Positions 1 through 64,000 of a stretch of DNA of 64,000 nt are shown here, piece by piece. Every line of letters starts with the position of its first letter. The first letter of the stretch is position 1. The notes under the pieces are model-generated. The model saw only the letters and a list, made by a program, of their open reading frames with translations. It ran no database searches and was not told the origin of the DNA. Source of the DNA: Streptantibioticus cattleyicolor NRRL 8057 = DSM 46488 (GTDB taxonomy: Bacteria > Actinomycetota > Actinomycetes > Streptomycetales > Streptomycetaceae); the NCBI RefSeq assembly GCF_000240165.1, contig NC_017585.1, forward strand, positions 558,001-622,000, given 5' to 3'. Position numbers and translations under genes: made by a program.

Positions 1-2117
1 ACGAGGTGGAGGGCGGCGCCGGTGGTGAGCGGCATCAGCAGTTCGTGCACCGAGGCGTCGAAGCCGATGCTCGACCAGGCGGAGGCGGCCTCGCCGGGGG
101 CGGCGCCGATCCGGTGGAGCCAGTGGTCGAAGAGGTTACGGACGCTGCGGTGGGTGACCGCGACGCCCTTGGGCCGCCCGGTGGAGCCGGAGGTGTAGAT
201 GACGTAGGCCAGGTGGTCGTCGGTGACCGAGACCCCGGGTGCGTCGGTGCGGTCGCCCTCGGCCTCGACGGCGGTCAGCGGCAGCCAGCCGTCGGCCGGC
301 GCGGCGGCGTCACTCAGGACGAGGACGGGGGCGGCGTCGGCCACCATGGCGGCCAGGCGTGCGGCGGGCTGGCCGGGGTCGAGCGGCAGCCAGGCGGCGC
401 CGGCCTTGAGCACGCCGAGGACGCCGACCACCAGGTCCACGGTGCGTCCGGCGTGCACCCCGACGACCTGGTCGGGTCCGGCGCCGCGGGCGATCAGGGC
501 GTGCGCCAGCCGGTTGGCGCGCCGGTCCAGCGCGGCGTAGTCGAGGCGTTCCCCGCCGGCCACCACGGCGTCCGCGCCGGGCCGGGTGCGTACCTGGGCC
601 TCGAAGCGCTCGACGAGGCCGGGTCCGGCGGACGGGACGGCGGTGTCGCGCGCGGCGCCCGAACGGGCCAGCACCTCCTGGCGTTCCGCGGCGTCCAGCA
701 GGGAGAGTTCGGTCACCGGGCGGTCGGGCTCGGCGGCGAGCTGGGTCAGTACCCGCAGCAGGTAGCGCGCGTACCGTTCGACGGTGGCGTGGTCGAACAG
801 GGCGGTGGCGTAGTCGAGGCTGCCGACCACGCACCCGTTCTCCTCGGCGAGGGCGAGGGCGAGGTCGAACTTGGCGGGGGCGTGCTCGATGTCGAGCGGT
901 TCCACCGTCACGTCCGGCAGCCGGAGTTGGCCGTCGAGCGCCGGGATCCAGGCGAACATCGTCTGTACCAGGGGCGTGTGGGCGGCGCTGCGGGGCGGGT
1001 TGACCAGTTCCACCACGCGCTCGAAGGGCAGGTCGACGTGGCGCAGTCCGTCGCGGAGCACCTGGCGTACCCGGGTGAGCAGTTGGCCGCCGGTGGGCGC
1101 GTCGGTGAGGTCGACGCGGAGCGCGAGGGTGTTGACGAAGAAGCCGATGATCCCCTTGACGTCGTCGCCGCCGCGGTTGGCGGTGGGGGCGCCGACAACG
1201 ATGTCCGTCTGCCCCGACAGCCGGGAGAGCAGTATCGACCAGCCGGTGAGGATGGTGGAGTACAGGGTGACGCGGTGGCGGCGGGCGAGGGCGGTCAGGT
1301 CGGCGGTGAGCCGCTGGTCGAGGCGTACGGAGACCCGGCCGCCGCGGTAGTCCTGTTCGGCGGGGCGCGGCCGGTCGGTGGGGAGTTCCAGCAGCGGCGG
1401 GGCGCCGGCCAGGCTGCGCGTCCAGTGGTCGGCGTGTGCGGCGGGCTCCGGTGAGGCCATCCAGGCGTGCTGGCGGCGGGCGTAGTCGGCGTAGGTGAGG
1501 GGCAGCGGCGGCAGGCCGGGGTCCTCGCCGCGCAGTCCGGCGGCGTACAGCGCGCCGAGTTCACTCAGCATCAGCTGCTGCGACCAGCCGTCGAAGACGA
1601 TGTGGTGGACGGTGACGAGCAGCACGTGGTCGTCGGCGCCCAGCACCACCAGCCGGCCCCGGGCCAGCGGGGCGCGGTCGAGGTCGAACGGGGTGACCGC
1701 CTCCTTCCGCACCAGCTCGGCGAGGCGCCGTTCGGCGTCCGGGTCGTCCGCCAACTCCTCGACGGGCAGGGGGAATCCGGTCCCGGGCGGTTCGATCCAC
1801 TGGACCACCTCGCCGTCCTGGGCGACCAGGCGGGTGCGCAGCGCCGCGTGCCGGGCGGTCAGCGCGTCGAACGCCCGGGCCAGCACGGTGCCGTCCAGCG
1901 GGCCGCGCAGCCGGAACGCCATCGGCTCGTTGTACGCCTCGTTGGCGCCCTCCAACTGGGCGAGGACCCACAGGCGTTGCTGGGACATCGACAGCGGGGC
2001 GGTCGTGACGCCGTCGGTGCGGGGCGCCGCGTTGTCCGGTGTTCCGGCGTCCGCCGCCGCTGCCGGGCGGTGCCGGGCGGTGGACGTGGTCTGCTGGAAG
2101 GTGGGTATCGCCGACAA
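1..2117 (-). CDS. Nonribosomal peptide synthetase, N-terminal C-A module (partial, runs off left edge)
   Basis: Reading the minus strand gives one open frame of about 705 codons with no stop before the window edge. A condensation domain comes first: PLSMSQQRLW near residue 45, and the catalytic HHxxxDG motif as HHIVFDGWS near residue 170. An adenylation domain follows, with LKAGAAWLPLDP (A2), YTSGSTGRPKG (A3, near residue 640) and FDASVHELL (A4). The A4 Asp is the Asp235 equivalent that binds the amino group of an alpha-amino acid, and the first pocket positions visible read D, A, H. Starting with a C domain suggests an elongating subunit or an N-acylating starter (inference). The start chosen is TTG at 2117, six bases after an AAAGGG ribosome site. 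TTG 2123 and GTG 2162 are alternatives. No ATG is available in frame until the MSQQRLW motif. Confidence 0.9.
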   Translation of the reverse strand, partial: MSAIPTFQQTTSTARHRPAAAADAGTPDNAAPRTDGVTTAPLSMSQQRLWVLAQLEGANEAYNEPMAFRLRGPLDGTVLARAFDALTARHAALRTRLVAQDGEVVQWIEPPGTGFPLPVEELADDPDAERRLAELVRKEAVTPFDLDRAPLARGRLVVLGADDHVLLVTVHHIVFDGWSQQLMLSELGALYAAGLRGEDPGLPPLPLTYADYARRQHAWMASPEPAAHADHWTRSLAGAPPLLELPTDRPRPAEQDYRGGRVSVRLDQRLTADLTALARRHRVTLYSTILTGWSILLSRLSGQTDIVVGAPTANRGGDDVKGIIGFFVNTLALRVDLTDAPTGGQLLTRVRQVLRDGLRHVDLPFERVVELVNPPRSAAHTPLVQTMFAWIPALDGQLRLPDVTVEPLDIEHAPAKFDLALALAEENGCVVGSLDYATALFDHATVERYARYLLRVLTQLAAEPDRPVTELSLLDAAERQEVLARSGAARDTAVPSAGPGLVERFEAQVRTRPGADAVVAGGERLDYAALDRRANRLAHALIARGAGPDQVVGVHAGRTVDLVVGVLGVLKAGAAWLPLDPGQPAARLAAMVADAAPVLVLSDAAAPADGWLPLTAVEAEGDRTDAPGVSVTDDHLAYVIYTSGSTGRPKGVAVTHRSVRNLFDHWLHRIGAAPGEAASAWSSIGFDASVHELLMPLTTGAALHL

Positions 2118-2360
2118 GACCAACCCTTTCCCCTGGGGAAGGTGATTGCTCGGTTGCGTCACGGTCCGGGGCCCGTGCGGGGACGGGCACGATGGGTGAG
2201 GGAGTGCGTCGGAACGGCCGTCGCCGCGGTCGTGCGGTGACGGGGAAATGGGGCAATGCCAATTGACGTCGGCCCGGCCGGTCGTACGGCGGAAGGAAAA
2301 ATCGCGGTGCCCCCTCCGCGCTCTCCCCGCCGGATGACCAACTGACCGGAGTGGCAAGCG

Positions 2361-2396
2361 ACTTGGGCCACTTGGATCACTTGCGTCACTCGTCCG
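2361..2396. repeat. Four tandem 9-bp repeats, possible operator of the NRPS
   Basis: Four head-to-tail 9-mers read ACTTGGGCC, ACTTGGATC, ACTTGCGTC and ACTCGTCCG. Just before them CAAG-CGA-CTTG forms a small inverted repeat (2354-2364), and a further GGCAAG lies near 2407. The array is about 250 bases upstream of the NRPS start. The 9-bp period is unlike the 11-bp spacing of SARP heptad boxes. An activator or repressor site is an inference. Confidence 0.45.
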
Positions 2397-2923
2397 ACGA
2401 TGATTGGGCAAGTTTTCGATCGTGTCAATGGGTGGCCGATGCACGAGGCGCGGTCCGCCGCAGGTCGGTGCCCGTCCGTACCCGGTCACCTGGTACGGCG
2501 GGGTGCCGGCCGGTCGTCCCGGTGGGGTGGTGGCTTTCCTCGTCGGCGGTCGGCGGAATGCCGGGGAGGGTCCGTGGGCGGCATTCGGCGGTGCCATTCG
2601 GTGATTCCCCGCGTGGTGCGCCGGAATTCGGCGCGGGATGCCGTTCCGTTGGTTACCGACGGGAACATCGCATCGTCGCCGTACCCCGTCCCGCCCCGGC
2701 GTGACAACGCCGGCCGCCCTCGCCGCGCACCCCGGCGGAATACCTCCCGCACCGCAAGAACCGGCGTTCCGGGAACGGCCCCCCGAATCCGGCGGCCACC
2801 CCGGGAATTCCGTCCGGGCGCCATTCCCGGCCGCCACGCCCGGTTTCCCGCACCCGGGACCGGCGCGCTGCCCGAACGGGCACCCCGCGCGCCGGGCGGA
2901 ACCGGCCGCGTAGTACGCTTCCG

Positions 2924-2935
2924 CTAGTCAACTAG
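2924..2935. promoter_or_regulatory. Palindrome CTAGT-CA-ACTAG before gntR
   Basis: A perfect 5+2+5 inverted repeat lies 15 bases before the GTG start of the GntR gene. YtrA-type GntR regulators commonly repress their own ABC-transporter operon from such a site, so this is the probable operator. The surrounding bases (TAGTACGCTTCCGCTAGT) are also the most AT-rich in the leader. Confidence 0.55.
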
Positions 2936-2950
2936 TGGAATGGCGGTAAG

Positions 2951-3355
2951 GTGATCGAGTACCGCATCGAGCGGCGCGGCGGGGTCCCCGCCTACCAGCA
3001 GATCGTGCAGCAGACCGAGCGGGCGCTGCGACTGGGCCTTCTCCAGCCGGGGGACAAACTGCCCACCGCGCGCGAGGTGGTCGAGGCGACGGCGATCAAC
3101 CCCAACACGGTCTTCAAGGCCTACCGCGAGCTGGAACGCGCCGGCCTGGTCGAACCCCGCCCCGGACTGGGCACCTTCGTGCTGCGCGGGCTCGGCCGGG
3201 CCGGGGACCGCGCGCTCCGCGCGGAGCTGGAGGCATGGGTGGACCGGGCCCGCGCCGCGGGTCTGGCCCCGGAGGACGTCACCGCGCTGGTCGGCTCCGT
3301 GGTGGAGCAGCGCTACGCGGTCGGCGCCGCCGCCGGGAACGTGGAGCGCGCATGA
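2951..3355 (+). CDS. GntR-family transcriptional regulator (YtrA subfamily)
   Basis: This 134-residue DNA-binding protein has a winged-helix domain filling the N-terminal two thirds (AYQQIVQQTERALRLG, then LPTAREVVEATAINPNTVFKAYRELERAGLV) and only a short tail (residues 75-134). That is the size and layout of the YtrA subfamily, which lacks a large effector domain. The start is GTG. Its stop overlaps the ATG of the ABC ATPase gene (ATGA), so it is the first gene of a gntR-ATPase-permease operon. It probably represses that operon through the palindrome just upstream. Confidence 0.92.
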   Translation: MIEYRIERRGGVPAYQQIVQQTERALRLGLLQPGDKLPTAREVVEATAINPNTVFKAYRELERAGLVEPRPGLGTFVLRGLGRAGDRALRAELEAWVDRARAAGLAPEDVTALVGSVVEQRYAVGAAAGNVERA

Positions 3356-4278
3356 GGGAGCCGACGGCCCGCCGCACCGCGGTGGAAGCGGTCGGGGTGG
3401 GATCGCGCCGACGCCGCAAGCGGGTGCTGGACGGCTGCTCGTTCCGCATACCCACCGGCCGGGTGTGCGGGGTGGTGGGCCCCAACGGTGCCGGAAAGTC
3501 CACCCTGTTGGCGCTCGCCGCCGGGCTGCTGCGGCCGGACGAGGGCACGCTGCGGGTGTTCGGCGCGGCCCCGCGGGACGCCGTGGCGCGCGCCGCGCTG
3601 GCCTTCGTCGGCCAGGACAAACCGCTCTACCACCGCTTCACGGTGGCCGCGCTGCTGCGCATGGGGCGCGATCTCAACCCCGGCTGGCGCGACGACCTCG
3701 CCGAGCGCATGCTCGACCTGCCCGCCTCGGCGCTGCGCACCCGGGTCGGCGCGCTCTCCGGCGGTGAACGCACCAGGGTGGCGCTGGCGCTGGCACTCGG
3801 CAAGGCACCCGCCCTGCTGCTGCTCGACGAACCCCTCGCCGACCTCGACCCACTCGCCCGCCGCCATGTGATGGGTGTCCTCCTGGCCGACGCGGTGGAA
3901 CGCGGCACCACCGTCGTGATGTCCTCGCACGTGCTGGCCGAACTCGACGACGTCATCGACTACCTGCTGCTGGTCGACGGCGGCCGGATCCGGCTCGCCG
4001 GGGAGACCGACGAGATCCTGGCGGCCCACCGGCTGCTGGTGGGCCCCGCGGCGGACGGGCCGCCGACCGGCCGGGTGGTCGAGTCCCGCGTCAATGGACG
4101 CCAGCGGACCCTGCTGCTGCGCGCCCCGGCGGCCGACCCCGGCCCGGCCTGGCAGGTCGACGAGCCCGGGCTGGCCGAACTGCTCCTGTCCTACCTGCGG
4201 TCGCCGCAGGCCCCGCCGCTGCTGACGCCGACCGCGGACACCACGCTCGGCGCCGGACACCCGGGGGTGACGGCATGA
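3352..4278 (+). CDS. ABC transporter ATP-binding protein
   Basis: This 308-residue cytoplasmic ATPase subunit has Walker A GPNGAGKST near residue 43, the signature LSGGERTRVALALAL, Walker B LLLLDEPLADLD, and an H-loop histidine in SSHVLAEL. The C-terminal 90 residues carry no recognised domain, as in many ABC-2 exporters. The start at 3352 was chosen because it overlaps the gntR stop. A longer in-frame open stretch upstream lies wholly inside gntR. It pairs with the membrane protein at 4275, whose ATG overlaps this stop. The substrate cannot be read from sequence; drug or lipid export under envelope stress is typical of the family. Confidence 0.93.
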   Translation: MREPTARRTAVEAVGVGSRRRRKRVLDGCSFRIPTGRVCGVVGPNGAGKSTLLALAAGLLRPDEGTLRVFGAAPRDAVARAALAFVGQDKPLYHRFTVAALLRMGRDLNPGWRDDLAERMLDLPASALRTRVGALSGGERTRVALALALGKAPALLLLDEPLADLDPLARRHVMGVLLADAVERGTTVVMSSHVLAELDDVIDYLLLVDGGRIRLAGETDEILAAHRLLVGPAADGPPTGRVVESRVNGRQRTLLLRAPAADPGPAWQVDEPGLAELLLSYLRSPQAPPLLTPTADTTLGAGHPGVTA

Positions 4279-5255
4279 CACCGAAGATCGTTCCGCTGCG
4301 CGTCGTCCGCCTGGCACCGGCCCCCGTCCGTACCCCGCTGCGCGGGCTGTACCGGCTGGTGCTGCGGCAGAACCGGACGCTGGGCTGGGGGGCGGTGGTG
4401 TGTCTGGTGGCCGCCGCGGGGTGGGCCGCCCAGGCGCGGTCGGCGACGGCCGCGGCGGCCCGTGAGGTGGCCGCGTTGTGCCCGGTCAGCAGGGCGGCGT
4501 GCCCGGCCGCGATGGACCGGCTGATGTCCGCCGCCTCCTCCGCGCAGGGCCTCCAATTCGCCCTGCTGGCGCTGCCGTTGCTGATCGGCATGTTCGCCGG
4601 GGCGCCGTTGGTCGCCCAGGAGGTGGAGCACGGGACGCACCGGCTGGTGTGGACCCAGTCGGTCTCGCGGACGCAGTGGCTCACCGCGAAACTGCTGGTG
4701 CCGGCGGCCGGGCTGGTGGCACTCTCCACCGGCGCCTCGCTGATCGGGACGTGGCTGCGGGCCGGGGTGCGTCACCACACGCCGCTGAACTACTGGGGCC
4801 GGTACCAGGACGCGGTGTACAACACCTTCGGGGTGGTCCCGGTCGCCGCCGCGCTGCTGGCGTTCGCCCTCGGGGTGCTGACCGGCGTGGTGCTGCGGCG
4901 CACCATCGCGGCCATGGCCGGCGCCGCCGGGGCCTACGCCGTGATGGCTCTCGCCTTCAACTGGCTGCGCCGTTACCTCCAGCCGGTGCACACCTGGGTG
5001 GGCACCGGCGGGTACAACCTCGACGGCGACGTGTGGCTGATCAGCGACGGCGTGGTGATGGCGGACGGGACGCGGGTGCCCTATCCCGAGTGTCCGCCGA
5101 GCGGCGCGTGCGAGTCGGCGCCGCGGACCTTCGAGCTGTACCACACCCCGGGGCAGTTCTGGCCGATGCAGTGGACGCAGGCCGCCCTGATGCTGGCGGT
5201 CGCGGCGCTCGCCGTCGCCGTCACCTACCGGCTGCTGCACCGCCGGCCGTTCTGA
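4275..5255 (+). CDS. ABC-2-type membrane permease
   Basis: This 326-residue membrane protein starts at an ATGA overlap with the ATPase gene, so the two are translationally coupled. Hydrophobic segments are clear at about residues 36-50, 92-112, 138-156, 184-206, 215-232 and near the C-terminus (ALMLAVAALAVAVTYRLL). A stretch of roughly 60 residues before the last segment, rich in Gly, Pro and Cys (ECPPSGACES), should face outside. It forms the pore of the exporter encoded by this three-gene cassette. The substrate is unknown. Confidence 0.85.
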   Translation: MTPKIVPLRVVRLAPAPVRTPLRGLYRLVLRQNRTLGWGAVVCLVAAAGWAAQARSATAAAAREVAALCPVSRAACPAAMDRLMSAASSAQGLQFALLALPLLIGMFAGAPLVAQEVEHGTHRLVWTQSVSRTQWLTAKLLVPAAGLVALSTGASLIGTWLRAGVRHHTPLNYWGRYQDAVYNTFGVVPVAAALLAFALGVLTGVVLRRTIAAMAGAAGAYAVMALAFNWLRRYLQPVHTWVGTGGYNLDGDVWLISDGVVMADGTRVPYPECPPSGACESAPRTFELYHTPGQFWPMQWTQAALMLAVAALAVAVTYRLLHRRPF

Positions 5256-5268
5256 GCGGACGGCGGTG

Positions 5269-7194
5269 ATGTCCACTCCCCCGCCGCTGCCCCGGCGTGC
5301 CGCGGTGGCGGCGGCCCCGGCCGCCTTCATGCTCGTCTCCGGGCTGTGGGGCATCGGCCGCCACCACAGCCTGTGGCGGGACGAGGCCGCCACCTGGCAG
5401 GTGGCCCACCGCACGGTGGCGCAGATCTGGTACATGTCCGGCCAGGTCGACCTGGTGCACACCCTGTACTACGTGGTGATGCACCAGGTCTTCGCGGTGC
5501 TCGGCGACAGCCTGCTCGCGCTGCGGCTGCCGTCGGTGCTCGGCGCGACGGTGGCGGCGGCGCTGACCGCGCGGATCGGAGCGCGCACCGGCGGTCCGCT
5601 CACCGGGGTCGCGGCCGGTCTCTTCTTCGTGCTGCTGCCGTCCGCCCAGCACTACGCGCAGGAAGGGCGCTCCTACGCGCTGGTGCTGGCGGGCGCGGCG
5701 ACGGCGACCTGGCTGCTGGTACGGGCGCTGGACCGGCCGCGCGGGCGGGCGCACTGGGTCTGCTACGGGGTGGCCGTGCTGGTCACCGCGTTGCTCAACT
5801 GGTTCTCGCTGCTGTTGCTGCTCGGGCACGCGCCGACGGTGTGGCGGGCGGCTGCGGGGCGGGGCGCGCGGACCGGCTGGGCGGTGTCGTCCGCGGCGGC
5901 GCTCGCCGGTGCGCTGCCGTTGGTCCTGGCCAGCCGGGGCCAGGCCGACCAGGTGTCGTGGATCCGTCCGCCGGGTTGGGGGACGCTGCTGACGGTGGGC
6001 GCGCCGCTGGTGTGCGGTGCGGTCTGCGCCCGTCTCGCCCGCCGGGGGCCGGGGCGGGTGGCGCTGCCGGTGGTGGCGCTGCCGCTGCTGGCCGCGCCGT
6101 CGCTGGCGTTGCTGGCGGCCTCGGCGGTGAAGCCGCTGTACGTGGACCGGTACGTGCTCTTCACCCGGGTCGGGCTGGCGCTGCTGCTGGGGGCGGCGGC
6201 TTCGGCCACCGTACGGGCGGCGGCGGCCCGGCGGTACGAGCGGCCGTGGCTGCTGGTCCCGATGACGGCGGCGGCCGTGGTGCTGGCGCTGCTGCCGGTG
6301 GCCCGGCGGGAACGGACGCCCGCCGCGCGGGTGGACGACGTGCTGGCCGCGGCGGCGACGGTGGCCCGGGTGTCCCGCCCCGGCGACGGCGTGGTCTTCG
6401 TCCCGGCCGCCCGGCGCGACACGAAGCTGGTCTCCCCGCGTGACTTCGCCGGCCTGGACGATCTCGCGCTGGAACGCGGCCCGGTGGCCTCCGGCACCCT
6501 CAAGGGCGAGGAGGCGCCGCCGGACCGCGTCCGCGCCGCGATGCTCGCCCGGCCCAGGATCGTCCTGGTCACCGACGCCCGCTCGGTCACCCGCCCGGCG
6601 CTCTCCCCGGTCGACCGGGTCAAACTCGCGGTGCTGCGGGGCGACTTCACGCGCGGCGCCGACACGGAGGTCAACGGCCGCCGCGTGACGCTGTACGTGC
6701 GCCGGGACGGGCTGAACGGCATACCTGACGCTACGTCAGTCGTCCGCCACCGGCTCGCTGTACCCCCGGTTGGCCCGGTCGACCTCGGCCATGTGCTCCT
6801 CGGCCCAGGCGCGGACGGCGGCCAGCGGGGCGTCGAGGGAGAGGCCGAGCGTGGTGAGCCGGTAGAAGACGGCGGGCGGGACGGTGGGCTCGACCCGGCG
6901 GTGGACCAGGCCGTCCCGGGCCAGGGCGCGCAGGGTCACCGAGAGCATCTTCTGCGACACCCCCGGCATCCGGCGCCGCAGCTCGGCGAAGCGCAGTTCG
7001 CCCGGGGACGCCTCGGCCAGCACCTTGACCGCCATCGACGTCCACTTGGTGCCGATCCGGTCCAGCAGCCGGCGGGTCGGGCAGTCCGGGTCGAAGAGGT
7101 CACCGCGCGCGCCGCCGGGGACACGTCCGTGCCGGGAGGTCACCTGGAGCTCACCACCTGTCGGGAAAGTGCCTTCTTGGCTCCCCGACCCTAG
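5269..7194 (+). CDS. GT39-like membrane glycosyltransferase, 3' end overlapping hxlR antisense
   Basis: The first ~485 residues form a polytopic GT-C glycosyltransferase of the dolichyl-phosphate-mannose/ArnT type. The first outer loop carries the acidic pair in LWRDEAATWQ, and about ten hydrophobic helices follow. Such enzymes move a sugar from a polyprenyl phosphate donor to an outside acceptor. The start is ATG 5269, in a GTGATG context ten bases after the permease stop. The frame does not stop after the natural-looking end VTLYVRRDGLNG (near 6720). It runs another ~155 low-hydrophobicity residues antisense to hxlR. A TGA in the +2 frame at 6726 lies in a palindrome that elsewhere holds stop codons, so a 3' frameshift is likely. 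Confidence 0.75.
   Translation: MSTPPPLPRRAAVAAAPAAFMLVSGLWGIGRHHSLWRDEAATWQVAHRTVAQIWYMSGQVDLVHTLYYVVMHQVFAVLGDSLLALRLPSVLGATVAAALTARIGARTGGPLTGVAAGLFFVLLPSAQHYAQEGRSYALVLAGAATATWLLVRALDRPRGRAHWVCYGVAVLVTALLNWFSLLLLLGHAPTVWRAAAGRGARTGWAVSSAAALAGALPLVLASRGQADQVSWIRPPGWGTLLTVGAPLVCGAVCARLARRGPGRVALPVVALPLLAAPSLALLAASAVKPLYVDRYVLFTRVGLALLLGAAASATVRAAAARRYERPWLLVPMTAAAVVLALLPVARRERTPAARVDDVLAAAATVARVSRPGDGVVFVPAARRDTKLVSPRDFAGLDDLALERGPVASGTLKGEEAPPDRVRAAMLARPRIVLVTDARSVTRPALSPVDRVKLAVLRGDFTRGADTEVNGRRVTLYVRRDGLNGIPDATSVVRHRLAVPPVGPVDLGHVLLGPGADGGQRGVEGEAERGEPVEDGGRDGGLDPAVDQAVPGQGAQGHREHLLRHPRHPAPQLGEAQFARGRLGQHLDRHRRPLGADPVQQPAGRAVRVEEVTARAAGDTSVPGGHLELTTCRESAFLAPRP
6725..6739. repeat. Stop-codon palindrome CTGACG-CTA-CGTCAG
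   Basis: This is a perfect 6+3+6 inverted repeat. The hxlR stop codon (TCA on the plus strand, 6736-6738) lies inside the right arm, and a TGA in the glycosyltransferase direction lies in the left arm. It is one of five similar elements in this window, all at gene 3' ends. Confidence 0.8.
6736..7143 (-). CDS. HxlR-family transcriptional regulator
   Basis: This 135-residue winged-helix protein carries the HxlR signature CPTRRLLDRIGTKWTSMAVKVL, then LRFAELRRRMPGVSQKMLSVTLRALARDGLV and a wing with FYRLTTLGLSL. The single conserved Cys at residue 21 (DPDCPTR) is the redox- or aldehyde-sensing residue in characterised HxlR/HypR/YodB proteins. It is divergent from the alpha/beta hydrolase at 7249, with about 105 bases between starts, and probably controls it. 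The whole gene lies antisense to the 3' extension of the glycosyltransferase frame. Codon bias strongly favours hxlR as the real gene. Confidence 0.92.
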   Translation of the reverse strand: MTSRHGRVPGGARGDLFDPDCPTRRLLDRIGTKWTSMAVKVLAEASPGELRFAELRRRMPGVSQKMLSVTLRALARDGLVHRRVEPTVPPAVFYRLTTLGLSLDAPLAAVRAWAEEHMAEVDRANRGYSEPVADD

Positions 7195-7248
7195 CCACCT
7201 ACCGTCAGCTTGTCACCTTTGGTTACCGCCACAGAGCTGGAGATACCC

Positions 7249-8133
7249 ATGACCGCCACCTCCACCCACCTCGTACCCGGGGTCGAACTGCGCCGCGTCC
7301 CGGTCGGCGACGTGACGCTCAACGTGGCGCTCGCCGGCAACGGCCCGGCCGTTCTGCTGCTCCACGGGTTCCCGCACACCTGGCGGCTGTGGAGCCGGGT
7401 CATCGGCCCGCTGGCGGCGCGGCACCGGGTCATCGCGCCCGATCTGCGGGGGTTCGGCGCCAGCGACCGGCCGACGGACGGCTACGACGCGGCGACCCTC
7501 GCCGGTGACGCCGAACAACTGCTGGCCGCGCTCGGCGAGACCTCGGCATCGGTGGTGGCCATCGACGCGGGGGTGCCCGGCGCCTTCCTGCTCGCGCTGG
7601 GCCGCCCCGCACTCGTCAGGCGGCTGGTGCTGATGGAGTCGCTGCTGGGCACCCTGCCCGGCGCCGAGGGCTTCCTCGCCCACGGCGCGCCCTGGTGGTT
7701 CGGGTTCCACGCGGTGCCCGGCCTCGCCGAGTCGGTGCTCACCGGCAACGAGGAGCGGTACATCGGCTGGTTCCTCGACGCCGGCACCCTCGGCGACGGC
7801 GTCCCCGACGACATCCGCGCCGACTTCGTCGCCGCCTGCACCGGCGGCGAGGCGCTGCGCTCCGCCTTCTCGTACTACCGCGCGCTGCCGGAGTCGGACC
7901 GGCAACTCCACCGCGCCACCGCGACCGGGCGGCTCACCATGCCCGTCATGGCGGTCGGCGCCCACCCGGTCGGCGACACGCTGTCCCGGCAACTGGCCCC
8001 GCTCACCGATGATCTGACGTCACATCAGCTGGAGGACTGCGGCCACATCGTCCCGCTCCACCGGCCGCGGGCCCTGCTCGACCTGGTCGTACCGTTCCTG
8101 GGCGCGGAGGCCGAGCCGGCGGCGGACCGATAG
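7249..8133 (+). CDS. Alpha/beta hydrolase (epoxide hydrolase / dehalogenase-like)
   Basis: This 294-residue cytoplasmic hydrolase has the oxyanion motif LLLHGFPHTWRLW near residue 45, DLRGFGASDRP near residue 80, a nucleophile elbow with Asp instead of Ser (VAIDAGVPGA near residue 103), and the catalytic His in DCGHIVPLHRP near the C-terminus. An Asp nucleophile is typical of epoxide hydrolases and haloalkane dehalogenases. The ATG at 7249 follows GGAG. A GTG at 7210 is in frame but has no ribosome site. It is divergent from hxlR, which likely regulates it. Confidence 0.88.
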   Translation: MTATSTHLVPGVELRRVPVGDVTLNVALAGNGPAVLLLHGFPHTWRLWSRVIGPLAARHRVIAPDLRGFGASDRPTDGYDAATLAGDAEQLLAALGETSASVVAIDAGVPGAFLLALGRPALVRRLVLMESLLGTLPGAEGFLAHGAPWWFGFHAVPGLAESVLTGNEERYIGWFLDAGTLGDGVPDDIRADFVAACTGGEALRSAFSYYRALPESDRQLHRATATGRLTMPVMAVGAHPVGDTLSRQLAPLTDDLTSHQLEDCGHIVPLHRPRALLDLVVPFLGAEAEPAADR

Positions 8134-8175
8134 AGTCGATCTTGCTCAATGTTCCACACCCGAAGGGGGACCCCG

Positions 8176-8457
8176 ATGCGCCGACGCTTCGCCGCGCTCG
8201 CCGTCAGCGCGCTGCTGGCCGGCGGCACCGTGGCCGTCACCGTGCCCGTCACCTCGGCCACCGCCGCCACCGTCACCTGCGACCCGGCCCACATGCGCCA
8301 GCAGATCGCCCAGCTCAAGGCGAAGGCCGCCCGGCTGAAGCACGAGGGCGAGTACGCCGCCGCCAAGCGCACCCTCGACCAGGCCAACTCCCTCCAGCGC
8401 AAGCTCGACGCCTGCCTGGCCGCCGAGGACAACGCCGCCAAGCCGTTCCCGCGCTAA
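8176..8457 (+). CDS. Small secreted protein, unknown function
   Basis: This is a 93-residue protein with a Sec signal peptide (MRRRFAALAVSALLAGG, cleavage probably after an Ala near residue 35). The mature part is helical and charged (MRQQIAQLKAKAARLKHEGEY) and bounded by two cysteines, CDPAH and DACLAA, which could form one disulfide. The start at 8176 follows AAGGGGGA. An in-frame ATG at 8149 has no ribosome site. I do not recognise a family. A strong terminator hairpin follows directly. Confidence 0.75.
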   Translation: MRRRFAALAVSALLAGGTVAVTVPVTSATAATVTCDPAHMRQQIAQLKAKAARLKHEGEYAAAKRTLDQANSLQRKLDACLAAEDNAAKPFPR

Positions 8458-8473
8458 CCCCTCCACCGGCACC

Positions 8474-8511
8474 GACGGCCACCGTCCGCACCCACGCGGA
8501 CGGTGGCCGTC
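8474..8511 (+). terminator. Hairpin terminator, perfect 16-bp stem
   Basis: GACGGCCACCGTCCGC and its exact reverse complement flank a six-base loop, 16 bases after the stop of the small secreted protein. There is no T tract, as is usual for actinomycete terminators. Confidence 0.85.
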
Positions 8512-8555
8512 GCCGTTCCCGCATCCGGCCGCGCGCCCTGCGGCACACCACCCCC

Positions 8556-8575
8556 CATCAACCGATCGGTTGATG
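8556..8575. promoter_or_regulatory. 20-bp perfect palindrome, TetR-type operator
   Basis: CATCAACCGATCGGTTGATG is perfectly symmetrical and lies 113 bases before the ABC ATPase start at 8689. AACCGA/TCGGTT half-sites are common in actinomycete TetR-family operators. No tetR gene is adjacent, so the regulator must act from elsewhere. Confidence 0.7.
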
Positions 8576-8688
8576 CCCGCATCGGCCAGCACGCCGCGCG
8601 AACACACCTCGCCGGTCGATCCGCCACCCGGGCCCGGCACGGGACGCTGAGGGCGAACGAAGTCCCCGAGCGGCGAGGAATGCGGACA

Positions 8689-9603
<915 letters not shown>

Positions 9604-9657
9604 CCCGCACCCCGCGCCGACGACCACCGCTCCACCCCACGACCACCGGGAACCGAG

Positions 9658-10422
9658 ATGACCGCACCGCTGACCCTGCCCCCGCTGCGGATGACCCGCC
9701 GGGGCTTCCGTACCCTGACCGCCGTCCAGGCCAAACTGCTGCTGCGCGAACCCGCCGCGCTGATCTGGCTGTTGCTGCCGGTGGTACTGCTGGTGATCTT
9801 CGGCAACATCCCCGGCTTCCTCACCCCCCAGACGTCCCTGCACGGCAAGCGGGTGATCGACGCCTACGTGCCCACCCTCGCCGCGATGGTGCCGCTCTTC
9901 CTCGGCTGCACCGCGCTGCCGATGACGATGGCCGGCTACCGCGAGAAGGACGTGCTGCGCAGGCTGTCGGTGAGCCCGGTGCCGGCCCGCGGGCTGCTGG
10001 CCGCGCTGGTCACCGTGATCGCGGCGCTGGCGGTGGCCGACGTGGTGGTGATGGTCGCCATCGGGGTGCTCGCCTTCGACGTCACCGCGCCCGCCGACCC
10101 GGCCGCCGTACTCGCCTCCTTCCTGCTCGGCGGCGCCGCCGTGCTGGCGCTGGGGCTGATGGTGGCGGCGGTGGCCCGCAACAGCGGCATCGCCAGCGCC
10201 CTCGGGGTGCCGATGATGGTGGTCAACTTCTTCTTCAGCGGCCTGTACTTCCCGCTCGACGAGATGCCGCGACTGCTGCGCGCCGTCGGCGAGTTCGTCC
10301 CGTTCGGCGCTGTGATGGACGCCTGGGCCGGGTACGGGCCGCTGTGGCGGCACCTGCTGGTGCTGGCCGCCTGGACGGTCCTCGGCAGCGTGGTGGCCTC
10401 CCGTACGTTCCGCTGGGAGTGA
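9658..10422 (+). CDS. ABC-2 family transporter permease
   Basis: This 254-residue permease has about six hydrophobic helices: LIWLLLPVVLLVIFG, TLAAMVPLFLGCTALPM, LVTVIAALAVADVVVMVAIGVLAF, VLASFLLGGAAVLALGLMV, VVNFFFSGLYFP and LLVLAAWTVLG. The motif SGLYFPLDEMP is the conserved ABC-2 signature near the fifth helix. It partners the ATPase 55 bases upstream, forming a homodimeric exporter. The kinase gene starts 35 bases downstream. Confidence 0.9.
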   Translation: MTAPLTLPPLRMTRRGFRTLTAVQAKLLLREPAALIWLLLPVVLLVIFGNIPGFLTPQTSLHGKRVIDAYVPTLAAMVPLFLGCTALPMTMAGYREKDVLRRLSVSPVPARGLLAALVTVIAALAVADVVVMVAIGVLAFDVTAPADPAAVLASFLLGGAAVLALGLMVAAVARNSGIASALGVPMMVVNFFFSGLYFPLDEMPRLLRAVGEFVPFGAVMDAWAGYGPLWRHLLVLAAWTVLGSVVASRTFRWE

Positions 10423-10456
10423 CCCGGGTGGCACCTGACGAGCGCGGGCGGGGACG

Positions 10457-11734
10457 ATGGGTGGCGTGACACAGGACCTCCCGGACAGCCTGCTCGGCCG
10501 CGTCCAGCGCCATCTGCCCTACCTCGGCCTCGCCCTCTCCGCCCTGCTGGCCTGCGCGCTCGGCCCCAGGACCACCGTCCGGCTCACGGTGGTCCTGGGG
10601 CTGACGGTGGCGGCGGCGCTGTGGTACGGGCTGATGCGCGTGGCGTACCCGGAGTCGGTGCGGCGGCCGGTGAAGGCGATGGTCTTCTACACCGGACTGC
10701 TCCTGCTCATCACGGCGCTGGTGGTGCTCAGCCCGTTCTTCGGTTTCTTCGGCTTCACCGGCTACCTGCACGTCGGCGTGGTCCCCCAACGGCTGCGCCC
10801 GGCCGGGATCGTGGTGATCGCCGCGTTGATGGCCACCACCCAGATCGGCGGGGTGGGCAACCTGCACGGCCCCATGCTCGGGCTGTACGCCGCCATGGTC
10901 CTGGTCAACATCCTCATCGCCGGCGCCATCACCTACCAGAGCATCGAGGAGGACCGGCGCAGCCGCGCCCGCGCCGAGCACATCGGCGAACTCGCCGAGG
11001 CCAACCGCAGACTGCGCGAGATCATGGCGGAGAATGCCGGCCTCCACGCCCAACTGGTCGCCCAGGCCCGGGAAGCCGGCGTGCTCGACGAACGGCAGCG
11101 GATGGCCGGCGAGATCCACGACACCATCGCGCAGGGGCTCACCGGCATCGTCACCCAGCTGGAGGCCGCCGAGCGCTTCGACGACGACCCCGCGCGCCGG
11201 GCCCGCCACCGGGAACAGGCGCTGCGGCTGGCCCGGGAATCCCTCGCCGAGGCCCGCCGTTCGGTGCGCGCGCTGCGCCCCGGACCGCTCGCCGAGGCCC
11301 AACTGCCGGATGCCGTCGGCGACCTGGCCGACCGCTGGTCCCGGACGACCGGGACACCGGTGCGGTTCGAGGTCTGCGGCACCCCGGTGCCGCTGCCGAC
11401 GGCGCTGGAGGTGGTGCTCTTCCGGGCGGCCCAGGAAGGGCTCGCCAACATCGCCAAGCACGCCGGTGCCTCCCGCGCCGGGCTCACCCTCTCCTACACC
11501 CACGAGGTGGTGATGCTCGACGTGCTCGACGACGGGGCCGGGTTCGCCGCCGGACCGGACGGCGCGGCCGGTCGCCCGGACAGCTACGGGCTCACCGCGA
11601 TGCGCCAGCGGCTGCGGCAGGTCGGCGGCCGGCTGGAGATCGAGAGCGCCCCCGGCGAAGGCACCGCGATCAGCGCGTCCGTACCGGCCCTGCGGGTGCG
11701 GCCGGCCGCCGCGCCGGGGGACAATGCCGCGTGA
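10457..11734 (+). CDS. Sensor histidine kinase (NarL/DesK type)
   Basis: This is a 425-residue membrane kinase. The N-terminal ~160 residues hold about five hydrophobic helices, followed by a coiled-coil linker (EHIGELAEANRRLREIMAENAGLHAQL). A HisKA_3 dimerisation domain has the phosphorylated His in ERQRMAGEIHDTIAQGL near residue 220. The HATPase has an N box (AQEGLANIAKHAGAS), a G1 box (DVLDDGAGF) and a G2 box (YGLTAMRQR). With no large outside loop, it probably senses a membrane or intramembrane signal, as DesK, LiaS and VraS do. Its stop overlaps the response-regulator start (GTGA). It sits next to an ABC exporter, the usual setting for antimicrobial sensing. GTG 10466 is an alternative start. 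Confidence 0.93.
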   Translation: MGGVTQDLPDSLLGRVQRHLPYLGLALSALLACALGPRTTVRLTVVLGLTVAAALWYGLMRVAYPESVRRPVKAMVFYTGLLLLITALVVLSPFFGFFGFTGYLHVGVVPQRLRPAGIVVIAALMATTQIGGVGNLHGPMLGLYAAMVLVNILIAGAITYQSIEEDRRSRARAEHIGELAEANRRLREIMAENAGLHAQLVAQAREAGVLDERQRMAGEIHDTIAQGLTGIVTQLEAAERFDDDPARRARHREQALRLARESLAEARRSVRALRPGPLAEAQLPDAVGDLADRWSRTTGTPVRFEVCGTPVPLPTALEVVLFRAAQEGLANIAKHAGASRAGLTLSYTHEVVMLDVLDDGAGFAAGPDGAAGRPDSYGLTAMRQRLRQVGGRLEIESAPGEGTAISASVPALRVRPAAAPGDNAA

Positions 11735-12363
11735 CCATACGCCTGCTGATCGTCGACGACCACCCCATCGTCCGGGACGGCCTGCGCGGTGTCTTCGACG
11801 GCGACCCGGACTTCGAGGTGGCCGGCGAGGCGGGCGACGGCGCCGAAGGCGTGCACCGCGCCCTCGCCCTCGGGGTGGACGTGGTGCTGATGGACCTGCG
11901 GATGCCCGGCACCGGCGGGGTCGAAGCCATCGGCCTGCTGCGGGAACGCGCCCCGGACATCCGCGTCCTGGTGCTCACCACCTACGACAGCGACGCCGAC
12001 GTGCTCCCCGCCATCGAGGCCGGGGCCACCGGCTACCTGCTCAAGGACGCCCCGCGCGAGGAACTGGTGCGCGCGGTACGCGCCGCCCACCAGGGCCAGG
12101 CCGTCCTCGCCCCCACCGTCGCCCAGAAACTCCTCACCCACATGCGCCGCCCCACCACGGCCCCCGAACAGCCGCCCACCGACCGCGAGTTGGAAGTGCT
12201 GCGCCTGGTGGCCGCCGGCACCACCAACAAGGACGCCGCCCGACGCCTCTTCATCAGCGAGGCCACCGTCAAGACCCACCTGCTCCACCTCTACGCCAAA
12301 CTGGGCGTCCGCGACCGCGCGGCGGCGGTCGCCGAGGGGTACCGCAAGGGGCTGCTGAGCTGA
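11731..12363 (+). CDS. LuxR/NarL-family response regulator
   Basis: This 210-residue two-domain regulator has a receiver with the acidic pair in LLIVDDHP, the phosphorylation Asp in VVLMDLRMPG near residue 54, Thr in VLTTYDSD and the Lys in YLLKDAPREE. It ends in a LuxR helix-turn-helix, TDRELEVLRLVAAGTTNKDAARRLFISEATVKTHL split over residues ~150-185. The GTG start overlaps the kinase stop, giving translational coupling. It is the partner of that kinase and the likely activator of the ABC exporter. Confidence 0.95.
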   Translation: MTIRLLIVDDHPIVRDGLRGVFDGDPDFEVAGEAGDGAEGVHRALALGVDVVLMDLRMPGTGGVEAIGLLRERAPDIRVLVLTTYDSDADVLPAIEAGATGYLLKDAPREELVRAVRAAHQGQAVLAPTVAQKLLTHMRRPTTAPEQPPTDRELEVLRLVAAGTTNKDAARRLFISEATVKTHLLHLYAKLGVRDRAAAVAEGYRKGLLS

Positions 12364-12455
12364 CGGCAGGCGGGGTCCGCGTCGGCGCCGGTGCGGCCGG
12401 GCTGCGCCGCCGGATCGCGGCGGGTGCGAACCGGTAGTCGTCGGTCGTCGTTCCC

Positions 12456-12484
12456 GGTGCGGGCCGGTGCCGCCGGTCCGCACC
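12456..12484 (+). terminator. Hairpin terminator after the two-component operon
   Basis: GGTGCGGGCCGG pairs with CCGGTCCGCACC (one mismatch) around a five-base loop, about 95 bases after the response-regulator stop and just before the sortase gene. Confidence 0.7.
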
Positions 12485-12509
12485 GGGTGGATCCCTGGGA
12501 GTCACCCTC

Positions 12510-13118
12510 ATGCGCTCTGTCTTCTCCCGGTCGGTGGCCGTGGTGTGTCTGGCCGCCGCCCTCGGGGCGGGTGCGGTCGGCTGCGGCTCGTCCACGCCCG
12601 TCGCGCGCCCCGCCGTCACCCCGGCGTCCGCCGCACCACCCGCCGCCGCCGCGAGCGCGACGCCCCTGCCCCGTTCCGAACCCGTCCGGGTCGCCATCCC
12701 GGCAGCGGGGGTGGACACCGGTCCGCTGCTGAAGCTGGGGCTCAACGCGGACGGCACCGTACAGGTCCCCCCGGTGCCGCAGGCCGACCGGATCGGCTGG
12801 TACACCAGGTCGGTCACCCCGGGCGAGACCGGGCCGTCCGTCCTCATCGGCCACTACGACACGGTCGACGGCCCGGCCGTGCTGCGGGACATCGCCAAGG
12901 TCAGGGTCGGCGACCGCATCACGGTGACGCGGGCGGACGGCACCAAGGCGGTCTTCGCCGTCCGCGCGATCCAGGAGGTCGCCAAGGACGACTTCCCCAC
13001 CCGGCGGGTCTACGGCGACACCGCCCGCCCCGAGCTGCGGCTGATCACCTGCGGCGGTGACATCGTGGGCGGCCACCGCCCCGACAACGTCATCGTCTAC
13101 GCGGACCTGGTGCGCTGA
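12510..13118 (+). CDS. Class F sortase, lipoprotein form
   Basis: This 202-residue transpeptidase has catalytic His in VLIGHYDT (near residue 115), Cys in LRLITCGGD (near residue 178) and Arg in GGHRPDNVIV. Class F sortases are the actinobacterial group of few known substrates. The N-terminus is unusual: VCLAAALGAGAVGCGSS contains a lipobox with Cys near residue 27, so the enzyme should be lipid-anchored instead of held by a transmembrane helix. A linker rich in Pro and Ala follows. It stands alone between the two-component operon and a PP2C gene, with no obvious LPXTG-type partner nearby. Confidence 0.92.
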   Translation: MRSVFSRSVAVVCLAAALGAGAVGCGSSTPVARPAVTPASAAPPAAAASATPLPRSEPVRVAIPAAGVDTGPLLKLGLNADGTVQVPPVPQADRIGWYTRSVTPGETGPSVLIGHYDTVDGPAVLRDIAKVRVGDRITVTRADGTKAVFAVRAIQEVAKDDFPTRRVYGDTARPELRLITCGGDIVGGHRPDNVIVYADLVR

Positions 13119-13151
13119 CCGGCGGCCCGGGTCGTCGCCCGCGACCGCCCG

Positions 13152-14282
13152 GTGCACCCTGGAGGGGTGGACGGTGGACGTCTCGCCGCCGTGCGGCGCA
13201 CCTGGCGTTCGGGGCCGCTGCTGCTGGCCGCGGTGCCGGTGCTCCTCATCGTGGTGATCGTGGTGGTGGACATCCTGGTGCCGCTCGACGTCCACCTCAG
13301 TTCGCTGCTGGTCATCGCCCCGGCGATCACCGCGTCGTTCGCCGGGCCACGGCTGACCGGGGCGGTGGGCGCGCTGTCGGTCGGCGCGGTGGCCTACATC
13401 GGATGGCACTTCGACGCGCTGCTCAGCCGCAACATCCTGGTGCAGATGGTGGCGCTGGCGGTGCTCTCCTGCCTCATCGTGTTCTTCTGCGTGGTGCGGG
13501 AACGCCACCGGCGCCAACTCGCCCAGGTGCGTTCGGTGGCCGAGGCGGCGCAGCACGTGCTGTTGTGGCCGCTGCCGGACCGGATCGGCCCGCTGGAGAT
13601 CGCCTGCCTGTACCTGGCCGCCGAGGACGAGGCGCAGATCGGCGGCGACCTGTACGCGGCCACCCGTACCCACTGCGCGACCCGGGTGCTCATCGGGGAC
13701 GTGCGGGGCAAGGGGCTGGCCGCGATCGGGGAGGCGGCGCTGCTGGTGAGCGCCTTCCGGGAGACGGCCCACCAGCACGACGAACTGCCCGCGCTCGCCG
13801 CCGCGCTGGAGTCGAGCATGGACCGCTACCTGACCGACTTCGAACCGCGGGAGGAGGCCGGGGAGCGCTTCGTGACCGCGCTGCTGCTGGAGATCCCGGA
13901 CGCCGACCCGATCACCCGCATGACGGGCCTCGGGCATCCGCCGCCGCTGCTGCTCAGCCCCGGCCACAGCGTGACCACGCCCAGTCTGCACACCGCGCCA
14001 CCGCTGGGGGTCGGCGCGGTCGACCCGGCCGCCCACCCGGTGGACGTCTTCTCGTTCCCGCCCGGTGACACCCTGCTGCTCTACACCGACGGCGCCATCG
14101 AGGCCCGGGACCACGCCGGTGCCTTCTACCCGCTGCCGGAGCGCGCGGCCCAGTGGACGGAGAGCGCTCCGGCGACGCTGCTGCACCGGCTCCGCCGCGA
14201 CCTGCTCAACCACGTCGGCGGCCACCTCGACGACGACGCCGCGCTGGTGGCGATCCGCCGCGTCCCGGAGGACGGCGGGTGA
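13152..14282 (+). CDS. Membrane-anchored PP2C (SpoIIE-type) phosphatase, paralogue 1
   Basis: This is a 376-residue Ser/Thr phosphatase. Two to three N-terminal hydrophobic segments (residues ~18-120) contain DILVPLDVHLSSLLVIAPAI, the hallmark shared with two paralogues at 36384 and 45525. The catalytic domain shows metal-binding acids in GGDLYAATRT and LIGDVRGKG, then GLGHPPPLLL, LLLYTDGAIEARD and HLDDDAALVAI. Such proteins usually dephosphorylate anti-sigma-factor antagonists or other signalling proteins. No partner kinase is adjacent. The exact start is uncertain: GTG 13152, 13167 and 13191 are all in frame, and the only ribosome site (GGAGG, 13161) fits none well. Confidence 0.85.
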   Translation: MHPGGVDGGRLAAVRRTWRSGPLLLAAVPVLLIVVIVVVDILVPLDVHLSSLLVIAPAITASFAGPRLTGAVGALSVGAVAYIGWHFDALLSRNILVQMVALAVLSCLIVFFCVVRERHRRQLAQVRSVAEAAQHVLLWPLPDRIGPLEIACLYLAAEDEAQIGGDLYAATRTHCATRVLIGDVRGKGLAAIGEAALLVSAFRETAHQHDELPALAAALESSMDRYLTDFEPREEAGERFVTALLLEIPDADPITRMTGLGHPPPLLLSPGHSVTTPSLHTAPPLGVGAVDPAAHPVDVFSFPPGDTLLLYTDGAIEARDHAGAFYPLPERAAQWTESAPATLLHRLRRDLLNHVGGHLDDDAALVAIRRVPEDGG

Positions 14283-14285
14283 GGG

Positions 14286-15281
14286 TCAGCCGTGCCGGGC
14301 GAAGGCGTCGGCGATCTCCTCGCGCCCGGCCCCGGCCGCCAGCAGGGTCCGCAGCAGCACCCGGGCCTTGTACGGGCCGAGGAGTCCGGCGTTGAGCAGG
14401 CCGCGCCGCTGGAGGTCGGTCTCGGAACCCACCGCGCCGTAGGTGTGGCGCAGCACCGGGCCGCCGCCGGTGCGGGACGCCAGCACCACCGGCATCCGGC
14501 CCGCGAGCGCGCCCAGCCGCGGGGCGAGCGCGGAGGGTACGTGGCCGACCCCGAACCCGGCCACCACGAGCCCCTGGTGGCCCTCGGCCACCACGTCCAG
14601 GAGCGCTCCGTCGTCGTCCAGCGTGGCGGTGTACAGCGCCACCCGGGTCGCGTCGAGGTGTTCGGCGATCCCGGCGCGGGTCAGCGGTGGCTGCCGGGGC
14701 GGCCGGGCCAGCACCCGCACCGTGTCCTCGACCACCTGGCCGATCGGTCCGAGGTCGGGGGAGGCGAAGGTGGCGGTGCTGGTGCTGTGCGTCTTGCGTA
14801 CCCAACGGGCCGCGTGGAGCTGGTCGTTGAAGACCACCAGGGCGCCGAGTCCGCGGGCGGCGGGGTCGGCGGCGACGCGGACGGCGGCGAGCACGTTGGC
14901 GGGGCCGTCCGCCCCGGCGAGGGTGGGGTTGCGCATGGCGCCGGTGAGCACGAAGGGCTCCGGGCGCGGCCAGACCAGGTCGACGAGGTAGGCGGTCTCC
15001 TCCAGGGTGTCGGTGCCCTGGGTGACCACGACCCCGCGGGCGCCGTCGCGTACCGCCGCCTCGGCCGCGGCGACCACGTCGAGCATCGCCGCGAAGGTCA
15101 GGTCGGCGCTGGGCACCGCCTGGGCGTCGCGGACGTCGAGGGGGACGCCGAGTGCCGCCAGGCCCGGTACGGCGGCGGTGATCTGGGCGCCGGTCAGTCT
15201 CGGTACCGCTCCGACGCGCGGGGAGCCGGATCGCCCGGCCGCCGAGATCGTCCCGCCCAGCGCGAACAGTGCGACACTCAC
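14286..15281 (-). CDS. L-asparaginase
   Basis: This 331-residue asparaginase/glutaminase-family hydrolase converts L-asparagine to aspartate and ammonia. The first catalytic Thr is in ALFALGGTISA near residue 10, the second in VVTQGTDTLEETAY near residue 87. TGAMRNPTLAGADGPANV is the conserved substrate-loop region, and the Lys of ARWVRKTHSTS completes the active site. No signal peptide is seen, so it is cytoplasmic. The GTG start at 15281 has an excellent AAGGGGAGGAA site seven bases upstream. An in-frame ATG at 15326 lacks one. It is convergent with the PP2C gene, with three bases between stops. Confidence 0.92.
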   Translation of the reverse strand: MSVALFALGGTISAAGRSGSPRVGAVPRLTGAQITAAVPGLAALGVPLDVRDAQAVPSADLTFAAMLDVVAAAEAAVRDGARGVVVTQGTDTLEETAYLVDLVWPRPEPFVLTGAMRNPTLAGADGPANVLAAVRVAADPAARGLGALVVFNDQLHAARWVRKTHSTSTATFASPDLGPIGQVVEDTVRVLARPPRQPPLTRAGIAEHLDATRVALYTATLDDDGALLDVVAEGHQGLVVAGFGVGHVPSALAPRLGALAGRMPVVLASRTGGGPVLRHTYGAVGSETDLQRRGLLNAGLLGPYKARVLLRTLLAAGAGREEIADAFARHG

Positions 15282-15342
15282 CTGTGGGTTCCTCCCCTTC
15301 GCCACGGCGCCCGCGGGGCGTTCCACGGGGCCGCCCCACCCT

Positions 15343-15416
15343 AGGCCCTGTCGTCAAAATCTCGCCTGCCCCGCGGCGCCCTCCGGGCGGTCGGCGATCT
15401 TTTGACGACAGGGCCT
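15343..15416. mobile_element. 74-bp inverted-repeat element, MITE-like or solo IS ends
   Basis: AGGCCCTGTCGTCAAAA (15343-15359) is matched by its exact reverse complement at 15400-15416, and the pairing extends imperfectly inward (TCGCC/GGCGA). The 40-base core cannot code for a transposase. The arms begin GGCCCTGTCGTCAAA, which resembles terminal repeats of IS5-type elements in Streptomyces (recalled, not searched). I see no clear target duplication. It lies 62 bases upstream of the asparaginase start, where as RNA it would fold into a very stable hairpin. Confidence 0.6.
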
Positions 15417-15615
15417 CGTCCCGCGGAACGGCGGCCGGGGTGCTCGGCGGCTCGCCCGGGCGGCCCTTGACGCTGTGCCAGGACAGTGATTCCGGCGCCG
15501 CGCCACGACCGGGCCCCCGAGGACGGGGCGGGGCGGACCGTAGTGTGATCACCCCATGAACCCGTGAACCCGTCACCGCCCGCTGCGGTGAACGACGATG
15601 CCGCAAGGGGTTGGC

Positions 15616-16044
15616 ATGTCCAGATTCCGCAAAACCGTCGCGGTGTGCCTGCTCACCGGAAGCCTGGCAACGGCCGGAGCGCACGCCTTCGCCACCGGCA
15701 AACCACCGCGTTCCGCGAGACACCACAGCGACACCCGGCCGGTCTCCCGGCCCGTCGAGCAGTACCCCGACGACCCCGAGTCCGACACGCCCGGCCGCGA
15801 TCCCGACCCGTGGCACCGGCCCGCCGTCAGCCCGAACGACGACCCGGGGGCCGGCCGGCAGAACCAGGGGCAGGGACAGGGGCAGACGGCCGCCCGGGAG
15901 CCGTCGCGCGATCCGGCCCGTTACCCGGACCCGTCCACGGCGTTCAACTACGTCTCCGACCTCCTCGGCGGCCTGTCCAAGGGCGTCGTCGGCCTGCTCG
16001 GCGGCGTCCAGAACAGCGCCGCCCCGGGCGGCGGCGGGCGCTGA
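15616..16044 (+). CDS. Secreted low-complexity protein, unknown function
   Basis: This is a 142-residue protein with a Sec signal peptide (MSRFRKTVAVCLLTGSLATAGAHA, cleavage near residue 25). The mature part is disordered in appearance, rich in Pro, Asp, Arg and Gln (PDDPESDTPGRDPDPW, QNQGQGQGQ), and ends in a short amphipathic, glycine-rich segment, YVSDLLGGLSKGVVGLLGGV. The start at 15616 follows AAGGGG at seven bases. I recognise no family. The C-terminal helix might associate with membrane (inference). Confidence 0.7.
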   Translation: MSRFRKTVAVCLLTGSLATAGAHAFATGKPPRSARHHSDTRPVSRPVEQYPDDPESDTPGRDPDPWHRPAVSPNDDPGAGRQNQGQGQGQTAAREPSRDPARYPDPSTAFNYVSDLLGGLSKGVVGLLGGVQNSAAPGGGGR

Positions 16045-16058
16045 CCACGCCGCGCGAC

Positions 16059-16095
16059 GGGGCCCGCCGGGCGCGCGCCGGCCCGGCGGGGCCCC
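16059..16095. terminator. Bidirectional hairpin terminator
   Basis: GGGGCCCGCCGGG pairs with CCCGGCGGGGCCCC (one bulged base) around a ten-base loop. It lies between the convergent stops at 16044 and 16101, so it can serve both genes. Confidence 0.8.
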
Positions 16096-16100
16096 GGCAC

Positions 16101-17042
16101 TCAGCGTGCGGACGGGGTGGGGAACGGGGGCAGCGGCGCGTCCGAGCCGTCGTGGGTCCCGGCCGCGTCGACGCTCATGGTCAGCCGTCCCAGCACGCCG
16201 CGCCGGATGTGCCGCGGGTCGTAGGCGAGGTCGAGCAGGCCGCCCGCGGCCCCGGTGCCCGGGTAGATCAGGTCCTCCTCCAGCGTCGTGCGGCGGATGG
16301 TGCTGCCGGTGTAGGGGTCGGTGCGGGCGACGAGCCGGACCGCCTCCTCGGAGAAGTAGAACTGCCCGGTGTGGCACTGGTGGCCGCCGGTGTAACCGCC
16401 GGGCGTCCGCCGGCCGCCGGTGTGCACCTTGGTGTGGATGTGCACGGCCCGCCCCGCGTACCAGCCGGGGACGATGGTGCGGAACTCCACGGTGCCGAAG
16501 GCGTCGGTCATCTGGATGCCGCGCAGATAGGTGAGGTCGTCGGTGGGCGGCTGGTGTCCACCGCCGGGCGGCGGGCCGGGCGCCACCCCGGGCGTGCCCT
16601 GCCCGCCGCCGTTGCCGATGGAGCCGTAGCCGGAGTAGACGCCCAGCGCGTCGCACTGCCAGATCTCCACGGCGGAGTCGCGCAGCGGCCGGCAGGTGGC
16701 CGTGTCGACCACGGTGAGGCACAGGCGCAGCGGGACGCCGGTGCGGTCCTCGACGACGTCGCGCCGGAAGAGTTCGTAGTCCAGGTAGTAGGGGCCCTCG
16801 ATCTGTTCCGCGGTCAGCCCGCACATCCCGGCGCGGTCGCCGGGGCCGGTGTGCCCGGTGGCGGACGCCGCGCCGGGATCGGCCGGCGGGGTCGTCGCGC
16901 CCGCGGCGGTGGCCGCCAGCGCGCCGGCGCCGACGGTCAGCATCCCCGCCCCGCCCAGCGCCAGCAGGGAGCGCCGGGAGAGCAACGCCCGCGAAACCGT
17001 GCCGTTGTCCGGCTCGTCGTGGTGGTGCTCGGAGAATGTCAT
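16101..17042 (-). CDS. Tat-exported intradiol ring-cleavage dioxygenase
   Basis: This 313-residue protein of the protocatechuate 3,4-dioxygenase/catechol 1,2-dioxygenase fold carries a Tat signal SRRSLLALGGAGML near residue 22, so it is exported folded, presumably with iron in place. The dioxygenase core starts at EQIEGPYYLDYELFRRDV. Iron ligands are visible as Tyr in ALGVYSGYG, Tyr in VPGWYAGRAVHIHTKV and two His in the same motif. Extracellular members act on catechol-like lignin or humic aromatics. The promoter directly upstream suggests a leaderless transcript. Confidence 0.88.
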   Translation of the reverse strand: MTFSEHHHDEPDNGTVSRALLSRRSLLALGGAGMLTVGAGALAATAAGATTPPADPGAASATGHTGPGDRAGMCGLTAEQIEGPYYLDYELFRRDVVEDRTGVPLRLCLTVVDTATCRPLRDSAVEIWQCDALGVYSGYGSIGNGGGQGTPGVAPGPPPGGGHQPPTDDLTYLRGIQMTDAFGTVEFRTIVPGWYAGRAVHIHTKVHTGGRRTPGGYTGGHQCHTGQFYFSEEAVRLVARTDPYTGSTIRRTTLEEDLIYPGTGAAGGLLDLAYDPRHIRRGVLGRLTMSVDAAGTHDGSDAPLPPFPTPSAR

Positions 17043-17048
17043 GGGCAG

Positions 17049-17076
17049 AACATAGCAATGCGTAAGCAGGTGCCAA
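17049..17076 (-). promoter_or_regulatory. Predicted promoter of the dioxygenase
   Basis: On the minus strand TTGGCA (17076-17071) and TATGTT (17054-17049) are separated by 16 bases. The ATG starts six bases after the -10 box, so transcription and translation would begin almost together (leaderless mRNA). Confidence 0.6.
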
Positions 17077-17279
17077 CGGTACGCACACGCGATCCCGCCA
17101 GCCCCGCGCCGGTGCCCCGCGCCGTGCGTCCCGGCAGCTCACCGGGGACCCGGCGGACCGGCGCGGCCGGCCGCGGACCGGGCGCCCGCGACCGGCCTGC
17201 CCGGACGGCGGGTCCGCCGGGCCCCGACCCACGCATCCTGTCCGGAACTCGCCGTTCCGTGACGTGGGCCGACCGGGCC

Positions 17280-17594
17280 CTAACGACCCGGGCACGCCTC
17301 GTCGTTCTTGGCCACGGTGAGCGTGATCCGGTGGCCGGCGATCCGGGTGCCGGGGGCCGGCTCCTGGGCGCAGACCTTCCAGTGGGCCGGCCACAGCACA
17401 TGGCGGTGGCCGAGGGCGTCGGCGGCGTGGACGGTGGCACCGTGGTGGTCGAGCATGCGGTAGGCGGCGACGAGGGGGTGCCCCTTGACGTCGGGCATGG
17501 TGTGCTCGTCGGCACCGGCCTGGACGGCGCAGCCGAGGGCGGCGGCGACGGACAGGGCTGCCGTGACGGCGGTTTTGACGGTCTTGTGTGTCAT
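17280..17594 (-). CDS. Small secreted PASTA-like protein
   Basis: This is a 104-residue protein with a Sec signal (KTAVTAALSVAAALGCAVQAGA). The rest resembles a single PASTA domain: MPDVKGHPLVAAYRMLDHHG, then VCAQEPAPGTRIAGHRITLTVAKND. PASTA domains bind peptidoglycan fragments or beta-lactams in PknB-type kinases and PBPs; here one stands alone as a secreted protein. The start at 17594 (MTHKTVKT) follows an AGGG. A longer frame upstream overlaps the divergent gene at 17679. Confidence 0.75.
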   Translation of the reverse strand: MTHKTVKTAVTAALSVAAALGCAVQAGADEHTMPDVKGHPLVAAYRMLDHHGATVHAADALGHRHVLWPAHWKVCAQEPAPGTRIAGHRITLTVAKNDEACPGR

Positions 17595-17678
17595 GCCCTG
17601 GCAACGACGACGGGCCTCCGGCGTCACCGGCGCTGCGCCGTACGGGTACCGGGGGCCGCGCCGGGTACCGGATACGGC

Positions 17679-17918
17679 ATGAGCGACATACGTACCCGCC
17701 TCGCCGACTGGTGGTCCACCCTCGGCGACACGGCCAAGGAGCGGCTGCTCTCCCTCGGCGACGACGACCACCTGCCGGCCTCGTTCGCCAACGAGCTGAG
17801 GGAGGCCGGGGTCTTCCCGGTCAGCGACGGCTACTGGCCCGGCCAGGAGACCTCACCGGACGCCTTCCGCCAGCCCCACGAACTGCGTGCCTTCCTCAAC
17901 GAGCAGCGCCTCCAGTGA
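17679..17918 (+). CDS. Small cytoplasmic protein, unknown function
   Basis: This 79-residue soluble, acidic protein has SDIRTRLADWWSTLGDTAKERLL at the N-terminus and HELRAFLNEQRLQ at the C-terminus. Codon use is typical of the window. I recognise no domain. It is divergent from the PASTA-like gene and convergent with the acetyltransferase at 17931. Its stop is two bases before a CTGACG-N3-CGTCAG palindrome. Confidence 0.7.
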   Translation: MSDIRTRLADWWSTLGDTAKERLLSLGDDDHLPASFANELREAGVFPVSDGYWPGQETSPDAFRQPHELRAFLNEQRLQ

Positions 17919-17919
17919 A

Positions 17920-17934
17920 CTGACGATACGTCAG
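17920..17934. repeat. Stop-codon palindrome CTGACG-ATA-CGTCAG
   Basis: This perfect 6+3+6 inverted repeat lies between convergent genes. The acetyltransferase stop codon (17931-17933) is in the right arm, and the plus-strand gene stops two bases before the left arm. Confidence 0.85.
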
Positions 17935-18464
17935 AAAGGCAGCGAACGCAGCCGCACCGCACCGGCGGGCCACCGCGCCTCCTCGCGCAACGGTGTCCAC
18001 ATGGTGCGCAACGGCATCACCACGGACCCGTCGGGCTGCTCGACACGCACGTCACCGCCGACCGGGTGCCAGCCCAGCCTGCGGTAGAGCGCGGTCAGCG
18101 GCGGGCGGCAGAACAGCAGGCCGAAGCCGGGGCCGAGGGTGCGGGCGTGGTCCAGGGCGGCGCCGACGGCCAGCCGGGCGAGGCCGTGCCCCCGTACGTC
18201 GGCGGCGACGGCCACTCCCCCGACGCCGGCCACCTCGGTGTCGAGGCCGCCGACGGTGACCGGCGCCCGGCGCAGCCCCGCGTGGGCCACCAGCCGGTCG
18301 CCGAGCACCACGCCGAAGTGGATCTCCTTGGGCAGCCAGGTCAGTTGGGCGTCGGCGACCCCGAACGGATCCGGGTCGGCCCCGAGGAGGCGGTCCTGGT
18401 CGTCCCTGGTGTATCCGTCGAGGCGGACGACGGCGGGTGCGGCCGAGGGGAGTTGAGCGGTCAT
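17931..18464 (-). CDS. GNAT-family N-acetyltransferase
   Basis: This 177-residue acyl-CoA-dependent acetyltransferase has the acetyl-CoA pyrophosphate loop VAVAADVRGHGLARLAVGAAL (R-G-H-G-L-A) near residue 95, preceded by beta strand VAGVGGV. The later FCRPPLTALYRRLGWHPV is the usual GNAT C-terminal region. Overall size and this last motif resemble AAC(2')-type or Eis-like single-domain acetyltransferases, but the substrate cannot be told. The ATG at 18464 (MTAQLPS) was chosen. An in-frame ATG at 18500 is possible. Confidence 0.82.
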   Translation of the reverse strand: MTAQLPSAAPAVVRLDGYTRDDQDRLLGADPDPFGVADAQLTWLPKEIHFGVVLGDRLVAHAGLRRAPVTVGGLDTEVAGVGGVAVAADVRGHGLARLAVGAALDHARTLGPGFGLLFCRPPLTALYRRLGWHPVGGDVRVEQPDGSVVMPLRTMWTPLREEARWPAGAVRLRSLPF

Positions 18465-18506
18465 GGGCCCATGATCGGTGCGGGGGCGGCCGGTTGCCAA
18501 CGTCCG

Positions 18507-20483
18507 TCAGCGGGCGGACGCGGCGGCGATGGCGGCCAGGTGGCGGTCGACCGGGCCCGCGGTGAGCAGACCGCTGCCGGCGCCGGCGAGCTGGCCCGCG
18601 GCCGGACGCAGCCGGGCGTGGACGCGGTCGAGCACCTCCCGGTCGCCGAGTTCCACGGCGACCGCGGCGCTCAGGGAGCACAACGCCTCGTACAGCAGGT
18701 CCGCGGGGGGCTCGGGCTGGGCGCGCAGCGCGGTACGGGCCTCGTCCGGGCGGCCCTGGCGCAGCAGGGTGAACGGCTCGGCCCACGGCCGGTAGGGGCC
18801 CCAGTCGGCGTCCGGGTCGGCGGACGCGACGGCGGTGGCGGGGTCACCGGCGAGCCGCAGGCAGAGCAGCGCGAGCGGGAGCAGCCCCGTCTCCAGCCCC
18901 GGCATCCCGGCGCCGTCGAGCCGGGCGGCGGCGGCCCGGTAGGCGGCCTCGGCCTCGCGGGGGCGTCCGGTGGCGGCCGTCCGCAGCGCGGCGTACCACT
19001 GGGTGAAGACGCCCACCAGCGGCAGTTCGTGCCGGTCGGCGAGGTGGTCCGCGGCGGCGGCGTGCCGGTCCGCCGCCGGGAAGTCGCCGAGGGCGCAGTG
19101 GGCCTGGAGGCGGATGAGGTGGCCGAGCACCTCGTAGGTCACCAGGCCGTGGCGGGCGGCGAGTTGGACCAGTTCGGCGCCGATCGCGTCACGCCGCGGG
19201 GCGAGCCCGGCCCGGTCGCAGGACTGCATGAAGACCCCGTTGAGCGCGAACGCCAGCAGCGCGGGGTCGTCGACGCGGCGGGCGAGTTCCTCGGCCTGCG
19301 CGGCGGCGCGGCGTGGTCCGGGGTCCCGGGTGCCGCGCGACTCGACGGCGATGGTGGCCAGCAGCCGGCAGCGGGCCGCGTCGTGCGCCGCGCCGGGCGG
19401 CAGGGCGGCCAGGGCGCGCCGGGCGGCGGCCACGACACGGGCGGCGAGGTCGGGGTCGTCGGAACGGGTCCAGATGGCGGGGACGTCGTAGGCGCCGATC
19501 ACCCGGGCGGTCAGTTCGGGGTCGCCGAACTCCTCGGCGGAGGCGATGGCGGCCGGCCGGTGCTCGCGGGCGGCGGCCAGCCCCCCGCCGCCGGTCACCG
19601 CGAGGTTGCGCAGGAGTCCGACGGTGGCCTCGACGCGGGCGCGGGCTCCGGCGGCGACGGCGCGGTCGTAGGCGGCGGTGGCCCGGGTCCACAGCCGGTC
19701 GGCGGTGGCGGCGGGCGCGGTCGGCTGGTCGAGCGCCGGGTCCTGGGCGAGGACGGCGGCCTCCAGGCGGCGCAGGGCCGGGCCGGGGTCGAGGCCGAGC
19801 CGGTCGGCGAGGGTGGCGCGGGCGTGGCGCAGTACAGCGAGGGCGTCGGCCTGGCGGCCGGTGCGGTACAGGGCGAGGGCCAGCAGCCGCCAGGCGTCCT
19901 CGCGCCAGGGGTGGTCGGTCAGATGGGCGTCGAGGTCGGGCACCGCCTCGGCGGCGAGCCCGAGGGCGAGCCGGGCCGCGGCCCGGTCCTCCACCGCCCG
20001 CAGCCGCAGTTCGGCCAGGCGTGCCCGTTCGCCGCGGGCCCACTCCTCGGCCTCGAACCCGGCGTAGGCCGGCCCGCGCCACAGCCCCAGCGCCGCGTCG
20101 AGCGTCTCCAGCGCCGCCGCCGGGGGCGCCGTCCGGGCGGCGTCGAGGGCCGTCTCGAACCGCCAGGCGTCCACCTCCTCCGGCGCCGCCCGCAGCGCGT
20201 ACCCGGGGCCCTCGGTGACCAGCAGCCGGGCCGGGGCGCGGGGCGGACGCTCCGGTTCCAGGACGCGGCGCAGCGCGGCGACGAAGGTCTGCACGGCGCC
20301 CACGGCTCCGGCCGGCGGCTCGGGCCACAGGTCGGTGACGAGACGGGAGACCGGGACGACCCGGCGGCGGGCGACGATCAGCCGGGCCAGCACCGCCCGG
20401 TGGCGTGGCCCCTTCAGCGCCAGCCCGGCGCCGCCGCGTTCGGCCGTCACCGGCCCGAGCACCCCGAACGTGACCCGTTCCAT
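18507..20483 (-). CDS. SARP/AfsR-like transcriptional regulator with BTAD and long C-terminal domain
   Basis: This is a 658-residue regulator. An N-terminal winged helix of OmpR type covers residues 1-95 (VTFGVLGPV, LKGPRHRAVLARLIVARRRVVPVSRLVTDLWP, VQTFVAALRRVLEP). A bacterial transcriptional activation domain follows to about residue 245 (DAWRFETALDAA, LWRGPAYAGFEAEEWA, DAHLTDHPWREDAWRLLALALYRTGRQADAL). The rest is helical and TPR-like, with no Walker A/B, so the NB-ARC ATPase of AfsR is absent. The ATG at 20483 follows GGAAGG. The gene is divergent from a dehalogenase-like hydrolase at 20650 and probably controls it. Confidence 0.9.
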   Translation of the reverse strand: MERVTFGVLGPVTAERGGAGLALKGPRHRAVLARLIVARRRVVPVSRLVTDLWPEPPAGAVGAVQTFVAALRRVLEPERPPRAPARLLVTEGPGYALRAAPEEVDAWRFETALDAARTAPPAAALETLDAALGLWRGPAYAGFEAEEWARGERARLAELRLRAVEDRAAARLALGLAAEAVPDLDAHLTDHPWREDAWRLLALALYRTGRQADALAVLRHARATLADRLGLDPGPALRRLEAAVLAQDPALDQPTAPAATADRLWTRATAAYDRAVAAGARARVEATVGLLRNLAVTGGGGLAAAREHRPAAIASAEEFGDPELTARVIGAYDVPAIWTRSDDPDLAARVVAAARRALAALPPGAAHDAARCRLLATIAVESRGTRDPGPRRAAAQAEELARRVDDPALLAFALNGVFMQSCDRAGLAPRRDAIGAELVQLAARHGLVTYEVLGHLIRLQAHCALGDFPAADRHAAAADHLADRHELPLVGVFTQWYAALRTAATGRPREAEAAYRAAAARLDGAGMPGLETGLLPLALLCLRLAGDPATAVASADPDADWGPYRPWAEPFTLLRQGRPDEARTALRAQPEPPADLLYEALCSLSAAVAVELGDREVLDRVHARLRPAAGQLAGAGSGLLTAGPVDRHLAAIAAASAR

Positions 20484-20649
20484 CCTCACCTTCCCGGCAT
20501 CCCCGCTGCCCGCGCCACGGTACGCGCCCGGCCGGACGGCCCCGCCGCGCGGGCGCTGATCCGTTGCTGATCGGCGCGCGGCAGGCTCGGTCACGTACGT
20601 CACCGGCACGGGGCCGACCCGCCGGGCGGATCAGACAGAACGGAACACC

Positions 20650-21531
20650 ATGGCAACACCCACCATCCCCGGCTTCGAGCAGCAGCGCATCCGGGTCGCC
20701 GACGGCGTCTCCCTCAACGTCGCCGTGGGCGGCTCGGGCACCCCGGTGGTGCTGCTGCACGGCTTCCCGCAGACCCATCTGATGTGGCGGCACGTGGCCC
20801 CGGAACTGGCCGCCGACCACACCGTGATCTGCCCCGACCTGCGTGGTTACGGGGCCAGCGACAAGCCGTCCGGCGACGATCCGGACGCCTACGCCAAGCG
20901 CACCATGGCCGCGGACGTGGTGGCCCTCGCCCGTGCGCTGGGCCACGAGCGCTTCGCGCTGGCCGGCCACGACCGGGGCGCCCTGGTCGCCTTCCGCGCC
21001 GGGCTCGACCACCCGGCGGCCGTGTCCCACCTGGCCTGCCTGGACGTGGTGCCGACGCTGGACATGTGGGAGGTGATGCACGGCGTCTCCGCCGCGGTCG
21101 GCTTCCACCTGTACCTGATGGCCCAGCCGCCCGGGCTGCCCGAGCAGCTGATCGGCGCCGCCCCGGACGCCTTCTTCGGCCACTTCCTGGACGCCTGGAC
21201 GGTCGGCGCCCAGGTGCACCCGGCCGAGGTGCGCGCCGCCTACCTGGACGCCTGCCGGGCCGCCGTGCCGTCGATCGTGGCCGACTACCGCGCCTCGGCC
21301 GGCGTCGACGTCGAGCACGACGAGGCGGACCGGGCGGCGGGCAACCAGCTGCGGATGCCGGTCACCGTGCTCCAGCAGGACTGGGGTGCGGCCCTCGGTT
21401 ACGACGCGGCGGCGGTGTGGCGGGCCTGGGCGCCGGATCTGCGCCACACGACCCTCACGGCCGGCCACTTCATGGCCGAGGAGGCGCCCGGCCAGGTCAC
21501 CGAGGCGCTGCGCGAGCTGCTCACCCGCTGA
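20650..21531 (+). CDS. Haloacetate-dehalogenase-like alpha/beta hydrolase
   Basis: This 293-residue hydrolase has oxyanion motif VVLLHGFPQTHLMW, CPDLRGYGASDKP, the nucleophile elbow AGHDRGALVAFR with Asp followed by Arg (near residue 107) and catalytic His in TAGHFMAEEAP. The GHDRGA...R pattern is that of fluoroacetate/haloacetate dehalogenases and related epoxide hydrolases. No signal peptide is seen. It is divergent from the SARP-like regulator, with 166 bases between starts. Confidence 0.88.
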   Translation: MATPTIPGFEQQRIRVADGVSLNVAVGGSGTPVVLLHGFPQTHLMWRHVAPELAADHTVICPDLRGYGASDKPSGDDPDAYAKRTMAADVVALARALGHERFALAGHDRGALVAFRAGLDHPAAVSHLACLDVVPTLDMWEVMHGVSAAVGFHLYLMAQPPGLPEQLIGAAPDAFFGHFLDAWTVGAQVHPAEVRAAYLDACRAAVPSIVADYRASAGVDVEHDEADRAAGNQLRMPVTVLQQDWGAALGYDAAAVWRAWAPDLRHTTLTAGHFMAEEAPGQVTEALRELLTR

Positions 21532-21566
21532 GCACCACTCCGCCGAAGATCCGGTGCCCGGGGGTG

Positions 21567-21597
21567 TTGACGGTCACCCGTGTGGTGAGTCTACGTT
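21567..21597 (+). promoter_or_regulatory. Predicted promoter of the 43-residue peptide gene
   Basis: TTGACG (21567) is followed by TCTACG at a 17-base spacing (or TACGTT at 19). The predicted start would leave a leader of about 75-80 bases before the peptide ATG. Confidence 0.5.
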
Positions 21598-21681
21598 TGC
21601 CGTGAAGACGCCATTTCCTTCCGTTTCGTACCGGATGCCGGTGCCGGACCGGAAGGCGGGACGCGGCGAGAGGAGGCTGCC

Positions 21682-21813
21682 ATGTTCTTCGGCTGGTTCC
21701 ACCGTGGCTTCGGCTTCGGGCGCGATCGCCGCCACGACTGCGGTCGCGGCGACGGCTACGGCTACGGGTGCGGCGACGGTTACGGATACGGTCACGGCCG
21801 TTGCTGGTGGTGA
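21682..21813 (+). CDS. 43-residue Gly/Tyr/Cys-rich peptide
   Basis: An ATG eight bases after a near-perfect GAGAGGAGG ribosome site opens a 43-codon frame ending in TGA. The product starts MFFGWFHRGFGFGRD, continues with alternating Gly/Asp/Tyr and Cys (CGRGDGYGYGCGDGYGYGHG) and ends RCWW. It has three Cys (residues 20, 30, 41), several His and a high aromatic content, but no signal peptide. It could be a metal-binding or structural peptide, or a ribosomal-peptide precursor, but no modification enzyme is adjacent. Its own promoter lies upstream. I recognise no family. Confidence 0.65.
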   Translation: MFFGWFHRGFGFGRDRRHDCGRGDGYGYGCGDGYGYGHGRCWW

Positions 21814-21870
21814 CCCGGGCATTGAGTCAGGGGACCGGCGGTTCGGCGCCGGTTCCCGGCATGTGCGGTC

Positions 21871-22254
21871 TCAGACGGCGTCCTGGGGGTACCAGCGCAG
21901 CTCGACGGTGTTGCCGTCCGGGTCGAGCACGTAGAGCGACTCGGCGGTGCCGCGGGCGCCGAACCGGGGGCCGGGGCCGTCCACCACGGTGAACTCGCCG
22001 GAGTCGACGACCTCCTGCCAGTCCAGCGGTTCGACCACCAGGCAGATGTGGTCGACGTTGGACTCCCCGCGGGGCCGGGAGACCAGGTCGATGATGGTGG
22101 CGTCGTCCACCCGCACCGACGGGAACGGCACCTTCCCGGCCCGCCACTCCTCGACGCGCACCGGCGCCAGGCCGAGCCGGCCGCGGTAGAAGTCGAGGGA
22201 GCGTTCCACGTCCCCCACGTTGAGGACGAGGTGGTCGAAGGCGATGACGCGCAT
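21871..22254 (-). CDS. VOC-superfamily (glyoxalase/bleomycin-resistance fold) protein
   Basis: This 127-residue protein has two beta-alpha-beta-beta-beta modules: FDHLVLNVGDVERSLDFYRGRLGL at the start, then NVDHICLVVEPLDW and YVLDPDGNTVELRWYP. The metal-binding pattern His (FDHL), His (VDHI) and Glu (VELRW) is present, so a divalent-metal lyase, dioxygenase or drug-binding role is possible. The ATG at 22254 follows GAGGAAG. It sits alone between the peptide gene and the arabinose operon terminator. Confidence 0.88.
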   Translation of the reverse strand: MRVIAFDHLVLNVGDVERSLDFYRGRLGLAPVRVEEWRAGKVPFPSVRVDDATIIDLVSRPRGESNVDHICLVVEPLDWQEVVDSGEFTVVDGPGPRFGARGTAESLYVLDPDGNTVELRWYPQDAV

Positions 22255-22414
22255 GGGTCTTCCTCGGTCGGGTCGGCCGACCGGCCGGTACGGGCCGGTG
22301 GTGCGGCCCCCGTCGGGTGGCCGCACCACGGAACCATAACCATCGGTGATCATGGGCGCGATCGGTCGTCGGTCCTGGGTCCCGGGCCGGGGGGCCTACG
22401 GCCGACGGCCCTCG

Positions 22415-22450
22415 GGCGCGGGACCGGCCGGTGCGTGCCGGTCCCGCGCC
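22415..22450 (-). terminator. Terminator of the arabinose/ABC operon
   Basis: A perfect 14-bp stem (GGCGCGGGACCGGC and complement) with an eight-base loop begins two bases after the permease stop codon on the minus strand. Confidence 0.85.
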
Positions 22451-22451
22451 G

Positions 22452-23468
22452 TCAGCGCCTGCGTGCCACCCTCCGAGCACGCAGGCGGTCCGCGGTGATG
22501 GCCAGGCCCAGTACGCAACCGAGCACGATGTTGGTGTAGTTGGAGTTGATCTGAAGGGTCGTCAGACCGTTGTTGATCAGTTCGAGCAGCACGGTGCCGG
22601 CCACGATGCCCAGGATGCGTCCCTGGCCGCCGACGAGGCTCACCCCGCCGATCACCGCGGCGGCGATGGCGGACAGCTCCCAGCCCACCCCGACGCCGCT
22701 CGCCGAGCCCACGCCCATCCGGCCCAGCACCAGCACCGCGGCGCAGCCGGACAGCAGCGAGCTGGTGACGTACATCGCCACCACCCGGCGGTCGCCGCGG
22801 ATCCCGGCCAGCCGCGCCGCCTCGGCATTGCCGCCCACCGCGTACACCTGCCGTCCGGCGAAGGTGCGTTCCAGGAAGAACCAGGCGGCGACGGCGACCA
22901 CCGCGAAGATCACCAGCGGCACCGGCACCTGGGCCAGGTAGGTCTGCCCCAGGTCGCCGAAGAAGCCGGAGATGCCGGTGATCGAGGTGCCGGAGGTGAC
23001 CGCCAGCGTGACGCCCTGGGCCACCGTGTAGGTGACCAGGGTGACCACGAAGGGCGGCATCCGCAGCCGGGTGACGGCGAGCCCGTGGACCAGGCCGACC
23101 AGCCCGGTCAGGGCGAGCACGATCACCACCGCGAGCGGCGCGGGCAGCCCGGCCCGGACGTTGAGCCACGACATCAGGATCACCCCGGTGCCCAGCAGCG
23201 CGCCCACCGACAGGTCGATCCCACCGGTGAGGATCACCAGCGACTCGCCGATCGCGATCAGCCCGTACTGGGCCAGGTCGAACCCCATGCCCTGGAGGTT
23301 GACCGGGCCGGCGAACGACGGCTTGGTGAGGGCCAGTGCCGCGAAGACCACGACGCAGGCGGCGACCACGCCGGCCTCGGGCGTCTCGGCCAGCCGTCGC
23401 AGCCGGGACGGCCCGGCGCCGGGCCGGGTGCCTTCCCCGGGGCGCGCCGGGGCGGTTTCGGTCGTCAT
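22452..23468 (-). CDS. Sugar ABC transporter permease (RbsC/AraH-like)
   Basis: This 338-residue inner-membrane protein has eight to ten hydrophobic helices and the family motifs GGIDLSVGALLGTGVILMSW and FAGRQVYAVGGNAEAARLAGI, the latter contacting the ATPase. A second conserved region is AAAVIGGVSLVGGQGRILG. Its ATG overlaps the ATPase stop (ATGA). With the ATPase and binding protein it forms the importer of this operon; linkage to araBAD makes L-arabinose the likely substrate (inference). GAGGAAG precedes the start. Confidence 0.93.
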   Translation of the reverse strand: MTTETAPARPGEGTRPGAGPSRLRRLAETPEAGVVAACVVVFAALALTKPSFAGPVNLQGMGFDLAQYGLIAIGESLVILTGGIDLSVGALLGTGVILMSWLNVRAGLPAPLAVVIVLALTGLVGLVHGLAVTRLRMPPFVVTLVTYTVAQGVTLAVTSGTSITGISGFFGDLGQTYLAQVPVPLVIFAVVAVAAWFFLERTFAGRQVYAVGGNAEAARLAGIRGDRRVVAMYVTSSLLSGCAAVLVLGRMGVGSASGVGVGWELSAIAAAVIGGVSLVGGQGRILGIVAGTVLLELINNGLTTLQINSNYTNIVLGCVLGLAITADRLRARRVARRR

Positions 23469-25009
23469 GCGCTCGCTTCCTCCCGTGGCGCGGCGGGCCG
23501 GGTGCCGGCCGCCGCGGTCATGATGGCTTCCTTGCCGAACCGTTCGCGGGGGATGTCGGCCACCACCTCGCCGTGGGCCATCACCACGATCCGGTGGCAG
23601 ATCCACAGCAGTTCCTCCAGTTCGGAGGAGGCGACCAGGACCGCCAGGCCCCGTTCGGCGGCCTCGTCGACCAGCCGGTAGATCTCCGCCTTGGCGCCGA
23701 CGTCCACCCCGCGGGTGGGTTCGTCGAGCAGCAGCAGCCGGGGGTCGGCGGCCAGCCAGCGGCCGAAGACCGCCTTCTGCTGGTTGCCGCCGGACAGGTC
23801 GCCGATGGGCTGTTCCGCGCTGTGCAGCCGCACCCCGAGGTCGGCCACGATGCGCCGGGCGTGCTCCTTGTCGGCGCGCGGGGTGAGCACGCCGCCCCGG
23901 CTGATCCGGCGCAGCGTGCTGAGCGTGACGTTCCAGCGCACCGAGTGGGCCGGCAGCAGCGCCTGCTCCTTGCGGTCCTCGGGGACGAGGCCGACCCCGG
24001 CCGCCACCGCGTCGGCCGGGTGCCGGGGCCGGAACTCCCGGTCGCCGAGGAGCACCGAGCCGCCGGTACGCGGCTGGGCGCCCATGACGGTGTGCAGCAG
24101 CCGGCTGCGTCCGGAGCCCATCAGCCCGGCGACGCCGACGATCTCGCCGGCCCGTACGTCGAGGTCGACCGGGCCGAGGCCGTCGGCGGTAAGCCCGCGG
24201 ACCCGCAGCACGGCGCGGCGGTCCACCGAGGGCGGCGGGGCGATGTCGGCGCGGGCCAGCTCGGCGCCGACCATCTCGCGGATGAGCCGTTCCTCGGTGG
24301 CCTCGGCCGGGGTGAGGTCGGCGACCAGCCGTCCGCCGCGGAGCACCACCACCCGGTCGGCCAGGGCGCGTACCTCGTCCAGCCGGTGGCCGATGAAGAG
24401 CACGGCGCCGCCGGCCCGGGCGTGCCGCCGGGCGAGGGAGAGCACCTGGCCGGCCTCGACGGGGCCGAGCGAGGAGGTGGGTTCGTCCAGGATGAGGACG
24501 ACCGGCCGGTGCCCCCACGCCTTGGCGATCTCGATCATCTGGCGGACCGGCACCGGCAGCCGTTCCACCGGGCGGTCCACGTCGATGTGGTCCATGCCGA
24601 CCTCGGCCAGCAGCGCGCGGGCCTCCTCGCGGGTACGGGAACGGTCGAACAGCCAGCGCCCCGGGGCGCGTTGCGGGGTGCCGGCCGGGTGGCGGCCCAG
24701 CAGCAGGTTCTCGGCCACGCTCAACCCGCCGACCAGGGGGAACTCCTGGGCGACCAGGCTGACGCCGAGCGCCCGGGCCTGGTCCGGACGGCCGGCCGGC
24801 AGCGGCCGTCCGGCGACGGTGACCTCGCCGGTGGTGGGGGTCACGGTGCCGGACAGCACCCCCATCAAGGTGGACTTGCCGGCCCCGTTCTCCCCGGCGA
24901 CCGCGGTGATCTGGCCGCGTTTCAACTCCAGTTCGGGGATGTCGAGGACGGTCACCGGACCGTAGCGTTTGCTGACGCCGCGCAGTGCGGCGGCGGTGTC
25001 GGCGGCCAT
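23465..25009 (-). CDS. Sugar ABC transporter ATP-binding protein, two ATPase domains (RbsA/AraG-like)
   Basis: This 514-residue protein has tandem nucleotide-binding domains. The first has intact Walker A (AVAGENGAGKSTLMGVLSG, near residue 38) and Walker B LILDEPTSSL with SLARRHARAGGAVLFIGHRL. The second has a degenerate Walker A (GLMGSGRSRLLHTVMG), signature LSGGNQQKAVFGRWLAADP and Walker B LLLLDEPTRGVDVGAKAEIY. One intact and one degenerate site is the norm for monosaccharide importers of this family. The start lies two bases after the binding-protein stop, and the stop overlaps the permease start. Confidence 0.94.
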   Translation of the reverse strand: MAADTAAALRGVSKRYGPVTVLDIPELELKRGQITAVAGENGAGKSTLMGVLSGTVTPTTGEVTVAGRPLPAGRPDQARALGVSLVAQEFPLVGGLSVAENLLLGRHPAGTPQRAPGRWLFDRSRTREEARALLAEVGMDHIDVDRPVERLPVPVRQMIEIAKAWGHRPVVLILDEPTSSLGPVEAGQVLSLARRHARAGGAVLFIGHRLDEVRALADRVVVLRGGRLVADLTPAEATEERLIREMVGAELARADIAPPPSVDRRAVLRVRGLTADGLGPVDLDVRAGEIVGVAGLMGSGRSRLLHTVMGAQPRTGGSVLLGDREFRPRHPADAVAAGVGLVPEDRKEQALLPAHSVRWNVTLSTLRRISRGGVLTPRADKEHARRIVADLGVRLHSAEQPIGDLSGGNQQKAVFGRWLAADPRLLLLDEPTRGVDVGAKAEIYRLVDEAAERGLAVLVASSELEELLWICHRIVVMAHGEVVADIPRERFGKEAIMTAAAGTRPAAPREEASA

Positions 25010-25011
25010 GG

Positions 25012-26160
25012 TCACCCCGCGATGCCGAGCTTGGCCAGCAGGGCGCGGTAGTCGGCGAGGTTGGCCTTGGTGACCAGTCCGACGCCGGAGCTGAGGGTGG
25101 TGCCGTCGTGCTCCAGGTAGGGGGCGACGATCTTCATGGTGGCGTCCCGGCCGAGCACCTTGAAGGCGGTGAGCAGGAAGGCGCCGGTGTACCCCTGCTG
25201 GTAGGGCTGTTGGAGCACGGTGGCCTGGATGACGCCGGAGTCGACGAACTTCAGCGTCTGGGCGTCGCTGTCGTCGGCCACGATCTTGATCCGGCCGGTC
25301 TTGCCTGCCGCCTGCACCGCCTGGGCGGCGGAGGGGCCGTCGTAGGAGTAGACCCCGTACAACCCGGCGACCTCGGGGTTGGTCTGGATGGCGGTCTGCG
25401 CGTTGGAGAGTGCCTTGGAGGCGTCCATGCCGTCGCTGAGCTTCTGCACCACCTTGACGCCGCTGCCCTTGACGGCGTCCTCGAAGCCGCGGATGCGTTC
25501 CACCGCGTTGGACGTGGTGAGCGAGCCGACCAGCACCACGACCTGGCCCTTGCCGCCCAGTGCCTGCTTCATCGCCTCGCCGGCCCGTTGTCCGGCCTGG
25601 TAGTTGGGGGTGCCGAGGTAGAGTTCGGCGCCGACGTCCTTGGGCAGCGGGGAGTCGATGGCGAGCACCGGGATGCCGGCCCGCTCGGCGGAGGCGATGG
25701 GTGCCTTGACCGCGGTCGGGTCGATGGCCGAGATGCTCAGCCCGGTGATGCCCTGGCCGCGCAGGGTCTGGACGATGGAGAGCTGCTGGTCCAGCCGGCC
25801 GTTGGCGGGGGCCTGGTAGGTGCCCTTGACGCCGAGGTCGGCGAGGCCCTTGGTGAAGCCGGCGCGGCCGGCGTTCCAGTAGTCGGTGGCCACGTTGACC
25901 ACCATGGCCTGGTTGAGCCGGGAGAGGTCCTTGCCCTTCAGGGCCGCCTTCAACGCGCCGTCCAGTTTGGTGAGGTTGGCGTCGTTGAAGCCGATGTCGC
26001 CCTTGATGGCGGCGGCCGGGGTGGTGGTGCCGGACCCGGCCGGGGTGCCCCCGGCCCCCGTTCTGCTGCATCCGGCCGCCGTGAGGGCGACGGCGACCGC
26101 GGTCATGGCGACGGCGAGGCGCCCGGCCGTCCGGCGGACGCGCGGTGGGGTTGCGGCCAT
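25012..26160 (-). CDS. Sugar ABC transporter substrate-binding lipoprotein
   Basis: This is a 382-residue periplasmic-binding-protein type 1 fold (RbsB-like). The signal peptide AVAMTAVAVALTAAGC ends in a lipobox with Cys near residue 31, so the protein is anchored outside the membrane. The body has the two-lobe pattern GITGLSISAIDPTAVKAPIASAERAGIPVLAIDSPLP, GQVVVLVGSLTTSNAVERIRGFEDAV and LYGVYSYDGPSAAQAVQAAG. The ATG follows AAAGGA. As part of the araBDA operon it probably binds L-arabinose or an oligosaccharide of it. Confidence 0.93.
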   Translation of the reverse strand: MAATPPRVRRTAGRLAVAMTAVAVALTAAGCSRTGAGGTPAGSGTTTPAAAIKGDIGFNDANLTKLDGALKAALKGKDLSRLNQAMVVNVATDYWNAGRAGFTKGLADLGVKGTYQAPANGRLDQQLSIVQTLRGQGITGLSISAIDPTAVKAPIASAERAGIPVLAIDSPLPKDVGAELYLGTPNYQAGQRAGEAMKQALGGKGQVVVLVGSLTTSNAVERIRGFEDAVKGSGVKVVQKLSDGMDASKALSNAQTAIQTNPEVAGLYGVYSYDGPSAAQAVQAAGKTGRIKIVADDSDAQTLKFVDSGVIQATVLQQPYQQGYTGAFLLTAFKVLGRDATMKIVAPYLEHDGTTLSSGVGLVTKANLADYRALLAKLGIAG

Positions 26161-26224
26161 GGTGCTGGTCCTTTCGAGGAGGGTGGGGTGGTGCGGAGCG
26201 AACAGGGGGTGGGGCCGTGGTGGC

Positions 26225-27730
26225 TCACAGACCCTGGGCGAGCCGGTGGTACGCCTGGTTCCAGCGCACTTCCCTGGCGAACTCGCGCACCGTGGTGGTG
26301 GCGTCGATGGTGAGCAGTTCGGTGCCGAGGATGTCGGCGAGGTCGGTCAGCTCCTCGGTGCCCAGCGCGGCGGTGAGCACGGTGTGGTGCGGCGCGCCGG
26401 CGGTCAGCCACGACTCGGTGGAGGTCCGCAGGTCGGGCCGGGGCCGCCAGACCGCGCGGGCCACCGGGAGCCTGGGCAGCGGTTCGGGCGGGGCCACCAC
26501 CTCGATCTCGTTGGCGACCAGGCGGAAGCGGTCGCCGAGGTCGGCCAGGCCCACCACCAGGCCCGGTCCGGGGTCGGCGTCGAAGACCAGTCGCACCGGG
26601 TCCTCCCGGCCGCCGATGGCCAGCGGATGGATCTCGCAGGACGGTGTGGTGCCGGTCAGCGACGGGCAGACCTCCAGCATGTGGGCGCCGAGGATCAACT
26701 CCTCGCCGGGGCGCAGGTGGTAGGTGTAGTCCTCCATGAACGAGGTGCCGCCCGGCAGTTGGGCGGCCATCGTCTTCAGGGCGCGCAGCAGCGTCGCGGT
26801 CTTCCAGTCCCCCTCGCCGCCGAAGCCGTACCCGTCCGCCATCAGCCGCTGCACCGCGAGCCCGGGCAACTGGCGCAACGCCCCGAGATCCTCGAAGTTG
26901 GTGGTGAACGCCCGGAAGCCGCCTTCGGCCAGGAAGATCCGCAGGCCCGCCTCCAGCCGTGCGGCGTACCGCAGCGAGGTGTGGCGTTCCCCGCCGGTAC
27001 GCAGCTCGGGCGCGACGCGGTAGGTGTCCTGGTACTCCTCGACGAGGGCGGTCACCTCGGTGTCCGGCACCGCGTCCACCGCCGCCGCCAGGTCGGCCAC
27101 ACCGTAGGTGTTGACCGACACCCCGAAGCGCAGTTGTGCCTCGACCTTGTCGCCCTCGGTGACGGCGACGTCGCGCATGTTGTCACCGAACCGGGCGAGC
27201 CTGAGGGTACGCAGCTCGGCGGCGCCGATCGCGGCGCGGGTCCAGGCGGCGACCCGGGCGACGGTACGGGGGTCGCCGACGTGGCCGGCCACCGTCTTGC
27301 GGGCCACCCCGACCCGGGTCTGGACGTGGCCGAACTCCCGGTCGCCGTGGGCGGCCTGGTTGAGGTTCATGAAGTCCATGTCGATGGTGGACCACGGCAG
27401 GTCGACGTTGACCTGGGTGTGCAGGTGGAGCAGTGGCTTGCGCAGCGCGTCCAGCCCGGCGATCCACATCTTGGCCGGCGAGAAGGTGTGCATCCAGGCG
27501 ACCACGCCCACGCAGGAGTCGTCGGCGTTGGCCGCCAGGCACAGCCGCCGGATCTCCGCCGCGTCGGTGAGCACCGGCTGCCACACCACGTCGGCCGGCA
27601 GCCGCGCGTCCCGCAGCGCGCCGGCGATCCGCCGGGACTGCTCGGCGACCTGGCTCAGTGTGTCGGCCCCGTACAGGTGTTGACTACCCGTCAGGAACCA
27701 GATGACCGGGCGCTGGTCCGGCGCTGTCAT
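26225..27730 (-). CDS. araA: L-arabinose isomerase
   Basis: This 501-residue enzyme interconverts L-arabinose and L-ribulose. It shows the family start [11 protein letters not shown], the sugar-site region [54 protein letters not shown] and the metal-site segment [42 protein letters not shown] (acidic ligands in GEGDWK and MEDYTYH), split here for length. The size equals the family norm (~500). GGAGAA precedes the ATG. It lies eleven bases after araD and upstream of the importer genes. Confidence 0.97.
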
Positions 27731-27741
27731 GTGTTCTCCGT

Positions 27742-28434
27742 TCACCGGGCGGCGCCCGGCTGGCCGTAGACGTTCTGGTAGCGGTCGTGGAGGCGGTCGA
27801 CGTCGGCCTGGGCGAGCGGCCGGGGCTCGCCGAGCTGCCGCGCGATGTGCACGGTGCGGGCCACGTCCTCGCACATCACGGCTGCCTTCACGGCGGCCCT
27901 GGCGTCCTTGCCGATGGTGAAGACACCGTGGCTGCGCATGAGCACCGCGGGCGAACGGTGACCGGAGAGCGTCTCCACGATGCCGCGCCCTATGGAGTCG
28001 TCGCCGATCAGCGCGAACGGCCCCACCGGGATCTCCGCCCCGAACTCGTCGGCCATCGCGGTCAGCACGCACGGCACCGCCTCGCCCCGGGCCGCCCACG
28101 CGCTGGCGTACGTGGAGTGGGTGTGCACCACACCGCCGACGTGCGGCATGTGACGGTAGACGTAGGCGTGCGCGGCGGTGTCCGACGAGGGTGACAACTC
28201 GCCGTCGACGACCGTGCCGTCGAGGTCGCACACGATCATGTCGCGCGGGGACAGCTCCTCGTACGGCACCCCGCTGGGCTTGATCACCAGCAGGTCGTGT
28301 CCGGGGACGCGGGCCGAGACGTTGCCGGCCGTCCACACCACGAGGCGGTAGCGGACGAGTTCCTGGTGGATGTCGCCGACCTCGCGGCGCAGCCGGGCGA
28401 CGGCCTCCTCGGCGGAGGCGGGAAGAGTGCCCAT
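27742..28434 (-). CDS. araD: L-ribulose-5-phosphate 4-epimerase
   Basis: This 230-residue class II aldolase/adducin fold enzyme makes D-xylulose 5-phosphate, joining arabinose to the pentose phosphate pathway. Zinc ligands are visible as the HTH of [15 protein letters not shown] and the later His of [11 protein letters not shown]. The phosphate-binding segments [11 protein letters not shown] and [12 protein letters not shown] are present. It follows araB after a 160-base gap that holds a LacI operator, so it probably has its own regulated promoter. Confidence 0.95.
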
Positions 28435-28479
28435 GGCGGGGACCTCTCGATACGGGTGGGAAGGGTGGGTCGGTATGCG

Positions 28480-28495
28480 TTGTGAGCGCTAACAA
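28480..28495. promoter_or_regulatory. LacI-type operator before araD
   Basis: TTGTGAGCGCTAACAA is a near-perfect palindrome around the central CG. It is the reverse complement of the operator upstream of araB except at its outermost bases. It is 46 bases before the araD start and probably bound by the LacI-family protein at 31235. Confidence 0.85.
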
Positions 28496-28596
28496 AGAAG
28501 GCGTGGGGCGAGGGGGACGTGAGGCGGGCGGCCGGGGCCCGGGGCGTCCGGGGCGGACTCCGGCGGCCCCTCAGCCGGCCGGTCTCCGGCGAACCC

Positions 28597-30261
28597 TCAG
28601 CCGGCCGTCGCGGCCCGGCGCAGCTCGCGCAGCCGGTGCATCACCGAGCTGCCGCCCCGGCCGAAGTGGTCGTGGAGCGCCTGGTACTCGCGGTACAGCT
28701 CCCGGTACGCGGCGGCGCGATCGGGGTCGGGCCGGTAGGCCGCGCGCCTGATGCGGCCCATGGCGGCGGAGGCGGCCCGGATGTCCGGGTGGGCCCCGGC
28801 GGCCACCGCGGCGTGGATCGCCGACCCCAGCGCGGGACCCTGCGCCGAGTCGATGACGTTGACCGGGCGCTCCAGCACGTCGCTGTAGAGCTGCATCAGG
28901 AAGGCATTGCGCAGCAGCCCGCCCGCCGCGGTGAACTCGGTGACCGCCACCCCGGCCCGCTCGAACGCCTCGACCACGGTACGGGTGCCGAACGCGGTGG
29001 CCTCCAGCAGCGCGCGGTAGACGTCCTCGGGGCGGGTGTCCAGGGTGAGGCCGACGATCAGCCCGGACAGGCTGTGGTCGACCAGCACCGAGCGGTTTCC
29101 GCTGTGCCAGTCGAGCGCCAACAGCCCGTGGGCGCCGACGGGTTGGGCGGCGGCCTTCTCGGTCAGCAGCTCGTGCACGCTCACATCCATGGCCCGCGCC
29201 TCGGCCGCGTACGACTCGGGGACGGCCGTGCGGGCGGCCCAGGCGAAGATGTCGCCCACCCCGCTCTGCCCGGCCTCGTACCCCCACAGCCCCGGCACCA
29301 CTCCGTCGCGGACCACCCCGCACATGCCGGGAACGTCGGCGAGCACGTCGGAGTTGAGGATGTGGCAGGTCGAGGTGCCCATGATGGCCAGCAGGTGGCC
29401 GGGGTCGAGGGCGCGGGCGGCGGCACTGGTGACGTGGGCGTCCACGTTGCCCACCGCCACCGGGATCCCCGGCGGCAGCCCGGTGGCCGCGGCGGCGCGG
29501 GCGGTGAGCGCGCCGGCCGGTGCGCCGAGCGGGGAGAGGGGGTGGTCGAGCTTGGCGGTGAAGCCGGCGAAGCCCGGGTCGAGCCCGGCCAGGAAGTCCG
29601 CGTCCGGGCGGCGGCCGTCCTGGTGGATGCCCTTGTACCCGGCGGTGCACAGGTTGCGGCTCTCGGCGCCGGTCAGCTCCCACACGATCCAGTCGGCCGC
29701 CTCGATCCAGCGCTCGGTCAGCGCGTAGACCTCCGGGTCCTCCTCCAGCAGTTGGAGCGCCTTGGCGTACTCCCACTCGCTGGAGATCCTGCCGCCGTAG
29801 CGGGCGAGCCAGGGGCGGCCCTCGCGGGCGGCGTGCCGGTTGATCCGGTCGGCCTGCGGCTGGGCCGCGTGGTGGCGCCAGAGTTTGGGGTAGGCGTGCG
29901 GACGCCGCCGCAGCGCGGGCAGTTCGCACAGCGGGGTGCCGTCGGCGGTGACCGGCAGCACCGTGCAGGCCGTGAAGTCGGTGCCGACGCCGATCACCTG
30001 CTCGGGGCGGACCCCGGCCGCCGCCAGCGCCTCCGGCACCGCGTGCCGCAACACGTCCCGCCAGTCCTGCGGTACCTGCAACGCCCAGTCCGGCGGCAAC
30101 TTCGGCCCGCCGTCCGGGAGTTCGGCGTCCACCACGCCGTGCCGGTACTCGTGCACCGCGCTGCCCAGCTCGGTGCCGTCCGCGACGGTGACGACGACGG
30201 CACGCCCGGAGAGCGTCCCGAAGTCGATGCCCACCGTCACGGCGGGAAGGTCAGTGATCAC
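28597..30261 (-). CDS. araB: Ribulokinase
   Basis: This 554-residue FGGY-family kinase phosphorylates L-ribulose. The phosphate-1 motif is VTVGIDFGTLSGRAVVV at the N-terminus. The FGGY C-domain has GLIVGLTLDTRPEDVYRALLEATAFGTR and the adenosine motif FTAAGGLLRNAFLMQLYSDVL. The length matches AraB-type ribulokinases. The GTG at 30261 has GGGAGAG six bases upstream; a longer frame from 30363 crosses the operator. It is the first gene of the araBDA cluster. Confidence 0.95.
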   Translation of the reverse strand: MITDLPAVTVGIDFGTLSGRAVVVTVADGTELGSAVHEYRHGVVDAELPDGGPKLPPDWALQVPQDWRDVLRHAVPEALAAAGVRPEQVIGVGTDFTACTVLPVTADGTPLCELPALRRRPHAYPKLWRHHAAQPQADRINRHAAREGRPWLARYGGRISSEWEYAKALQLLEEDPEVYALTERWIEAADWIVWELTGAESRNLCTAGYKGIHQDGRRPDADFLAGLDPGFAGFTAKLDHPLSPLGAPAGALTARAAAATGLPPGIPVAVGNVDAHVTSAAARALDPGHLLAIMGTSTCHILNSDVLADVPGMCGVVRDGVVPGLWGYEAGQSGVGDIFAWAARTAVPESYAAEARAMDVSVHELLTEKAAAQPVGAHGLLALDWHSGNRSVLVDHSLSGLIVGLTLDTRPEDVYRALLEATAFGTRTVVEAFERAGVAVTEFTAAGGLLRNAFLMQLYSDVLERPVNVIDSAQGPALGSAIHAAVAAGAHPDIRAASAAMGRIRRAAYRPDPDRAAAYRELYREYQALHDHFGRGGSSVMHRLRELRRAATAG

Positions 30262-30349
30262 GTGCGCTCTCCCGTACTGCTGCGGACGATCCGGTGCGGA
30301 ACGGCTGTCGGGCACGGCCGCCTGGTGCCGGGGGCCGGTTGGGCAGTCA

Positions 30350-30365
30350 TTGTTAGCGCTCACAC
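30350..30365. promoter_or_regulatory. LacI-type operator before araB
   Basis: TTGTTAGCGCTCACAC matches the reverse complement of the operator before araD in 14 central bases. It is about 90 bases upstream of the araB start, where it would control the promoter. Confidence 0.85.
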
Positions 30366-30439
30366 GGAGCGCGTCAAGGGATCGCGCACCGCCCGGCCGG
30401 GCGGGTCCGGCGGATCGCCGGAACGGGACCGGAAACGCG

Positions 30440-30988
30440 TCAGGGGGTAGCTCGGCGCAGGTGCAGGTGGCCGTCGAGGGGGTAGTCGGGGGGTGCGGCC
30501 GGGAGGGTGCGGGCGAAGGCGTAGCCGCTCTTGCGCGCGACGGCGCAGGACGCCTCGTTGTCCGACTGGTGGAGGAGTTCCAGGCGTTCGAGCCCGTCGG
30601 CGCGGAAGGTGTCGAAGGCCCAGGTGGTGAGGGCGCCGAGCGCTCGGGGGGCGACGCCGCGTCCGCGCGCCCGGGCCGCCGTCCAGTAGCCGACCTCGGC
30701 GGACGGCCTGCCCGCGGCGACGCCCTTGAGCACCACGTTGCCGACCAGCTCCGGTGCGTCCCGCCCCGGCGGCGTGCTGAGGACGGCGAAGCCGAAGCGC
30801 TCCCCCGCCGCCCAGCCGCGTTCCTGCTCCCGCACCCAACGCAGCGCGTCCGCCTCGTCCTCCAGGCGCGCGCTCGTCCACCGGCGCAGCGCCGGATCCC
30901 GGTACGCCTCGACCAGCGCGGCGGTGTCGTCGGCGCACCAGGGTCGCAGGAGGAGGCCGGGCGCGTGGAGGGTGACGGTGGTGTTCAC
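30440..30988 (-). CDS. GNAT acetyltransferase (RimJ/RimL-like)
   Basis: This 182-residue acetyltransferase has N-terminal LHAPGLLLRPWCADDTAALVEAYRDP, acetyl-CoA motif SAEVGYWTAARARGRGVAPRALGAL (R-x-R-G-R-G-V-A) and C-terminal LELLHQSDNEASCAVARKSGYAF. This is the RimJ/RimL type that acetylates N-termini or small amines. The GTG start lies seven bases after TAGCAT on the minus strand, which suggests a leaderless transcript. It sits between lacI and araB but has no obvious sugar role. Confidence 0.85.
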   Translation of the reverse strand: MNTTVTLHAPGLLLRPWCADDTAALVEAYRDPALRRWTSARLEDEADALRWVREQERGWAAGERFGFAVLSTPPGRDAPELVGNVVLKGVAAGRPSAEVGYWTAARARGRGVAPRALGALTTWAFDTFRADGLERLELLHQSDNEASCAVARKSGYAFARTLPAAPPDYPLDGHLHLRRATP

Positions 30989-31063
30989 CGCGCCGATGCT
31001 ATCCGGCCGGCGGGCAGCGGTTCCCAAGTGGTCGTTGCGGCCAGGGTGTTGACCCGGGTCCGC

Positions 31064-31095
31064 GTCCGGTCCCGTCGGCGTCCGGTCCCGTCGGC
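31064..31095. repeat. Two tandem 16-bp repeats
   Basis: GTCCGGTCCCGTCGGC occurs twice head to tail, with a partial third copy. It lies in the non-coding gap between the GNAT gene start and the lacI terminator. No function is visible. Confidence 0.6.
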
Positions 31096-31171
31096 ATCCG
31101 GTGGCGCCGGGTCGGGCCGCTGAGTCGTGCGGCAACGCCGCGGGGCGCCGTGCCGGGCGTCGCGACGGGGC

Positions 31172-31200
31172 GGTCCCCGGCCGACCCGCGGCCGGGGACC
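31172..31200 (-). terminator. Terminator of lacI
   Basis: GGTCCCCGGCCG and its exact complement enclose a five-base loop, 34 bases after the LacI stop on the minus strand. Confidence 0.8.
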
Positions 31201-31234
31201 GGACGGAGCACGCAACTCCCGTACCGGGCCGCGC

Positions 31235-32293
31235 TCACACCGGCGTGCTCGTACTCCCCCGCACGATCAGATGGGGGTCTATCACCACGCGCCGGGTCCC
31301 GGTGGCGCCGCCTTCGACCTGGTCGAGGAGGAGGCGGATGCTGGCCCGGCCGACCTCGGTGAAGTCCTGGCGGACGGTGGTCAGCGGCGGGGCGAAGAAC
31401 TCCGACTCGGGGATGTCGTCGAAGCCGGCCACCGCGACGCGGCCGGGGACCGCGAGGCCGGCCTCGCGGAGGGCGCGCAGCACACCGAGGGCCATCTGGT
31501 CGTTGGCCACGAAGACCGCGGTGACCTCGGGGTCGCCGCCGTGACCGGGGCCGGCCAGGACGCGGCCGGCGAGCTCCTGCCCCGCGCGGTAGCCGGACAG
31601 CGGCGTCCAGTCGCCGACCAGCGGGGCCGGCACCGGGGCGCCGGCCTCCTCCAGCACCGCGCGCCACCCTGCCGTACGGGCGCCCGCCTCCAGCCAGTCG
31701 GGCGGGCCGGCCACGTGCCACACGGTGGTGTGGCCGGCCGCCAGCAGGTGGCCGGTGACCAGCCGGGCGCCGAGCGCCTGGTCGACCGAGACCCCGGAGA
31801 TCTCCAGGTCGTGGCCGCCCTCCACGGTGACCACCGGGAACGGCGGCCTCAGTGCGGCGAGCGCGGACACCGCCTCGCGTTGCGGGACGATGACGACGAC
31901 GCCCTCCACGCCCCACTCGCCGAGGTGCGCGAGCGCCTGGGCCAGCCCCTGGGGGCTGAGCCGCCGCAGCGAGACGGCGGAGACCAGGTAGCCCTCGGCG
32001 CGGGCCGCCTCCTCCAGGCCGGCCAGCGTGCTCGCCGGGCCGAACAACGTGGTGTTGCAGGCGACCACGCCCAGGGTACGGGTGCGCCGGGTCGCCAGCG
32101 CCCGCGCCGAGGAGTTGCGCCGGTAGCCCAACTCCTCGATGGCGCGCAGAACTTCGGCCCGGGTGCCCTCACGCACGTTGGGGTGACCGCTGAGCACCCG
32201 GGACACCGTCTGGTGCGAGACCCCGACCAGCCGCGCCACGTCGGCCATGGTCGGGGAACGGCGCCGCGCTGGGTCTTCCGCGGTCTGCGACAC
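31235..32293 (-). CDS. LacI-family regulator of the arabinose genes
   Basis: This is a 352-residue repressor. The helix-turn-helix and hinge are MADVARLVGVSHQTVSRVLSG, NVREGTRAEVLRAIEELGYRRNSSARALATRRT (residues ~16-70). A periplasmic-binding-protein-like effector domain follows (TLGVVACNTTLFGPASTLAGLEEAAR, VFVANDQMALGVLRALREAGL, VAGFDDIPESEFFAPPLTTVRQDF). The GTG at 32293 (VSQTAEDPARRR) was chosen; longer frames run through the operator. Operators at 28480, 30350 and 32458 mark the likely regulon, so the inducer is presumably L-arabinose or a derivative (inference). Confidence 0.93.
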   Translation of the reverse strand: MSQTAEDPARRRSPTMADVARLVGVSHQTVSRVLSGHPNVREGTRAEVLRAIEELGYRRNSSARALATRRTRTLGVVACNTTLFGPASTLAGLEEAARAEGYLVSAVSLRRLSPQGLAQALAHLGEWGVEGVVVIVPQREAVSALAALRPPFPVVTVEGGHDLEISGVSVDQALGARLVTGHLLAAGHTTVWHVAGPPDWLEAGARTAGWRAVLEEAGAPVPAPLVGDWTPLSGYRAGQELAGRVLAGPGHGGDPEVTAVFVANDQMALGVLRALREAGLAVPGRVAVAGFDDIPESEFFAPPLTTVRQDFTEVGRASIRLLLDQVEGGATGTRRVVIDPHLIVRGSTSTPV

Positions 32294-32457
32294 GACCTCT
32301 CCCGTCGTCGAGCTTGCCGGCGCCGTCCGAACGCGCCGCCGGGGACCGTTCCGGCGCCTCCGGCCGCCCGGCCTCATCCTACGGCGACCCCCCGGCCACG
32401 CAGAACGCCCTCGGGCCCACCCGCCGAAGGCTCGGCCGGTCACCCGGCGCCATTGTA

Positions 32458-32473
32458 TTGTGAGCGCCAACAT
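32458..32473. promoter_or_regulatory. LacI-type operator between lacI and alditol oxidase
   Basis: TTGTGAGCGCCAACAT matches the araD-proximal operator in 14 of 16 bases. It is 44 bases before the oxidase ATG and 165 bases before the lacI start, so it can control the oxidase and perhaps lacI itself. Confidence 0.8.
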
Positions 32474-32517
32474 CACGATCGACGGCCACCCTTCGGGGCC
32501 GGACGGGAGCGCGGCGG

Positions 32518-34170
32518 ATGGCTGGTCCGAGCACCAACAGGCAAGCGGCGGGCGCCAACCGGGCGGAGACGGGTCCGGAAGCCAACCGGGCGGGGACCGG
32601 GCCGGACAGCAACCCGGCGGGGGCCGGATCGGACAGCAACCGGACGGGGACCGCACCGAACACCATCCCGGCGGGGGCCGGACCGACCACCGACCCGACG
32701 GCGACCGGACCGGACATCACTCCGGCGAGGACCGCCGCACCGGACACCAACCAGACAGACCCCGGGCCGACAACCACCCGGACAGGGACCAGGCCGAACA
32801 CCAACCCGACGGCAACCGCACCGGACACCACCCCGGCGCCGACCGCACCGGACACCAACCGGATAGACGCCGCACCGGACACCAACCGGACAGACGCCGC
32901 ACCGACCACCACCCCACCCCCGACCGCGCCCGTCACCAACTGGGCCGGGAACATTCGGTTCCGGGCCAGTCGCCGCGCGGCCCCGGGCTGCGTGGACGAT
33001 GTCCGCGAACTGGTGGCGGCCTCCCGGACGGTACGGGTGCTGGGCACGGGTCACTCGTTCAACGACCTCGCCGACACCACGGGTCTGCTGCTGGCCACCT
33101 CGGCGCTGCCGAAGTCGGTGGAGATCGACGCGAGGGCGGGGACGGTGACGGTGGGCGCCGGGGTGAGGTTCGGCGAGTTGACCGGGGTGCTCCACGCGTC
33201 CGGGCACGCGCTGCACAACCTCGGTTCGCTGCCGCACATCTCGGTGGCCGGCGCGTGCGCCACCGGCACCCACGGCGCGGGCGTCGGCAACCCCTCCCTC
33301 GCCGCGGCCGTCCGCGCGCTGGAACTGGTCACCGCCGACGGCGAGTTGCTCACCCTGGACCGTTCCGACGAGCGCTTCCCCGGCAGCGTCGTCGCCCTCG
33401 GCGCGCTGGGTGTGGTCACCCGGGTCACCCTCGGTCTCGTCCCCGCCTTCGACGTCCGGCAGTGGGTGTACGAGGGCCTGCCCACGGCGGCGTTGCGCGA
33501 CGGGCTGGACGAGGTGCTGTCGGCCGCGTACAGCGTCAGCCTGTTCACCCGCTGGCGGGGTGAGCGCGTCGAGCAGGTGTGGCTCAAGCAACGGGTGGAC
33601 GGCGCCGCGCCGGTGTGTCTGCCGGGTGCGCGGCTCGCCGACGGCCCGCGCCATCCGGTGCCGGGCATGGCACCCGAGGCGTGCACCCCGCAAGGTGGCG
33701 TCCCGGGCCCCTGGCACACCCGGCTGCCGCACTTCCGGCTGGAGCACATACCGAGCAGCGGTGCCGAGACGCAGTCGGAGTACTTCGTGGCCCGTTCCGA
33801 CGCCTCGGCCGCCTTCGCCGCGCTGGACCGGGTGCGCGAGGAGTTCGCGCCGGTGCTGCGGATCGGCGAGGTCCGCGCGGTCGCCGCCGACGACCTGTGG
33901 CTGAGCCCGGCCCACCGGCGTGACTCGGTTGCCTTCCACTTCACCTGGCTGCCGGACGCCCCCGCGGTGGCCCAGGCACTGCACCACGTCGAGCGGGCGC
34001 TGGCCCCGTTCGCGCCCCGTCCGCACTGGGGCAAGGTGTTCGTCACCCCGCCGGAGACGCTGCGCGAACGCTACGAGCACCACGACCGCTTCCGCCGCCT
34101 GATGACCGCCCTCGACCCGGCGGGGAAGTTCCGCAACGACTTCCTGCGCCGGCACTTTCCGGAGGCGTGA
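32518..34170 (+). CDS. Alditol oxidase (FAD-dependent) with repeat-coded N-terminal extension
   Basis: This is a 550-residue enzyme. From residue 138 it aligns by eye with alditol/xylitol oxidases: VTNWAGNIRF, VRVLGTGHSFNDLAD (His that takes FAD covalently), LPHISVAGACATGTHG and the C-terminal LDPAGKFRNDFLRRHF. Known members are near 420 residues and oxidise xylitol or sorbitol to the aldose plus hydrogen peroxide. The first 137 residues are instead thirteen degenerate nine-residue repeats (P-D-T-N-R-T-D-A-A type). No ATG, GTG or TTG codon occurs in frame between 32518 and the conserved core, so the extension must be translated. A GGGAG precedes the ATG. A LacI operator lies just upstream. 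Confidence 0.92.
   Translation: MAGPSTNRQAAGANRAETGPEANRAGTGPDSNPAGAGSDSNRTGTAPNTIPAGAGPTTDPTATGPDITPARTAAPDTNQTDPGPTTTRTGTRPNTNPTATAPDTTPAPTAPDTNRIDAAPDTNRTDAAPTTTPPPTAPVTNWAGNIRFRASRRAAPGCVDDVRELVAASRTVRVLGTGHSFNDLADTTGLLLATSALPKSVEIDARAGTVTVGAGVRFGELTGVLHASGHALHNLGSLPHISVAGACATGTHGAGVGNPSLAAAVRALELVTADGELLTLDRSDERFPGSVVALGALGVVTRVTLGLVPAFDVRQWVYEGLPTAALRDGLDEVLSAAYSVSLFTRWRGERVEQVWLKQRVDGAAPVCLPGARLADGPRHPVPGMAPEACTPQGGVPGPWHTRLPHFRLEHIPSSGAETQSEYFVARSDASAAFAALDRVREEFAPVLRIGEVRAVAADDLWLSPAHRRDSVAFHFTWLPDAPAVAQALHHVERALAPFAPRPHWGKVFVTPPETLRERYEHHDRFRRLMTALDPAGKFRNDFLRRHFPEA
32575..32928 (+). repeat. 27-bp tandem repeat array inside the alditol oxidase gene
   Basis: Thirteen units of nine codons (one has ten) lie head to tail, with consensus P-x-T-N-x-x-x-x-x. 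The unit after the last repeat is the conserved enzyme start P-V-T-N-W-A-G-N, so the array looks like an expansion of the original 5' end of the gene. Units at 32848-32901 are closest to each other and diverge towards the 5' end. All reading frames are open in this stretch because of its composition. Confidence 0.85.
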
Positions 34171-34266
34171 GGTCGGCCCGAGCGCAGCACCCGGGAGCGG
34201 TCCCGCCGGGCCGGGTCGGCGGGACGGGGGCGCCGATCCGCGCCGGGGTGGTCGTGGCGGCCGTGC

Positions 34267-35805
34267 TCAGATCGCCTGCGGGAAGTCGAAGAGGCGCTGC
34301 GGGTCGTACTGGCGCTTGACCGCGGTGAGCCGGTCCAGGGCGGGGCCGTAGTAGGCGCGGCGCCAGTCGGTGAGCGTGGGGTCGATGTAGTTCTGGTAGG
34401 CGGCGCCGGAGGCGTAGGGGCGCATGGCGTGGTGGATGCCGGGCAGCCAGGCGGCGCTCTCCAGCGGGCCGGAGGCGAGGTACTGAGCGAGGAACCGGGA
34501 GCGGCGGTGGACGAACGCGGTCGCCGTGGGCGCGACGCGGTTGACGGCGCCGCCGAGCGCGGTGAGCGCGACGCTGCCGGCGCCGCCGCCGGTGGCCTTC
34601 CGCAGCCGTTCCACCTGTGCCACCAGCGTGTTGGCACCGGCCACGGACAGCGAGCGGTCGTAGAAGTCGGAGCGCGCGGTGTAGGTTTCGCGGTCCAGCC
34701 GGCCGGCGGGGTTGCGTCCGGGGGTGCGGCCGGGCAGGTGGCACTGGGCCGGGCTGCGGTCGGTGCAGCCGGCGTAGGCGTTCATCGCGTCGAGGTAGGT
34801 GTGGTGGCGCAGTGAGACGCTGCGGGCCGGGCTGCCGATGCGGGCGGCGAGCCGGTCGACGGCGTTCTGGAGTCCGGAGTAGGAGCCGAGCGAGAAGGCG
34901 GCGACCGACAGGGTGGACGATCCGCCGGTGGCGCACTCCAGATGGAGCGAGGACCAGATCTCGTCCGGCTGCTCCGGGCCCCACTCCTGCCAGGCGCGGA
35001 CCGCCGCGACCGCCTTCGACCACGGCCAGGTGAGGTAGGCGGTGACGCACGCGGGCGCGGGGTGGGTGCGGTAGCGCAGTTCGGTGACGACGCCGAAGTT
35101 GCCGTTGCCGGCGCCGCGCAGCGCCCAGAACAGTTCGCTGTTGTGCCGGGCGTCGGCCTGGACGGTCCTGCCGTCGGCGGTGACCAGGGCGGCGCCGGTG
35201 AGGCTGTCGCAGGTGAGCCCGTACGCGCGGGCGGCCACCCCGTGTCCGCCGCCGAGGGTCAGCCCGGAGACGCCCACGGTCGGGCAGGAGCCGGCGGGTA
35301 TGGTCCGGCCGCGCCGGCCGAGGGTGTTGTAGACGTCGATGAGCTTGGCGCCGGCGCCCACGGTGGCGTCCGTGCCGGACACCGAGATGGCGGCCAGGTT
35401 GGAGACGTCGATCACCAGCCGCCCGTTCCCGGAGGACCAACCGGCGTAGGAGTGGCCGCCGTTGCGGATGGAGACCGGCACCTTGGCCCGGCGGGCGAAG
35501 GCGAGGCACTCGGCGATGTCGCCGGCCCCGGAGACGTACGCGACGGCCGCGGGCCGCAACCCGTCGAACCGCGTGTTGTACAACCGGCGGGCGGTGTCGT
35601 AGTCGGCGTCGCCGGGGCGTATGAGCTTGCCGTGGAGGCCGTGTTGCAGTGCCGTCCAGTCGGCGCCGGCCCGGGGCCGCGGGACGGCGGTGGAACGGGG
35701 CCGGGCGGTGGCGCTGGGCTGCGCCGCGGCGGCGACCGCCCCTCCCCCGGCCGCCGCGACCGCCAGGCCGGCCCCGGTACGCAGCAGAGTTCGCCGGTTG
35801 GGCAT
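34267..35805 (-). CDS. Exported BBE-like FAD oxidoreductase
   Basis: This is a 512-residue berberine-bridge-enzyme-type flavoprotein. A Tat-like signal (NRRTLLRTGAGLAVAAAGG) starts it. The FAD domain has VPVSIRNGGHSYAGWS, whose His binds FAD, and YGLTCDSLTGAALVTADG, whose Cys would give the second, 6-S-cysteinyl, link typical of bicovalent members. The C-terminal QNYIDPTLTDWRRAYYG is the BBE signature. Members oxidise sugars, oligosaccharides or secondary metabolites with oxygen. It is convergent with the alditol oxidase. AAGGA precedes the ATG. Confidence 0.92.
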   Translation of the reverse strand: MPNRRTLLRTGAGLAVAAAGGGAVAAAAQPSATARPRSTAVPRPRAGADWTALQHGLHGKLIRPGDADYDTARRLYNTRFDGLRPAAVAYVSGAGDIAECLAFARRAKVPVSIRNGGHSYAGWSSGNGRLVIDVSNLAAISVSGTDATVGAGAKLIDVYNTLGRRGRTIPAGSCPTVGVSGLTLGGGHGVAARAYGLTCDSLTGAALVTADGRTVQADARHNSELFWALRGAGNGNFGVVTELRYRTHPAPACVTAYLTWPWSKAVAAVRAWQEWGPEQPDEIWSSLHLECATGGSSTLSVAAFSLGSYSGLQNAVDRLAARIGSPARSVSLRHHTYLDAMNAYAGCTDRSPAQCHLPGRTPGRNPAGRLDRETYTARSDFYDRSLSVAGANTLVAQVERLRKATGGGAGSVALTALGGAVNRVAPTATAFVHRRSRFLAQYLASGPLESAAWLPGIHHAMRPYASGAAYQNYIDPTLTDWRRAYYGPALDRLTAVKRQYDPQRLFDFPQAI

Positions 35806-36069
35806 GCGTGTTCATCCTTCGGGTGGGGGTGGACTGGTGTTCCCCGGCGAAGACGGCGGTGGCGCCGGTGTGGTTCCGTTGTGGTGTGCGGTGATGGTGT
35901 GACCGTTGTGGTGACGTCCGGGGGAGCCCCGGGCCGGGGGAAGTCATCGGTCGACCACGGGGTCACCGGTGGCCGGCGGCGAGCGCCCCGTACGGGGGCC
36001 GGCGTCCGGGCGGAACCGCGGGCCCCCAGGCCGTGTGCGCATCGTCCGAAGACCGCGCATCCTGGGGGT

Positions 36070-36318
36070 ATGGCGCGAAAAGGGATGAAGACCGCGCAGG
36101 CCGCCGGGCACCCGGTCGAGATCGCACCGCTGGCGGAGAACCACCGCTACCGGCTGGTGAGCATCGACGGCGGCCCCGCGGAGCCGATGGAACGCGAGGA
36201 GTTCGAGGTACGCGCCAGGCGCGCGCACCCCACGATCGACCTGGGCGACCCCGGCCAGGTCCACTGGGCCGACCATCCCGGGGAGTGGCCGCCGTGGCAC
36301 CCCGGCGAGGCGGGCTGA
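36070..36318 (+). CDS. Small cytoplasmic protein, unknown function
   Basis: This 82-residue soluble protein contains GHPVEIAPLAENHRYRLVSIDGG, then REEFEVRARRAHPTIDLGDPGQVHWADHP, and ends WPPWHPGEAG. The codon bias is good. An ATG at 36085 with a nearer ribosome site (AAAAGGG) would give a 77-residue form. I recognise no family. The gene stands 65 bases before a PP2C phosphatase in the same direction. Confidence 0.65.
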   Translation: MARKGMKTAQAAGHPVEIAPLAENHRYRLVSIDGGPAEPMEREEFEVRARRAHPTIDLGDPGQVHWADHPGEWPPWHPGEAG

Positions 36319-36383
36319 CGCGGCGGTGACCCGCCCCCGTCGGGCCGTGGTGTGGCCGGGGTCTGCCGGGGCAGAGGGCGGTT

Positions 36384-37508
36384 ATGGACGCGTGGTGGCG
36401 TGGGGTCCCGGGGCGGTACCGGAGACGTTCACTGCTCGCGCTGCCGCTGGTCTTCATCGCGGCGATCACGGTGGTGGACCTGCTCTCGCCGCCCGATGTG
36501 CACCTGGGCCCGCTGCTGGTGGTGGCGCCGGCGATCACCGCGTCGTTCGCCGGGGCCCGGCTGACCGGGGTGATCGGCGTGGTCGCGGTGGCCGCCCAGG
36601 TGGTCATCGGGGTCCTGCACGGCGGGCTGGGCACCGTCAACCACCAGTCGCAGATCGCCGCGTTGGTCGCGGTCTCCGCCATCATCGTGGTCTACCGGCG
36701 GGTGCAGGACCGGCGCACCGTCGAGTTCACCCGGGTGCGTTCGGTGTTCCAGACGGTGCAGCAGGTGCTGATGCGTCCGCTGCCGCGGCGGATCGGTCCG
36801 CTGCGGGTGGCCTGCCGTTACCTGCCGGCGGAGGACGAGGCGCACATGGGCGGCGATCTGTACGCCGTCGCCCGGACCAAGGACGCCACCCGGCTGCTCA
36901 TCGGTGACGTGCGGGGCAGCGGGCTGCCGGCGATCGGGGACGCGGCGGTGATCCTCGGTGCCTTCCGGGAGGCGGCCCACCAGCACGCCGGGTTGCCGGA
37001 GGTGGCCGCCGCGCTGGAGGAGAGCTTCGAGCGCCATCTGGCCGAGGAGTCCGGGGCCGGCCCGGATCGCGACGAACGGTTCGTGACCGCCCTCCTGCTC
37101 GACGTGCCCGACCGTGAGCCGGTGGCCCGGCTGACCACGTGCGGCCATCCGCCGCCGGTGGTGCTGCGGGACGGCGCGGCGGGGACGCTGCCGTCGGCCG
37201 GGGCCGCGCCGCCGATCGGGATGGGCCGGCTGACCGGTGACGCCCCGCCGCAGTGTTCGTTCCCGCTGGGCGTCGGGGACGTGCTGCTGCTGTACACCGA
37301 CGGCGTCACCGAGGCCCGGGACCGGGGCGGAGCGTTCTACCCGCTGGTGGAACGGCTCGACCACTGGCCGCACGGCGGGGCGGAGGCGCTGCTGACGCGC
37401 CTCTGCGACGACCTGCTCGGCTACGCGGGCGGACGGCTGCCGGACGACGCGGCGATGGTGGCCGTCGAACGAGCGCGCCCCGACGACCCGGCGCCGGACG
37501 CCCGTTGA
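36384..37508 (+). CDS. Membrane-anchored PP2C (SpoIIE-type) phosphatase, paralogue 2
   Basis: This 374-residue paralogue of the proteins at 13152 and 45525 has the same architecture: N-terminal hydrophobic helices with VVDLLSPPDVHLGPLLVVAPAITASFAGARLTG (two pieces), then a PP2C domain with GGDLYAVARTKDATRLLIGDVRGSG, CGHPPPVVL, LLLYTDGVTEARD and RLPDDAAMVAV. Metal-binding acids are kept, so it should be active. It is closest by eye to paralogue 1. GAGGGCGG precedes the ATG. No kinase or anti-sigma partner lies next to it. Confidence 0.9.
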   Translation: MDAWWRGVPGRYRRRSLLALPLVFIAAITVVDLLSPPDVHLGPLLVVAPAITASFAGARLTGVIGVVAVAAQVVIGVLHGGLGTVNHQSQIAALVAVSAIIVVYRRVQDRRTVEFTRVRSVFQTVQQVLMRPLPRRIGPLRVACRYLPAEDEAHMGGDLYAVARTKDATRLLIGDVRGSGLPAIGDAAVILGAFREAAHQHAGLPEVAAALEESFERHLAEESGAGPDRDERFVTALLLDVPDREPVARLTTCGHPPPVVLRDGAAGTLPSAGAAPPIGMGRLTGDAPPQCSFPLGVGDVLLLYTDGVTEARDRGGAFYPLVERLDHWPHGGAEALLTRLCDDLLGYAGGRLPDDAAMVAVERARPDDPAPDAR

Positions 37509-37518
37509 ACCGTCGCGT

Positions 37519-38340
37519 TCAGCGGCGCGGCCAGGCCAGCCCGTGGCGGCGGGCCACCATGCGCTCGACGGCGGTACGCGGCAGCAGCCGGCGCAGCGCG
37601 AAGACCACCGGTGCGTTGCTGCCCACCGCGTACAGCGGGCGGGGGCGCGCTGCCTCGACGGCGGTGAGCACGGTCGCCGCGACCTCGGCGGCGGCCACCC
37701 CGGCGGCCTCGTTGGCGTCGAGCGCGGTGAGCATGGTGTCGTACTCGGCGCGGTACGGGGAGTCGTCGGCCACGTAGTGGGTGCGCCGGTCGCTGATGCC
37801 GGTGTTGACGGAGCCGGGTTCCACGGTGGTGACGGCGATGCCGTAGGGCGCGAGTTCGCGTCGCGCGGCGGTGGCGAAGCCCTTCAGGGCGGCCTTGGAG
37901 GCGACGTAGGAGGAACGGTGGGCGAGCGGGAAGCTGGCCAGCATGGAGCCGATCATCACCACCCGCCCGTAGCCCCGGCTGCGCATGCCGGGCAGCAGCA
38001 GTTGGGTCAGGCGTACCGCGCCGAAGACGTTGAGCTGGAAGAGGCGGTGCAGGGCGGCCGGGGGCAGTTCCTCCAGCGGTCCGCTCTGGCTCTCCCCGGC
38101 GTTGTTGACCAGGATGTCGACGGCGCCCGCCGCCCGGGCGCACTCCTCGACGGAGGCGTCGTCGGCGAGGTCGAGCGGCAGGTAGGTCACGCCGGGCGGC
38201 GGGGCGGGGGCACGCCGTGGGTCGCGGCTGGTGCCGAGGACCCGGTGTCCGCGTGCGGCGAGCGCCGCGGCGACCGCGGCCCCGATCCCGGACGAGGCGC
38301 CGGTGACGAGCGCCGTGCGGTGGGTGGCGGGGTCGGTCAC
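37519..38340 (-). CDS. Short-chain dehydrogenase/reductase
   Basis: This 273-residue classical SDR has the cofactor loop ALVTGASSGIGAAVAAAL, the NNAG motif in VDILVNNAGESQSG, catalytic Ser in MIGSMLASF and YxxxK in SSYVASKAALKGFATAAR. The Arg after the first strand (LGTSRDPRR) suggests NADPH preference. The GTG start overlaps the tetR stop (GTGA), so it is co-transcribed with, and repressed by, that TetR. The substrate is unknown. Confidence 0.93.
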   Translation of the reverse strand: MTDPATHRTALVTGASSGIGAAVAAALAARGHRVLGTSRDPRRAPAPPPGVTYLPLDLADDASVEECARAAGAVDILVNNAGESQSGPLEELPPAALHRLFQLNVFGAVRLTQLLLPGMRSRGYGRVVMIGSMLASFPLAHRSSYVASKAALKGFATAARRELAPYGIAVTTVEPGSVNTGISDRRTHYVADDSPYRAEYDTMLTALDANEAAGVAAAEVAATVLTAVEAARPRPLYAVGSNAPVVFALRRLLPRTAVERMVARRHGLAWPRR

Positions 38341-38957
38341 GGCTGCTCCTCGCTGTAGGCGTTCAGCACGCGCAGGAAGAGTTCCTCGCGGCGTTGCCGG
38401 GCGGTGGGGTCGCCGGGTTCGAGGAGGACCTGGACGGTGGTGCCGTCGTGCACGGCGACCAGGGCCTGGCCGAGCGCGGCCTCGTCGGTGACCCGGCGTC
38501 CGGCGCGGCGCAGCGCGGCCACCACGACGGGGAGCACGGTGTCCTGGATGGCCCGTTCCCGGGCGGCCATCACCCGGCGCAGCCCGGGGTTGCGCAGCGC
38601 GTGCGCGGTGAACTCGGCGGTCACCCGGTACCAGGCGTCGTCCACCGGCAGCGCGTCGAGCGCGGCCCGCAGCGCCGCCCTCGGGTCGGCGGCCTGCACC
38701 CCGGCGAGTGCGGCGCGGACGTCCTCCAGCATGCGCCGCGACCGTTCCTCCCACATGGCGAGGAAGAGTTCGTCGAGGGAGGAGAAGTTGGAGTAGAAGG
38801 CGCCGCGGGTGTAGCCGGCCCGGTCGCAGATCCGCTCCACGGTGGTGCGTCCGAACCCCTCCTCGGCGAAGGCCGCGAGGGCCGCGTCGAGCAGCCGCCG
38901 CCGGGTCCGCGCCCGCCGTGCCGTCACCCGCGGCGCGGTGTTGGAGGGGGTCGTCAT
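38337..38957 (-). CDS. TetR-family regulator of the SDR operon
   Basis: This 206-residue repressor has an N-terminal helix-turn-helix, RRRLLDAALAAFAEEGFGRTTVERICDRAGYTRGAFYSNFSSLDELFLAMW split over residues 18-70. The C-terminal ligand domain contains VTAEFTAHALRNPGLRRVMAARE. GGAAGG lies six bases before the ATG. The gene is first in an operon with the SDR. Two palindromes immediately upstream are its probable operators. Confidence 0.93.
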   Translation of the reverse strand: MTTPSNTAPRVTARRARTRRRLLDAALAAFAEEGFGRTTVERICDRAGYTRGAFYSNFSSLDELFLAMWEERSRRMLEDVRAALAGVQAADPRAALRAALDALPVDDAWYRVTAEFTAHALRNPGLRRVMAARERAIQDTVLPVVVAALRRAGRRVTDEAALGQALVAVHDGTTVQVLLEPGDPTARQRREELFLRVLNAYSEEQP

Positions 38958-38991
38958 GGGGTGGCCTTCCGTGGTGCCCGGCCCGGTGTTG

Positions 38992-39024
38992 GATACGTGA
39001 ACGTATCGGATACGTCATCGTATC
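38992..39024. promoter_or_regulatory. Two TetR operators, 17 bp apart
   Basis: GATACGT-GA-ACGTATC (38992-39007) and GATACG-TCAT-CGTATC (39009-39024) are perfect inverted repeats with the same half-site. Their centres are 17 bases apart, so two dimers would bind on nearby faces. They lie 35-67 bases upstream of the tetR start. Confidence 0.85.
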
Positions 39025-39121
39025 GACAAGTGGTCCGGCCGGGCCCGGCGGGCGGGGGATGATCGGTGGGCCCGGCGGCGGGCGGTGGACGGATTCGGCG
39101 GGACGGAAGGGTGCGGGGCCG

Positions 39122-39616
39122 GTGGCGGGACGGACGGAGATCACGACGGCGAAGCAGGCGGCCGACGACGAGCTGGTGGTCGCCTTCGGGCGGCTGCTGG
39201 GCGCCGCCGGGCGGCTGGAGTACATCCTGGGGCGGGCGATCGAGGAGGAGTGCGGGATCAGCCATCTGATGTTCGAGGTGCTGCTGATCCTGGGGCGGGC
39301 CGGGGAGCCGGGGCTGTCGATGACGGCGATCGCCCGCGAGCAGGTGCTGACCACCGGCGGGGCGACCCGGCTGGTGGACCGGATGGCGGCGGCGGGGCTG
39401 GTGGCGCGGAGCGCCGACCCGGACGACCGGCGGGGCCGGCTGGTGCGGCTGACCCCGCTCGGCGAGCGCACGGCGGTCCGGGCGGCCCGGGTGCACCGGG
39501 AGAACATCCGGCGCCACTTCCTGGAGCCGCTGCCCGCCGCCCACCGGGAACGCTTCATGGCGGACCTGCGCACGCTCTCGCACGCGGCGCGGGACGCGTT
39601 GCCCCGGCTGAGGTGA
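39122..39616 (+). CDS. MarR-family regulator
   Basis: This 164-residue winged-helix dimer has ECGISHLMFEVLLILGRAGEPGLSMTAIAREQVLTTGGATRLVDRM (two halves) and the wing DPDDRRGRLVRLTPLGER. It stands divergent from tetR. The GTG at 39122 was chosen; ATG 39060 is in frame but reaches towards the TetR operators. It is followed by an 18-bp palindrome and a DsbA-like gene, its likely target. Confidence 0.88.
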   Translation: MAGRTEITTAKQAADDELVVAFGRLLGAAGRLEYILGRAIEEECGISHLMFEVLLILGRAGEPGLSMTAIAREQVLTTGGATRLVDRMAAAGLVARSADPDDRRGRLVRLTPLGERTAVRAARVHRENIRRHFLEPLPAAHRERFMADLRTLSHAARDALPRLR

Positions 39617-39657
39617 GCGGCGCCGTGTTGTGACGCGGACCTCGTTCGCGGGGGAAA

Positions 39658-39675
39658 TACCTGACACGTCAGGTA
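39658..39675. promoter_or_regulatory. 18-bp palindrome before the DsbA-like gene
   Basis: TACCTGACACGTCAGGTA is perfectly symmetrical (8+2+8). It lies 41 bases after the marR stop and 54 bases before the DsbA-like ATG. It is a probable operator for the upstream MarR protein. Confidence 0.75.
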
Positions 39676-39729
39676 CCGTTGTCCCTGGCGAACCGCCCGG
39701 GCCGTTCGGGCGCCGTCGTGAGGTCCGTG

Positions 39730-40350
39730 ATGAAACTCAGCTATGTCTTCGATGCCTACTGCGGCTGGTCCTACGGGTTCGCCGACACCATGCGGCGGAT
39801 CGCCGCCGGCCACCCGGAGCTGCCCGTCGAGGTGGTCTCCGGCGGGCTGTTCACCGGTGACCGGCGCCGGCCGATCGGCGCGTTCGGCTACGTCCAGGGG
39901 TCCAACGCGAAGATCGCCGAGCTGACCGGGGCCGTCTTCGGGGACGCCTACGAACGGCTGGTGGCCGACGGTTCGTTCGTGATGGACTCCGAGGACGCCG
40001 CGCGCGGGATGGCGGCGCTCCGGCAGGCCGCCCCCGGCCGGGCGGTGGAGCTCGCCGCCGCGTTGCAGGGCGCCTTCTACCGGGACGGGCTGAGCCTGTC
40101 CGACCCCGCCACCTACCGCCGCCTCGCCGAGGCGCACGGCCTGGACGCCGACCGCGTCGTCGCCGCCTTCACCGCCCCCGCGTCCCGCGCCGCGGCCGGT
40201 GCCGACTTCGCCCGCGCCGCCGCGCTCCGCGTCGACGCCTACCCCACGCTGCTGGCGGTCGACGGCGACCACGTCCGCCTACTGGCCCGGGGCCACGCCA
40301 CCGCCGAGGAGGTCGAGCGGCGGCTGGCCACGGTGTTGACCGGAAACTGA
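39730..40350 (+). CDS. DsbA-family thioredoxin-fold protein
   Basis: This 206-residue protein has the N-terminal strand KLSYVFDAYCGWSYGFADTMRRIA, where the active-site motif is C-G-W-S, not CxxC. A single active-site Cys suggests a thiol-transferase, isomerase or FrnE-like role instead of disulfide formation. A helical insertion domain and the cis-Pro region VDAYPTLLAVDGD follow. There is no signal peptide, so it is cytoplasmic. GTGAGG precedes the ATG at 39730. Its stop is inside a CTGAC palindrome. Confidence 0.85.
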   Translation: MKLSYVFDAYCGWSYGFADTMRRIAAGHPELPVEVVSGGLFTGDRRRPIGAFGYVQGSNAKIAELTGAVFGDAYERLVADGSFVMDSEDAARGMAALRQAAPGRAVELAAALQGAFYRDGLSLSDPATYRRLAEAHGLDADRVVAAFTAPASRAAAGADFARAAALRVDAYPTLLAVDGDHVRLLARGHATAEEVERRLATVLTGN

Positions 40351-40361
40351 CTTTACGTCAG
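40347..40361. repeat. Stop-codon palindrome CTGAC-TTTAC-GTCAG
   Basis: The DsbA-like stop TGA (40348-40350) is in the left arm of this 5+5+5 inverted repeat. It is one of two such elements 47 bases apart in the convergent gap. Confidence 0.8.
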
Positions 40362-40393
40362 ATGCGGCGTTCGCTCCCACCTCGCCCACGCCG

Positions 40394-40408
40394 CTGACGT
40401 GACGTCAG
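40394..40408. repeat. Stop-codon palindrome CTGACG-TGA-CGTCAG
   Basis: This is a perfect 6+3+6 inverted repeat whose right arm contains the stop codon (40405-40407) of the minus-strand acetate-permease-family gene. Confidence 0.85.
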
Positions 40409-41016
40409 GCGAGCGGCCAGGTCGGCAGCACCACCCGCCGCCACGTCGCGTTGGTGACCGCGGCGAACGACGCGTACCAGGCGATCAGCGCGGTCAGCAG
40501 ACCGACCCAGCCGCCGGCCCGGGTCAACCCGGTCGCCTGGGCGAAGTCGCCGGCGCAGAGCAGGACGAAGGTGGCGGTCAGGGCGGCGAAGACACCGAGC
40601 ACGGCGCCGCTGACCTTGATGGAGGCCACCGTCATGTAGGCGGTGAAGACCGCCCAGGCGAGCAGGAACAGCCCGGTCGCCTGGTGTGCCGAGGCGGCCG
40701 GCAGCCCCGGGGCGACGAACTTCGCGTATCCGGCGAACGCCAGCCAGAACGCCCCGTAGGAGCTGAACGCGGTGGCCCCGAAGGTGTTGGCCTTGCGGAA
40801 CTCCCACATCCCGGCGAGGAGTTGGACCAGGCCGCCGTAGAACAGGGCGAGCGGCAGCACGGTGGCGGTGACGGCGGCGTCGGCCAGTCCGGCGTTGACG
40901 CAGCTGAGGACGAAGGTGGTGGTGGCGAAGGCGGCCAGCCCGAGCGGGCCGGGGTCGGCGGTGGCGGCCACCGCGGTGGCGGCGGAGGTGGCGGGGAGCT
41001 GCTCGACGTCGGCCAT
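40405..41016 (-). CDS. Acetate uptake transporter family protein (GPR1/FUN34/SatP)
   Basis: This 203-residue inner-membrane protein has six hydrophobic helices. The signature near the start is DPGPLGLAAFATTTFVLSCVN (an NPAPLGL-like motif), and FYGGLVQLLAGMWEFRKANTFGATAFSSYGAFW (two pieces) is the second family signature. Members form hexameric channels or transporters for acetate, succinate or ammonium. AAAGGAG precedes the ATG. It is convergent with the DsbA-like gene. Confidence 0.92.
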   Translation of the reverse strand: MADVEQLPATSAATAVAATADPGPLGLAAFATTTFVLSCVNAGLADAAVTATVLPLALFYGGLVQLLAGMWEFRKANTFGATAFSSYGAFWLAFAGYAKFVAPGLPAASAHQATGLFLLAWAVFTAYMTVASIKVSGAVLGVFAALTATFVLLCAGDFAQATGLTRAGGWVGLLTALIAWYASFAAVTNATWRRVVLPTWPLA

Positions 41017-41194
41017 GACGGCTCCTTTGCTCAGGCCCGTTGCTCAGGCCGGAAGGCGTTTCCGCGAGCGGGGGTGGCGCGCAGTATGCCAAGGATCACG
41101 ACGGCCGCAGAAGGGTCCGGTGTCACCCGCGGGGTGTCAGCGGTCGCACGTCGCCCGGCGCGCGCCCCCTTCACCGGTACGCGACGGGACGCCG

Positions 41195-41788
41195 TCAGCG
41201 GGCGTGGACGTCCACGCTGAGCGCGGCGGCGGGCGCGGTGGCGGACGGGGAGCCGGGGGTGCGCAGGGTGAAGTGGAGGGCGCCGGTGCCGTCGTCGACG
41301 GCGGCCGGCTGCCGCGCGGTGAAACGCAGCCGGTAGGAGATCACCTTGATCCCGCCCGGCGCCAGGGTGAAGCGCGGGATCTGGTCCGGCGTCGCGCCGG
41401 TGCCGTGGCCGGTTTCGGCGGCGTGGCGGACGGTGTGCCAGGCGGTCTCCCCGTCGGGCAGCGTCTGGAGTTCCCCGCGTGGGGCGCCGCCGCCCTTGAC
41501 GCAGGGGCAGCCGGCGACGGAGAGGACGGCGGAGACGTCCCGCGCCTCGCCGCCGCCGTGGTTGGTGACGGTGACGTTCAGGTTCACCCAGGGCCACCCC
41601 GGTGCCATGACGAGGTGTTCGGGGACGAGGGAGAAGGTGGCGGTGAGGTTCTGGTCGGACGGGGCGCCCGGCGACCGATGGCCGGGGGCGGGTACCGGCC
41701 GCGCGTCGCCGGAGCACCCGGTGAGCGCCGCGGCGGCGAGGGCCAGCACGCCCAGGGCGGTGGTGGTGCGTCGGTGCACGGTCTGCAT
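41195..41788 (-). CDS. Lipoprotein, unknown function
   Basis: This 197-residue protein has a lipobox signal (TTTALGVLALAAAALTGC, Cys near residue 25), so it is anchored outside the membrane. The mature part is one beta-rich domain (VNLNVTVTNHGGGEARDVSAVLS, GIKVISYRLRFTARQ) like an Ig- or CARDB-type fold, with a CPC pair. The start at 41788 follows GAGGG. Nothing nearby indicates its job. Confidence 0.75.
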   Translation of the reverse strand: MQTVHRRTTTALGVLALAAAALTGCSGDARPVPAPGHRSPGAPSDQNLTATFSLVPEHLVMAPGWPWVNLNVTVTNHGGGEARDVSAVLSVAGCPCVKGGGAPRGELQTLPDGETAWHTVRHAAETGHGTGATPDQIPRFTLAPGGIKVISYRLRFTARQPAAVDDGTGALHFTLRTPGSPSATAPAAALSVDVHAR

Positions 41789-41948
41789 GGCGGTTCGGCC
41801 CTCGTCGCACTGAACGGCGGCCATGGACGGGCCAGGGCCGGTGGCGGATGGTGGCGGAGCGCAGCGACGGTACCCAACGGACCCTCCAGTGGTCCACACC
41901 AATTCCCTTCACTCGCACGGGGTTTGGCCGGTTCCGGGCGGCCCCGGC

Positions 41949-43022
41949 TCACCGGTCGTCCGGGTCCTCCGCGTCCGCCTCGGTGACCGGCCGCCGCTCC
42001 GCCCGGGGCAGACCGAGCCGGGCCCGTGCGGCGTGGACGGCGTCGAGCTGACCTGCCGTGACCGGGCCCGTTCCGAGGATCTCGGCGGCCTGCTCCGGCG
42101 TGGCCAGCAGCCGCACCGGACCGCCCGGCGCGGCCGGCTCGCGGTACGTGACGGCGGCGGCGAACCGTACGTCCACCCGGCCCCGGACGTCGTCCCGGAG
42201 ATGACCGAGACACCACGGTTCACCGACGCGCACCCGGGCGTCCCGGGCCGCCGCGCGCGGACCGTCGGCGGGAGCGACGGCACCGCCCGGCAGCGTCACC
42301 GCCCCGGAGATCGGGTCGGCCAGCAGCAGCACCCGGCCGTCCCCGGCGAACAGCCAGCCCCGGCACTCCGTGACCGGCACGCCCGACGGCGCCGGCCCGG
42401 GATGCCACAGCGGCCGGCCGGGCTCGCGCGGGGCGCGCGGCAGCTCCAGCCGGTCGAGCGCGGTGGGGGACGACGGGCGGCCGTTCTCCAGCACGGCCGG
42501 GCCGCCGCCGTCGACCCGGGCGCGCAACGCGGTCAGCGCGCGGCGGGCGTCCGCCGGGTCCATGTGCCGGGCGAGCAGGGCGGGTTCGACGAAGTGGACG
42601 CCGGTGACCTCGTGCCCGGGAAGGGCGATCGAGCGGATCCGGGCGGGGGTCAGGGTGCCGCCGTCGAAGACGTACAGGATCTCGCCGGGGAAGTTCATCG
42701 CCGGGTCGTACCCGGGGGCGCCGGCCGGCACCCAGTCGACGGCCAGCACGCGCCGGACGTCGGCGTCCAGCCCCAGTTCCTCGCGGACCTCGCGGCGGGC
42801 GGCGGCCGACGGGGCCTCCCCGGGGTCCACCCCGCCGCCGGGCAGCAGCCGCACGTCGCGGTAGTCCACCGACTCCACCAGGACCCGCCCGTCCTCGTCG
42901 GTGAAGAGCACGCTCGCCCCGGTCCACAGCGTCGCCCGGGAGGCCCCGTACTCGGCGGGTGACATCAGCGGGCCGGCGGCGGCCGGGGGCGGCGGTACGG
43001 CGCGGTCGGTTCCGAGGGTCAT
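41949..43022 (-). CDS. Double Nudix hydrolase, second domain degenerate
   Basis: This is a 357-residue protein with two Nudix-fold halves. The first has a full Nudix box, GGGVDPGEAPSAAARREVREELGLDA (G-x5-E-x7-REVxEELG), near residue 77. The second, near residue 270, has LPGGAVAPADGPRAAARDARVRVG, in which the metal-binding Glu residues are replaced, so it is probably inactive and perhaps a binding or dimer domain. GGAGTGGAG precedes the ATG. It is divergent from the pentapeptide-repeat gene at 43189. Confidence 0.9.
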   Translation of the reverse strand: MTLGTDRAVPPPPAAAGPLMSPAEYGASRATLWTGASVLFTDEDGRVLVESVDYRDVRLLPGGGVDPGEAPSAAARREVREELGLDADVRRVLAVDWVPAGAPGYDPAMNFPGEILYVFDGGTLTPARIRSIALPGHEVTGVHFVEPALLARHMDPADARRALTALRARVDGGGPAVLENGRPSSPTALDRLELPRAPREPGRPLWHPGPAPSGVPVTECRGWLFAGDGRVLLLADPISGAVTLPGGAVAPADGPRAAARDARVRVGEPWCLGHLRDDVRGRVDVRFAAAVTYREPAAPGGPVRLLATPEQAAEILGTGPVTAGQLDAVHAARARLGLPRAERRPVTEADAEDPDDR

Positions 43023-43188
43023 GGCGGCTCCACTCCTGCTCGATCGTGCGGTGACCGAGGCCACTGTGTCCGCACCGGCCGGGCCCCGGCACCGGAACGC
43101 GCCGGAACCCACGCGAACGGGGCACCCCGGCCAGTCCCGCGCGCCGCCGGTAGCATCGCCCCCACCGCCACCTCCCGTGAGGACCGCC

Positions 43189-43863
43189 ATGCCCGCCGAG
43201 CCGCGCGAACTCGCCGATCTGCCCTTCGCCGAGGCGCTGCGCCCGCTGGACGGCGCGCCGGAGGACGACGGCCACTACGACACGGTGCGCGTGGACGGCG
43301 GTGTCTTCGAGGACGTCGAGGCGGGCGGCGCGCGCTTCACCGAGTCGGCGTTCTCGTCGGTGACGTTCGCCGGCGGTGGTATGCGGCGCCTGCGCTTCAA
43401 CGACGTGTGGCTGCACACCACACGCTGGCTCGGCACCGATCTGGCGGAGTGCGACTGGCTGGACACCGAGGTGGTCGGCGCCTCGTTCGCCGGTGTGGTG
43501 GCGTTCGGCGCCCGGTGGCGCCGGGTGACGTTCCACGACTGCAAGCTGGATTCGGTGAACCTGCGCTCGGCCGCCCTGCGTGACGTGCGGTTCGTCAACT
43601 GCCTGCTGCGCGACGTCGACCTGGGCGCGGCGACGCTGCGCGATGTGGCGTTCCCCGGCTCGACGCTGGAGGGGCTGCGGCTGGGCAAGGCCCGGCTGAC
43701 CGACGTCGACCTGCGGGACGCGGCGGCACTGGAGATCGCCGAGGGCGCCGACGGACTGCGCGGCGCGGTGATCAGCACCTCTCAACTGCTCGATCTGGCC
43801 CCGCTGTTGGCCCGCACGGTCGGCGTGACCGTACGCGACCGGGATCGACGTCGGCAGGTGTGA
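43189..43863 (+). CDS. Pentapeptide-repeat protein
   Basis: This 224-residue protein is built mostly of five-residue steps with a central Leu, Phe or Val (FTESAFSSVTFAGGGMRRLRF, VNLRSAALRDVRFVNCLLRDVDLGAATLRDVAF) from about residue 40 to 190, forming a right-handed quadrilateral beta helix. Such proteins can mimic DNA (Qnr, MfpA, giving gyrase protection) or act as scaffolds, but the function here is not readable. A TAGCAT box lies about 33 bases before the ATG. No signal peptide is seen. Confidence 0.88.
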   Translation: MPAEPRELADLPFAEALRPLDGAPEDDGHYDTVRVDGGVFEDVEAGGARFTESAFSSVTFAGGGMRRLRFNDVWLHTTRWLGTDLAECDWLDTEVVGASFAGVVAFGARWRRVTFHDCKLDSVNLRSAALRDVRFVNCLLRDVDLGAATLRDVAFPGSTLEGLRLGKARLTDVDLRDAAALEIAEGADGLRGAVISTSQLLDLAPLLARTVGVTVRDRDRRRQV

Positions 43864-43905
43864 GACGTCGCGGTGGCCTTGCGTCGATCGACGGAGCGTA
43901 CTTAG

Positions 43906-43917
43906 CTTGACGTCAAG
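43906..43917. promoter_or_regulatory. Palindrome CTTGACGTCAAG before the monooxygenase
   Basis: This perfect 12-bp palindrome lies 40 bases before the monooxygenase ATG and resembles TTGACGTCAA-type MarR operators. No regulator gene is adjacent. Confidence 0.6.
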
Positions 43918-43956
43918 AGATCAAGGCCAACCGCTTCCCCTCCGAGTGGAGTTGTG

Positions 43957-45504
43957 ATGTCCGCTGCGCGGAATTCCCCGGTGTCCGAAGGTTCCCGGCG
44001 CTACGACGTGGTGATCGCTGGCGGTGGCCCGGTCGGGCTGCTGCTGGCCTGTGAGTTAGGGCTGCGGGGGATACCCACCCTGGTGCTCGAACGGCTGCCG
44101 CCGGGCCGGGACGAGCCACGCGCGCTCGCCCTGCATCCGCGCACCCAGCAGATCCTGGACCGGCGCGGGCTGCTGGACGACTTCCGCGCCGCGCAGGAAC
44201 GCGCGGGCGGCTGGGCCTTCTTCCGCCGCCACATCGACAACAGCGCGCCCCGCGGCCACTTCGCCGGCATCTGGCGGCTGGGCCGGGCCGAATCGGTCGA
44301 GGCGCTGCCGGCCGGACTCTTCGTCCAGCGCGAGGACATCAAGGCGATCCTCGCCGGACGCGCCGCCGGACTCGGGGTCACCATCCGGCACGGCGCCGAG
44401 GTCACCGGGGTGCGGCAGACCGCGGACGAGGTGGTCGCCGAGGTACGCGACGACTCCGGGGAATCCGTGGTGCGCGCCCGTTACCTGGTCGGGTGCGACG
44501 GCGGACGCAGCACGGTGCGCGGCGCCGTCGGCATCGCCTTCCCCGGCACCGAGCCGACCTCGGTCTCCCGGATGGCGCTGGCCACGGTGCCTCAGGACGC
44601 CGATCTGCCGACCGGCTGGGTACGCACCGCGACCGGGTGGTTCATGCGGATGCCGGACGGCCGGATCGCCGCCACCGAGTGGGACGTGCCGGAGGACCTG
44701 AGCACCCCGCCCACCCTGGAGGAGTTCAACGCCAGCGTCCAGCGGGTCACCGGCAGCCGGACCGCCCTCACCGACCCCAAGTTCGTCAGCCGCTTCACCG
44801 ACGCCACCCGGCAGGCCGAACGCTACCGGGCGGGCCGGGTCTTCCTGGCCGGCGACGCCGCCCACATCCACTTCCCGGCCGGCGGCCAGGGCGTCAACCT
44901 CGGCCTCCAGGACGCGGTCAACCTGGGCTGGAAGCTCGCCGCGCGGTGCGCCGGCCACGCCCCCGACGCGCTGCTCGACACGTACTACACCGAACGCGCC
45001 CCGGTGGCCGCCCGGGTGCTGCACAACACCCGGGCCCAGTCCGCCCTGATGCGTCCGGGCCAGGACACCGACGCGCTGCGCGACCTGTTCAGCGACCTGA
45101 TGGAGATACCGGAGGTCAACTCCCGGCTGAGCGCGCTGATCTACGGCAACGACATCCGCTGCCCGGTGCCCGGCGCCGCCCACCCCATGGCCGGTGCCTT
45201 CGTCCCCGACACCGCGCTGGCCACGGCGGACGGCCCGGTGCGGCTCGCCGAGCGGCTGCGGTCCGGACGGCCGCTGCTGCTCGACCTCGGCGACGGAGCG
45301 CAGGACGCCGCCCACCCGTGGCGGGACCGGGTCGACCTCGTCCCGGCCACCTCGCCCGACCTGGACGTCCGCGCGCTGCTGATCCGTCCGGACGGGTACG
45401 CGCTGTGGGCGAGCGACCGCCCGGACGCCCTGGCCGCCGGGCGGGACGACGAGGGGTTGCGCACCGTGCTCACCGAGTGGTTCGGCGCCCCGCTCGACGA
45501 CTGA
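43957..45504 (+). CDS. FAD-dependent aromatic monooxygenase (group A), contains a TTA codon
   Basis: This is a 515-residue flavoprotein of the p-hydroxybenzoate-hydroxylase type. The FAD motif is YDVVIAGGGPVGLLLACELG near residue 20, the DG motif YLVGCDGGRSTVR near residue 175, and the second FAD motif FLAGDAAHIHFPAGGQGVN near residue 305. A thioredoxin-like C-terminal domain follows. Homologues hydroxylate polyketides or inactivate rifamycins. Codon 34 (44056-44058) is TTA, the codon read by the developmental tRNA BldA in Streptomyces. GAGTGGAG precedes the ATG. Confidence 0.92.
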   Translation: MSAARNSPVSEGSRRYDVVIAGGGPVGLLLACELGLRGIPTLVLERLPPGRDEPRALALHPRTQQILDRRGLLDDFRAAQERAGGWAFFRRHIDNSAPRGHFAGIWRLGRAESVEALPAGLFVQREDIKAILAGRAAGLGVTIRHGAEVTGVRQTADEVVAEVRDDSGESVVRARYLVGCDGGRSTVRGAVGIAFPGTEPTSVSRMALATVPQDADLPTGWVRTATGWFMRMPDGRIAATEWDVPEDLSTPPTLEEFNASVQRVTGSRTALTDPKFVSRFTDATRQAERYRAGRVFLAGDAAHIHFPAGGQGVNLGLQDAVNLGWKLAARCAGHAPDALLDTYYTERAPVAARVLHNTRAQSALMRPGQDTDALRDLFSDLMEIPEVNSRLSALIYGNDIRCPVPGAAHPMAGAFVPDTALATADGPVRLAERLRSGRPLLLDLGDGAQDAAHPWRDRVDLVPATSPDLDVRALLIRPDGYALWASDRPDALAAGRDDEGLRTVLTEWFGAPLDD

Positions 45505-45524
45505 CCCCGGCCCGCCGGGACCGG

Positions 45525-46694
45525 TCAGCCACCACCGGCGGCCGGCCCCGGCGGCACCGTCACCCGGCGGACGACCAGCGCCGCCGCGTCGTCGTCGAGT
45601 GTCCCGGCGGTGTGCGCGAGCAGATCGGTACGCAACTGGTCGATCAACTGCCGGGGCGAGGCACCCGTGGCGCACCGGGCGACCCGGGCGGCCAGCGGGT
45701 AGAAGACACCGCTCCGGTCGCGTCCCTCGCTGATCCCGTCGGTGTACAGCAACAGGCTCTCCCCCGGACGGAACGGCACGGTCTCCACCCAGTGGCGGTC
45801 GCCGGGACGGAAGAGGTTGAACGGCGGCGACGGCGCGGTGGCCGCCAGGGTACGCACGCCGCCAGCGCCGATGAGCAGCGGTGGCGGGTGCCCGCAACTG
45901 AGCAGGTGGACCACGGTGTCGTCCTCGGGGACCTCGACGAGCAGCGCGGTGGCGAAGCGTTCGTCCACATCGGCAACGCCCGGGCCGCAGGTCTGCCGCG
46001 AGTAGCGTTCCATGCTGGCCTCCATCCGGTCGGCCAGCGCCGGCAGGTCGGGGGCCTCGGGCGCGGCCTCCCGGAACGATCCCATCAGCACCGAGGCCAC
46101 CTGGACCGCGGGCAGTCCCTTGCCGCGTACGTCGCCGACGAGCAGCCGCACGCCGAAGCGGGTGCGCTGGGCCTCGTAGCAGTCGCCGCCGATGTGCGCC
46201 TGGGCCGCCGCGGCCAGGTACATCGACTCCATGCGCAGCGGGCCGAGCCGGTCCGGCAGCGGGTGGAGCAGCGCCTGCTGGGCGGCCTCGGCGACGTCGC
46301 GTACGTCCCGCAGCGTGCGCTCCCGCTGCCGGCGCGCCCGGCTGGCGTACCCGGCGGCGGCCGTGACCACCATGATCACCGCGAAGGTCAGCCACGAGGC
46401 GGGCCGGTCCAGCAACTGGAAGTGGGCCACCAGCACCGCGTCCACCACGAGGGCGAGCACCCCGATCAGCACCGTGCCGGCCACGTCCCAGGTGGCCGCC
46501 GCCAGCGCCGGGGCGGCCACCAGCAACCGGTTGATCAACACGTCCACCGGGCTGAGCAGATCGAGCACCGTGATCGCCACGATCAGCGCCAACGGCAACA
46601 ACCGGGCCCAGCGGCCTCCGCCGACCCCGTCCGGCCGGCGCCACCACCCGCTGACCACCCGCCGCGCCCACCGCACCGCCCTCGTCCGCACCAT
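45525..46694 (-). CDS. Membrane-anchored PP2C (SpoIIE-type) phosphatase, paralogue 3
   Basis: This is a protein of about 389 residues with the same build as those at 13152 and 36384. Its N-terminal helices contain VLDLLSPVDVLINRLLVAAPAL, and the catalytic domain has GGDCYEAQRTRFGVRLLVGDVRGKG, CGHPPPLLI, LLLYTDGISEGRD and TLDDDAAALVV. It is the most diverged of the three. The start at 46694 (MVRTRAVRW) is the best guess among several in-frame ATGs (46748 is another). It is convergent with the monooxygenase; a hairpin including both stop codons (CTGACC...GGTCAG) lies between them. Confidence 0.85.
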   Translation of the reverse strand: MVRTRAVRWARRVVSGWWRRPDGVGGGRWARLLPLALIVAITVLDLLSPVDVLINRLLVAAPALAAATWDVAGTVLIGVLALVVDAVLVAHFQLLDRPASWLTFAVIMVVTAAAGYASRARRQRERTLRDVRDVAEAAQQALLHPLPDRLGPLRMESMYLAAAAQAHIGGDCYEAQRTRFGVRLLVGDVRGKGLPAVQVASVLMGSFREAAPEAPDLPALADRMEASMERYSRQTCGPGVADVDERFATALLVEVPEDDTVVHLLSCGHPPPLLIGAGGVRTLAATAPSPPFNLFRPGDRHWVETVPFRPGESLLLYTDGISEGRDRSGVFYPLAARVARCATGASPRQLIDQLRTDLLAHTAGTLDDDAAALVVRRVTVPPGPAAGGG

Positions 46695-47039
46695 CCCTGG
46701 ATCACCTGGCCACGGCCCCCGGATCGCCTCTCCCCCATCGTCCCTCATCCCCGGCATCCCGTCGCAGCGGAAGCGGCACGCACGACCGCCACGCGGCCCG
46801 CGCGGCCCCGGACGACGCGACGCGGGGTCACCGGTGCCGCCCCGCCCCCGGCCACACGTCGGCCCCGCGTCCCTCCAGCACGCGCCGCACAACAGCACAT
46901 ACGTCAGGCCAAGCCGCCGCCGCAGGTCAGCGCCACCGTCCCCGGCCCGCGCCCACGGGCCCATGCCGGGCCGGGCGACACAACACCGGGGCACCGGCCC
47001 CACCCCGCTCCGGGCCGACGGAGCGGCGGCGCGGCGGGA
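46695..47039. other. 345-base gap without a gene
   Basis: Between the PP2C start and the NTPase stop I see only GC-rich sequence with frames that lack coding bias. The minus-strand PP2C frame stays open far upstream, but its translation (rich in Arg, Gly and Cys) looks non-coding. No operator or hairpin stands out. Confidence 0.5.
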
Positions 47040-47615
47040 TCAGTGGTGGTGGCCTCGGTCGCGGAGCCAGGCTCGGGCGTGCTCCAGCGGGGCGCGCCGC
47101 ATCGTCCAGCGCATGCGGTCGGCGAAGGACATCTCGCCGAGCGTGCGGCCGGTGTCGGCCACCTCGAAGACGGGGGTCCAGCCGCCGAGTCCGCCGCGGG
47201 CGTCGATGAGGCGTCCTTCGGTGCGTCCGGTCCACACCTGGCGTTCGCCGCGCCAGGCGATGCCCACGGCGCTGACCGCGGTCGCACCGGCCGGGGCGCC
47301 GGGCGGCAGCGCGGCCTCCTTGAGGCGCTGGGCGCCCATGCCTTCCACGAACCACTTGACCAGCGCGCCCGGCAGGCCGTTCCAGGACTCCACGAAGAGG
47401 CCGGTGTCCTCGACGAGCACGGGTGCGGGGAGATCGAGTTGGGCGACCTGGTCGAGTTTGTGCTCGACGACCACCTGGACGTCGGTGGACTGGATCTCGG
47501 TCAGCTCGACGGCCGCCGGCTCGACGCCGGGGAAGACGGCGGCCACCTCTTCCAGCTTGATGGGGTTCTCACTGGCGAGCAGGATCCGGTTCGTGCCGGT
47601 CGCCGGCTGGCTCAT
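47040..47615 (-). CDS. Ham1/RdgB-like non-canonical purine NTP pyrophosphatase
   Basis: This 191-residue protein has the family start RILLASENPIKLEEVAAVFPG, VEHKLDQVAQLDLPAPVLVEDTGLFVESWNGLPGALVKWFVEGMG (two pieces) and the GLGGWTPVFEVADTGRTLGEM region matching the GFGYDPxF motif of ITPases, but with changes. RdgB/ITPase enzymes hydrolyse dITP and XTP to limit mutagenic nucleotides. The altered signature suggests a divergent paralogue, not the housekeeping copy. The start at 47615 was chosen over 47663. Confidence 0.85.
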   Translation of the reverse strand: MSQPATGTNRILLASENPIKLEEVAAVFPGVEPAAVELTEIQSTDVQVVVEHKLDQVAQLDLPAPVLVEDTGLFVESWNGLPGALVKWFVEGMGAQRLKEAALPPGAPAGATAVSAVGIAWRGERQVWTGRTEGRLIDARGGLGGWTPVFEVADTGRTLGEMSFADRMRWTMRRAPLEHARAWLRDRGHHH

Positions 47616-47702
47616 CGTGGGGTGGGGCCTTTCCTTCGCCGAGGCCCCCGGCCGGGGGCTCACCCATTCGTACCATCAGGCGGTGAGGGCTGGCGCGTGC
47701 AT

Positions 47703-48503
47703 TTACTGCCGGACGGCGGTGACGAAGGCGGTGGTGACCGGGGCGGGGAGCGGGCGGCCGTGGCGGGCGGCGACGGCGTCCAGCGGGTGGGTCTCGGGGG
47801 CCCAGCCGTGGGCGCGCAGCCAGTCGGCGGTGCCGGGGCCGAGGCCGCCCTTCCACAGCGTGGTGATGTGGCGCACGGAGGGGTCCGGCGGGACGGCGGC
47901 CAGGTCGCGTCCGCGTTCCAGGGCGAGGTGGCTGCCGGGCGCGGACAGCGCGGTGACCGTGGTCATCAGTCGCGCCGCCTGCTCGGCGGTGAGGTACACC
48001 AGCAGCCCCTCGACCAGCCAGGCGGTGGGCTCGGCCGGGTCGAAGCCGGCCGCGCGCAGCTGTTCGGGCCAGCCCGGGTCCACCAGGTCGGCGGGGACGG
48101 CGGTGCGGTCGCAGCGCGGTACGGCGCCCCGCTCGGCGAGGACGGCGTGCTTGAGGTCGAGGACGGCCGGCAGGTCGACCTCGTACAGCCGGGTGCGCGG
48201 CGGCCAGTCGAGGCGGTAGGCGCGGGTGTCCAGCCCGGCGGCGAGGAGGACGACCTGCCGGTGCCCGGAGGCGAGCAGCCGGTCGTCGTAGAACCGGGTG
48301 CGGTGGACGACGTGCAGCAGCAACGCCCTGGCGAGCGGCCCGGGGGTGCGGTCGTTCCGGCGCGGCTCGCCGTACGCGGCCACGAAGGCGGCGGCGTACG
48401 GGTCGTGGAAGAGCCGGTCGGGCCGGGCGCTCTCGTAGGCGCGCGCCCGGGCCACCGATATCGCCGTCGCGGAGACCGCGCCGAGGGGTCGGGGGGTCGT
48501 CAT
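47703..48503 (-). CDS. Class I SAM-dependent methyltransferase (TIGR00027/LCM-like)
   Basis: This 266-residue protein has the actinobacterial Ppm2/LCM-like pattern: SVARARAYESARPDRLFHDPYAAAFV, the SAM motif VVLLAAGLDTRAYRLDWPPRTRLYEVDLPAVLDLK (two pieces), then WLVEGLLVYLTAEQAARL. Members are leucine-carboxyl-methyltransferase-fold O-methyltransferases, often of secondary metabolites. It is divergent from a MarR gene, and the operator-like palindrome at 48514-48536 lies right at its 5' end. Confidence 0.92.
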   Translation of the reverse strand: MTTPRPLGAVSATAISVARARAYESARPDRLFHDPYAAAFVAAYGEPRRNDRTPGPLARALLLHVVHRTRFYDDRLLASGHRQVVLLAAGLDTRAYRLDWPPRTRLYEVDLPAVLDLKHAVLAERGAVPRCDRTAVPADLVDPGWPEQLRAAGFDPAEPTAWLVEGLLVYLTAEQAARLMTTVTALSAPGSHLALERGRDLAAVPPDPSVRHITTLWKGGLGPGTADWLRAHGWAPETHPLDAVAARHGRPLPAPVTTAFVTAVRQ

Positions 48504-48513
48504 GGCGGCAGGT

Positions 48514-48547
48514 TACATCGGTGCAGATGTATCTGCCGCTATATATT
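48514..48547 (+). promoter_or_regulatory. Operator and leaderless promoter between methyltransferase and marR
   Basis: TACATC-N6-GATGTA (48514-48531) overlaps the perfect palindrome GCAGAT-GT-ATCTGC (48523-48536). A TATATT -10 box (48542-48547) follows, seven bases before the marR ATG, so marR should give a leaderless transcript. The palindrome covers the -35 area of marR and is 11 bases from the methyltransferase ATG. Confidence 0.7.
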
Positions 48548-48554
48548 CGCCGCC

Positions 48555-48974
48555 ATGGACGGGGTACGGCTGCTCGGACTCGGCAAGCGCCTGACCGAGT
48601 TGGGGCGTGAGGTGATGGACGGGGCGGGGCCGGTCACGCTGACGCCCGGGGAGATCGCGGTGGTGGCCGACGTCCTCCGGCACCCGGGCAGTTCGGTGCG
48701 GGAGATCGGGGCGCGTACCGGCTTCGCGCAGAGCCATGTGTCCAACTCGGTGGCCCGGCTGCGGGAACGCGGGCTGCTGGAGACCGCCCGGGACTCCGCC
48801 GACGGCCGCCGCACCCTGGTCCGCCCCACCGCCCGGGCCCGCCGTGCCGTGCGCGCCCGCGCCGACCGCCCCGCCGACGAGGTGATCGCGGCGGCCGTCC
48901 CCGACGCCGCCACCGCCCGGCGGGTCACCGCGCTCCTCGACGAGCTCTCCGGGTTGCTGCTGCCGCCCCGGTGA
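48555..48974 (+). CDS. MarR-family regulator
   Basis: This 139-residue winged-helix regulator has LTPGEIAVVADVLRHPGSSVREIGARTGFAQSHVSNSVARLRERGLL (two pieces) followed by wing ARDSADGRRTLVRPTARARR. It is divergent from the methyltransferase gene and probably represses both from the shared palindrome. No ribosome site precedes the ATG, in line with a leaderless message. Confidence 0.88.
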   Translation: MDGVRLLGLGKRLTELGREVMDGAGPVTLTPGEIAVVADVLRHPGSSVREIGARTGFAQSHVSNSVARLRERGLLETARDSADGRRTLVRPTARARRAVRARADRPADEVIAAAVPDAATARRVTALLDELSGLLLPPR

Positions 48975-48986
48975 GGCGGCCTCCGG

Positions 48987-49673
48987 TCAGCCGTCCACCG
49001 GGACGTGTTCGGCGGTGTAACCCACCTTCAGCCGGCCGCCCTTGACCTTCACCGAGCGGATGGCGACCCCGGTCAGCAGGGACAGGTCGGGGACGTGGGT
49101 GCCGGCGCAGAACTCGGTGGCGTACCCCTCGATGGTGATCGTGCGGCGTCCGTCGCGTTCCCCGGGGATCACCGGGAGCGCTTCGGCGAGCGGTTTGCCG
49201 AGGCGTTCGGTGAGCCCTTCGGCGAGGGCGTCCTTGTCGCAGTCGAGGCCGCCGAGGTCGTACTCGACGCGGGCCTGGCCGGGGAAGTGGTTGCTGCCGA
49301 CGTGACGGTAGCCCCACTCGTCGATGAGGGCGTCCACCAGGTGCCCCGCGGTGTGCAGCGCGGCGTGGAGGCGGCGCAGCGCGGGGTCGATCCGGGAGGT
49401 CACCGTGGTGCCGACAGCCACCGCCTCCCGCGGCCACGCGGCATCCGCCGGGCAGGTCAGGTGGACCAGCCCGGGGCCGGTGTCGCGGACCGGGCGGACC
49501 TCGACCTGGTCGACCCAGCCCCGGTCGTCGGGCTGCCCCCCGCCCTGCGGGTGGAAGATGTTGTCGGCCAGCGCGATGCGTACCGTGTCCGGTCCGCGTT
49601 CGGCGCTCACCACCCGCGTCGACGCCTCGTAGGCGTAGGTGTCCGTCAGATAGATCTGCCGCTGCTGGGTCAC
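48987..49673 (-). CDS. Alanyl-tRNA editing protein (AlaX-like)
   Basis: This is a 228-residue protein related to the editing half of alanyl-tRNA synthetase, which removes Ser or Gly wrongly attached to tRNA-Ala. The N-terminal barrel has FHPQGGGQPDDRGWV. Zinc ligands are HTAGH (near residue 108) and CAGTH (near residue 193). Both pairs are intact, so it should be active. The GTG at 49673 sits six bases after GGGGTG and was preferred over ATG 49721. It is convergent with marR. Confidence 0.9.
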   Translation of the reverse strand: MTQQRQIYLTDTYAYEASTRVVSAERGPDTVRIALADNIFHPQGGGQPDDRGWVDQVEVRPVRDTGPGLVHLTCPADAAWPREAVAVGTTVTSRIDPALRRLHAALHTAGHLVDALIDEWGYRHVGSNHFPGQARVEYDLGGLDCDKDALAEGLTERLGKPLAEALPVIPGERDGRRTITIEGYATEFCAGTHVPDLSLLTGVAIRSVKVKGGRLKVGYTAEHVPVDG

Positions 49674-49849
49674 AGAGTTCACCCCAAAAGTCGCGTCACG
49701 CGATGTCCGGCTCTTCGACAAGCGTGCGCATTATGGCAGTTGTTCCCCTGCGGCATGTCCACTCTTGGGCGGATTACGCCGGTACGACAGCGCCGCGCGG
49801 TGCGGTGCCGTCGTACCGGTGGTGCCGTGCCGGTGCGGCGGGCGTGCGG

Positions 49850-50422
49850 TCAGCGGGCCGCGGGCTCCCAGACCGGCAGCCAGACGTCGTTGGCCAGGCC
49901 GCCGTGCTGGCAGGTGTACTGGATCAGCGGGTTGCCGTGGCCGAGGCCGCCGCGTACGTTGAGGCACTTGCCGCTGGCGCGGGACACCACGTGGTAGCCG
50001 TTGCCGGCCGGGACCAGCCGCCACTGCTCGTTGGGTGCGGTGTCGCAGTGGTACTGGATGACCTCGGCGCCGTCCTCATGACCGCCGCCCCTGACGTTGA
50101 GGCACTTGCCGCTGTTGACGGAACGGAAGGCGAAGAAGCCGTTGTCGAACTCGTGGGGTTCCCACAGCTGGTTGGGGGCACCCGTCCAGGCCCACTGGAT
50201 GACCCGGGCCATGTCGTCGTGGGAGGCGCCCGACACATCGGCGACCTGTCCCGGGGCGGCGGCCAGCCGCAGGCTGACCCGTTCGACATCTACGGCCCGG
50301 GGTGTCGCCGCTCCGCTCGCCGGGCGTACCGCAGCCGCCGGGGTGAGCGACCCCCACGCCAGGGCTCCCGCTGCCACTCCGGCGATCAGGCCCGCCCCCA
50401 CGCTCCACCGCTTGCGCATCAT
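49850..50422 (-). CDS. Secreted ricin-B-type lectin (beta-trefoil)
   Basis: This 190-residue protein has a Sec signal (RKRWSVGAGLIAGVAAGALAWGSLTPAAA) and a C-terminal RICIN domain. The repeats show QxW-like ends (APNQLWEP, APNEQWRLV) and paired Cys motifs (SGKCLNVRGGGHEDGAEVIQYHC and SGKCLNVRGGLGHGNPLIQYTC, the second one base-pair cluster later). These modules bind galactose, xylan or similar sugars. There is no attached catalytic domain, so it is a free lectin. GGAAGGACGAGG precedes the ATGATG start. Confidence 0.88.
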   Translation of the reverse strand: MMRKRWSVGAGLIAGVAAGALAWGSLTPAAAVRPASGAATPRAVDVERVSLRLAAAPGQVADVSGASHDDMARVIQWAWTGAPNQLWEPHEFDNGFFAFRSVNSGKCLNVRGGGHEDGAEVIQYHCDTAPNEQWRLVPAGNGYHVVSRASGKCLNVRGGLGHGNPLIQYTCQHGGLANDVWLPVWEPAAR

Positions 50423-50701
50423 CCTCGTCCTTCCTCCAGACGTGCGTCGGACGATCGGTCGCGCCCGCGCCGACGGATACGCCACGCGCATCACGACAAC
50501 GCACAGATCGTGCGCCAACACGATTAGCGACTGATCCGCCACAGAAGGTATCGGTCACGAACCGCCCGTCACAGGGCGGAACGGAAGCGATCACCCGGCT
50601 CCGTACGCCCCCGCACGCCCGTCCGACCGGGTTTGGCTCCCCGAACGGGTGACGTCCGGGGGCGGCAGGGGTGACCGGCGGCGGAGGTGATCGTTTCTGC
50701 G

Positions 50702-51295
50702 GTGAGCAGGTCGACTCGTCGGACGGGAGTGGTGGTCGTGGTGCTTGGTCGAGGGACGTTGGCGGGGCTGGCGGTGGCCGGGGTGCTGGCGGGGCAGGTG
50801 GTGGGCGGGCCGGCCGTGTCGGCGGCCGAGCCCGGCGACGGGCCGGTGCCGGCCGCCTGCCGTGCGCTGGCCGACGCGTGGAGCAGGCTCCCGGTGCGCC
50901 ACTACCGGCTCCCGGCCGGCCTGAAGGAGGAGGCCGTCGGCTATGTGACGGCCAACCTCGGCCGGTTCCTGCCGCTGCTGTCGGAGTCGCGCTGCCACAA
51001 GCTGGAACGGCACTACGCCGACGAGCACGCCCGCCGGGCCCTCGCCGCCGAACTGGACTCCTCCTGGGACGCCACCGCCGGCCCCGGGTGCGCCAAGGGC
51101 GCCGAGGCCACCTACCGCACCGTCCGCCGTGAACTCCCGCGGGCCCAGCGCATGTTGGGCCCCGACCGGCTGACCAGCGCCGAGACCGGGCTCCTCGACG
51201 AGGCGTGGGTGGCCGTCTGGCGCGACCTGGCCGCCTACGGACACCCCGCGCCGCGGTGCCGCACCGCCTACCTGAAGGTGGCCAGGAAGCTCTGA
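50702..51295 (+). CDS. Secreted protein, unknown function
   Basis: This protein of about 197 residues has a signal peptide (GTLAGLAVAGVLAGQVVGGPAVSA) and an all-helical mature domain with four Cys (AACRALAD, ESRCHKLE, GPGCAKGA, APRCRTAY), likely two disulfides. The leader contains GGAGGTGATC, an almost complete anti-16S match. GTG 50702 is 14 bases after GGAGG, while GTG 50687 overlaps it. I recognise no family. Confidence 0.7.
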   Translation: MSRSTRRTGVVVVVLGRGTLAGLAVAGVLAGQVVGGPAVSAAEPGDGPVPAACRALADAWSRLPVRHYRLPAGLKEEAVGYVTANLGRFLPLLSESRCHKLERHYADEHARRALAAELDSSWDATAGPGCAKGAEATYRTVRRELPRAQRMLGPDRLTSAETGLLDEAWVAVWRDLAAYGHPAPRCRTAYLKVARKL

Positions 51296-51308
51296 CCGCC
51301 GCGCGTCC

Positions 51309-51935
51309 TCACCCGTGCGCCGTGGCCACCTTGACCCCGAAGCCGATCAGCACCACCCCGGTGATCCGGTCGAGCACCCGGCGCACCCGGGGCCGTTCGA
51401 AGAACGGACGCGCCTTGGCGAGGACGAGGACGTAACCGCCGAGCCACAGCAGCGTCAGCCCGGCATGGAGGGCGACGAGGAGTGCCATACCGGCCTGCGA
51501 GGGGAGCGCGCGGGGCGCGAGGGTCGGCAGCAGACCGGTGTAGAAGACCGCGATCTTCGGGTTGAGCATGTTGTTGACGAGGCCGGTGCGCCACGGGTCG
51601 CCGGTCGGGGCCGGCGTGACGGGCGCCTCACCCGCACCGTCGCCCCGGCCGGACCGGGTCCGCAGCAGCGTCTGCACCCCGAGGAAGAGCAGATAACCGG
51701 CGCCGAGGATCTTCACCACGGTGTACGCGGCGGCCGACGCCGCCAGCACCGCGGCGAGTCCGGCCACCGTGAGCACGCCCCATATCAGCAGCCCCGTCGT
51801 GATCCCGCCGACCGTCCGCAGCCCGTCGGCGCGCCCGGCCCCGACCGCCCGCCGGGTGACCACCGCCATGTCCGGCCCCGGCACCACCGTCAACAGGGCG
51901 AGCACCCCGACCGCCGCCATGATCTGCGCAAACAT
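51309..51935 (-). CDS. LysE/RhtB-family amino-acid exporter
   Basis: This 208-residue inner-membrane protein has the family start VLALLTVVPGPDMAVVTRRAVGAGRADGL and about six hydrophobic helices. The second conserved region is GAGYLLFLGVQTL, and GLVNNMLNPKIAVFYTGLLP is the conserved NPK(I/A) motif. Members export Lys, Arg, homoserine or threonine. It is convergent with the secreted-protein gene. Confidence 0.93.
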   Translation of the reverse strand: MFAQIMAAVGVLALLTVVPGPDMAVVTRRAVGAGRADGLRTVGGITTGLLIWGVLTVAGLAAVLAASAAAYTVVKILGAGYLLFLGVQTLLRTRSGRGDGAGEAPVTPAPTGDPWRTGLVNNMLNPKIAVFYTGLLPTLAPRALPSQAGMALLVALHAGLTLLWLGGYVLVLAKARPFFERPRVRRVLDRITGVVLIGFGVKVATAHG

Positions 51936-52043
51936 CCGTTCAGTCTCGCATCGGCCCCGACCGGCCGGTCACCCCGGTCCGGCCGGCCTCCGGGTGGCCG
52001 TTCAGCGGCGGGACCGGCCGGGAGAGGCCGTCGTCCGACGGAC

Positions 52044-52205
52044 GTGATCAACGCCCTCGCCGCCTTCGTCATCGGCCACACCCTCGACCCGGCCCGACTC
52101 CCGCTGTCGGCCGAGGTGGTGGCGGCTCGCGCGGGGGTCGGCTCCGAGGCGGGTTCGAGCCGCACCGTCGACATCGTCCTCGACGGCTGCCGCACGGCGC
52201 CCTGA
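52044..52205 (+). pseudogene. Remnant of a TetR-family C-terminal domain
   Basis: A 53-codon frame from GTG reads INALAAFVIGHTLDPARLPLSAEVVAA, close to the end of TetR-class C-terminal domains, followed by LDGCRTAP and a stop. There is no helix-turn-helix upstream and no good ribosome site. It is best read as the 3' stump of a deleted tetR gene. It is convergent with the intact tetR at 52219. Confidence 0.5.
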
Positions 52206-52218
52206 CCGGGGCGGCCGG

Positions 52219-52842
52219 CTACTCCGCCGGGCCGATCGTCCGGGCGATCTCCAGCGCGCGTTCCGGGGCGACGCCCGCCGCGATCAGGTGGGTGACGGCC
52301 GCGCTGGTGCCGTCGTCCTCCCACGCCCCGAGGTTGACGCTCTCCAGCAGGGCGAAGGAGATCCCCTGGAGCGCCGCGGAGAGCACCGGCGCGGGCAGAT
52401 GGCGGTGGAAGACGCCCTCGGCCTGGCCGCGTTCGAGCAGCGCGAGGCAGTGTTCGGTGGCCGGGGCGAGCAGTTCGCCGACCCGTTCCTCGCCGAGGTC
52501 GCGGCGGGCCAGGGAGAGCAGCATCCGGTAGCGGTCGCCGATCGGCCAGATCGCCAGCACGAAACGGGCCAGCGCCCACTCCGGCGGGTCCTCGGGGTCG
52601 TGGGCGCGGACCAGGGCCTGCCGCAGGGCCTCGGCGGCCTCCTCACCCAGCGCCTCCAACAGCGCCCCGCGTCCGGGGAAGTGCCCGTACAGGGTGCGCC
52701 GGACCACCCCGGCGGCCTGCGCGATCTCGTCCAGCGTGGCGTCCGGGCGGGCGCCGAGTTCGCGTCGCGCCACCTGGAGGATGCGGGCCCGATTGGACCG
52801 GGCGTGGCGGCGCTGGGGTTCGGCGGGAGAGGGCATCGCCAT
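52219..52842 (-). CDS. TetR-family regulator of the MFS exporter
   Basis: This 207-residue repressor has helix-turn-helix RILQVARRELGARPDATLDEIAQAAGVVRRTLYGHFPGRGALLEAL (two pieces, residues ~18-60). The C-terminal ligand domain begins WALARFVLAIWPIGDRYRMLL. The ATG at 52842 has GGAAGAAG nine bases upstream; ATG 52878 has none and lies inside the control region. It is divergent from the MFS exporter at 53010, its likely target. Confidence 0.92.
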   Translation of the reverse strand: MAMPSPAEPQRRHARSNRARILQVARRELGARPDATLDEIAQAAGVVRRTLYGHFPGRGALLEALGEEAAEALRQALVRAHDPEDPPEWALARFVLAIWPIGDRYRMLLSLARRDLGEERVGELLAPATEHCLALLERGQAEGVFHRHLPAPVLSAALQGISFALLESVNLGAWEDDGTSAAVTHLIAAGVAPERALEIARTIGPAE

Positions 52843-52880
52843 GGCTGGACTTCTTCCGTACGGGGTGACGTGGACCATAT

Positions 52881-52947
52881 TTGCACACTCACGAGCAGTT
52901 ATCTACCCTACGAAGGGACAGCTTCTGCACATCCATGAGCAAGTAAC
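52881..52947 (+). promoter_or_regulatory. MFS promoter with duplicated TetR-site-like repeat
   Basis: TTGCAC (52881) and TACCCT (52904) form a -35/-10 pair with 17-base spacing. A 22-base direct repeat starts at 52882 (TGCACACTCACGAGCA...) and again at 52926 (TGCACATCCATGAGCA...), matching in 17 of 22 bases and spaced 44 bases, about four helical turns. The first copy overlaps the promoter spacer. Confidence 0.65.
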
Positions 52948-53009
52948 GCGGGTCCACGGCCGCTGGACACGGCCACGGACCCGCTTCCCACCTTTCGAAG
53001 GACCGGCCC

Positions 53010-54560
53010 ATGCCTCTCCTCGCCACCACCCCCACCGATCGCATGCCGGGGCCCTACCCACGGCGCTGGTGGGCCCTGTTGGTGCTCTGCCTCAGCCTGC
53101 TGATCGTCGTGATGGCCAACACCGCGCTCATCGTCGCCGCCCCGGACATGACCCGGGACCTGGGGCTCGACAGCAGCCGGCTGCAATGGGTGATCGACGG
53201 ATACACCGTCCCCTACGCCGCGTTGATGCTGGTCCTGGGCGCGGTGGGCGACAAGTACAGCCGGCGCGGCGGGCTCGTGGCCGGGCTGCTGGTCTTCGCC
53301 GCCGGTTCGGTGCTCGGCAGCCAGGTGCACAGCGCGAACGCGGTGATCGCGGCCCGCGCCGTGATGGGCGTGGGCGCGGCCGTCATCATGCCGGCCACCC
53401 TCTCGCTGCTGGTGGCGACGTTCCCGCGGAGCGAACGGGCCCGGGCCGTCACCGCCTGGACGGCCACCTCCGGACTGGCCATAGCCGTCGGCCCGTTGGT
53501 GGCCGGCTGGCTGCTGCGCGACCACGCCTGGGGCGCCACCTTCCTGATCAACGTGCCCGTCGCGCTGGCCGCCGTGGTCGCCGCGCTCTTCCTCGTACCG
53601 CCGTCCCGGGCGGCCGGGCGGGGCCGGCTCGACCTGGTCGGCGGTCTGCTGTCGATCGTCACCGTGGGCTGCCTGGTGTACGCGATCATCGAGAGCCCGC
53701 ACTTCGGCTGGGGTACCGGGCCGGTCACCGCGGCCGTGGTCGCCGGGGCGGGGCTGGTGGCGTTCCTGCTGTGGGAGGTGCGCCACCCCAGGCCCATCGT
53801 GAACGTCCGCCTCTTCCGCGACCGCGCGTTCAGCGGCTCGATGCTCGCGGTGCTGCTGTTCTTCCTCGGCACCTTCGGCGCGATCTACTACGCCACCCAG
53901 CACCTCCAGTTCGTGCTGGGGTACGCGCCGTTGGCCACCGGGGTGCGGCTGCTGCCGCTGGCCGGCGCGGTCTTCGCCGGCGCCGCGCTGACCGGCGTGC
54001 TCACCCCGCGGCTGGGCACCAAGGTGACGGTGAGCGCCGGGATGGCCATCGGCACCGCGGGCGTGCTGCTGCTCACCCGGATCGGCGACGGCTCCACCTA
54101 CACCGACTTCCTCGCCCCGTTCCTGCTGCTCGGCTTCGCCATCGGGCTGAGCGTATCGCCGTGCACCGACACCATCATGGGGCTCTTCCCGGAGAGCGAA
54201 CTCGGCGTCGGCGGCGGCCTCAACGACACCGCGCTCGAACTCGGCGGTTCCCTCGGCATCGCCATCCTCGGCTCGCTGCTCGCCACCACCTACCGCGACA
54301 AGCTGACCTCCGCGGTCGGCCGCCAACTGCCGCCCGAGGCCCTGCACACCGCCCGTGACTCGGTCGGCGGCGCCCTCGCCGTCGCCGAGAAGGTGGCCGC
54401 CTCCCCGGCCGGCGGCCCGGCCCAGGCCCGTCAACTCGTCGCCGCCGCCCACCACTCCTTCGCCCAGGCCGTCGCCCACACCAGCCTGATCGGCGGCATC
54501 GTCATGGCCGTGGGCACCGTCGCCGTGGCGCTGATCCTCCCCCGCCGGCTGAAGGCATGA
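53010..54560 (+). CDS. MFS multidrug exporter (DHA2, 14-helix EmrB/QacA type)
   Basis: This 516-residue proton-driven drug exporter has helix 1 WWALLVLCLSLLIVVMANTAL, followed by the DHA2 motif SSRLQWVIDGYTVPYAALMLVLGAVGDKYSRRG (motif A in GDKYSRR). It also has ATSGLAIAVGPLVAGWLL (motif C, the antiporter signature) and about 14 hydrophobic segments in all. GAAGGA precedes the ATG. It is divergent from tetR and controlled through the repeat-containing promoter. Confidence 0.94.
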   Translation: MPLLATTPTDRMPGPYPRRWWALLVLCLSLLIVVMANTALIVAAPDMTRDLGLDSSRLQWVIDGYTVPYAALMLVLGAVGDKYSRRGGLVAGLLVFAAGSVLGSQVHSANAVIAARAVMGVGAAVIMPATLSLLVATFPRSERARAVTAWTATSGLAIAVGPLVAGWLLRDHAWGATFLINVPVALAAVVAALFLVPPSRAAGRGRLDLVGGLLSIVTVGCLVYAIIESPHFGWGTGPVTAAVVAGAGLVAFLLWEVRHPRPIVNVRLFRDRAFSGSMLAVLLFFLGTFGAIYYATQHLQFVLGYAPLATGVRLLPLAGAVFAGAALTGVLTPRLGTKVTVSAGMAIGTAGVLLLTRIGDGSTYTDFLAPFLLLGFAIGLSVSPCTDTIMGLFPESELGVGGGLNDTALELGGSLGIAILGSLLATTYRDKLTSAVGRQLPPEALHTARDSVGGALAVAEKVAASPAGGPAQARQLVAAAHHSFAQAVAHTSLIGGIVMAVGTVAVALILPRRLKA

Positions 54561-54748
54561 GGGGAAGCTCGCCGACGATGCCGACCGCGCGGTGGTCCGG
54601 TCCGGCCGCGCCGCGTCGGGCCGGCCGGCCCGCATAGGCCCCGCTGACCGGCCGTCCGCCCAGGGCGCCGACGGTTCGGCCGGGGACGAAGTGTCGCGCG
54701 GCCAGCGTGCCGGCATGGCGGACAGCGCGTTGATCCCAGCAGGTTCAG

Positions 54749-55517
54749 TTGTTGGTGCTTCCCAACGCCTGGGACGTCGCCTCGGCCGCGATGCCGGCGG
54801 ACGCCGGATTCGCCGCGATCGGGACGACGAGCCTGGGGGTGGCCGCCACGGCCGGAATCCCGGACGCCGCCGGGCTCGCCCGCGCCGAGACGCCGGCCGT
54901 GGCCGCCCGGGTGGTGCGTCTCGGACCGCCGGTCACCGTGGACGTCGAGGGCGGTTTCAGCGAGGACCCGGGTGAGGTGGCCGACCTGGTGGTCCGGCTC
55001 GCCAAGCTGGGCGTCGCCGGGGTCGACGTGGAGGACGGGCGCCCCGGCGGCGTCCTCGCGTCCCGTTCGCACCAGTGCGCCGTGATCGCCGCGATCCGCT
55101 CCCGTGCCCCCGGCGTCTTCGTCAACGCCCGCACCGACGCGCACTGGCTGGGCGGGCGGCCCGACCCCGCCGCCGCGCTCGACCGGATCCGTGCCTACGC
55201 CGACGCCGGGGCCGACGGGGCCTTCGTACCGGGGCCGGCCGACGACGCCGGGATCGCCGAGGTGGCCGCGGCGACGCCGCTGCCGGTGAACGTCCTGTTC
55301 GACCCGGCCCGGCACACCGTCGACCGGCTGGCCGGATCCGCACCGGCTCCCCACTGTTGCGGCCGGCGCTGGGCGCGGCGGTCGGCGCGGCGTCGGCGAT
55401 CCGGCGCGGGGAGCCGGTGCGGGGAGCCGGTGCGGGGAGCCGGTGCGGACGGCCGGTACGCCGGCGTACCCCGAGGTCCAGGCGATGCTCACCGCGTACC
55501 ACCGCAACAAGATTTAG
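54749..55517 (+). pseudogene. PEP mutase/isocitrate lyase-family gene with two frameshifts
   Basis: The frame starts LLVLPNAWDVASAAMPADAGFAAIGTTSLGVA and keeps VTVDVEGGFSEDPGEVADLV, AGVDVEDG and FVNARTDAHWLGG, the metal and substrate motifs of the phosphoenolpyruvate mutase/isocitrate lyase superfamily. At about 55333 the expected LGVRRI region is missing and the frame shifts: RTGSPLLRPALGAAVGAASAIRRGEP continues in another frame. Three copies of a 13-bp repeat (55408-55446) shift it again before the proper end YPEVQAMLTAYHRNKI and a TAG stop at 55515. With a single repeat copy the last two parts would be in one frame. The 5' end also lacks a good start. Confidence 0.8.
55408..55446 (+). repeat. 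Three perfect 13-bp tandem repeats in the pseudogene
   Basis: GGGGAGCCGGTGC occurs three times without interruption (55408, 55421, 55434). The unit is not a multiple of three, so each gain or loss shifts the reading frame. Confidence 0.92.
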
Positions 55518-55524
55518 CGATCTC

Positions 55525-55553
55525 TTGTCAACTTTGCTGCCCGGAGTTATATA
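55525..55553 (+). promoter_or_regulatory. Strong predicted promoter of hsp20
   Basis: TTGTCA (55525-55530) and TATATA (55548-55553) are spaced exactly 17 bases, close to the housekeeping sigma consensus and unusually AT-rich for this genome. The Hsp20 start is 60 bases downstream. I saw no HAIR-type or RheA-type inverted repeat. Confidence 0.75.
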
Positions 55554-55612
55554 AGGAGGTGTCGCCATGCTCATCGACACCTTGGGCAGACAGCGCGGGA
55601 AAGGAGTGACCG

Positions 55613-56038
55613 ATGATGCTCATGCGCACCGATCCGTTCCGTGAGCTGGACCGGCTCACCCAGCAGGTGCTGGGCACCGCGGCGCGTCCGGTGGCCATGC
55701 CGATGGACGCCTTCCGGGACGGCGACACCTTCGTCGTGGAGCTGGACCTGCCCGGCGTGGACCCGGAGACGATTGAGCTGGACGTCGAGCGCAACGTGCT
55801 CAACGTGAAGGCCGAACGCCGCTCCAACGCCGGCCGGGACAGCGAGGTCCTGATCGCCGAACGGCCCACCGGCACCTTCAGCCGTCAGCTCTTCCTCGGC
55901 GAGACGCTCGACACCGAGCGCATCGACGCCTCCTACGACGCCGGTGTGCTGCGGCTGCGCATCCCGGTGGCCGAGCACGCCAAGCCGCGCCGGATCGCCA
56001 TCACCGGCGGTGGCTCGCCGAAGCAGATCAGCGGCTGA
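55613..56038 (+). CDS. Small heat-shock protein, Hsp20/alpha-crystallin family
   Basis: This is a 141-residue ATP-independent chaperone that holds unfolding proteins. The N-terminal arm [19 protein letters not shown] precedes an alpha-crystallin domain (residues ~40-130) with [63 protein letters not shown] and the conserved G-V-L-x-L-x-I-P. The usual C-terminal I-x-I tail is seen as [15 protein letters not shown] precedes ATG 55613. It is followed by a hairpin terminator. Confidence 0.94.
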
Positions 56039-56049
56039 CCACGCCGTGA

Positions 56050-56077
56050 TGCCCCGCGTCCGACCGGGCGCGGGGCA
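56050..56077. terminator. Hairpin terminator between hsp20 and the COG0523 gene
   Basis: TGCCCCGCG and CGCGGGGCA form a nine-base stem around a ten-base loop, 12 bases after the Hsp20 stop and 35 bases from the stop of the convergent gene. Confidence 0.75.
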
Positions 56078-56111
56078 CCGTCACGTCGGACGCGCCCCGG
56101 AGCGACGCGGG

Positions 56112-57290
56112 TCAGCCGACCGGATCGAGGAAGTCGTCGAAGTCGTGCGGCAGCCGCAGCCAGGCGTCGCGTCCGGCGGCGTACTCGGCGTCGGTGAGCA
56201 GACACGGGTCGAGCAGCCGCACCAGTTCCTCGCGGTTCAGCCCCGGTGAGGTGAACGTCAGGTGCTGGCAGCGGTCGCCGTGGTCGGGGTGCCAGTCGAG
56301 GGCGGCGGCGATCCGACGCTCGGCCGGCACCATCTCCCAGGCGGCGGACGGCAGCGCCGCCAGCCACGGCCCGGCCGACTCCACCGACAGCGCGCCGCCC
56401 GCCGCGTCCCAGGCGAGCAGGGTGTCGGGGCGGTCGGCCAGCCAGAAGCGGCCACGGCTGCGGACGGCGGCGCAGGCCAGGTCCTCCAGGGCGGCGTGCA
56501 GCCGACCCGGATGGCACGGGCGGTCGCGTCTCCAGACGAGGGTGGCCACGCCGTCCTCGTCGGCCTCCTGCGGCAGCAGCGCGCAGGACGGGTGCTGCCG
56601 GGCCGCCGCCGCGTCGGGGTCGAACCCGGCCAGCAGGGCCGGGCCGACGGTGCCCTCGCCGACCCGCAACTTGCGTGCGGCGGGCGCGAGTTGGGCGAGC
56701 AGCGCGTGGTCGGCCGGGTCGGCGCGTTCGTCGCCCTCGGCCAGCGCGAGCACCGTGGGGTACTCGATCTGCCGGGCGAAGGTGTCGGCGACCGTGCGCT
56801 GGTCGGAGGGGGCGGCGGCGAGCCCCGCCTCGGCCAGGTCGTCGCCGTCGGCGAGGTAGGGCACGGTGAGGGCGGGGTCGAGCGCGGTGGCCACCCCGGT
56901 CAGCCGCAGCGCCTCCGGCTCGGCCGCGACGACCGCCGCCATGGCCTGCGGCTCCACCGAGTCCCACAGCTCGACGACGGCCAGCCGGTAGGCGCCCGTA
57001 CCGGCCAGCCGCACCAGTTCGGGCACCAGGTCCTCGCGCAGCGCGCAGCACGCGCAGTCGTTGACCAGCGGGGCGTATCCGCCGCCGACCGGCCCGGAGG
57101 CGTCCCGCACGGTGCGGCGCACCGTACCGCGCGTCGCGGCCGACAGGTCGTGGTGGAGGACGACGGTGCCGGGCACCGAACGCAGCACGTCGCCGACGAC
57201 GGCGCGGCGGGCGTCGGCGCACAGTCCGCCGACGATCGCCACCGGCAGCGGGCCCCGGTCCGCCCGCGCGGGATCGAGATCGGACCCCAT
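56112..57290 (-). CDS. COG0523/CobW-like metallochaperone lacking a P-loop
   Basis: This 392-residue protein of the G3E/CobW group is linked to zinc limitation. The metal-binding CxCC motif is VNDCACCALREDLVPEL near residue 85, and the C-terminal CobW_C domain has RGRFWLADRPDTLLAWDAAGG. The N-terminal strand VAIVGGLCADARRAVVGDVL stands where the Walker A GxxGxGKT should be and lacks the Lys-Thr, so canonical GTP binding is doubtful. It follows rpmG by two bases, and both are behind a Zur-type box. AAGGAG precedes the ATG. Confidence 0.88.
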   Translation of the reverse strand: MGSDLDPARADRGPLPVAIVGGLCADARRAVVGDVLRSVPGTVVLHHDLSAATRGTVRRTVRDASGPVGGGYAPLVNDCACCALREDLVPELVRLAGTGAYRLAVVELWDSVEPQAMAAVVAAEPEALRLTGVATALDPALTVPYLADGDDLAEAGLAAAPSDQRTVADTFARQIEYPTVLALAEGDERADPADHALLAQLAPAARKLRVGEGTVGPALLAGFDPDAAAARQHPSCALLPQEADEDGVATLVWRRDRPCHPGRLHAALEDLACAAVRSRGRFWLADRPDTLLAWDAAGGALSVESAGPWLAALPSAAWEMVPAERRIAAALDWHPDHGDRCQHLTFTSPGLNREELVRLLDPCLLTDAEYAAGRDAWLRLPHDFDDFLDPVG

Positions 57291-57292
57291 GG

Positions 57293-57454
57293 TCAGCGCT
57301 CCTTCCCGGAGTCGACGTGGCCGCCGGCCACCGGGGCGTACGCGCGCGGCACGAGCCGGTCGGGTTCGTCGCGGCGGTTGTTCCGTGTGACGCGGGTGTG
57401 GTCGCCGGTTCCGGCAGTGGACCTGATGATCGGGCGCAGTTCGTCGCGAGCCAT
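57293..57454 (-). CDS. rpmG: Ribosomal protein L33, zinc-free paralogue
   Basis: This 53-residue protein reads [20 protein letters not shown], then [21 protein letters not shown] and [12 protein letters not shown]. It is L33 without any Cys, i.e. the C-minus form that replaces the zinc-binding copy when zinc is scarce. Compared with the usual PVIKLRSTAGTG two residues (KL) are missing. It is the first gene after the Zur-type box on the minus strand and ends two bases before the COG0523 gene. Confidence 0.93.
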
Positions 57455-57470
57455 GCCCGCAGCCTACACG

Positions 57471-57490
57471 TAATTGGTTTTCATTTTCAT
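57471..57490. promoter_or_regulatory. Zur box shared by two divergent operons
   Basis: TAATTGGTTTTCATTTTCAT, whose other strand reads ATGAAAATGAAAACCAATTA, matches the actinomycete Zur consensus (TGAAAATGATTTTCA type). It is the most AT-rich spot of the region and lies 17 bases from the rpmG start and 51 from the rpmB start. Confidence 0.88.
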
Positions 57491-57540
57491 CTCGCGGTAG
57501 CGTGCCGTTCCGTACGACTCCGCCAACGAAGGGAAGCCCC

Positions 57541-57777
57541 GTGTCGGCCCACTGCCAACTCACCGGCCGCCGGCCCGGTTTCGGCAACCGCGTGTCCCAC
57601 TCCCACCAGCGTTCCAAGCGCCGCTTCGACCCCAACGTCCAGCGCCGGCGCTACTGGCTGCCGAGCGAGCGCCGCTACGTGCGGCTCACCTTGAGCACCA
57701 AGGGCGTGAAGACGGTCGACGCGATCGGCGTCGAGGCCGCGGTCGCCCGCGTCCGGGCCCGTGGGGAGCGGATCTGA
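57541..57777 (+). CDS. rpmB: Ribosomal protein L28, zinc-free paralogue
   Basis: This 78-residue L28 reads [20 protein letters not shown], then [20 protein letters not shown]. It keeps only one Cys instead of the paired CxxC motifs of the zinc form, so it is the C-minus paralogue. The GTG at 57541 follows GAAGGGAAG. Its stop overlaps the rpsN ATG (TGATG), and a Zur box lies upstream. Confidence 0.94.
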
Positions 57778-58082
57778 TGGCGAAGAAGAGCAAGATCGCC
57801 AAGAACGAGCGCCGCCGCGCGGTCGTCGCCCGGTACGCCGAACGCCGCGCCCGCCTCAAGGCGGTGATCGCCGATCCGCGCGCCTCGGCCGGGGAACGGG
57901 AGGCCGCCGCGCGGGAACTGCGCCGTCAGCCCCGGGACGCCGGCGCCATCCGGGTGCGCAACCGGGACGCCGTGGACGGCCGCCCGCGCGGTCATCTGCG
58001 TGCCTTCGGCATCTCGCGCGTCCGGCTGCGCGCCATGGCCCACGCGGGCGAACTCCCCGGGGTGCGCAAGGCCAGTTGGTGA
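57777..58082 (+). CDS. rpsN: Ribosomal protein S14, zinc-free paralogue
   Basis: This 101-residue S14 of the long, Cys-free type ([59 protein letters not shown]) replaces the zinc-ribbon S14 under zinc starvation. It overlaps rpmB by one base and is the last gene of the plus-strand half of the Zur regulon. Confidence 0.96.
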
Positions 58083-58109
58083 CGACCGCCGGGGCCGCCC
58101 CGGATCCGG

Positions 58110-59525
58110 TCAGCCGGAGCGGCCGTCCCGCGCGCCGACCGGGGCGGGCCGGGCGGCCGTCGCCGTGAGCACCTCGGCGGCGGCCCGCTCGCCCGCGGTG
58201 ACGGCACCGTCCATGAAGCCGATCCACCGGGTGGCCGTCTCGCTGCCCGCCCAGTGCACCCGGCCGTGGGGTTCGCGCAGCAGATGCCCGTGGGCGGTCC
58301 AGGCGCCGGGGGTGAGGTAGCCGGCGTAGCAGCCCCGGGTCCACTCCTCCTCGCTCCACGATCCGACGATCACCTGGCGCGGGGTACGGGCGCGCTCGCC
58401 GAACCAGCGGGCGAACGAGGCCAGCACCCGCTCCTGGCGTACCGGCGGCGGCAACTCCAGCAGACGCCGGGCCGGGCCGCCGACCGCGAAGCCGAGCAGC
58501 ACCCCGGGGCGGCCGGCCGGCGGGGTGTTGTCGAAGGCCGAGGCCACCGGGGCGCGATCGGAGGCGACCTGGCCGGAGAAGCCCGCGGCACGCCAGAACG
58601 GCTCGTCGTAGACGGCGAGATACTTCAGCGCGGTCCCCTGCGGGCTGCGGGCCAGCAACTGCTCGCGGCCGGGCGGCATCCGCGGCTCGAAGGCGATCCG
58701 GGCGGCGAGCTGCGGCGGCACCGCCACCACCACGCGGTCGGCGCGCAGCAGCGTGCCGGGACCGGTGTGCACGGTGACCCCGGTCCCGTCCTGGACGACG
58801 CGGCGCACCGGGTGGCGCAGCAGCGGCGGCTCCGGCAGCCCGTCGGCCAGCAGCTCGCTGATGCGTTGCGAGCCGCCGGTGAACCGGTCCTGCTGGGCGC
58901 CGTCCCGGGTGCGCATCAGCCGTTGCAGGCCGTCGCCGGCGTTGACGCAGGCGAGCACGTGCAGCAGGGAGACGTCCTCCGGCTCGAAGGCCCACACCGC
59001 GCGCACCGCCATGGCCAGCAGCACCCTGGCCCGGGGTACGGGGACGTGGCGGCGCATCCAGCCGCCGAGCGTCTCGGCGTCCCACTCCCGGGCCCGGGGC
59101 GCGCGCCACGGCTCGTGCGGCGGCACGGTGGCGGCCATCCGGTTCAGCCGGCGCTGCGCGGCCAGGAAGGAGAGCGAGGCGGCGGGGCCGATCCACGGTT
59201 CGGAGACGCTCCAGGGCCGGATCCGGCCACCGAGGTCGAGCAGATGGGTCCCGGTGTCGTGGGTGGCGTAGGTGGTGACCCCCAGCTCGGCGGCCACCCG
59301 CTGGATCGCGTCCTGGCCGGGGCCGGTGAACTGGCCGCCGACCTCGGCCACCTGGCCGTCGCCGAGGTCCGCGTTGAGGGTGCGTCCGCCCACCCGGTCG
59401 CGGGCCTCGACCACCCGTACCCGGTAACCCGCCTCGGCGATCCGCCGGGCGGCGACCAGCCCGGAGATCCCGGCCCCGACCACCACGACGTCGCTGTGCA
59501 CCGGTGTCGTCACCGTTTCATGCAA
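58110..59525 (-). CDS. Flavin monoamine oxidase family protein
   Basis: This 471-residue FAD amine oxidase has the Rossmann motif DVVVVGAGISGLVAARRIAEAGYRVRVVEARDRVGGRT (two pieces) from residue 12, GGQFTGPGQDAIQRVAAELG, and the C-terminal RVHWAGSETATRWIGFMDGAVTAGERAAAEVL that closes the FAD site. It has no signal peptide. Members oxidise biogenic amines or polyamines to aldehyde, ammonia and peroxide. It is divergent from a tetR gene 46 bases away. GTG 59513 is an alternative start. Confidence 0.93.
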   Translation of the reverse strand: MHETVTTPVHSDVVVVGAGISGLVAARRIAEAGYRVRVVEARDRVGGRTLNADLGDGQVAEVGGQFTGPGQDAIQRVAAELGVTTYATHDTGTHLLDLGGRIRPWSVSEPWIGPAASLSFLAAQRRLNRMAATVPPHEPWRAPRAREWDAETLGGWMRRHVPVPRARVLLAMAVRAVWAFEPEDVSLLHVLACVNAGDGLQRLMRTRDGAQQDRFTGGSQRISELLADGLPEPPLLRHPVRRVVQDGTGVTVHTGPGTLLRADRVVVAVPPQLAARIAFEPRMPPGREQLLARSPQGTALKYLAVYDEPFWRAAGFSGQVASDRAPVASAFDNTPPAGRPGVLLGFAVGGPARRLLELPPPVRQERVLASFARWFGERARTPRQVIVGSWSEEEWTRGCYAGYLTPGAWTAHGHLLREPHGRVHWAGSETATRWIGFMDGAVTAGERAAAEVLTATAARPAPVGARDGRSG

Positions 59526-59571
59526 ACAGCGCGGGAAACCGGGTGCAAGACGCCGCGCTTACACTCCTGCA

Positions 59572-60234
59572 ATGGCTACCACCCAGCGGGCCCGGATGGA
59601 CCCGCGCAAGCGGCGCACCATGGACGCCCTGCTGCGCGCGGCCGAGGAGGTCTTCAGCGAGCGCCCCGTCGACGAGGTCACCGTGGAGGAGATCGCCGGG
59701 CGGGCGGGGGTCGCGGTCGGCTCGATCTACAACCACTTCGGGTCGAAGACCGGGCTGCACGCGGCCGTCGTGGCGCGCGCCCTCGCCGCCGACCAGGACT
59801 ACATGGACGGCGCCTATCTGCCCGAGCGTTCCCCGGTGGCGCAGATCCGCGCCGCGGCCGACGCCTACCTGCGGTTCTACCTGGACCATCCGGACTTCTT
59901 CCGGCTGCTGGCCTTCCCGCAGTCGCCGGGGCGGTACCCGGCCGGACGGGAGCTGTCGTCGCGGCTGGTGCGTACCGTCACCGAGCAGAACGAACGGCTG
60001 GTGGCGGCGTTGCGGGCGGCCGTCGACCGGGGCGAGGTGCGTCCGGTGGACGCCGAGGAGGTGGCCACCGTGCTGTGGGCCACCTGGAACGGCATCATCA
60101 GCCTCGCCTGGCGCCCGGACCGGCTGCGGCACAGCGAGGACGACCTGCGCCGGCTGCTGGCCACCGCGACGGACGTGATCGCGCACGGGCTGCTCACCGA
60201 GGCCGCCGAGGGGTCCGACGCGCCAGGCGGGTGA
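59572..60234 (+). CDS. TetR-family regulator
   Basis: This 220-residue repressor has KRRTMDALLRAAEEVFSERPVDEVTVEEIAGRAGVAVGSIYNHFGSKTGL (two pieces, residues 13-62) as its helix-turn-helix. The C-terminal domain has LRFYLDHPDFFRLLAF. A TACACT box ends six bases before the ATG with no ribosome site, so the message is probably leaderless. It lies between a divergent amine oxidase and a co-directional hydrolase and may control both. Confidence 0.9.
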   Translation: MATTQRARMDPRKRRTMDALLRAAEEVFSERPVDEVTVEEIAGRAGVAVGSIYNHFGSKTGLHAAVVARALAADQDYMDGAYLPERSPVAQIRAAADAYLRFYLDHPDFFRLLAFPQSPGRYPAGRELSSRLVRTVTEQNERLVAALRAAVDRGEVRPVDAEEVATVLWATWNGIISLAWRPDRLRHSEDDLRRLLATATDVIAHGLLTEAAEGSDAPGG

Positions 60235-60318
60235 CGTCCGCCGCCCGGCCCGGAAGTGGCGTGAGTCGTATGTTGCCCCGGCCGTGGTTGGCGGCTACGT
60301 TCGCTTGCGTCCGCCTCT

Positions 60319-60331
60319 TGCAACGCTTGCA
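60319..60331. promoter_or_regulatory. Palindrome TGCAA-CGC-TTGCA before the hydrolase
   Basis: This perfect 5+3+5 inverted repeat lies 20 bases before the hydrolase start. TGCAA also occurs three times in the amine oxidase/tetR gap (59521, 59544, 59568), so the same TetR protein may bind both places. Confidence 0.5.
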
Positions 60332-60351
60332 CGATCGTGACGGAGGTGCCC

Positions 60352-61344
60352 GTGCGGCCGAAACCGGCGATGCCGACGGAAAGTGCCCCTCCCCGGGACC
60401 GGCAGCCCGGCAGCGGTGTCCGCGGCCGGCTGGTGCCCGGCGCCCCGGCCGCCCGCGAACCGGCCCGGCGTGATCCCCGGCTCGGCGAACCGCGTGAGGT
60501 GCGGCTGCCCTCCGGCACCCTGCGCTACCACGAGCGCGGCACCGGGCCGGTGCTGGTCTTCGTCCACGGCTACCTGGTCAACGCCGACATCTGGCGCAAG
60601 CTGGTGCCGCTGCTCGCCTCCGACTTCCGCTGTCTGACGCCGGACTGGCCGCTGGGTTCGCACGACGTCCCGATGGATCCCGGGGCCGATCTGTCGCCGC
60701 CGGGGATGGCCCGGCTCATCGCCGACTTCCTGGCCGCGCTCGACCTGCGGGACGCCACGCTGGTGGGCAACGACTCCGGCGGCGCCTACAGCCAGATCGC
60801 CGCCGCCGAACACCCCGGGCGCGTCGGCCGGCTGGTGCTCGCCTGCTGCGAGACGCCGCAGTGCACCTGGCCGCCGACGCCCGGCGGATTCCCGCTGCTC
60901 AAGGCCACCGCGGTGCACCCGCTGCCGTACTGGGCGCTCTACCAGGTGCTGCGGGTCCGGCGTACCTGGCGCTGGCGCAACACCTATGGCTGGCTCGCCA
61001 AGTATCCGATCGACGGCGTCACGATGCGCAGCTACCTGGACCCGGTGCTGACCCGGCCGGAGATCCGGTTCGACGGGCGCAAGGCGATCGGCAGCGTCTC
61101 GGCGCGTTACGTCCGGCAGGCCGCCGTCCGGCTCGCCCGTGACTTCGACAAGCCGGTGCTGCTGGCGTGGGCGGCGGAGGACCATGTCTTCCCGCTGTCC
61201 CACGCCCGCGGCTACGCCGAGACGCTCGGGGCCCCGCTGCACACCATCGAGGACAGCTACACCTATCTGTCCGAGGACCAGCCCGAGCGCCTCGCCCAGG
61301 TGCTGCGCGCCTGGCTCGACTCGCCCGACGCCAAGCCAAGTTGA
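60352..61344 (+). CDS. Alpha/beta hydrolase (Asp-nucleophile type)
   Basis: This 330-residue hydrolase has VLVFVHGYLVNADIW (oxyanion motif), LTPDWPLGSHDVP, nucleophile elbow ATLVGNDSGGAYSQIA with Asp in the nucleophile position, acid in WAAEDHVFPL and a C-terminal SEDQPERLAQVL. The last region lacks the expected catalytic His in a clear motif, so activity is uncertain. The GTG at 60352 is five bases after GGAGG. GTG 60337 is in frame but has no such site. Its stop lies inside the TGACG palindrome shared with the convergent lipase. Confidence 0.85.
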   Translation: MRPKPAMPTESAPPRDRQPGSGVRGRLVPGAPAAREPARRDPRLGEPREVRLPSGTLRYHERGTGPVLVFVHGYLVNADIWRKLVPLLASDFRCLTPDWPLGSHDVPMDPGADLSPPGMARLIADFLAALDLRDATLVGNDSGGAYSQIAAAEHPGRVGRLVLACCETPQCTWPPTPGGFPLLKATAVHPLPYWALYQVLRVRRTWRWRNTYGWLAKYPIDGVTMRSYLDPVLTRPEIRFDGRKAIGSVSARYVRQAAVRLARDFDKPVLLAWAAEDHVFPLSHARGYAETLGAPLHTIEDSYTYLSEDQPERLAQVLRAWLDSPDAKPS

Positions 61345-61354
61345 CGCATCGTCA
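61342..61354. repeat. Stop-codon palindrome TGACG-CAT-CGTCA
   Basis: The hydrolase stop TGA (61342-61344) is the left end and the lipase stop (TCA, 61352-61354) the right end of this perfect 5+3+5 inverted repeat, so two convergent genes end in one element. Confidence 0.88.
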
Positions 61355-62470
61355 GCGCACCGGGATGTCGACCGGCGCGCCGAGCAGCGGCAGCACCAGC
61401 TCGCAGTCGGGCCGGTGCGCGGTGGCCGGGTCCAGGGCGTTGAGGATGAGCTGGAAGGCGACCGGGTCGTAGGAGATGGCGCCGTGCTCGGCGAGGTCGG
61501 CGGGGCAGATGTCCTGGATGGTGAAGTTGTTCACCTTCGCGCCCGGTCCGGCCTTGAGGTACTGGTGGTCGTAGGGGGTGACCACCTCGTCGAGCCGGGT
61601 GACGATGTTGGTGTACTCCACGCCGGGCCGGGTGTCGCCGAGCCGGTCGAGTTCGTAGTTGAAGCGGTCGCCCTGGGTGACCTCCTCGATGGCCCGGCCG
61701 GTGATCGGGCGGGTGGCGCGCATGACGCCGAGTTCCTTCACCAGCAGCCCGGGGCCGAGGAACGTGGTGCCGTGGTTGCCGGGCGAGAGGGCGATGAGCC
61801 GGCGGACCTTGTTGCGGGCCGGGTTTCGGGGGTCGGCGCCGCCCTCCCAGTTGATGTACCAGCGCGGCAGCGCGCCGCCGCCCTGCGAGTGGCCGACCAG
61901 GTCGACCTGGCGGGCCCCGGTGGCGGCCCGGACCCGTTCGACGTACCGGGCCAACTGGCGTGCGGAGAACGGGATGTGGCGGGTGGCCTTGAAGATCTCT
62001 CCGGGCGGGGCGCCGAGGTTGGGGGTGAAGACGCAGTAGCCGTGCCGCTTGAGGACGGGCGAGAGGTAGTTCCAGTTGTCGAAGGCGTTCTCGTAGGTGC
62101 CGTGGATGAGGATCACCGGGCGCGGGTGGCGCGGGGTGGGGCGGCAGTGCCAGTCGTCGGCGCCGGGCGGCGGGGCGTCGGGGTGCGGGACGGAGGCGAC
62201 AACGGCCAGCGGGAAGGTGGTGATCCCCGGGCCTGAGGTGACCGGGCCGGTGGGCGGCAACAGCGCGCGGCGCGCGTCCGGCGTGGCCCGGTGACCGGCC
62301 GACGGTTCCGGCGCGGCCGGCTGGGCGGCGGCGGACGGCACCGTGGCGCAGGTCAGCGCGGTCGCCGCGGCGACGCAGACCGCCGAGACGAGCGAACGCA
62401 CCGAGCGCCGGCGGGGCGTACGTCCGGCGGTGGGGCGACGGTGGGATGTCAGGGCACGCTGCCTTTCCAT
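61352..62470 (-). CDS. Secreted lipase/esterase (class 2 triacylglycerol lipase type)
   Basis: This 372-residue exported hydrolase has a long signal (RSLVSAVCVAAATALTCATVPSAAA) after an Arg-rich start. The catalytic domain has HPRPVILIHGTYENAFDNW (oxyanion), the Ser elbow VDLVGHSQGGGALPRWYI, and later the acid/His region RLDEVVTPYDHQYL with the Asp/Thr-rich lid. Cys pairs suggest disulfides. The start is unclear because a 19-bp duplication covers the ribosome site and ATG: ATG 62470 is used here, and GTG 62476 is possible. Confidence 0.9.
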   Translation of the reverse strand: MERQRALTSHRRPTAGRTPRRRSVRSLVSAVCVAAATALTCATVPSAAAQPAAPEPSAGHRATPDARRALLPPTGPVTSGPGITTFPLAVVASVPHPDAPPPGADDWHCRPTPRHPRPVILIHGTYENAFDNWNYLSPVLKRHGYCVFTPNLGAPPGEIFKATRHIPFSARQLARYVERVRAATGARQVDLVGHSQGGGALPRWYINWEGGADPRNPARNKVRRLIALSPGNHGTTFLGPGLLVKELGVMRATRPITGRAIEEVTQGDRFNYELDRLGDTRPGVEYTNIVTRLDEVVTPYDHQYLKAGPGAKVNNFTIQDICPADLAEHGAISYDPVAFQLILNALDPATAHRPDCELVLPLLGAPVDIPVR

Positions 62471-62489
62471 GGGCACGCTGCCTTTCCGT
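62452..62489 (-). repeat. 19-bp tandem duplication over the lipase start
   Basis: GGGCACGCTGCCTTTCCAT (62452-62470) and GGGCACGCTGCCTTTCCGT (62471-62489) differ by one base. On the minus strand the GGAAAGG of the outer copy becomes the ribosome site for an ATG created in the inner copy. Confidence 0.88.
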
Positions 62490-62746
62490 GAGGTGGGCGA
62501 CACAACGGCCTTGCGGCGACGGCCATTTGACCGCCTCGCCTTCCTCGATCTTCATAACATCGCCCGTTTTAACCTCATTTCACCTTCTTTATTGCACTCA
62601 TTCGGAGTAGGCAGCCAGTTCCCGGATCGTCCCCCGTGCGCCTCCAATGGGTGAGCCGTCGGCTGATTCCACTATTGCGCTCCGATCCCGTCGCATAAGA
62701 GCATGATCGGGCCAATCCATGGATCAGCAGGGAGAAGTCCAGTCCT

Positions 62747-64000
62747 ATGCGGGACACCATCAGACGCCGCAGGTGGGTACGGGCGGTACTGCCCGCCGCG
62801 GCGCTCAGCGCCGCGCTGCCGTTCGTCGTGTCGCCCACGGCGACGGCATCGGTTCCGGCCGCCTCACACGGGGCGGCCGACACCCGCTCCGCCGACGCCC
62901 GGCAGATACACGCGTTGCAGAACCAGGAAGTGCTCGACCGGATCGCCGGTCAGATCACCGAGGGCCTCCCGGAGGCCGAACGGGCCCGGATCCCCGGGTT
63001 CTCCGAACTCCAGGTGGACCCCGACGCCAACAAGCTGCGGCTGTACTGGAAGGGCGCCCTGCCTCAGCGGGTCCGCGCCCTCCTCGCCCACCTGCCGCAC
63101 GGGGTCACCGTCGAGGTGCACCAGGCCCGTTACTCCAAGGCCGAACTCCACGCGGCCCGGCAGAAGTTGCTGCCGGACGGCAAGCCGCAGCCGCTGCGGC
63201 TCGCCGCGGTCTCCGCGCCACTGCGCATCACCAGCATCGGGCTCGCCCCCGACGGCAGCGGTCTGCAGATCGGCTACGACCATGCGCCCGGCTCGGGGAT
63301 GCAGGACTTCGCGGCCCCGCTCACCGAGTCGGCCCGGCCGGACCGTCCGAACGCCGTCAAGGCGCTCACCGACGTGCTCACCGGGGTGCACACCATCCCG
63401 GTCCGCCAGCCGATCAGCATCGACCTGGCCGGCTCCCGGCCGCACGACAAGTCGCCGTGGACCGGCGGCGCCGCGCTCAACATCCCCGGTGGCGGCATTT
63501 GCTCGGCCGGGTTCAGCGTCAAGGACCGCAAGGGGTCCTACCTGCTCGCCGCCGCCTACCACTGCGGCAGCGGCAGCAAGTCGCAGTGGCGGACCTGGTG
63601 GGGCAACCAGCTCATCGGCACCACCGACCGGACGCAGATGAGCGCCACCGACGACGTGCTCGCCATCCGGCCGGCGTCCAAGCGCACCCGCGGCTACCTG
63701 TACGACGGCCCGGCCAGCCGCACCGACGGCTACGCCAAGCCGATCGTCGGCTACGGCCACAACAACGTCGGTGACTACGTGTGCACCGACGGCGCCAACG
63801 GCGGCGTCCACTGCGGCGTGCGGATCGCCCAGACCGACATCGGGGTCACCGGCCCCAACGGGGTCTACCGCCCCGACGTCGACCTGGCGTACGCCACCTC
63901 CTCGACCCCCGGCGGGGTGGCGGCGGTCAACGGCGACAGCGGCGGGCCGGTCTTCGCCAGCGTCCGCAACCACACCGCGGACGAGGCCCGCGGCATGATC
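62747..64000 (+). CDS. Secreted trypsin-fold serine protease (S1, partial, runs off right edge)
   Basis: The 418 visible residues start with a signal peptide (RRRRWVRAVLPAAALSAALPFVVSPTATA). A propeptide-like region of about 220 residues follows (YWKGALPQRVRALLAHLPHGVTVEV, like alpha-lytic-protease pro-domains), then a protease domain with GGGICSAGFSVKDRKGSYLLAAAYHCGSG (catalytic His), SATDDVLAI (Asp) and NGDSGGPVFA (Ser). It lacks a stop inside the window. GGGAGAAG precedes the ATG. It is divergent from the lipase, with an AT-rich 276-base control region between. Confidence 0.92.
   Translation, partial: MRDTIRRRRWVRAVLPAAALSAALPFVVSPTATASVPAASHGAADTRSADARQIHALQNQEVLDRIAGQITEGLPEAERARIPGFSELQVDPDANKLRLYWKGALPQRVRALLAHLPHGVTVEVHQARYSKAELHAARQKLLPDGKPQPLRLAAVSAPLRITSIGLAPDGSGLQIGYDHAPGSGMQDFAAPLTESARPDRPNAVKALTDVLTGVHTIPVRQPISIDLAGSRPHDKSPWTGGAALNIPGGGICSAGFSVKDRKGSYLLAAAYHCGSGSKSQWRTWWGNQLIGTTDRTQMSATDDVLAIRPASKRTRGYLYDGPASRTDGYAKPIVGYGHNNVGDYVCTDGANGGVHCGVRIAQTDIGVTGPNGVYRPDVDLAYATSSTPGGVAAVNGDSGGPVFASVRNHTADEARGMI

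Follow-up and report, generated by a model that had tools for sequence, protein, structure and literature searches.

An alditol oxidase of Streptantibioticus cattleyicolor with a predicted 138-residue N-terminal tandem-repeat tail that most likely arose from the start of its own gene

We have identified an alditol oxidase gene on the 1.8 Mb linear megaplasmid of the antibiotic producer Streptantibioticus cattleyicolor (Streptomyces cattleya) NRRL 8057 = DSM 46488 whose predicted product begins with a long tail of tandem repeats. The best explanation of the whole, and one that we consider probable, is that the gene duplicated its own first codons in tandem and that the copies are translated as a disordered, tolerated and nearly neutral tail. 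A 27-bp unit would have been duplicated about fifteen times, presumably by replication slippage or unequal recombination within the gene start. The start codon and its ribosome site would have been retained in the outermost first copy, and the folded enzyme would have its functional beginning in the last one. Translation of the intervening copies would yield a disordered, Pro/Thr/Asn-rich tail of 138 residues, drifting unconstrained and tolerated because the N-terminus of the enzyme is free. Judging from the sequences compared, what is new here is this 138-residue repeat-built front end, which was seen in no other relative examined.

Architecture of the array and its genomic setting

The reading frame occupies 32518..34170 on the plus strand and comprises 550 codons and a stop when read from ATG 32518 (all positions are those of the window, the whole 64 kb stretch of DNA that was analyzed). 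Counted from this ATG, 138 residues lie ahead of V139, the first residue of the VTNWAGN motif (codon at 32932). The first-pass annotation gave a 137-residue extension, which holds when P138 is assigned to the core. Two irregular units, MAGPSTNRQAA and GANRAET, occupy 32518..32571 and contain the sole usable start codon; the second is shorter by two codons. They are followed at 32572..32925 by 13 consecutive regular units of about nine codons each, of which twelve are 27 bp long and one, at 32734-32763, is 30 bp long owing to one added codon. The regular units read, in order, GPEANRAGT, GPDSNPAGA, GSDSNRTGT, APNTIPAGA, GPTTDPTAT, GPDITPART, (A)APDTNQTDP, GPTTTRTGT, RPNTNPTAT, APDTTPAPT, APDTNRIDA, APDTNRTDA and APTTTPPPT. 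Next comes APVTNWAGN (32926..32952), a junction unit that fits the array in register as its last copy and at the same time forms the conserved start of the enzyme. The thirteen nine-codon repeats initially described ahead of VTNWAGN are borne out in array, frame and coordinates. Unit length changes by +1 and -2 codons only, always in multiples of three, and there are no in-frame stops. With tandem units, a multiple-of-three length and a frame intact across all copies, the array has the features of a coding minisatellite, albeit a diverged one. Its copy number may differ from strain to strain, as the first-pass annotation suggested.

Tandem Repeats Finder reported periods of 27, 54 and 81 bp for the array and a score of 247, the highest in the window. 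Within a 464 kb sample of the genome, it was the longest tandem array (334 bp) and the third-scoring one. Further long tandem arrays were observed in the same genome at L162:1367-1632 and L169:15500-15762 (42 bp x 6 and 132 bp x 2). A dispersed repeat was ruled out, as a search of this genome and 149 other genomes of the family found the array once in the genome. Beyond its own locus, only short low-complexity matches of 35-60 bp occurred, at many places in this and related genomes.

A gene for a LacI-family regulator (31235..32248, minus strand; Pfam LacI and Peripla_BP_3) is divergent from the alditol oxidase gene. Altogether, the minus strand between 25012 and 32248 encodes a sugar-binding protein, a class II aldolase, an FGGY kinase, a GNAT protein and the LacI regulator, and the FGGY kinase is araB-like in a plasmid record. 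The divergent LacI gene, together with the FGGY sugar kinase, class II aldolase and sugar-binding protein, suggests that the alditol oxidase gene is probably part of a regulated pentose or pentitol locus. Upstream of ATG 32518, at 32457-32480, inspection by eye revealed TTGTGAGCGC, a candidate half-site resembling LacI-family operators, within TATTGTGAGCGCCAACATCACGATC. A simple scan of the region for a sigma-70 promoter or terminator found none. Directly downstream, a second FAD oxidase gene, of the berberine-bridge type, is located at 34267-35805 in convergent orientation. Inheritance of the LacI gene as a pair with the alditol oxidase gene was rejected, because no relative had a LacI match at E <1e-40 beside its alditol oxidase gene; LacI-family matches at the relatives' loci were weak only (3/80). 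A viral or phage origin was also rejected, there being no related locus in viral contigs.

The alditol oxidase core and its relatives

The core (32932..34167, plus strand) matched Pfam families PF01565 (FAD_binding_4; E 1.6e-22) and PF04030 (ALO; E 3.3e-18). Its closest PDB entries were the alditol oxidases 8ot8 and 2vfr (E 2e-151 and 5e-133), with which it aligned end to end, and Foldseek comparison of the predicted core with both structures gave TM-scores of 0.93-0.95 (by target length). The active site of AldOAb comprises His45, for covalent FAD, and the catalytic residues Ser103, His118, Gln295, Glu327, Arg329, His350 and Lys382 (PMC10771423). All eight are kept in the PDB-search alignment as H179, S237, H252, Q419, E451, R453, H474 and K506. 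In addition, N141 and W142 are invariant across 37 proteins. Based on alignment, fold match and residue conservation, the gene product is an ordinary alditol (sugar-alcohol) oxidase of the VAO-type flavoprotein AldO family with an intact active site, and it is predicted to oxidize alditols. A start codon within a few residues of NWAGN, which is usual in the family but not catalytic, is absent here, and the nearest in-frame ATG, GTG or TTG lies 140 codons before N141. Since such a start is not a defining catalytic feature, membership in the alditol oxidases stands. A match of the tail to coagulation factor V in the PDB search was discarded as a chance low-complexity match.

At more than 110 related loci, 1-37 codons separate the nearest in-frame start from NWAGN, compared with 140 here, and the repeat tail is unique to the window's gene among these relatives. 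The initial statement that known alditol oxidases begin at the motif was thus close but slightly off, as the relatives start a short distance ahead of NWAGN and not exactly at it. In a tree of 58 cores, the window's protein grouped with six others (support 99/94), five of which start with MSDTTT or MTDTT before NWAGN and the sixth with MSGTIT. The arrayless start of this sister clade reads ATG AGT GAC ACC ACC ACC AAC TGG GCG GGG AAC (MSDTTT-NWAGN). Such starts in the sister clade point to a tail of about six residues as the likely ancestral state, and to an expansion on the window's own branch, the length of which is 0.39 changes per site. Elsewhere in the family, a supported Streptomyces clade has Pro-rich N-terminal tails of 14-37 residues; for loci L029, L036, L045, L046, L047, L136 and L141 of this clade, the range noted was 20-37 residues, e.g. 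VPHTPRPAGAPHSESATGTPDEAEGASPGGPIPPAIR.

Origin, constraint and translation of the tail

A unit profile was built from the 13 regular units and scored against the in-frame 18-mers of alditol oxidase genes (28,860). The 18-mer of the core start, ACC AAC TGG GCC GGG AAC, had its highest score in precisely the register that continues the array (11.3 bits, P about 3.5e-5). The corresponding sister start, ACC AAC TGG GCG GGG AAC, scored 13.6 at the same register, a value reached by none of the in-frame controls; the chance of the sister-start match in the rest of the window was 5.5e-5 at a fixed register and 7e-4 at any register. Because the arrayless sister start outscores the core start at this register, the likeness of the unit extends to the ancestral start and is more than a resemblance to its neighbor. 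Identity to the sister start declines unevenly along the array, from 15/18 in the first regular unit, which is the best, to 9/18 in the last. This resemblance of unit to start rests on 18 bases of low-complexity composition, and it points to the start of the gene itself as the most likely source of the repeat unit. The first-pass annotation had noted that the conserved start fits the repeat pattern and had proposed that repeated duplication of a unit at the 5' end of the gene gave rise to the array; the in-register best score agrees with the former, and the latter is well supported by the match of both the core start and the arrayless sister start to the profile.

Alternatively, an unrelated low-complexity, GC-rich minisatellite could have expanded before the gene and then become fused to it, with its likeness to the NWAGN codons due to chance or later convergence. 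This is the alternative that survives best, although we regard it as unlikely. The genome does contain other diverged GC-rich tandem arrays, and the short matches to the array scattered over this and related genomes would suit such an origin. Against it stands the register-exact match to both the gene's own start and that of an arrayless sister clade, and the array itself occurs at no other locus.

Whatever the source of the unit, the tail and core differ in constraint. Among the array units, pN was 0.34 versus a pS of 0.22, whereas the first 139 core codons, compared with the sister clade, gave a dN of 0.25-0.29 and a dS of 0.72-0.90 (dN/dS about 0.3-0.4). The tail residues are unconstrained and the core is under purifying selection. 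In the AlphaFold model, residues 1-135 have pLDDT values <50 with blocks near 30 (mean about 30), and the core is confidently predicted. The model suggests that the 138-residue, Pro/Thr/Ala/Asn-rich tail is probably disordered, in agreement with the disordered tail first proposed, and searches of it for domains and signals were negative. Function is compatible with a bulky addition at the N-terminus, since published alditol oxidases are active when fused N-terminally to His6-SUMO (PMC10771423). Activity was likewise seen for the S. coelicolor enzyme fused to a Tat signal, although this signal was designed for removal on export (PMC3917463). By analogy with these homologues, it is plausible that the present enzyme functions with its bulky N-terminus. 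Given the active homologue fusions and the unconstrained tail residues, we favor a tolerated extension, inferred to be nearly neutral, over a selected one.

Selection of the tail for a function in solubility, localization, partner binding or turnover strikes us as rather improbable. The open frame could be read in its favor, as could the Pro-rich tails of the supported Streptomyces clade, by which tails are seen to recur in the family. Nevertheless, the array residues have no conservation beyond shared descent (pN > pS), the tail is unique among the more than 110 relatives, and it lacks any domain or signal that we could find. We assign an equally low probability to a more far-reaching proposal, in which a housekeeping-type enzyme acquired an extended disordered domain through serial duplication of its own first nine codons, the start codon staying outermost. 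This would be a datable route, within a single gene, to new bacterial N-termini, possibly with a selected role in the regulated sugar-alcohol locus of the megaplasmid.

The stretch from 32518 to the core lacks any further in-frame ATG, GTG or TTG, as had been noted initially, and the only other candidates are two ATC codons and one ATA codon. ATG 32518 has the best Shine-Dalgarno pairing of the in-frame candidates (-9.6 kcal/mol, with GGGAG 8 nt upstream), although the strength of this pairing is ordinary, only within the top 10% of random positions, and to that extent counts against it. The junction copy alone retains NWAGN, the W position being occupied by P, R or Q in the other 13 regular units. 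Because N141 and W142 are invariant and the tryptophan is kept only at the junction, selection is acting on these codons and they must be read by the ribosome, and ATG 32518 is the only canonical start upstream of them, which supports translation from there. By synonymous codon use, the array looks most like a gene in this one of the six frames (0.37), but the value is lower than for any of the 138-codon segments of real genes used for comparison (minimum 0.44); the low score may be due to the repeat origin or, equally, to lack of translation. From the features of the reading frame, we infer that translation starts at ATG 32518 and that the tail would be present in the real protein. The +3 frame of window positions 32518-32930 reads as a more regular peptide (RTGHQPDRRRTGHQPD...) without a stop. 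Codon-position variation fits this +3 frame slightly better, a difference that is not significant, and a column permutation test of the array gave no significant excess of second-position variation (P 0.15), so codon-position rates by themselves are given no weight here.

If the array were instead an untranslated leader, the ordinary start would have been lost and a non-canonical start within the array or near the junction would yield an enzyme of normal size. Codon use less gene-like than in any real gene piece and substitutions that are not concentrated at third positions (pN > pS) would be expected of such a leader, and the in-frame ATC and ATA codons could serve it as starts. We nonetheless judge it improbable: pairing at these rare codons reaches -5.7 kcal/mol at best, against -9.6 kcal/mol for ATG 32518, the usable ATG is followed up to the core by multiple-of-three changes only and by no in-frame stop, and the RNA structure is no more than that expected by chance (z 0.16). 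A structured RNA leader was ruled out by the same comparison, in which the array folded no better than its shuffles.

Two assemblies of the megaplasmid, both of one strain designation, contain the array in identical form, and the sequence surrounding the gene agrees with NC_016113.1 (pSCAT) at 9,501/9,501 bases. These records have lengths of 1,812,548 bp (the window's contig) and 1,809,491 bp (NC_016113.1), so they are different assemblies. The window appears to belong to the assembly of the group that reports its own complete sequence under CP003219 and CP003229 (PMC4989188). A single-base indel relative to NC_016113.1 at window position 16066 is the sole difference across 49 kb, and it lies outside the array. 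Since two differing assemblies agree over the array, an isolated assembly error does not explain it. Misassembly at tandem repeats is well known, but an artefact of this kind, a concern raised in the first-pass annotation, or a decayed gene is hardly credible in view of the agreement between differing assemblies, of copies that are only partly alike and hence allow unique assembly, and of a core that is intact and constrained.

Implications and comparison with known systems

In this gene one can read how a bacterial enzyme may grow a disordered N-terminal region from its own coding start: the ancestral start is preserved in a sister clade, one end of the array holds the start codon and the other end holds the functional copy. 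Alditol oxidases have industrial use. For automated gene callers and for those cloning members of the family, the gene serves as a warning that the long form is probably the real reading frame. No view of alditol oxidase chemistry is changed. The repeat-tailed gene combines an alditol oxidase and a coding minisatellite, both of which are known. Although unusual, it is clearly an instance of ordinary repeat expansion and not of a new system.

AldO of Streptomyces coelicolor (PDB 2vfr) and AldOAb of an actinomycetote (PDB 8ot8) have the same end-to-end core, fold and AldOAb active-site residues as the protein described here, but they carry the motif at about residue 5-9, and a 138-residue repeat tail precedes it only in the present gene. 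The Streptomyces short-tail clade (L029, L046, L047, L136 and L141) is similar in having a disordered-looking, Pro/Ser/Ala/Thr-rich tail before NWAGN and a start codon preceded by a good ribosome site, but its tails of 14-37 residues contain no tandem repeat and belong to a separate clade. Intragenic coding minisatellites, protein tandem repeats that evolve under relaxed selection (cf. PMC5120217), share with our array the multiple-of-three tandem units, the kept frame and residues that are free to diverge. In contrast to those, the unit here would derive from the enzyme's own N-terminal codons, and its final copy is part of the folded enzyme.
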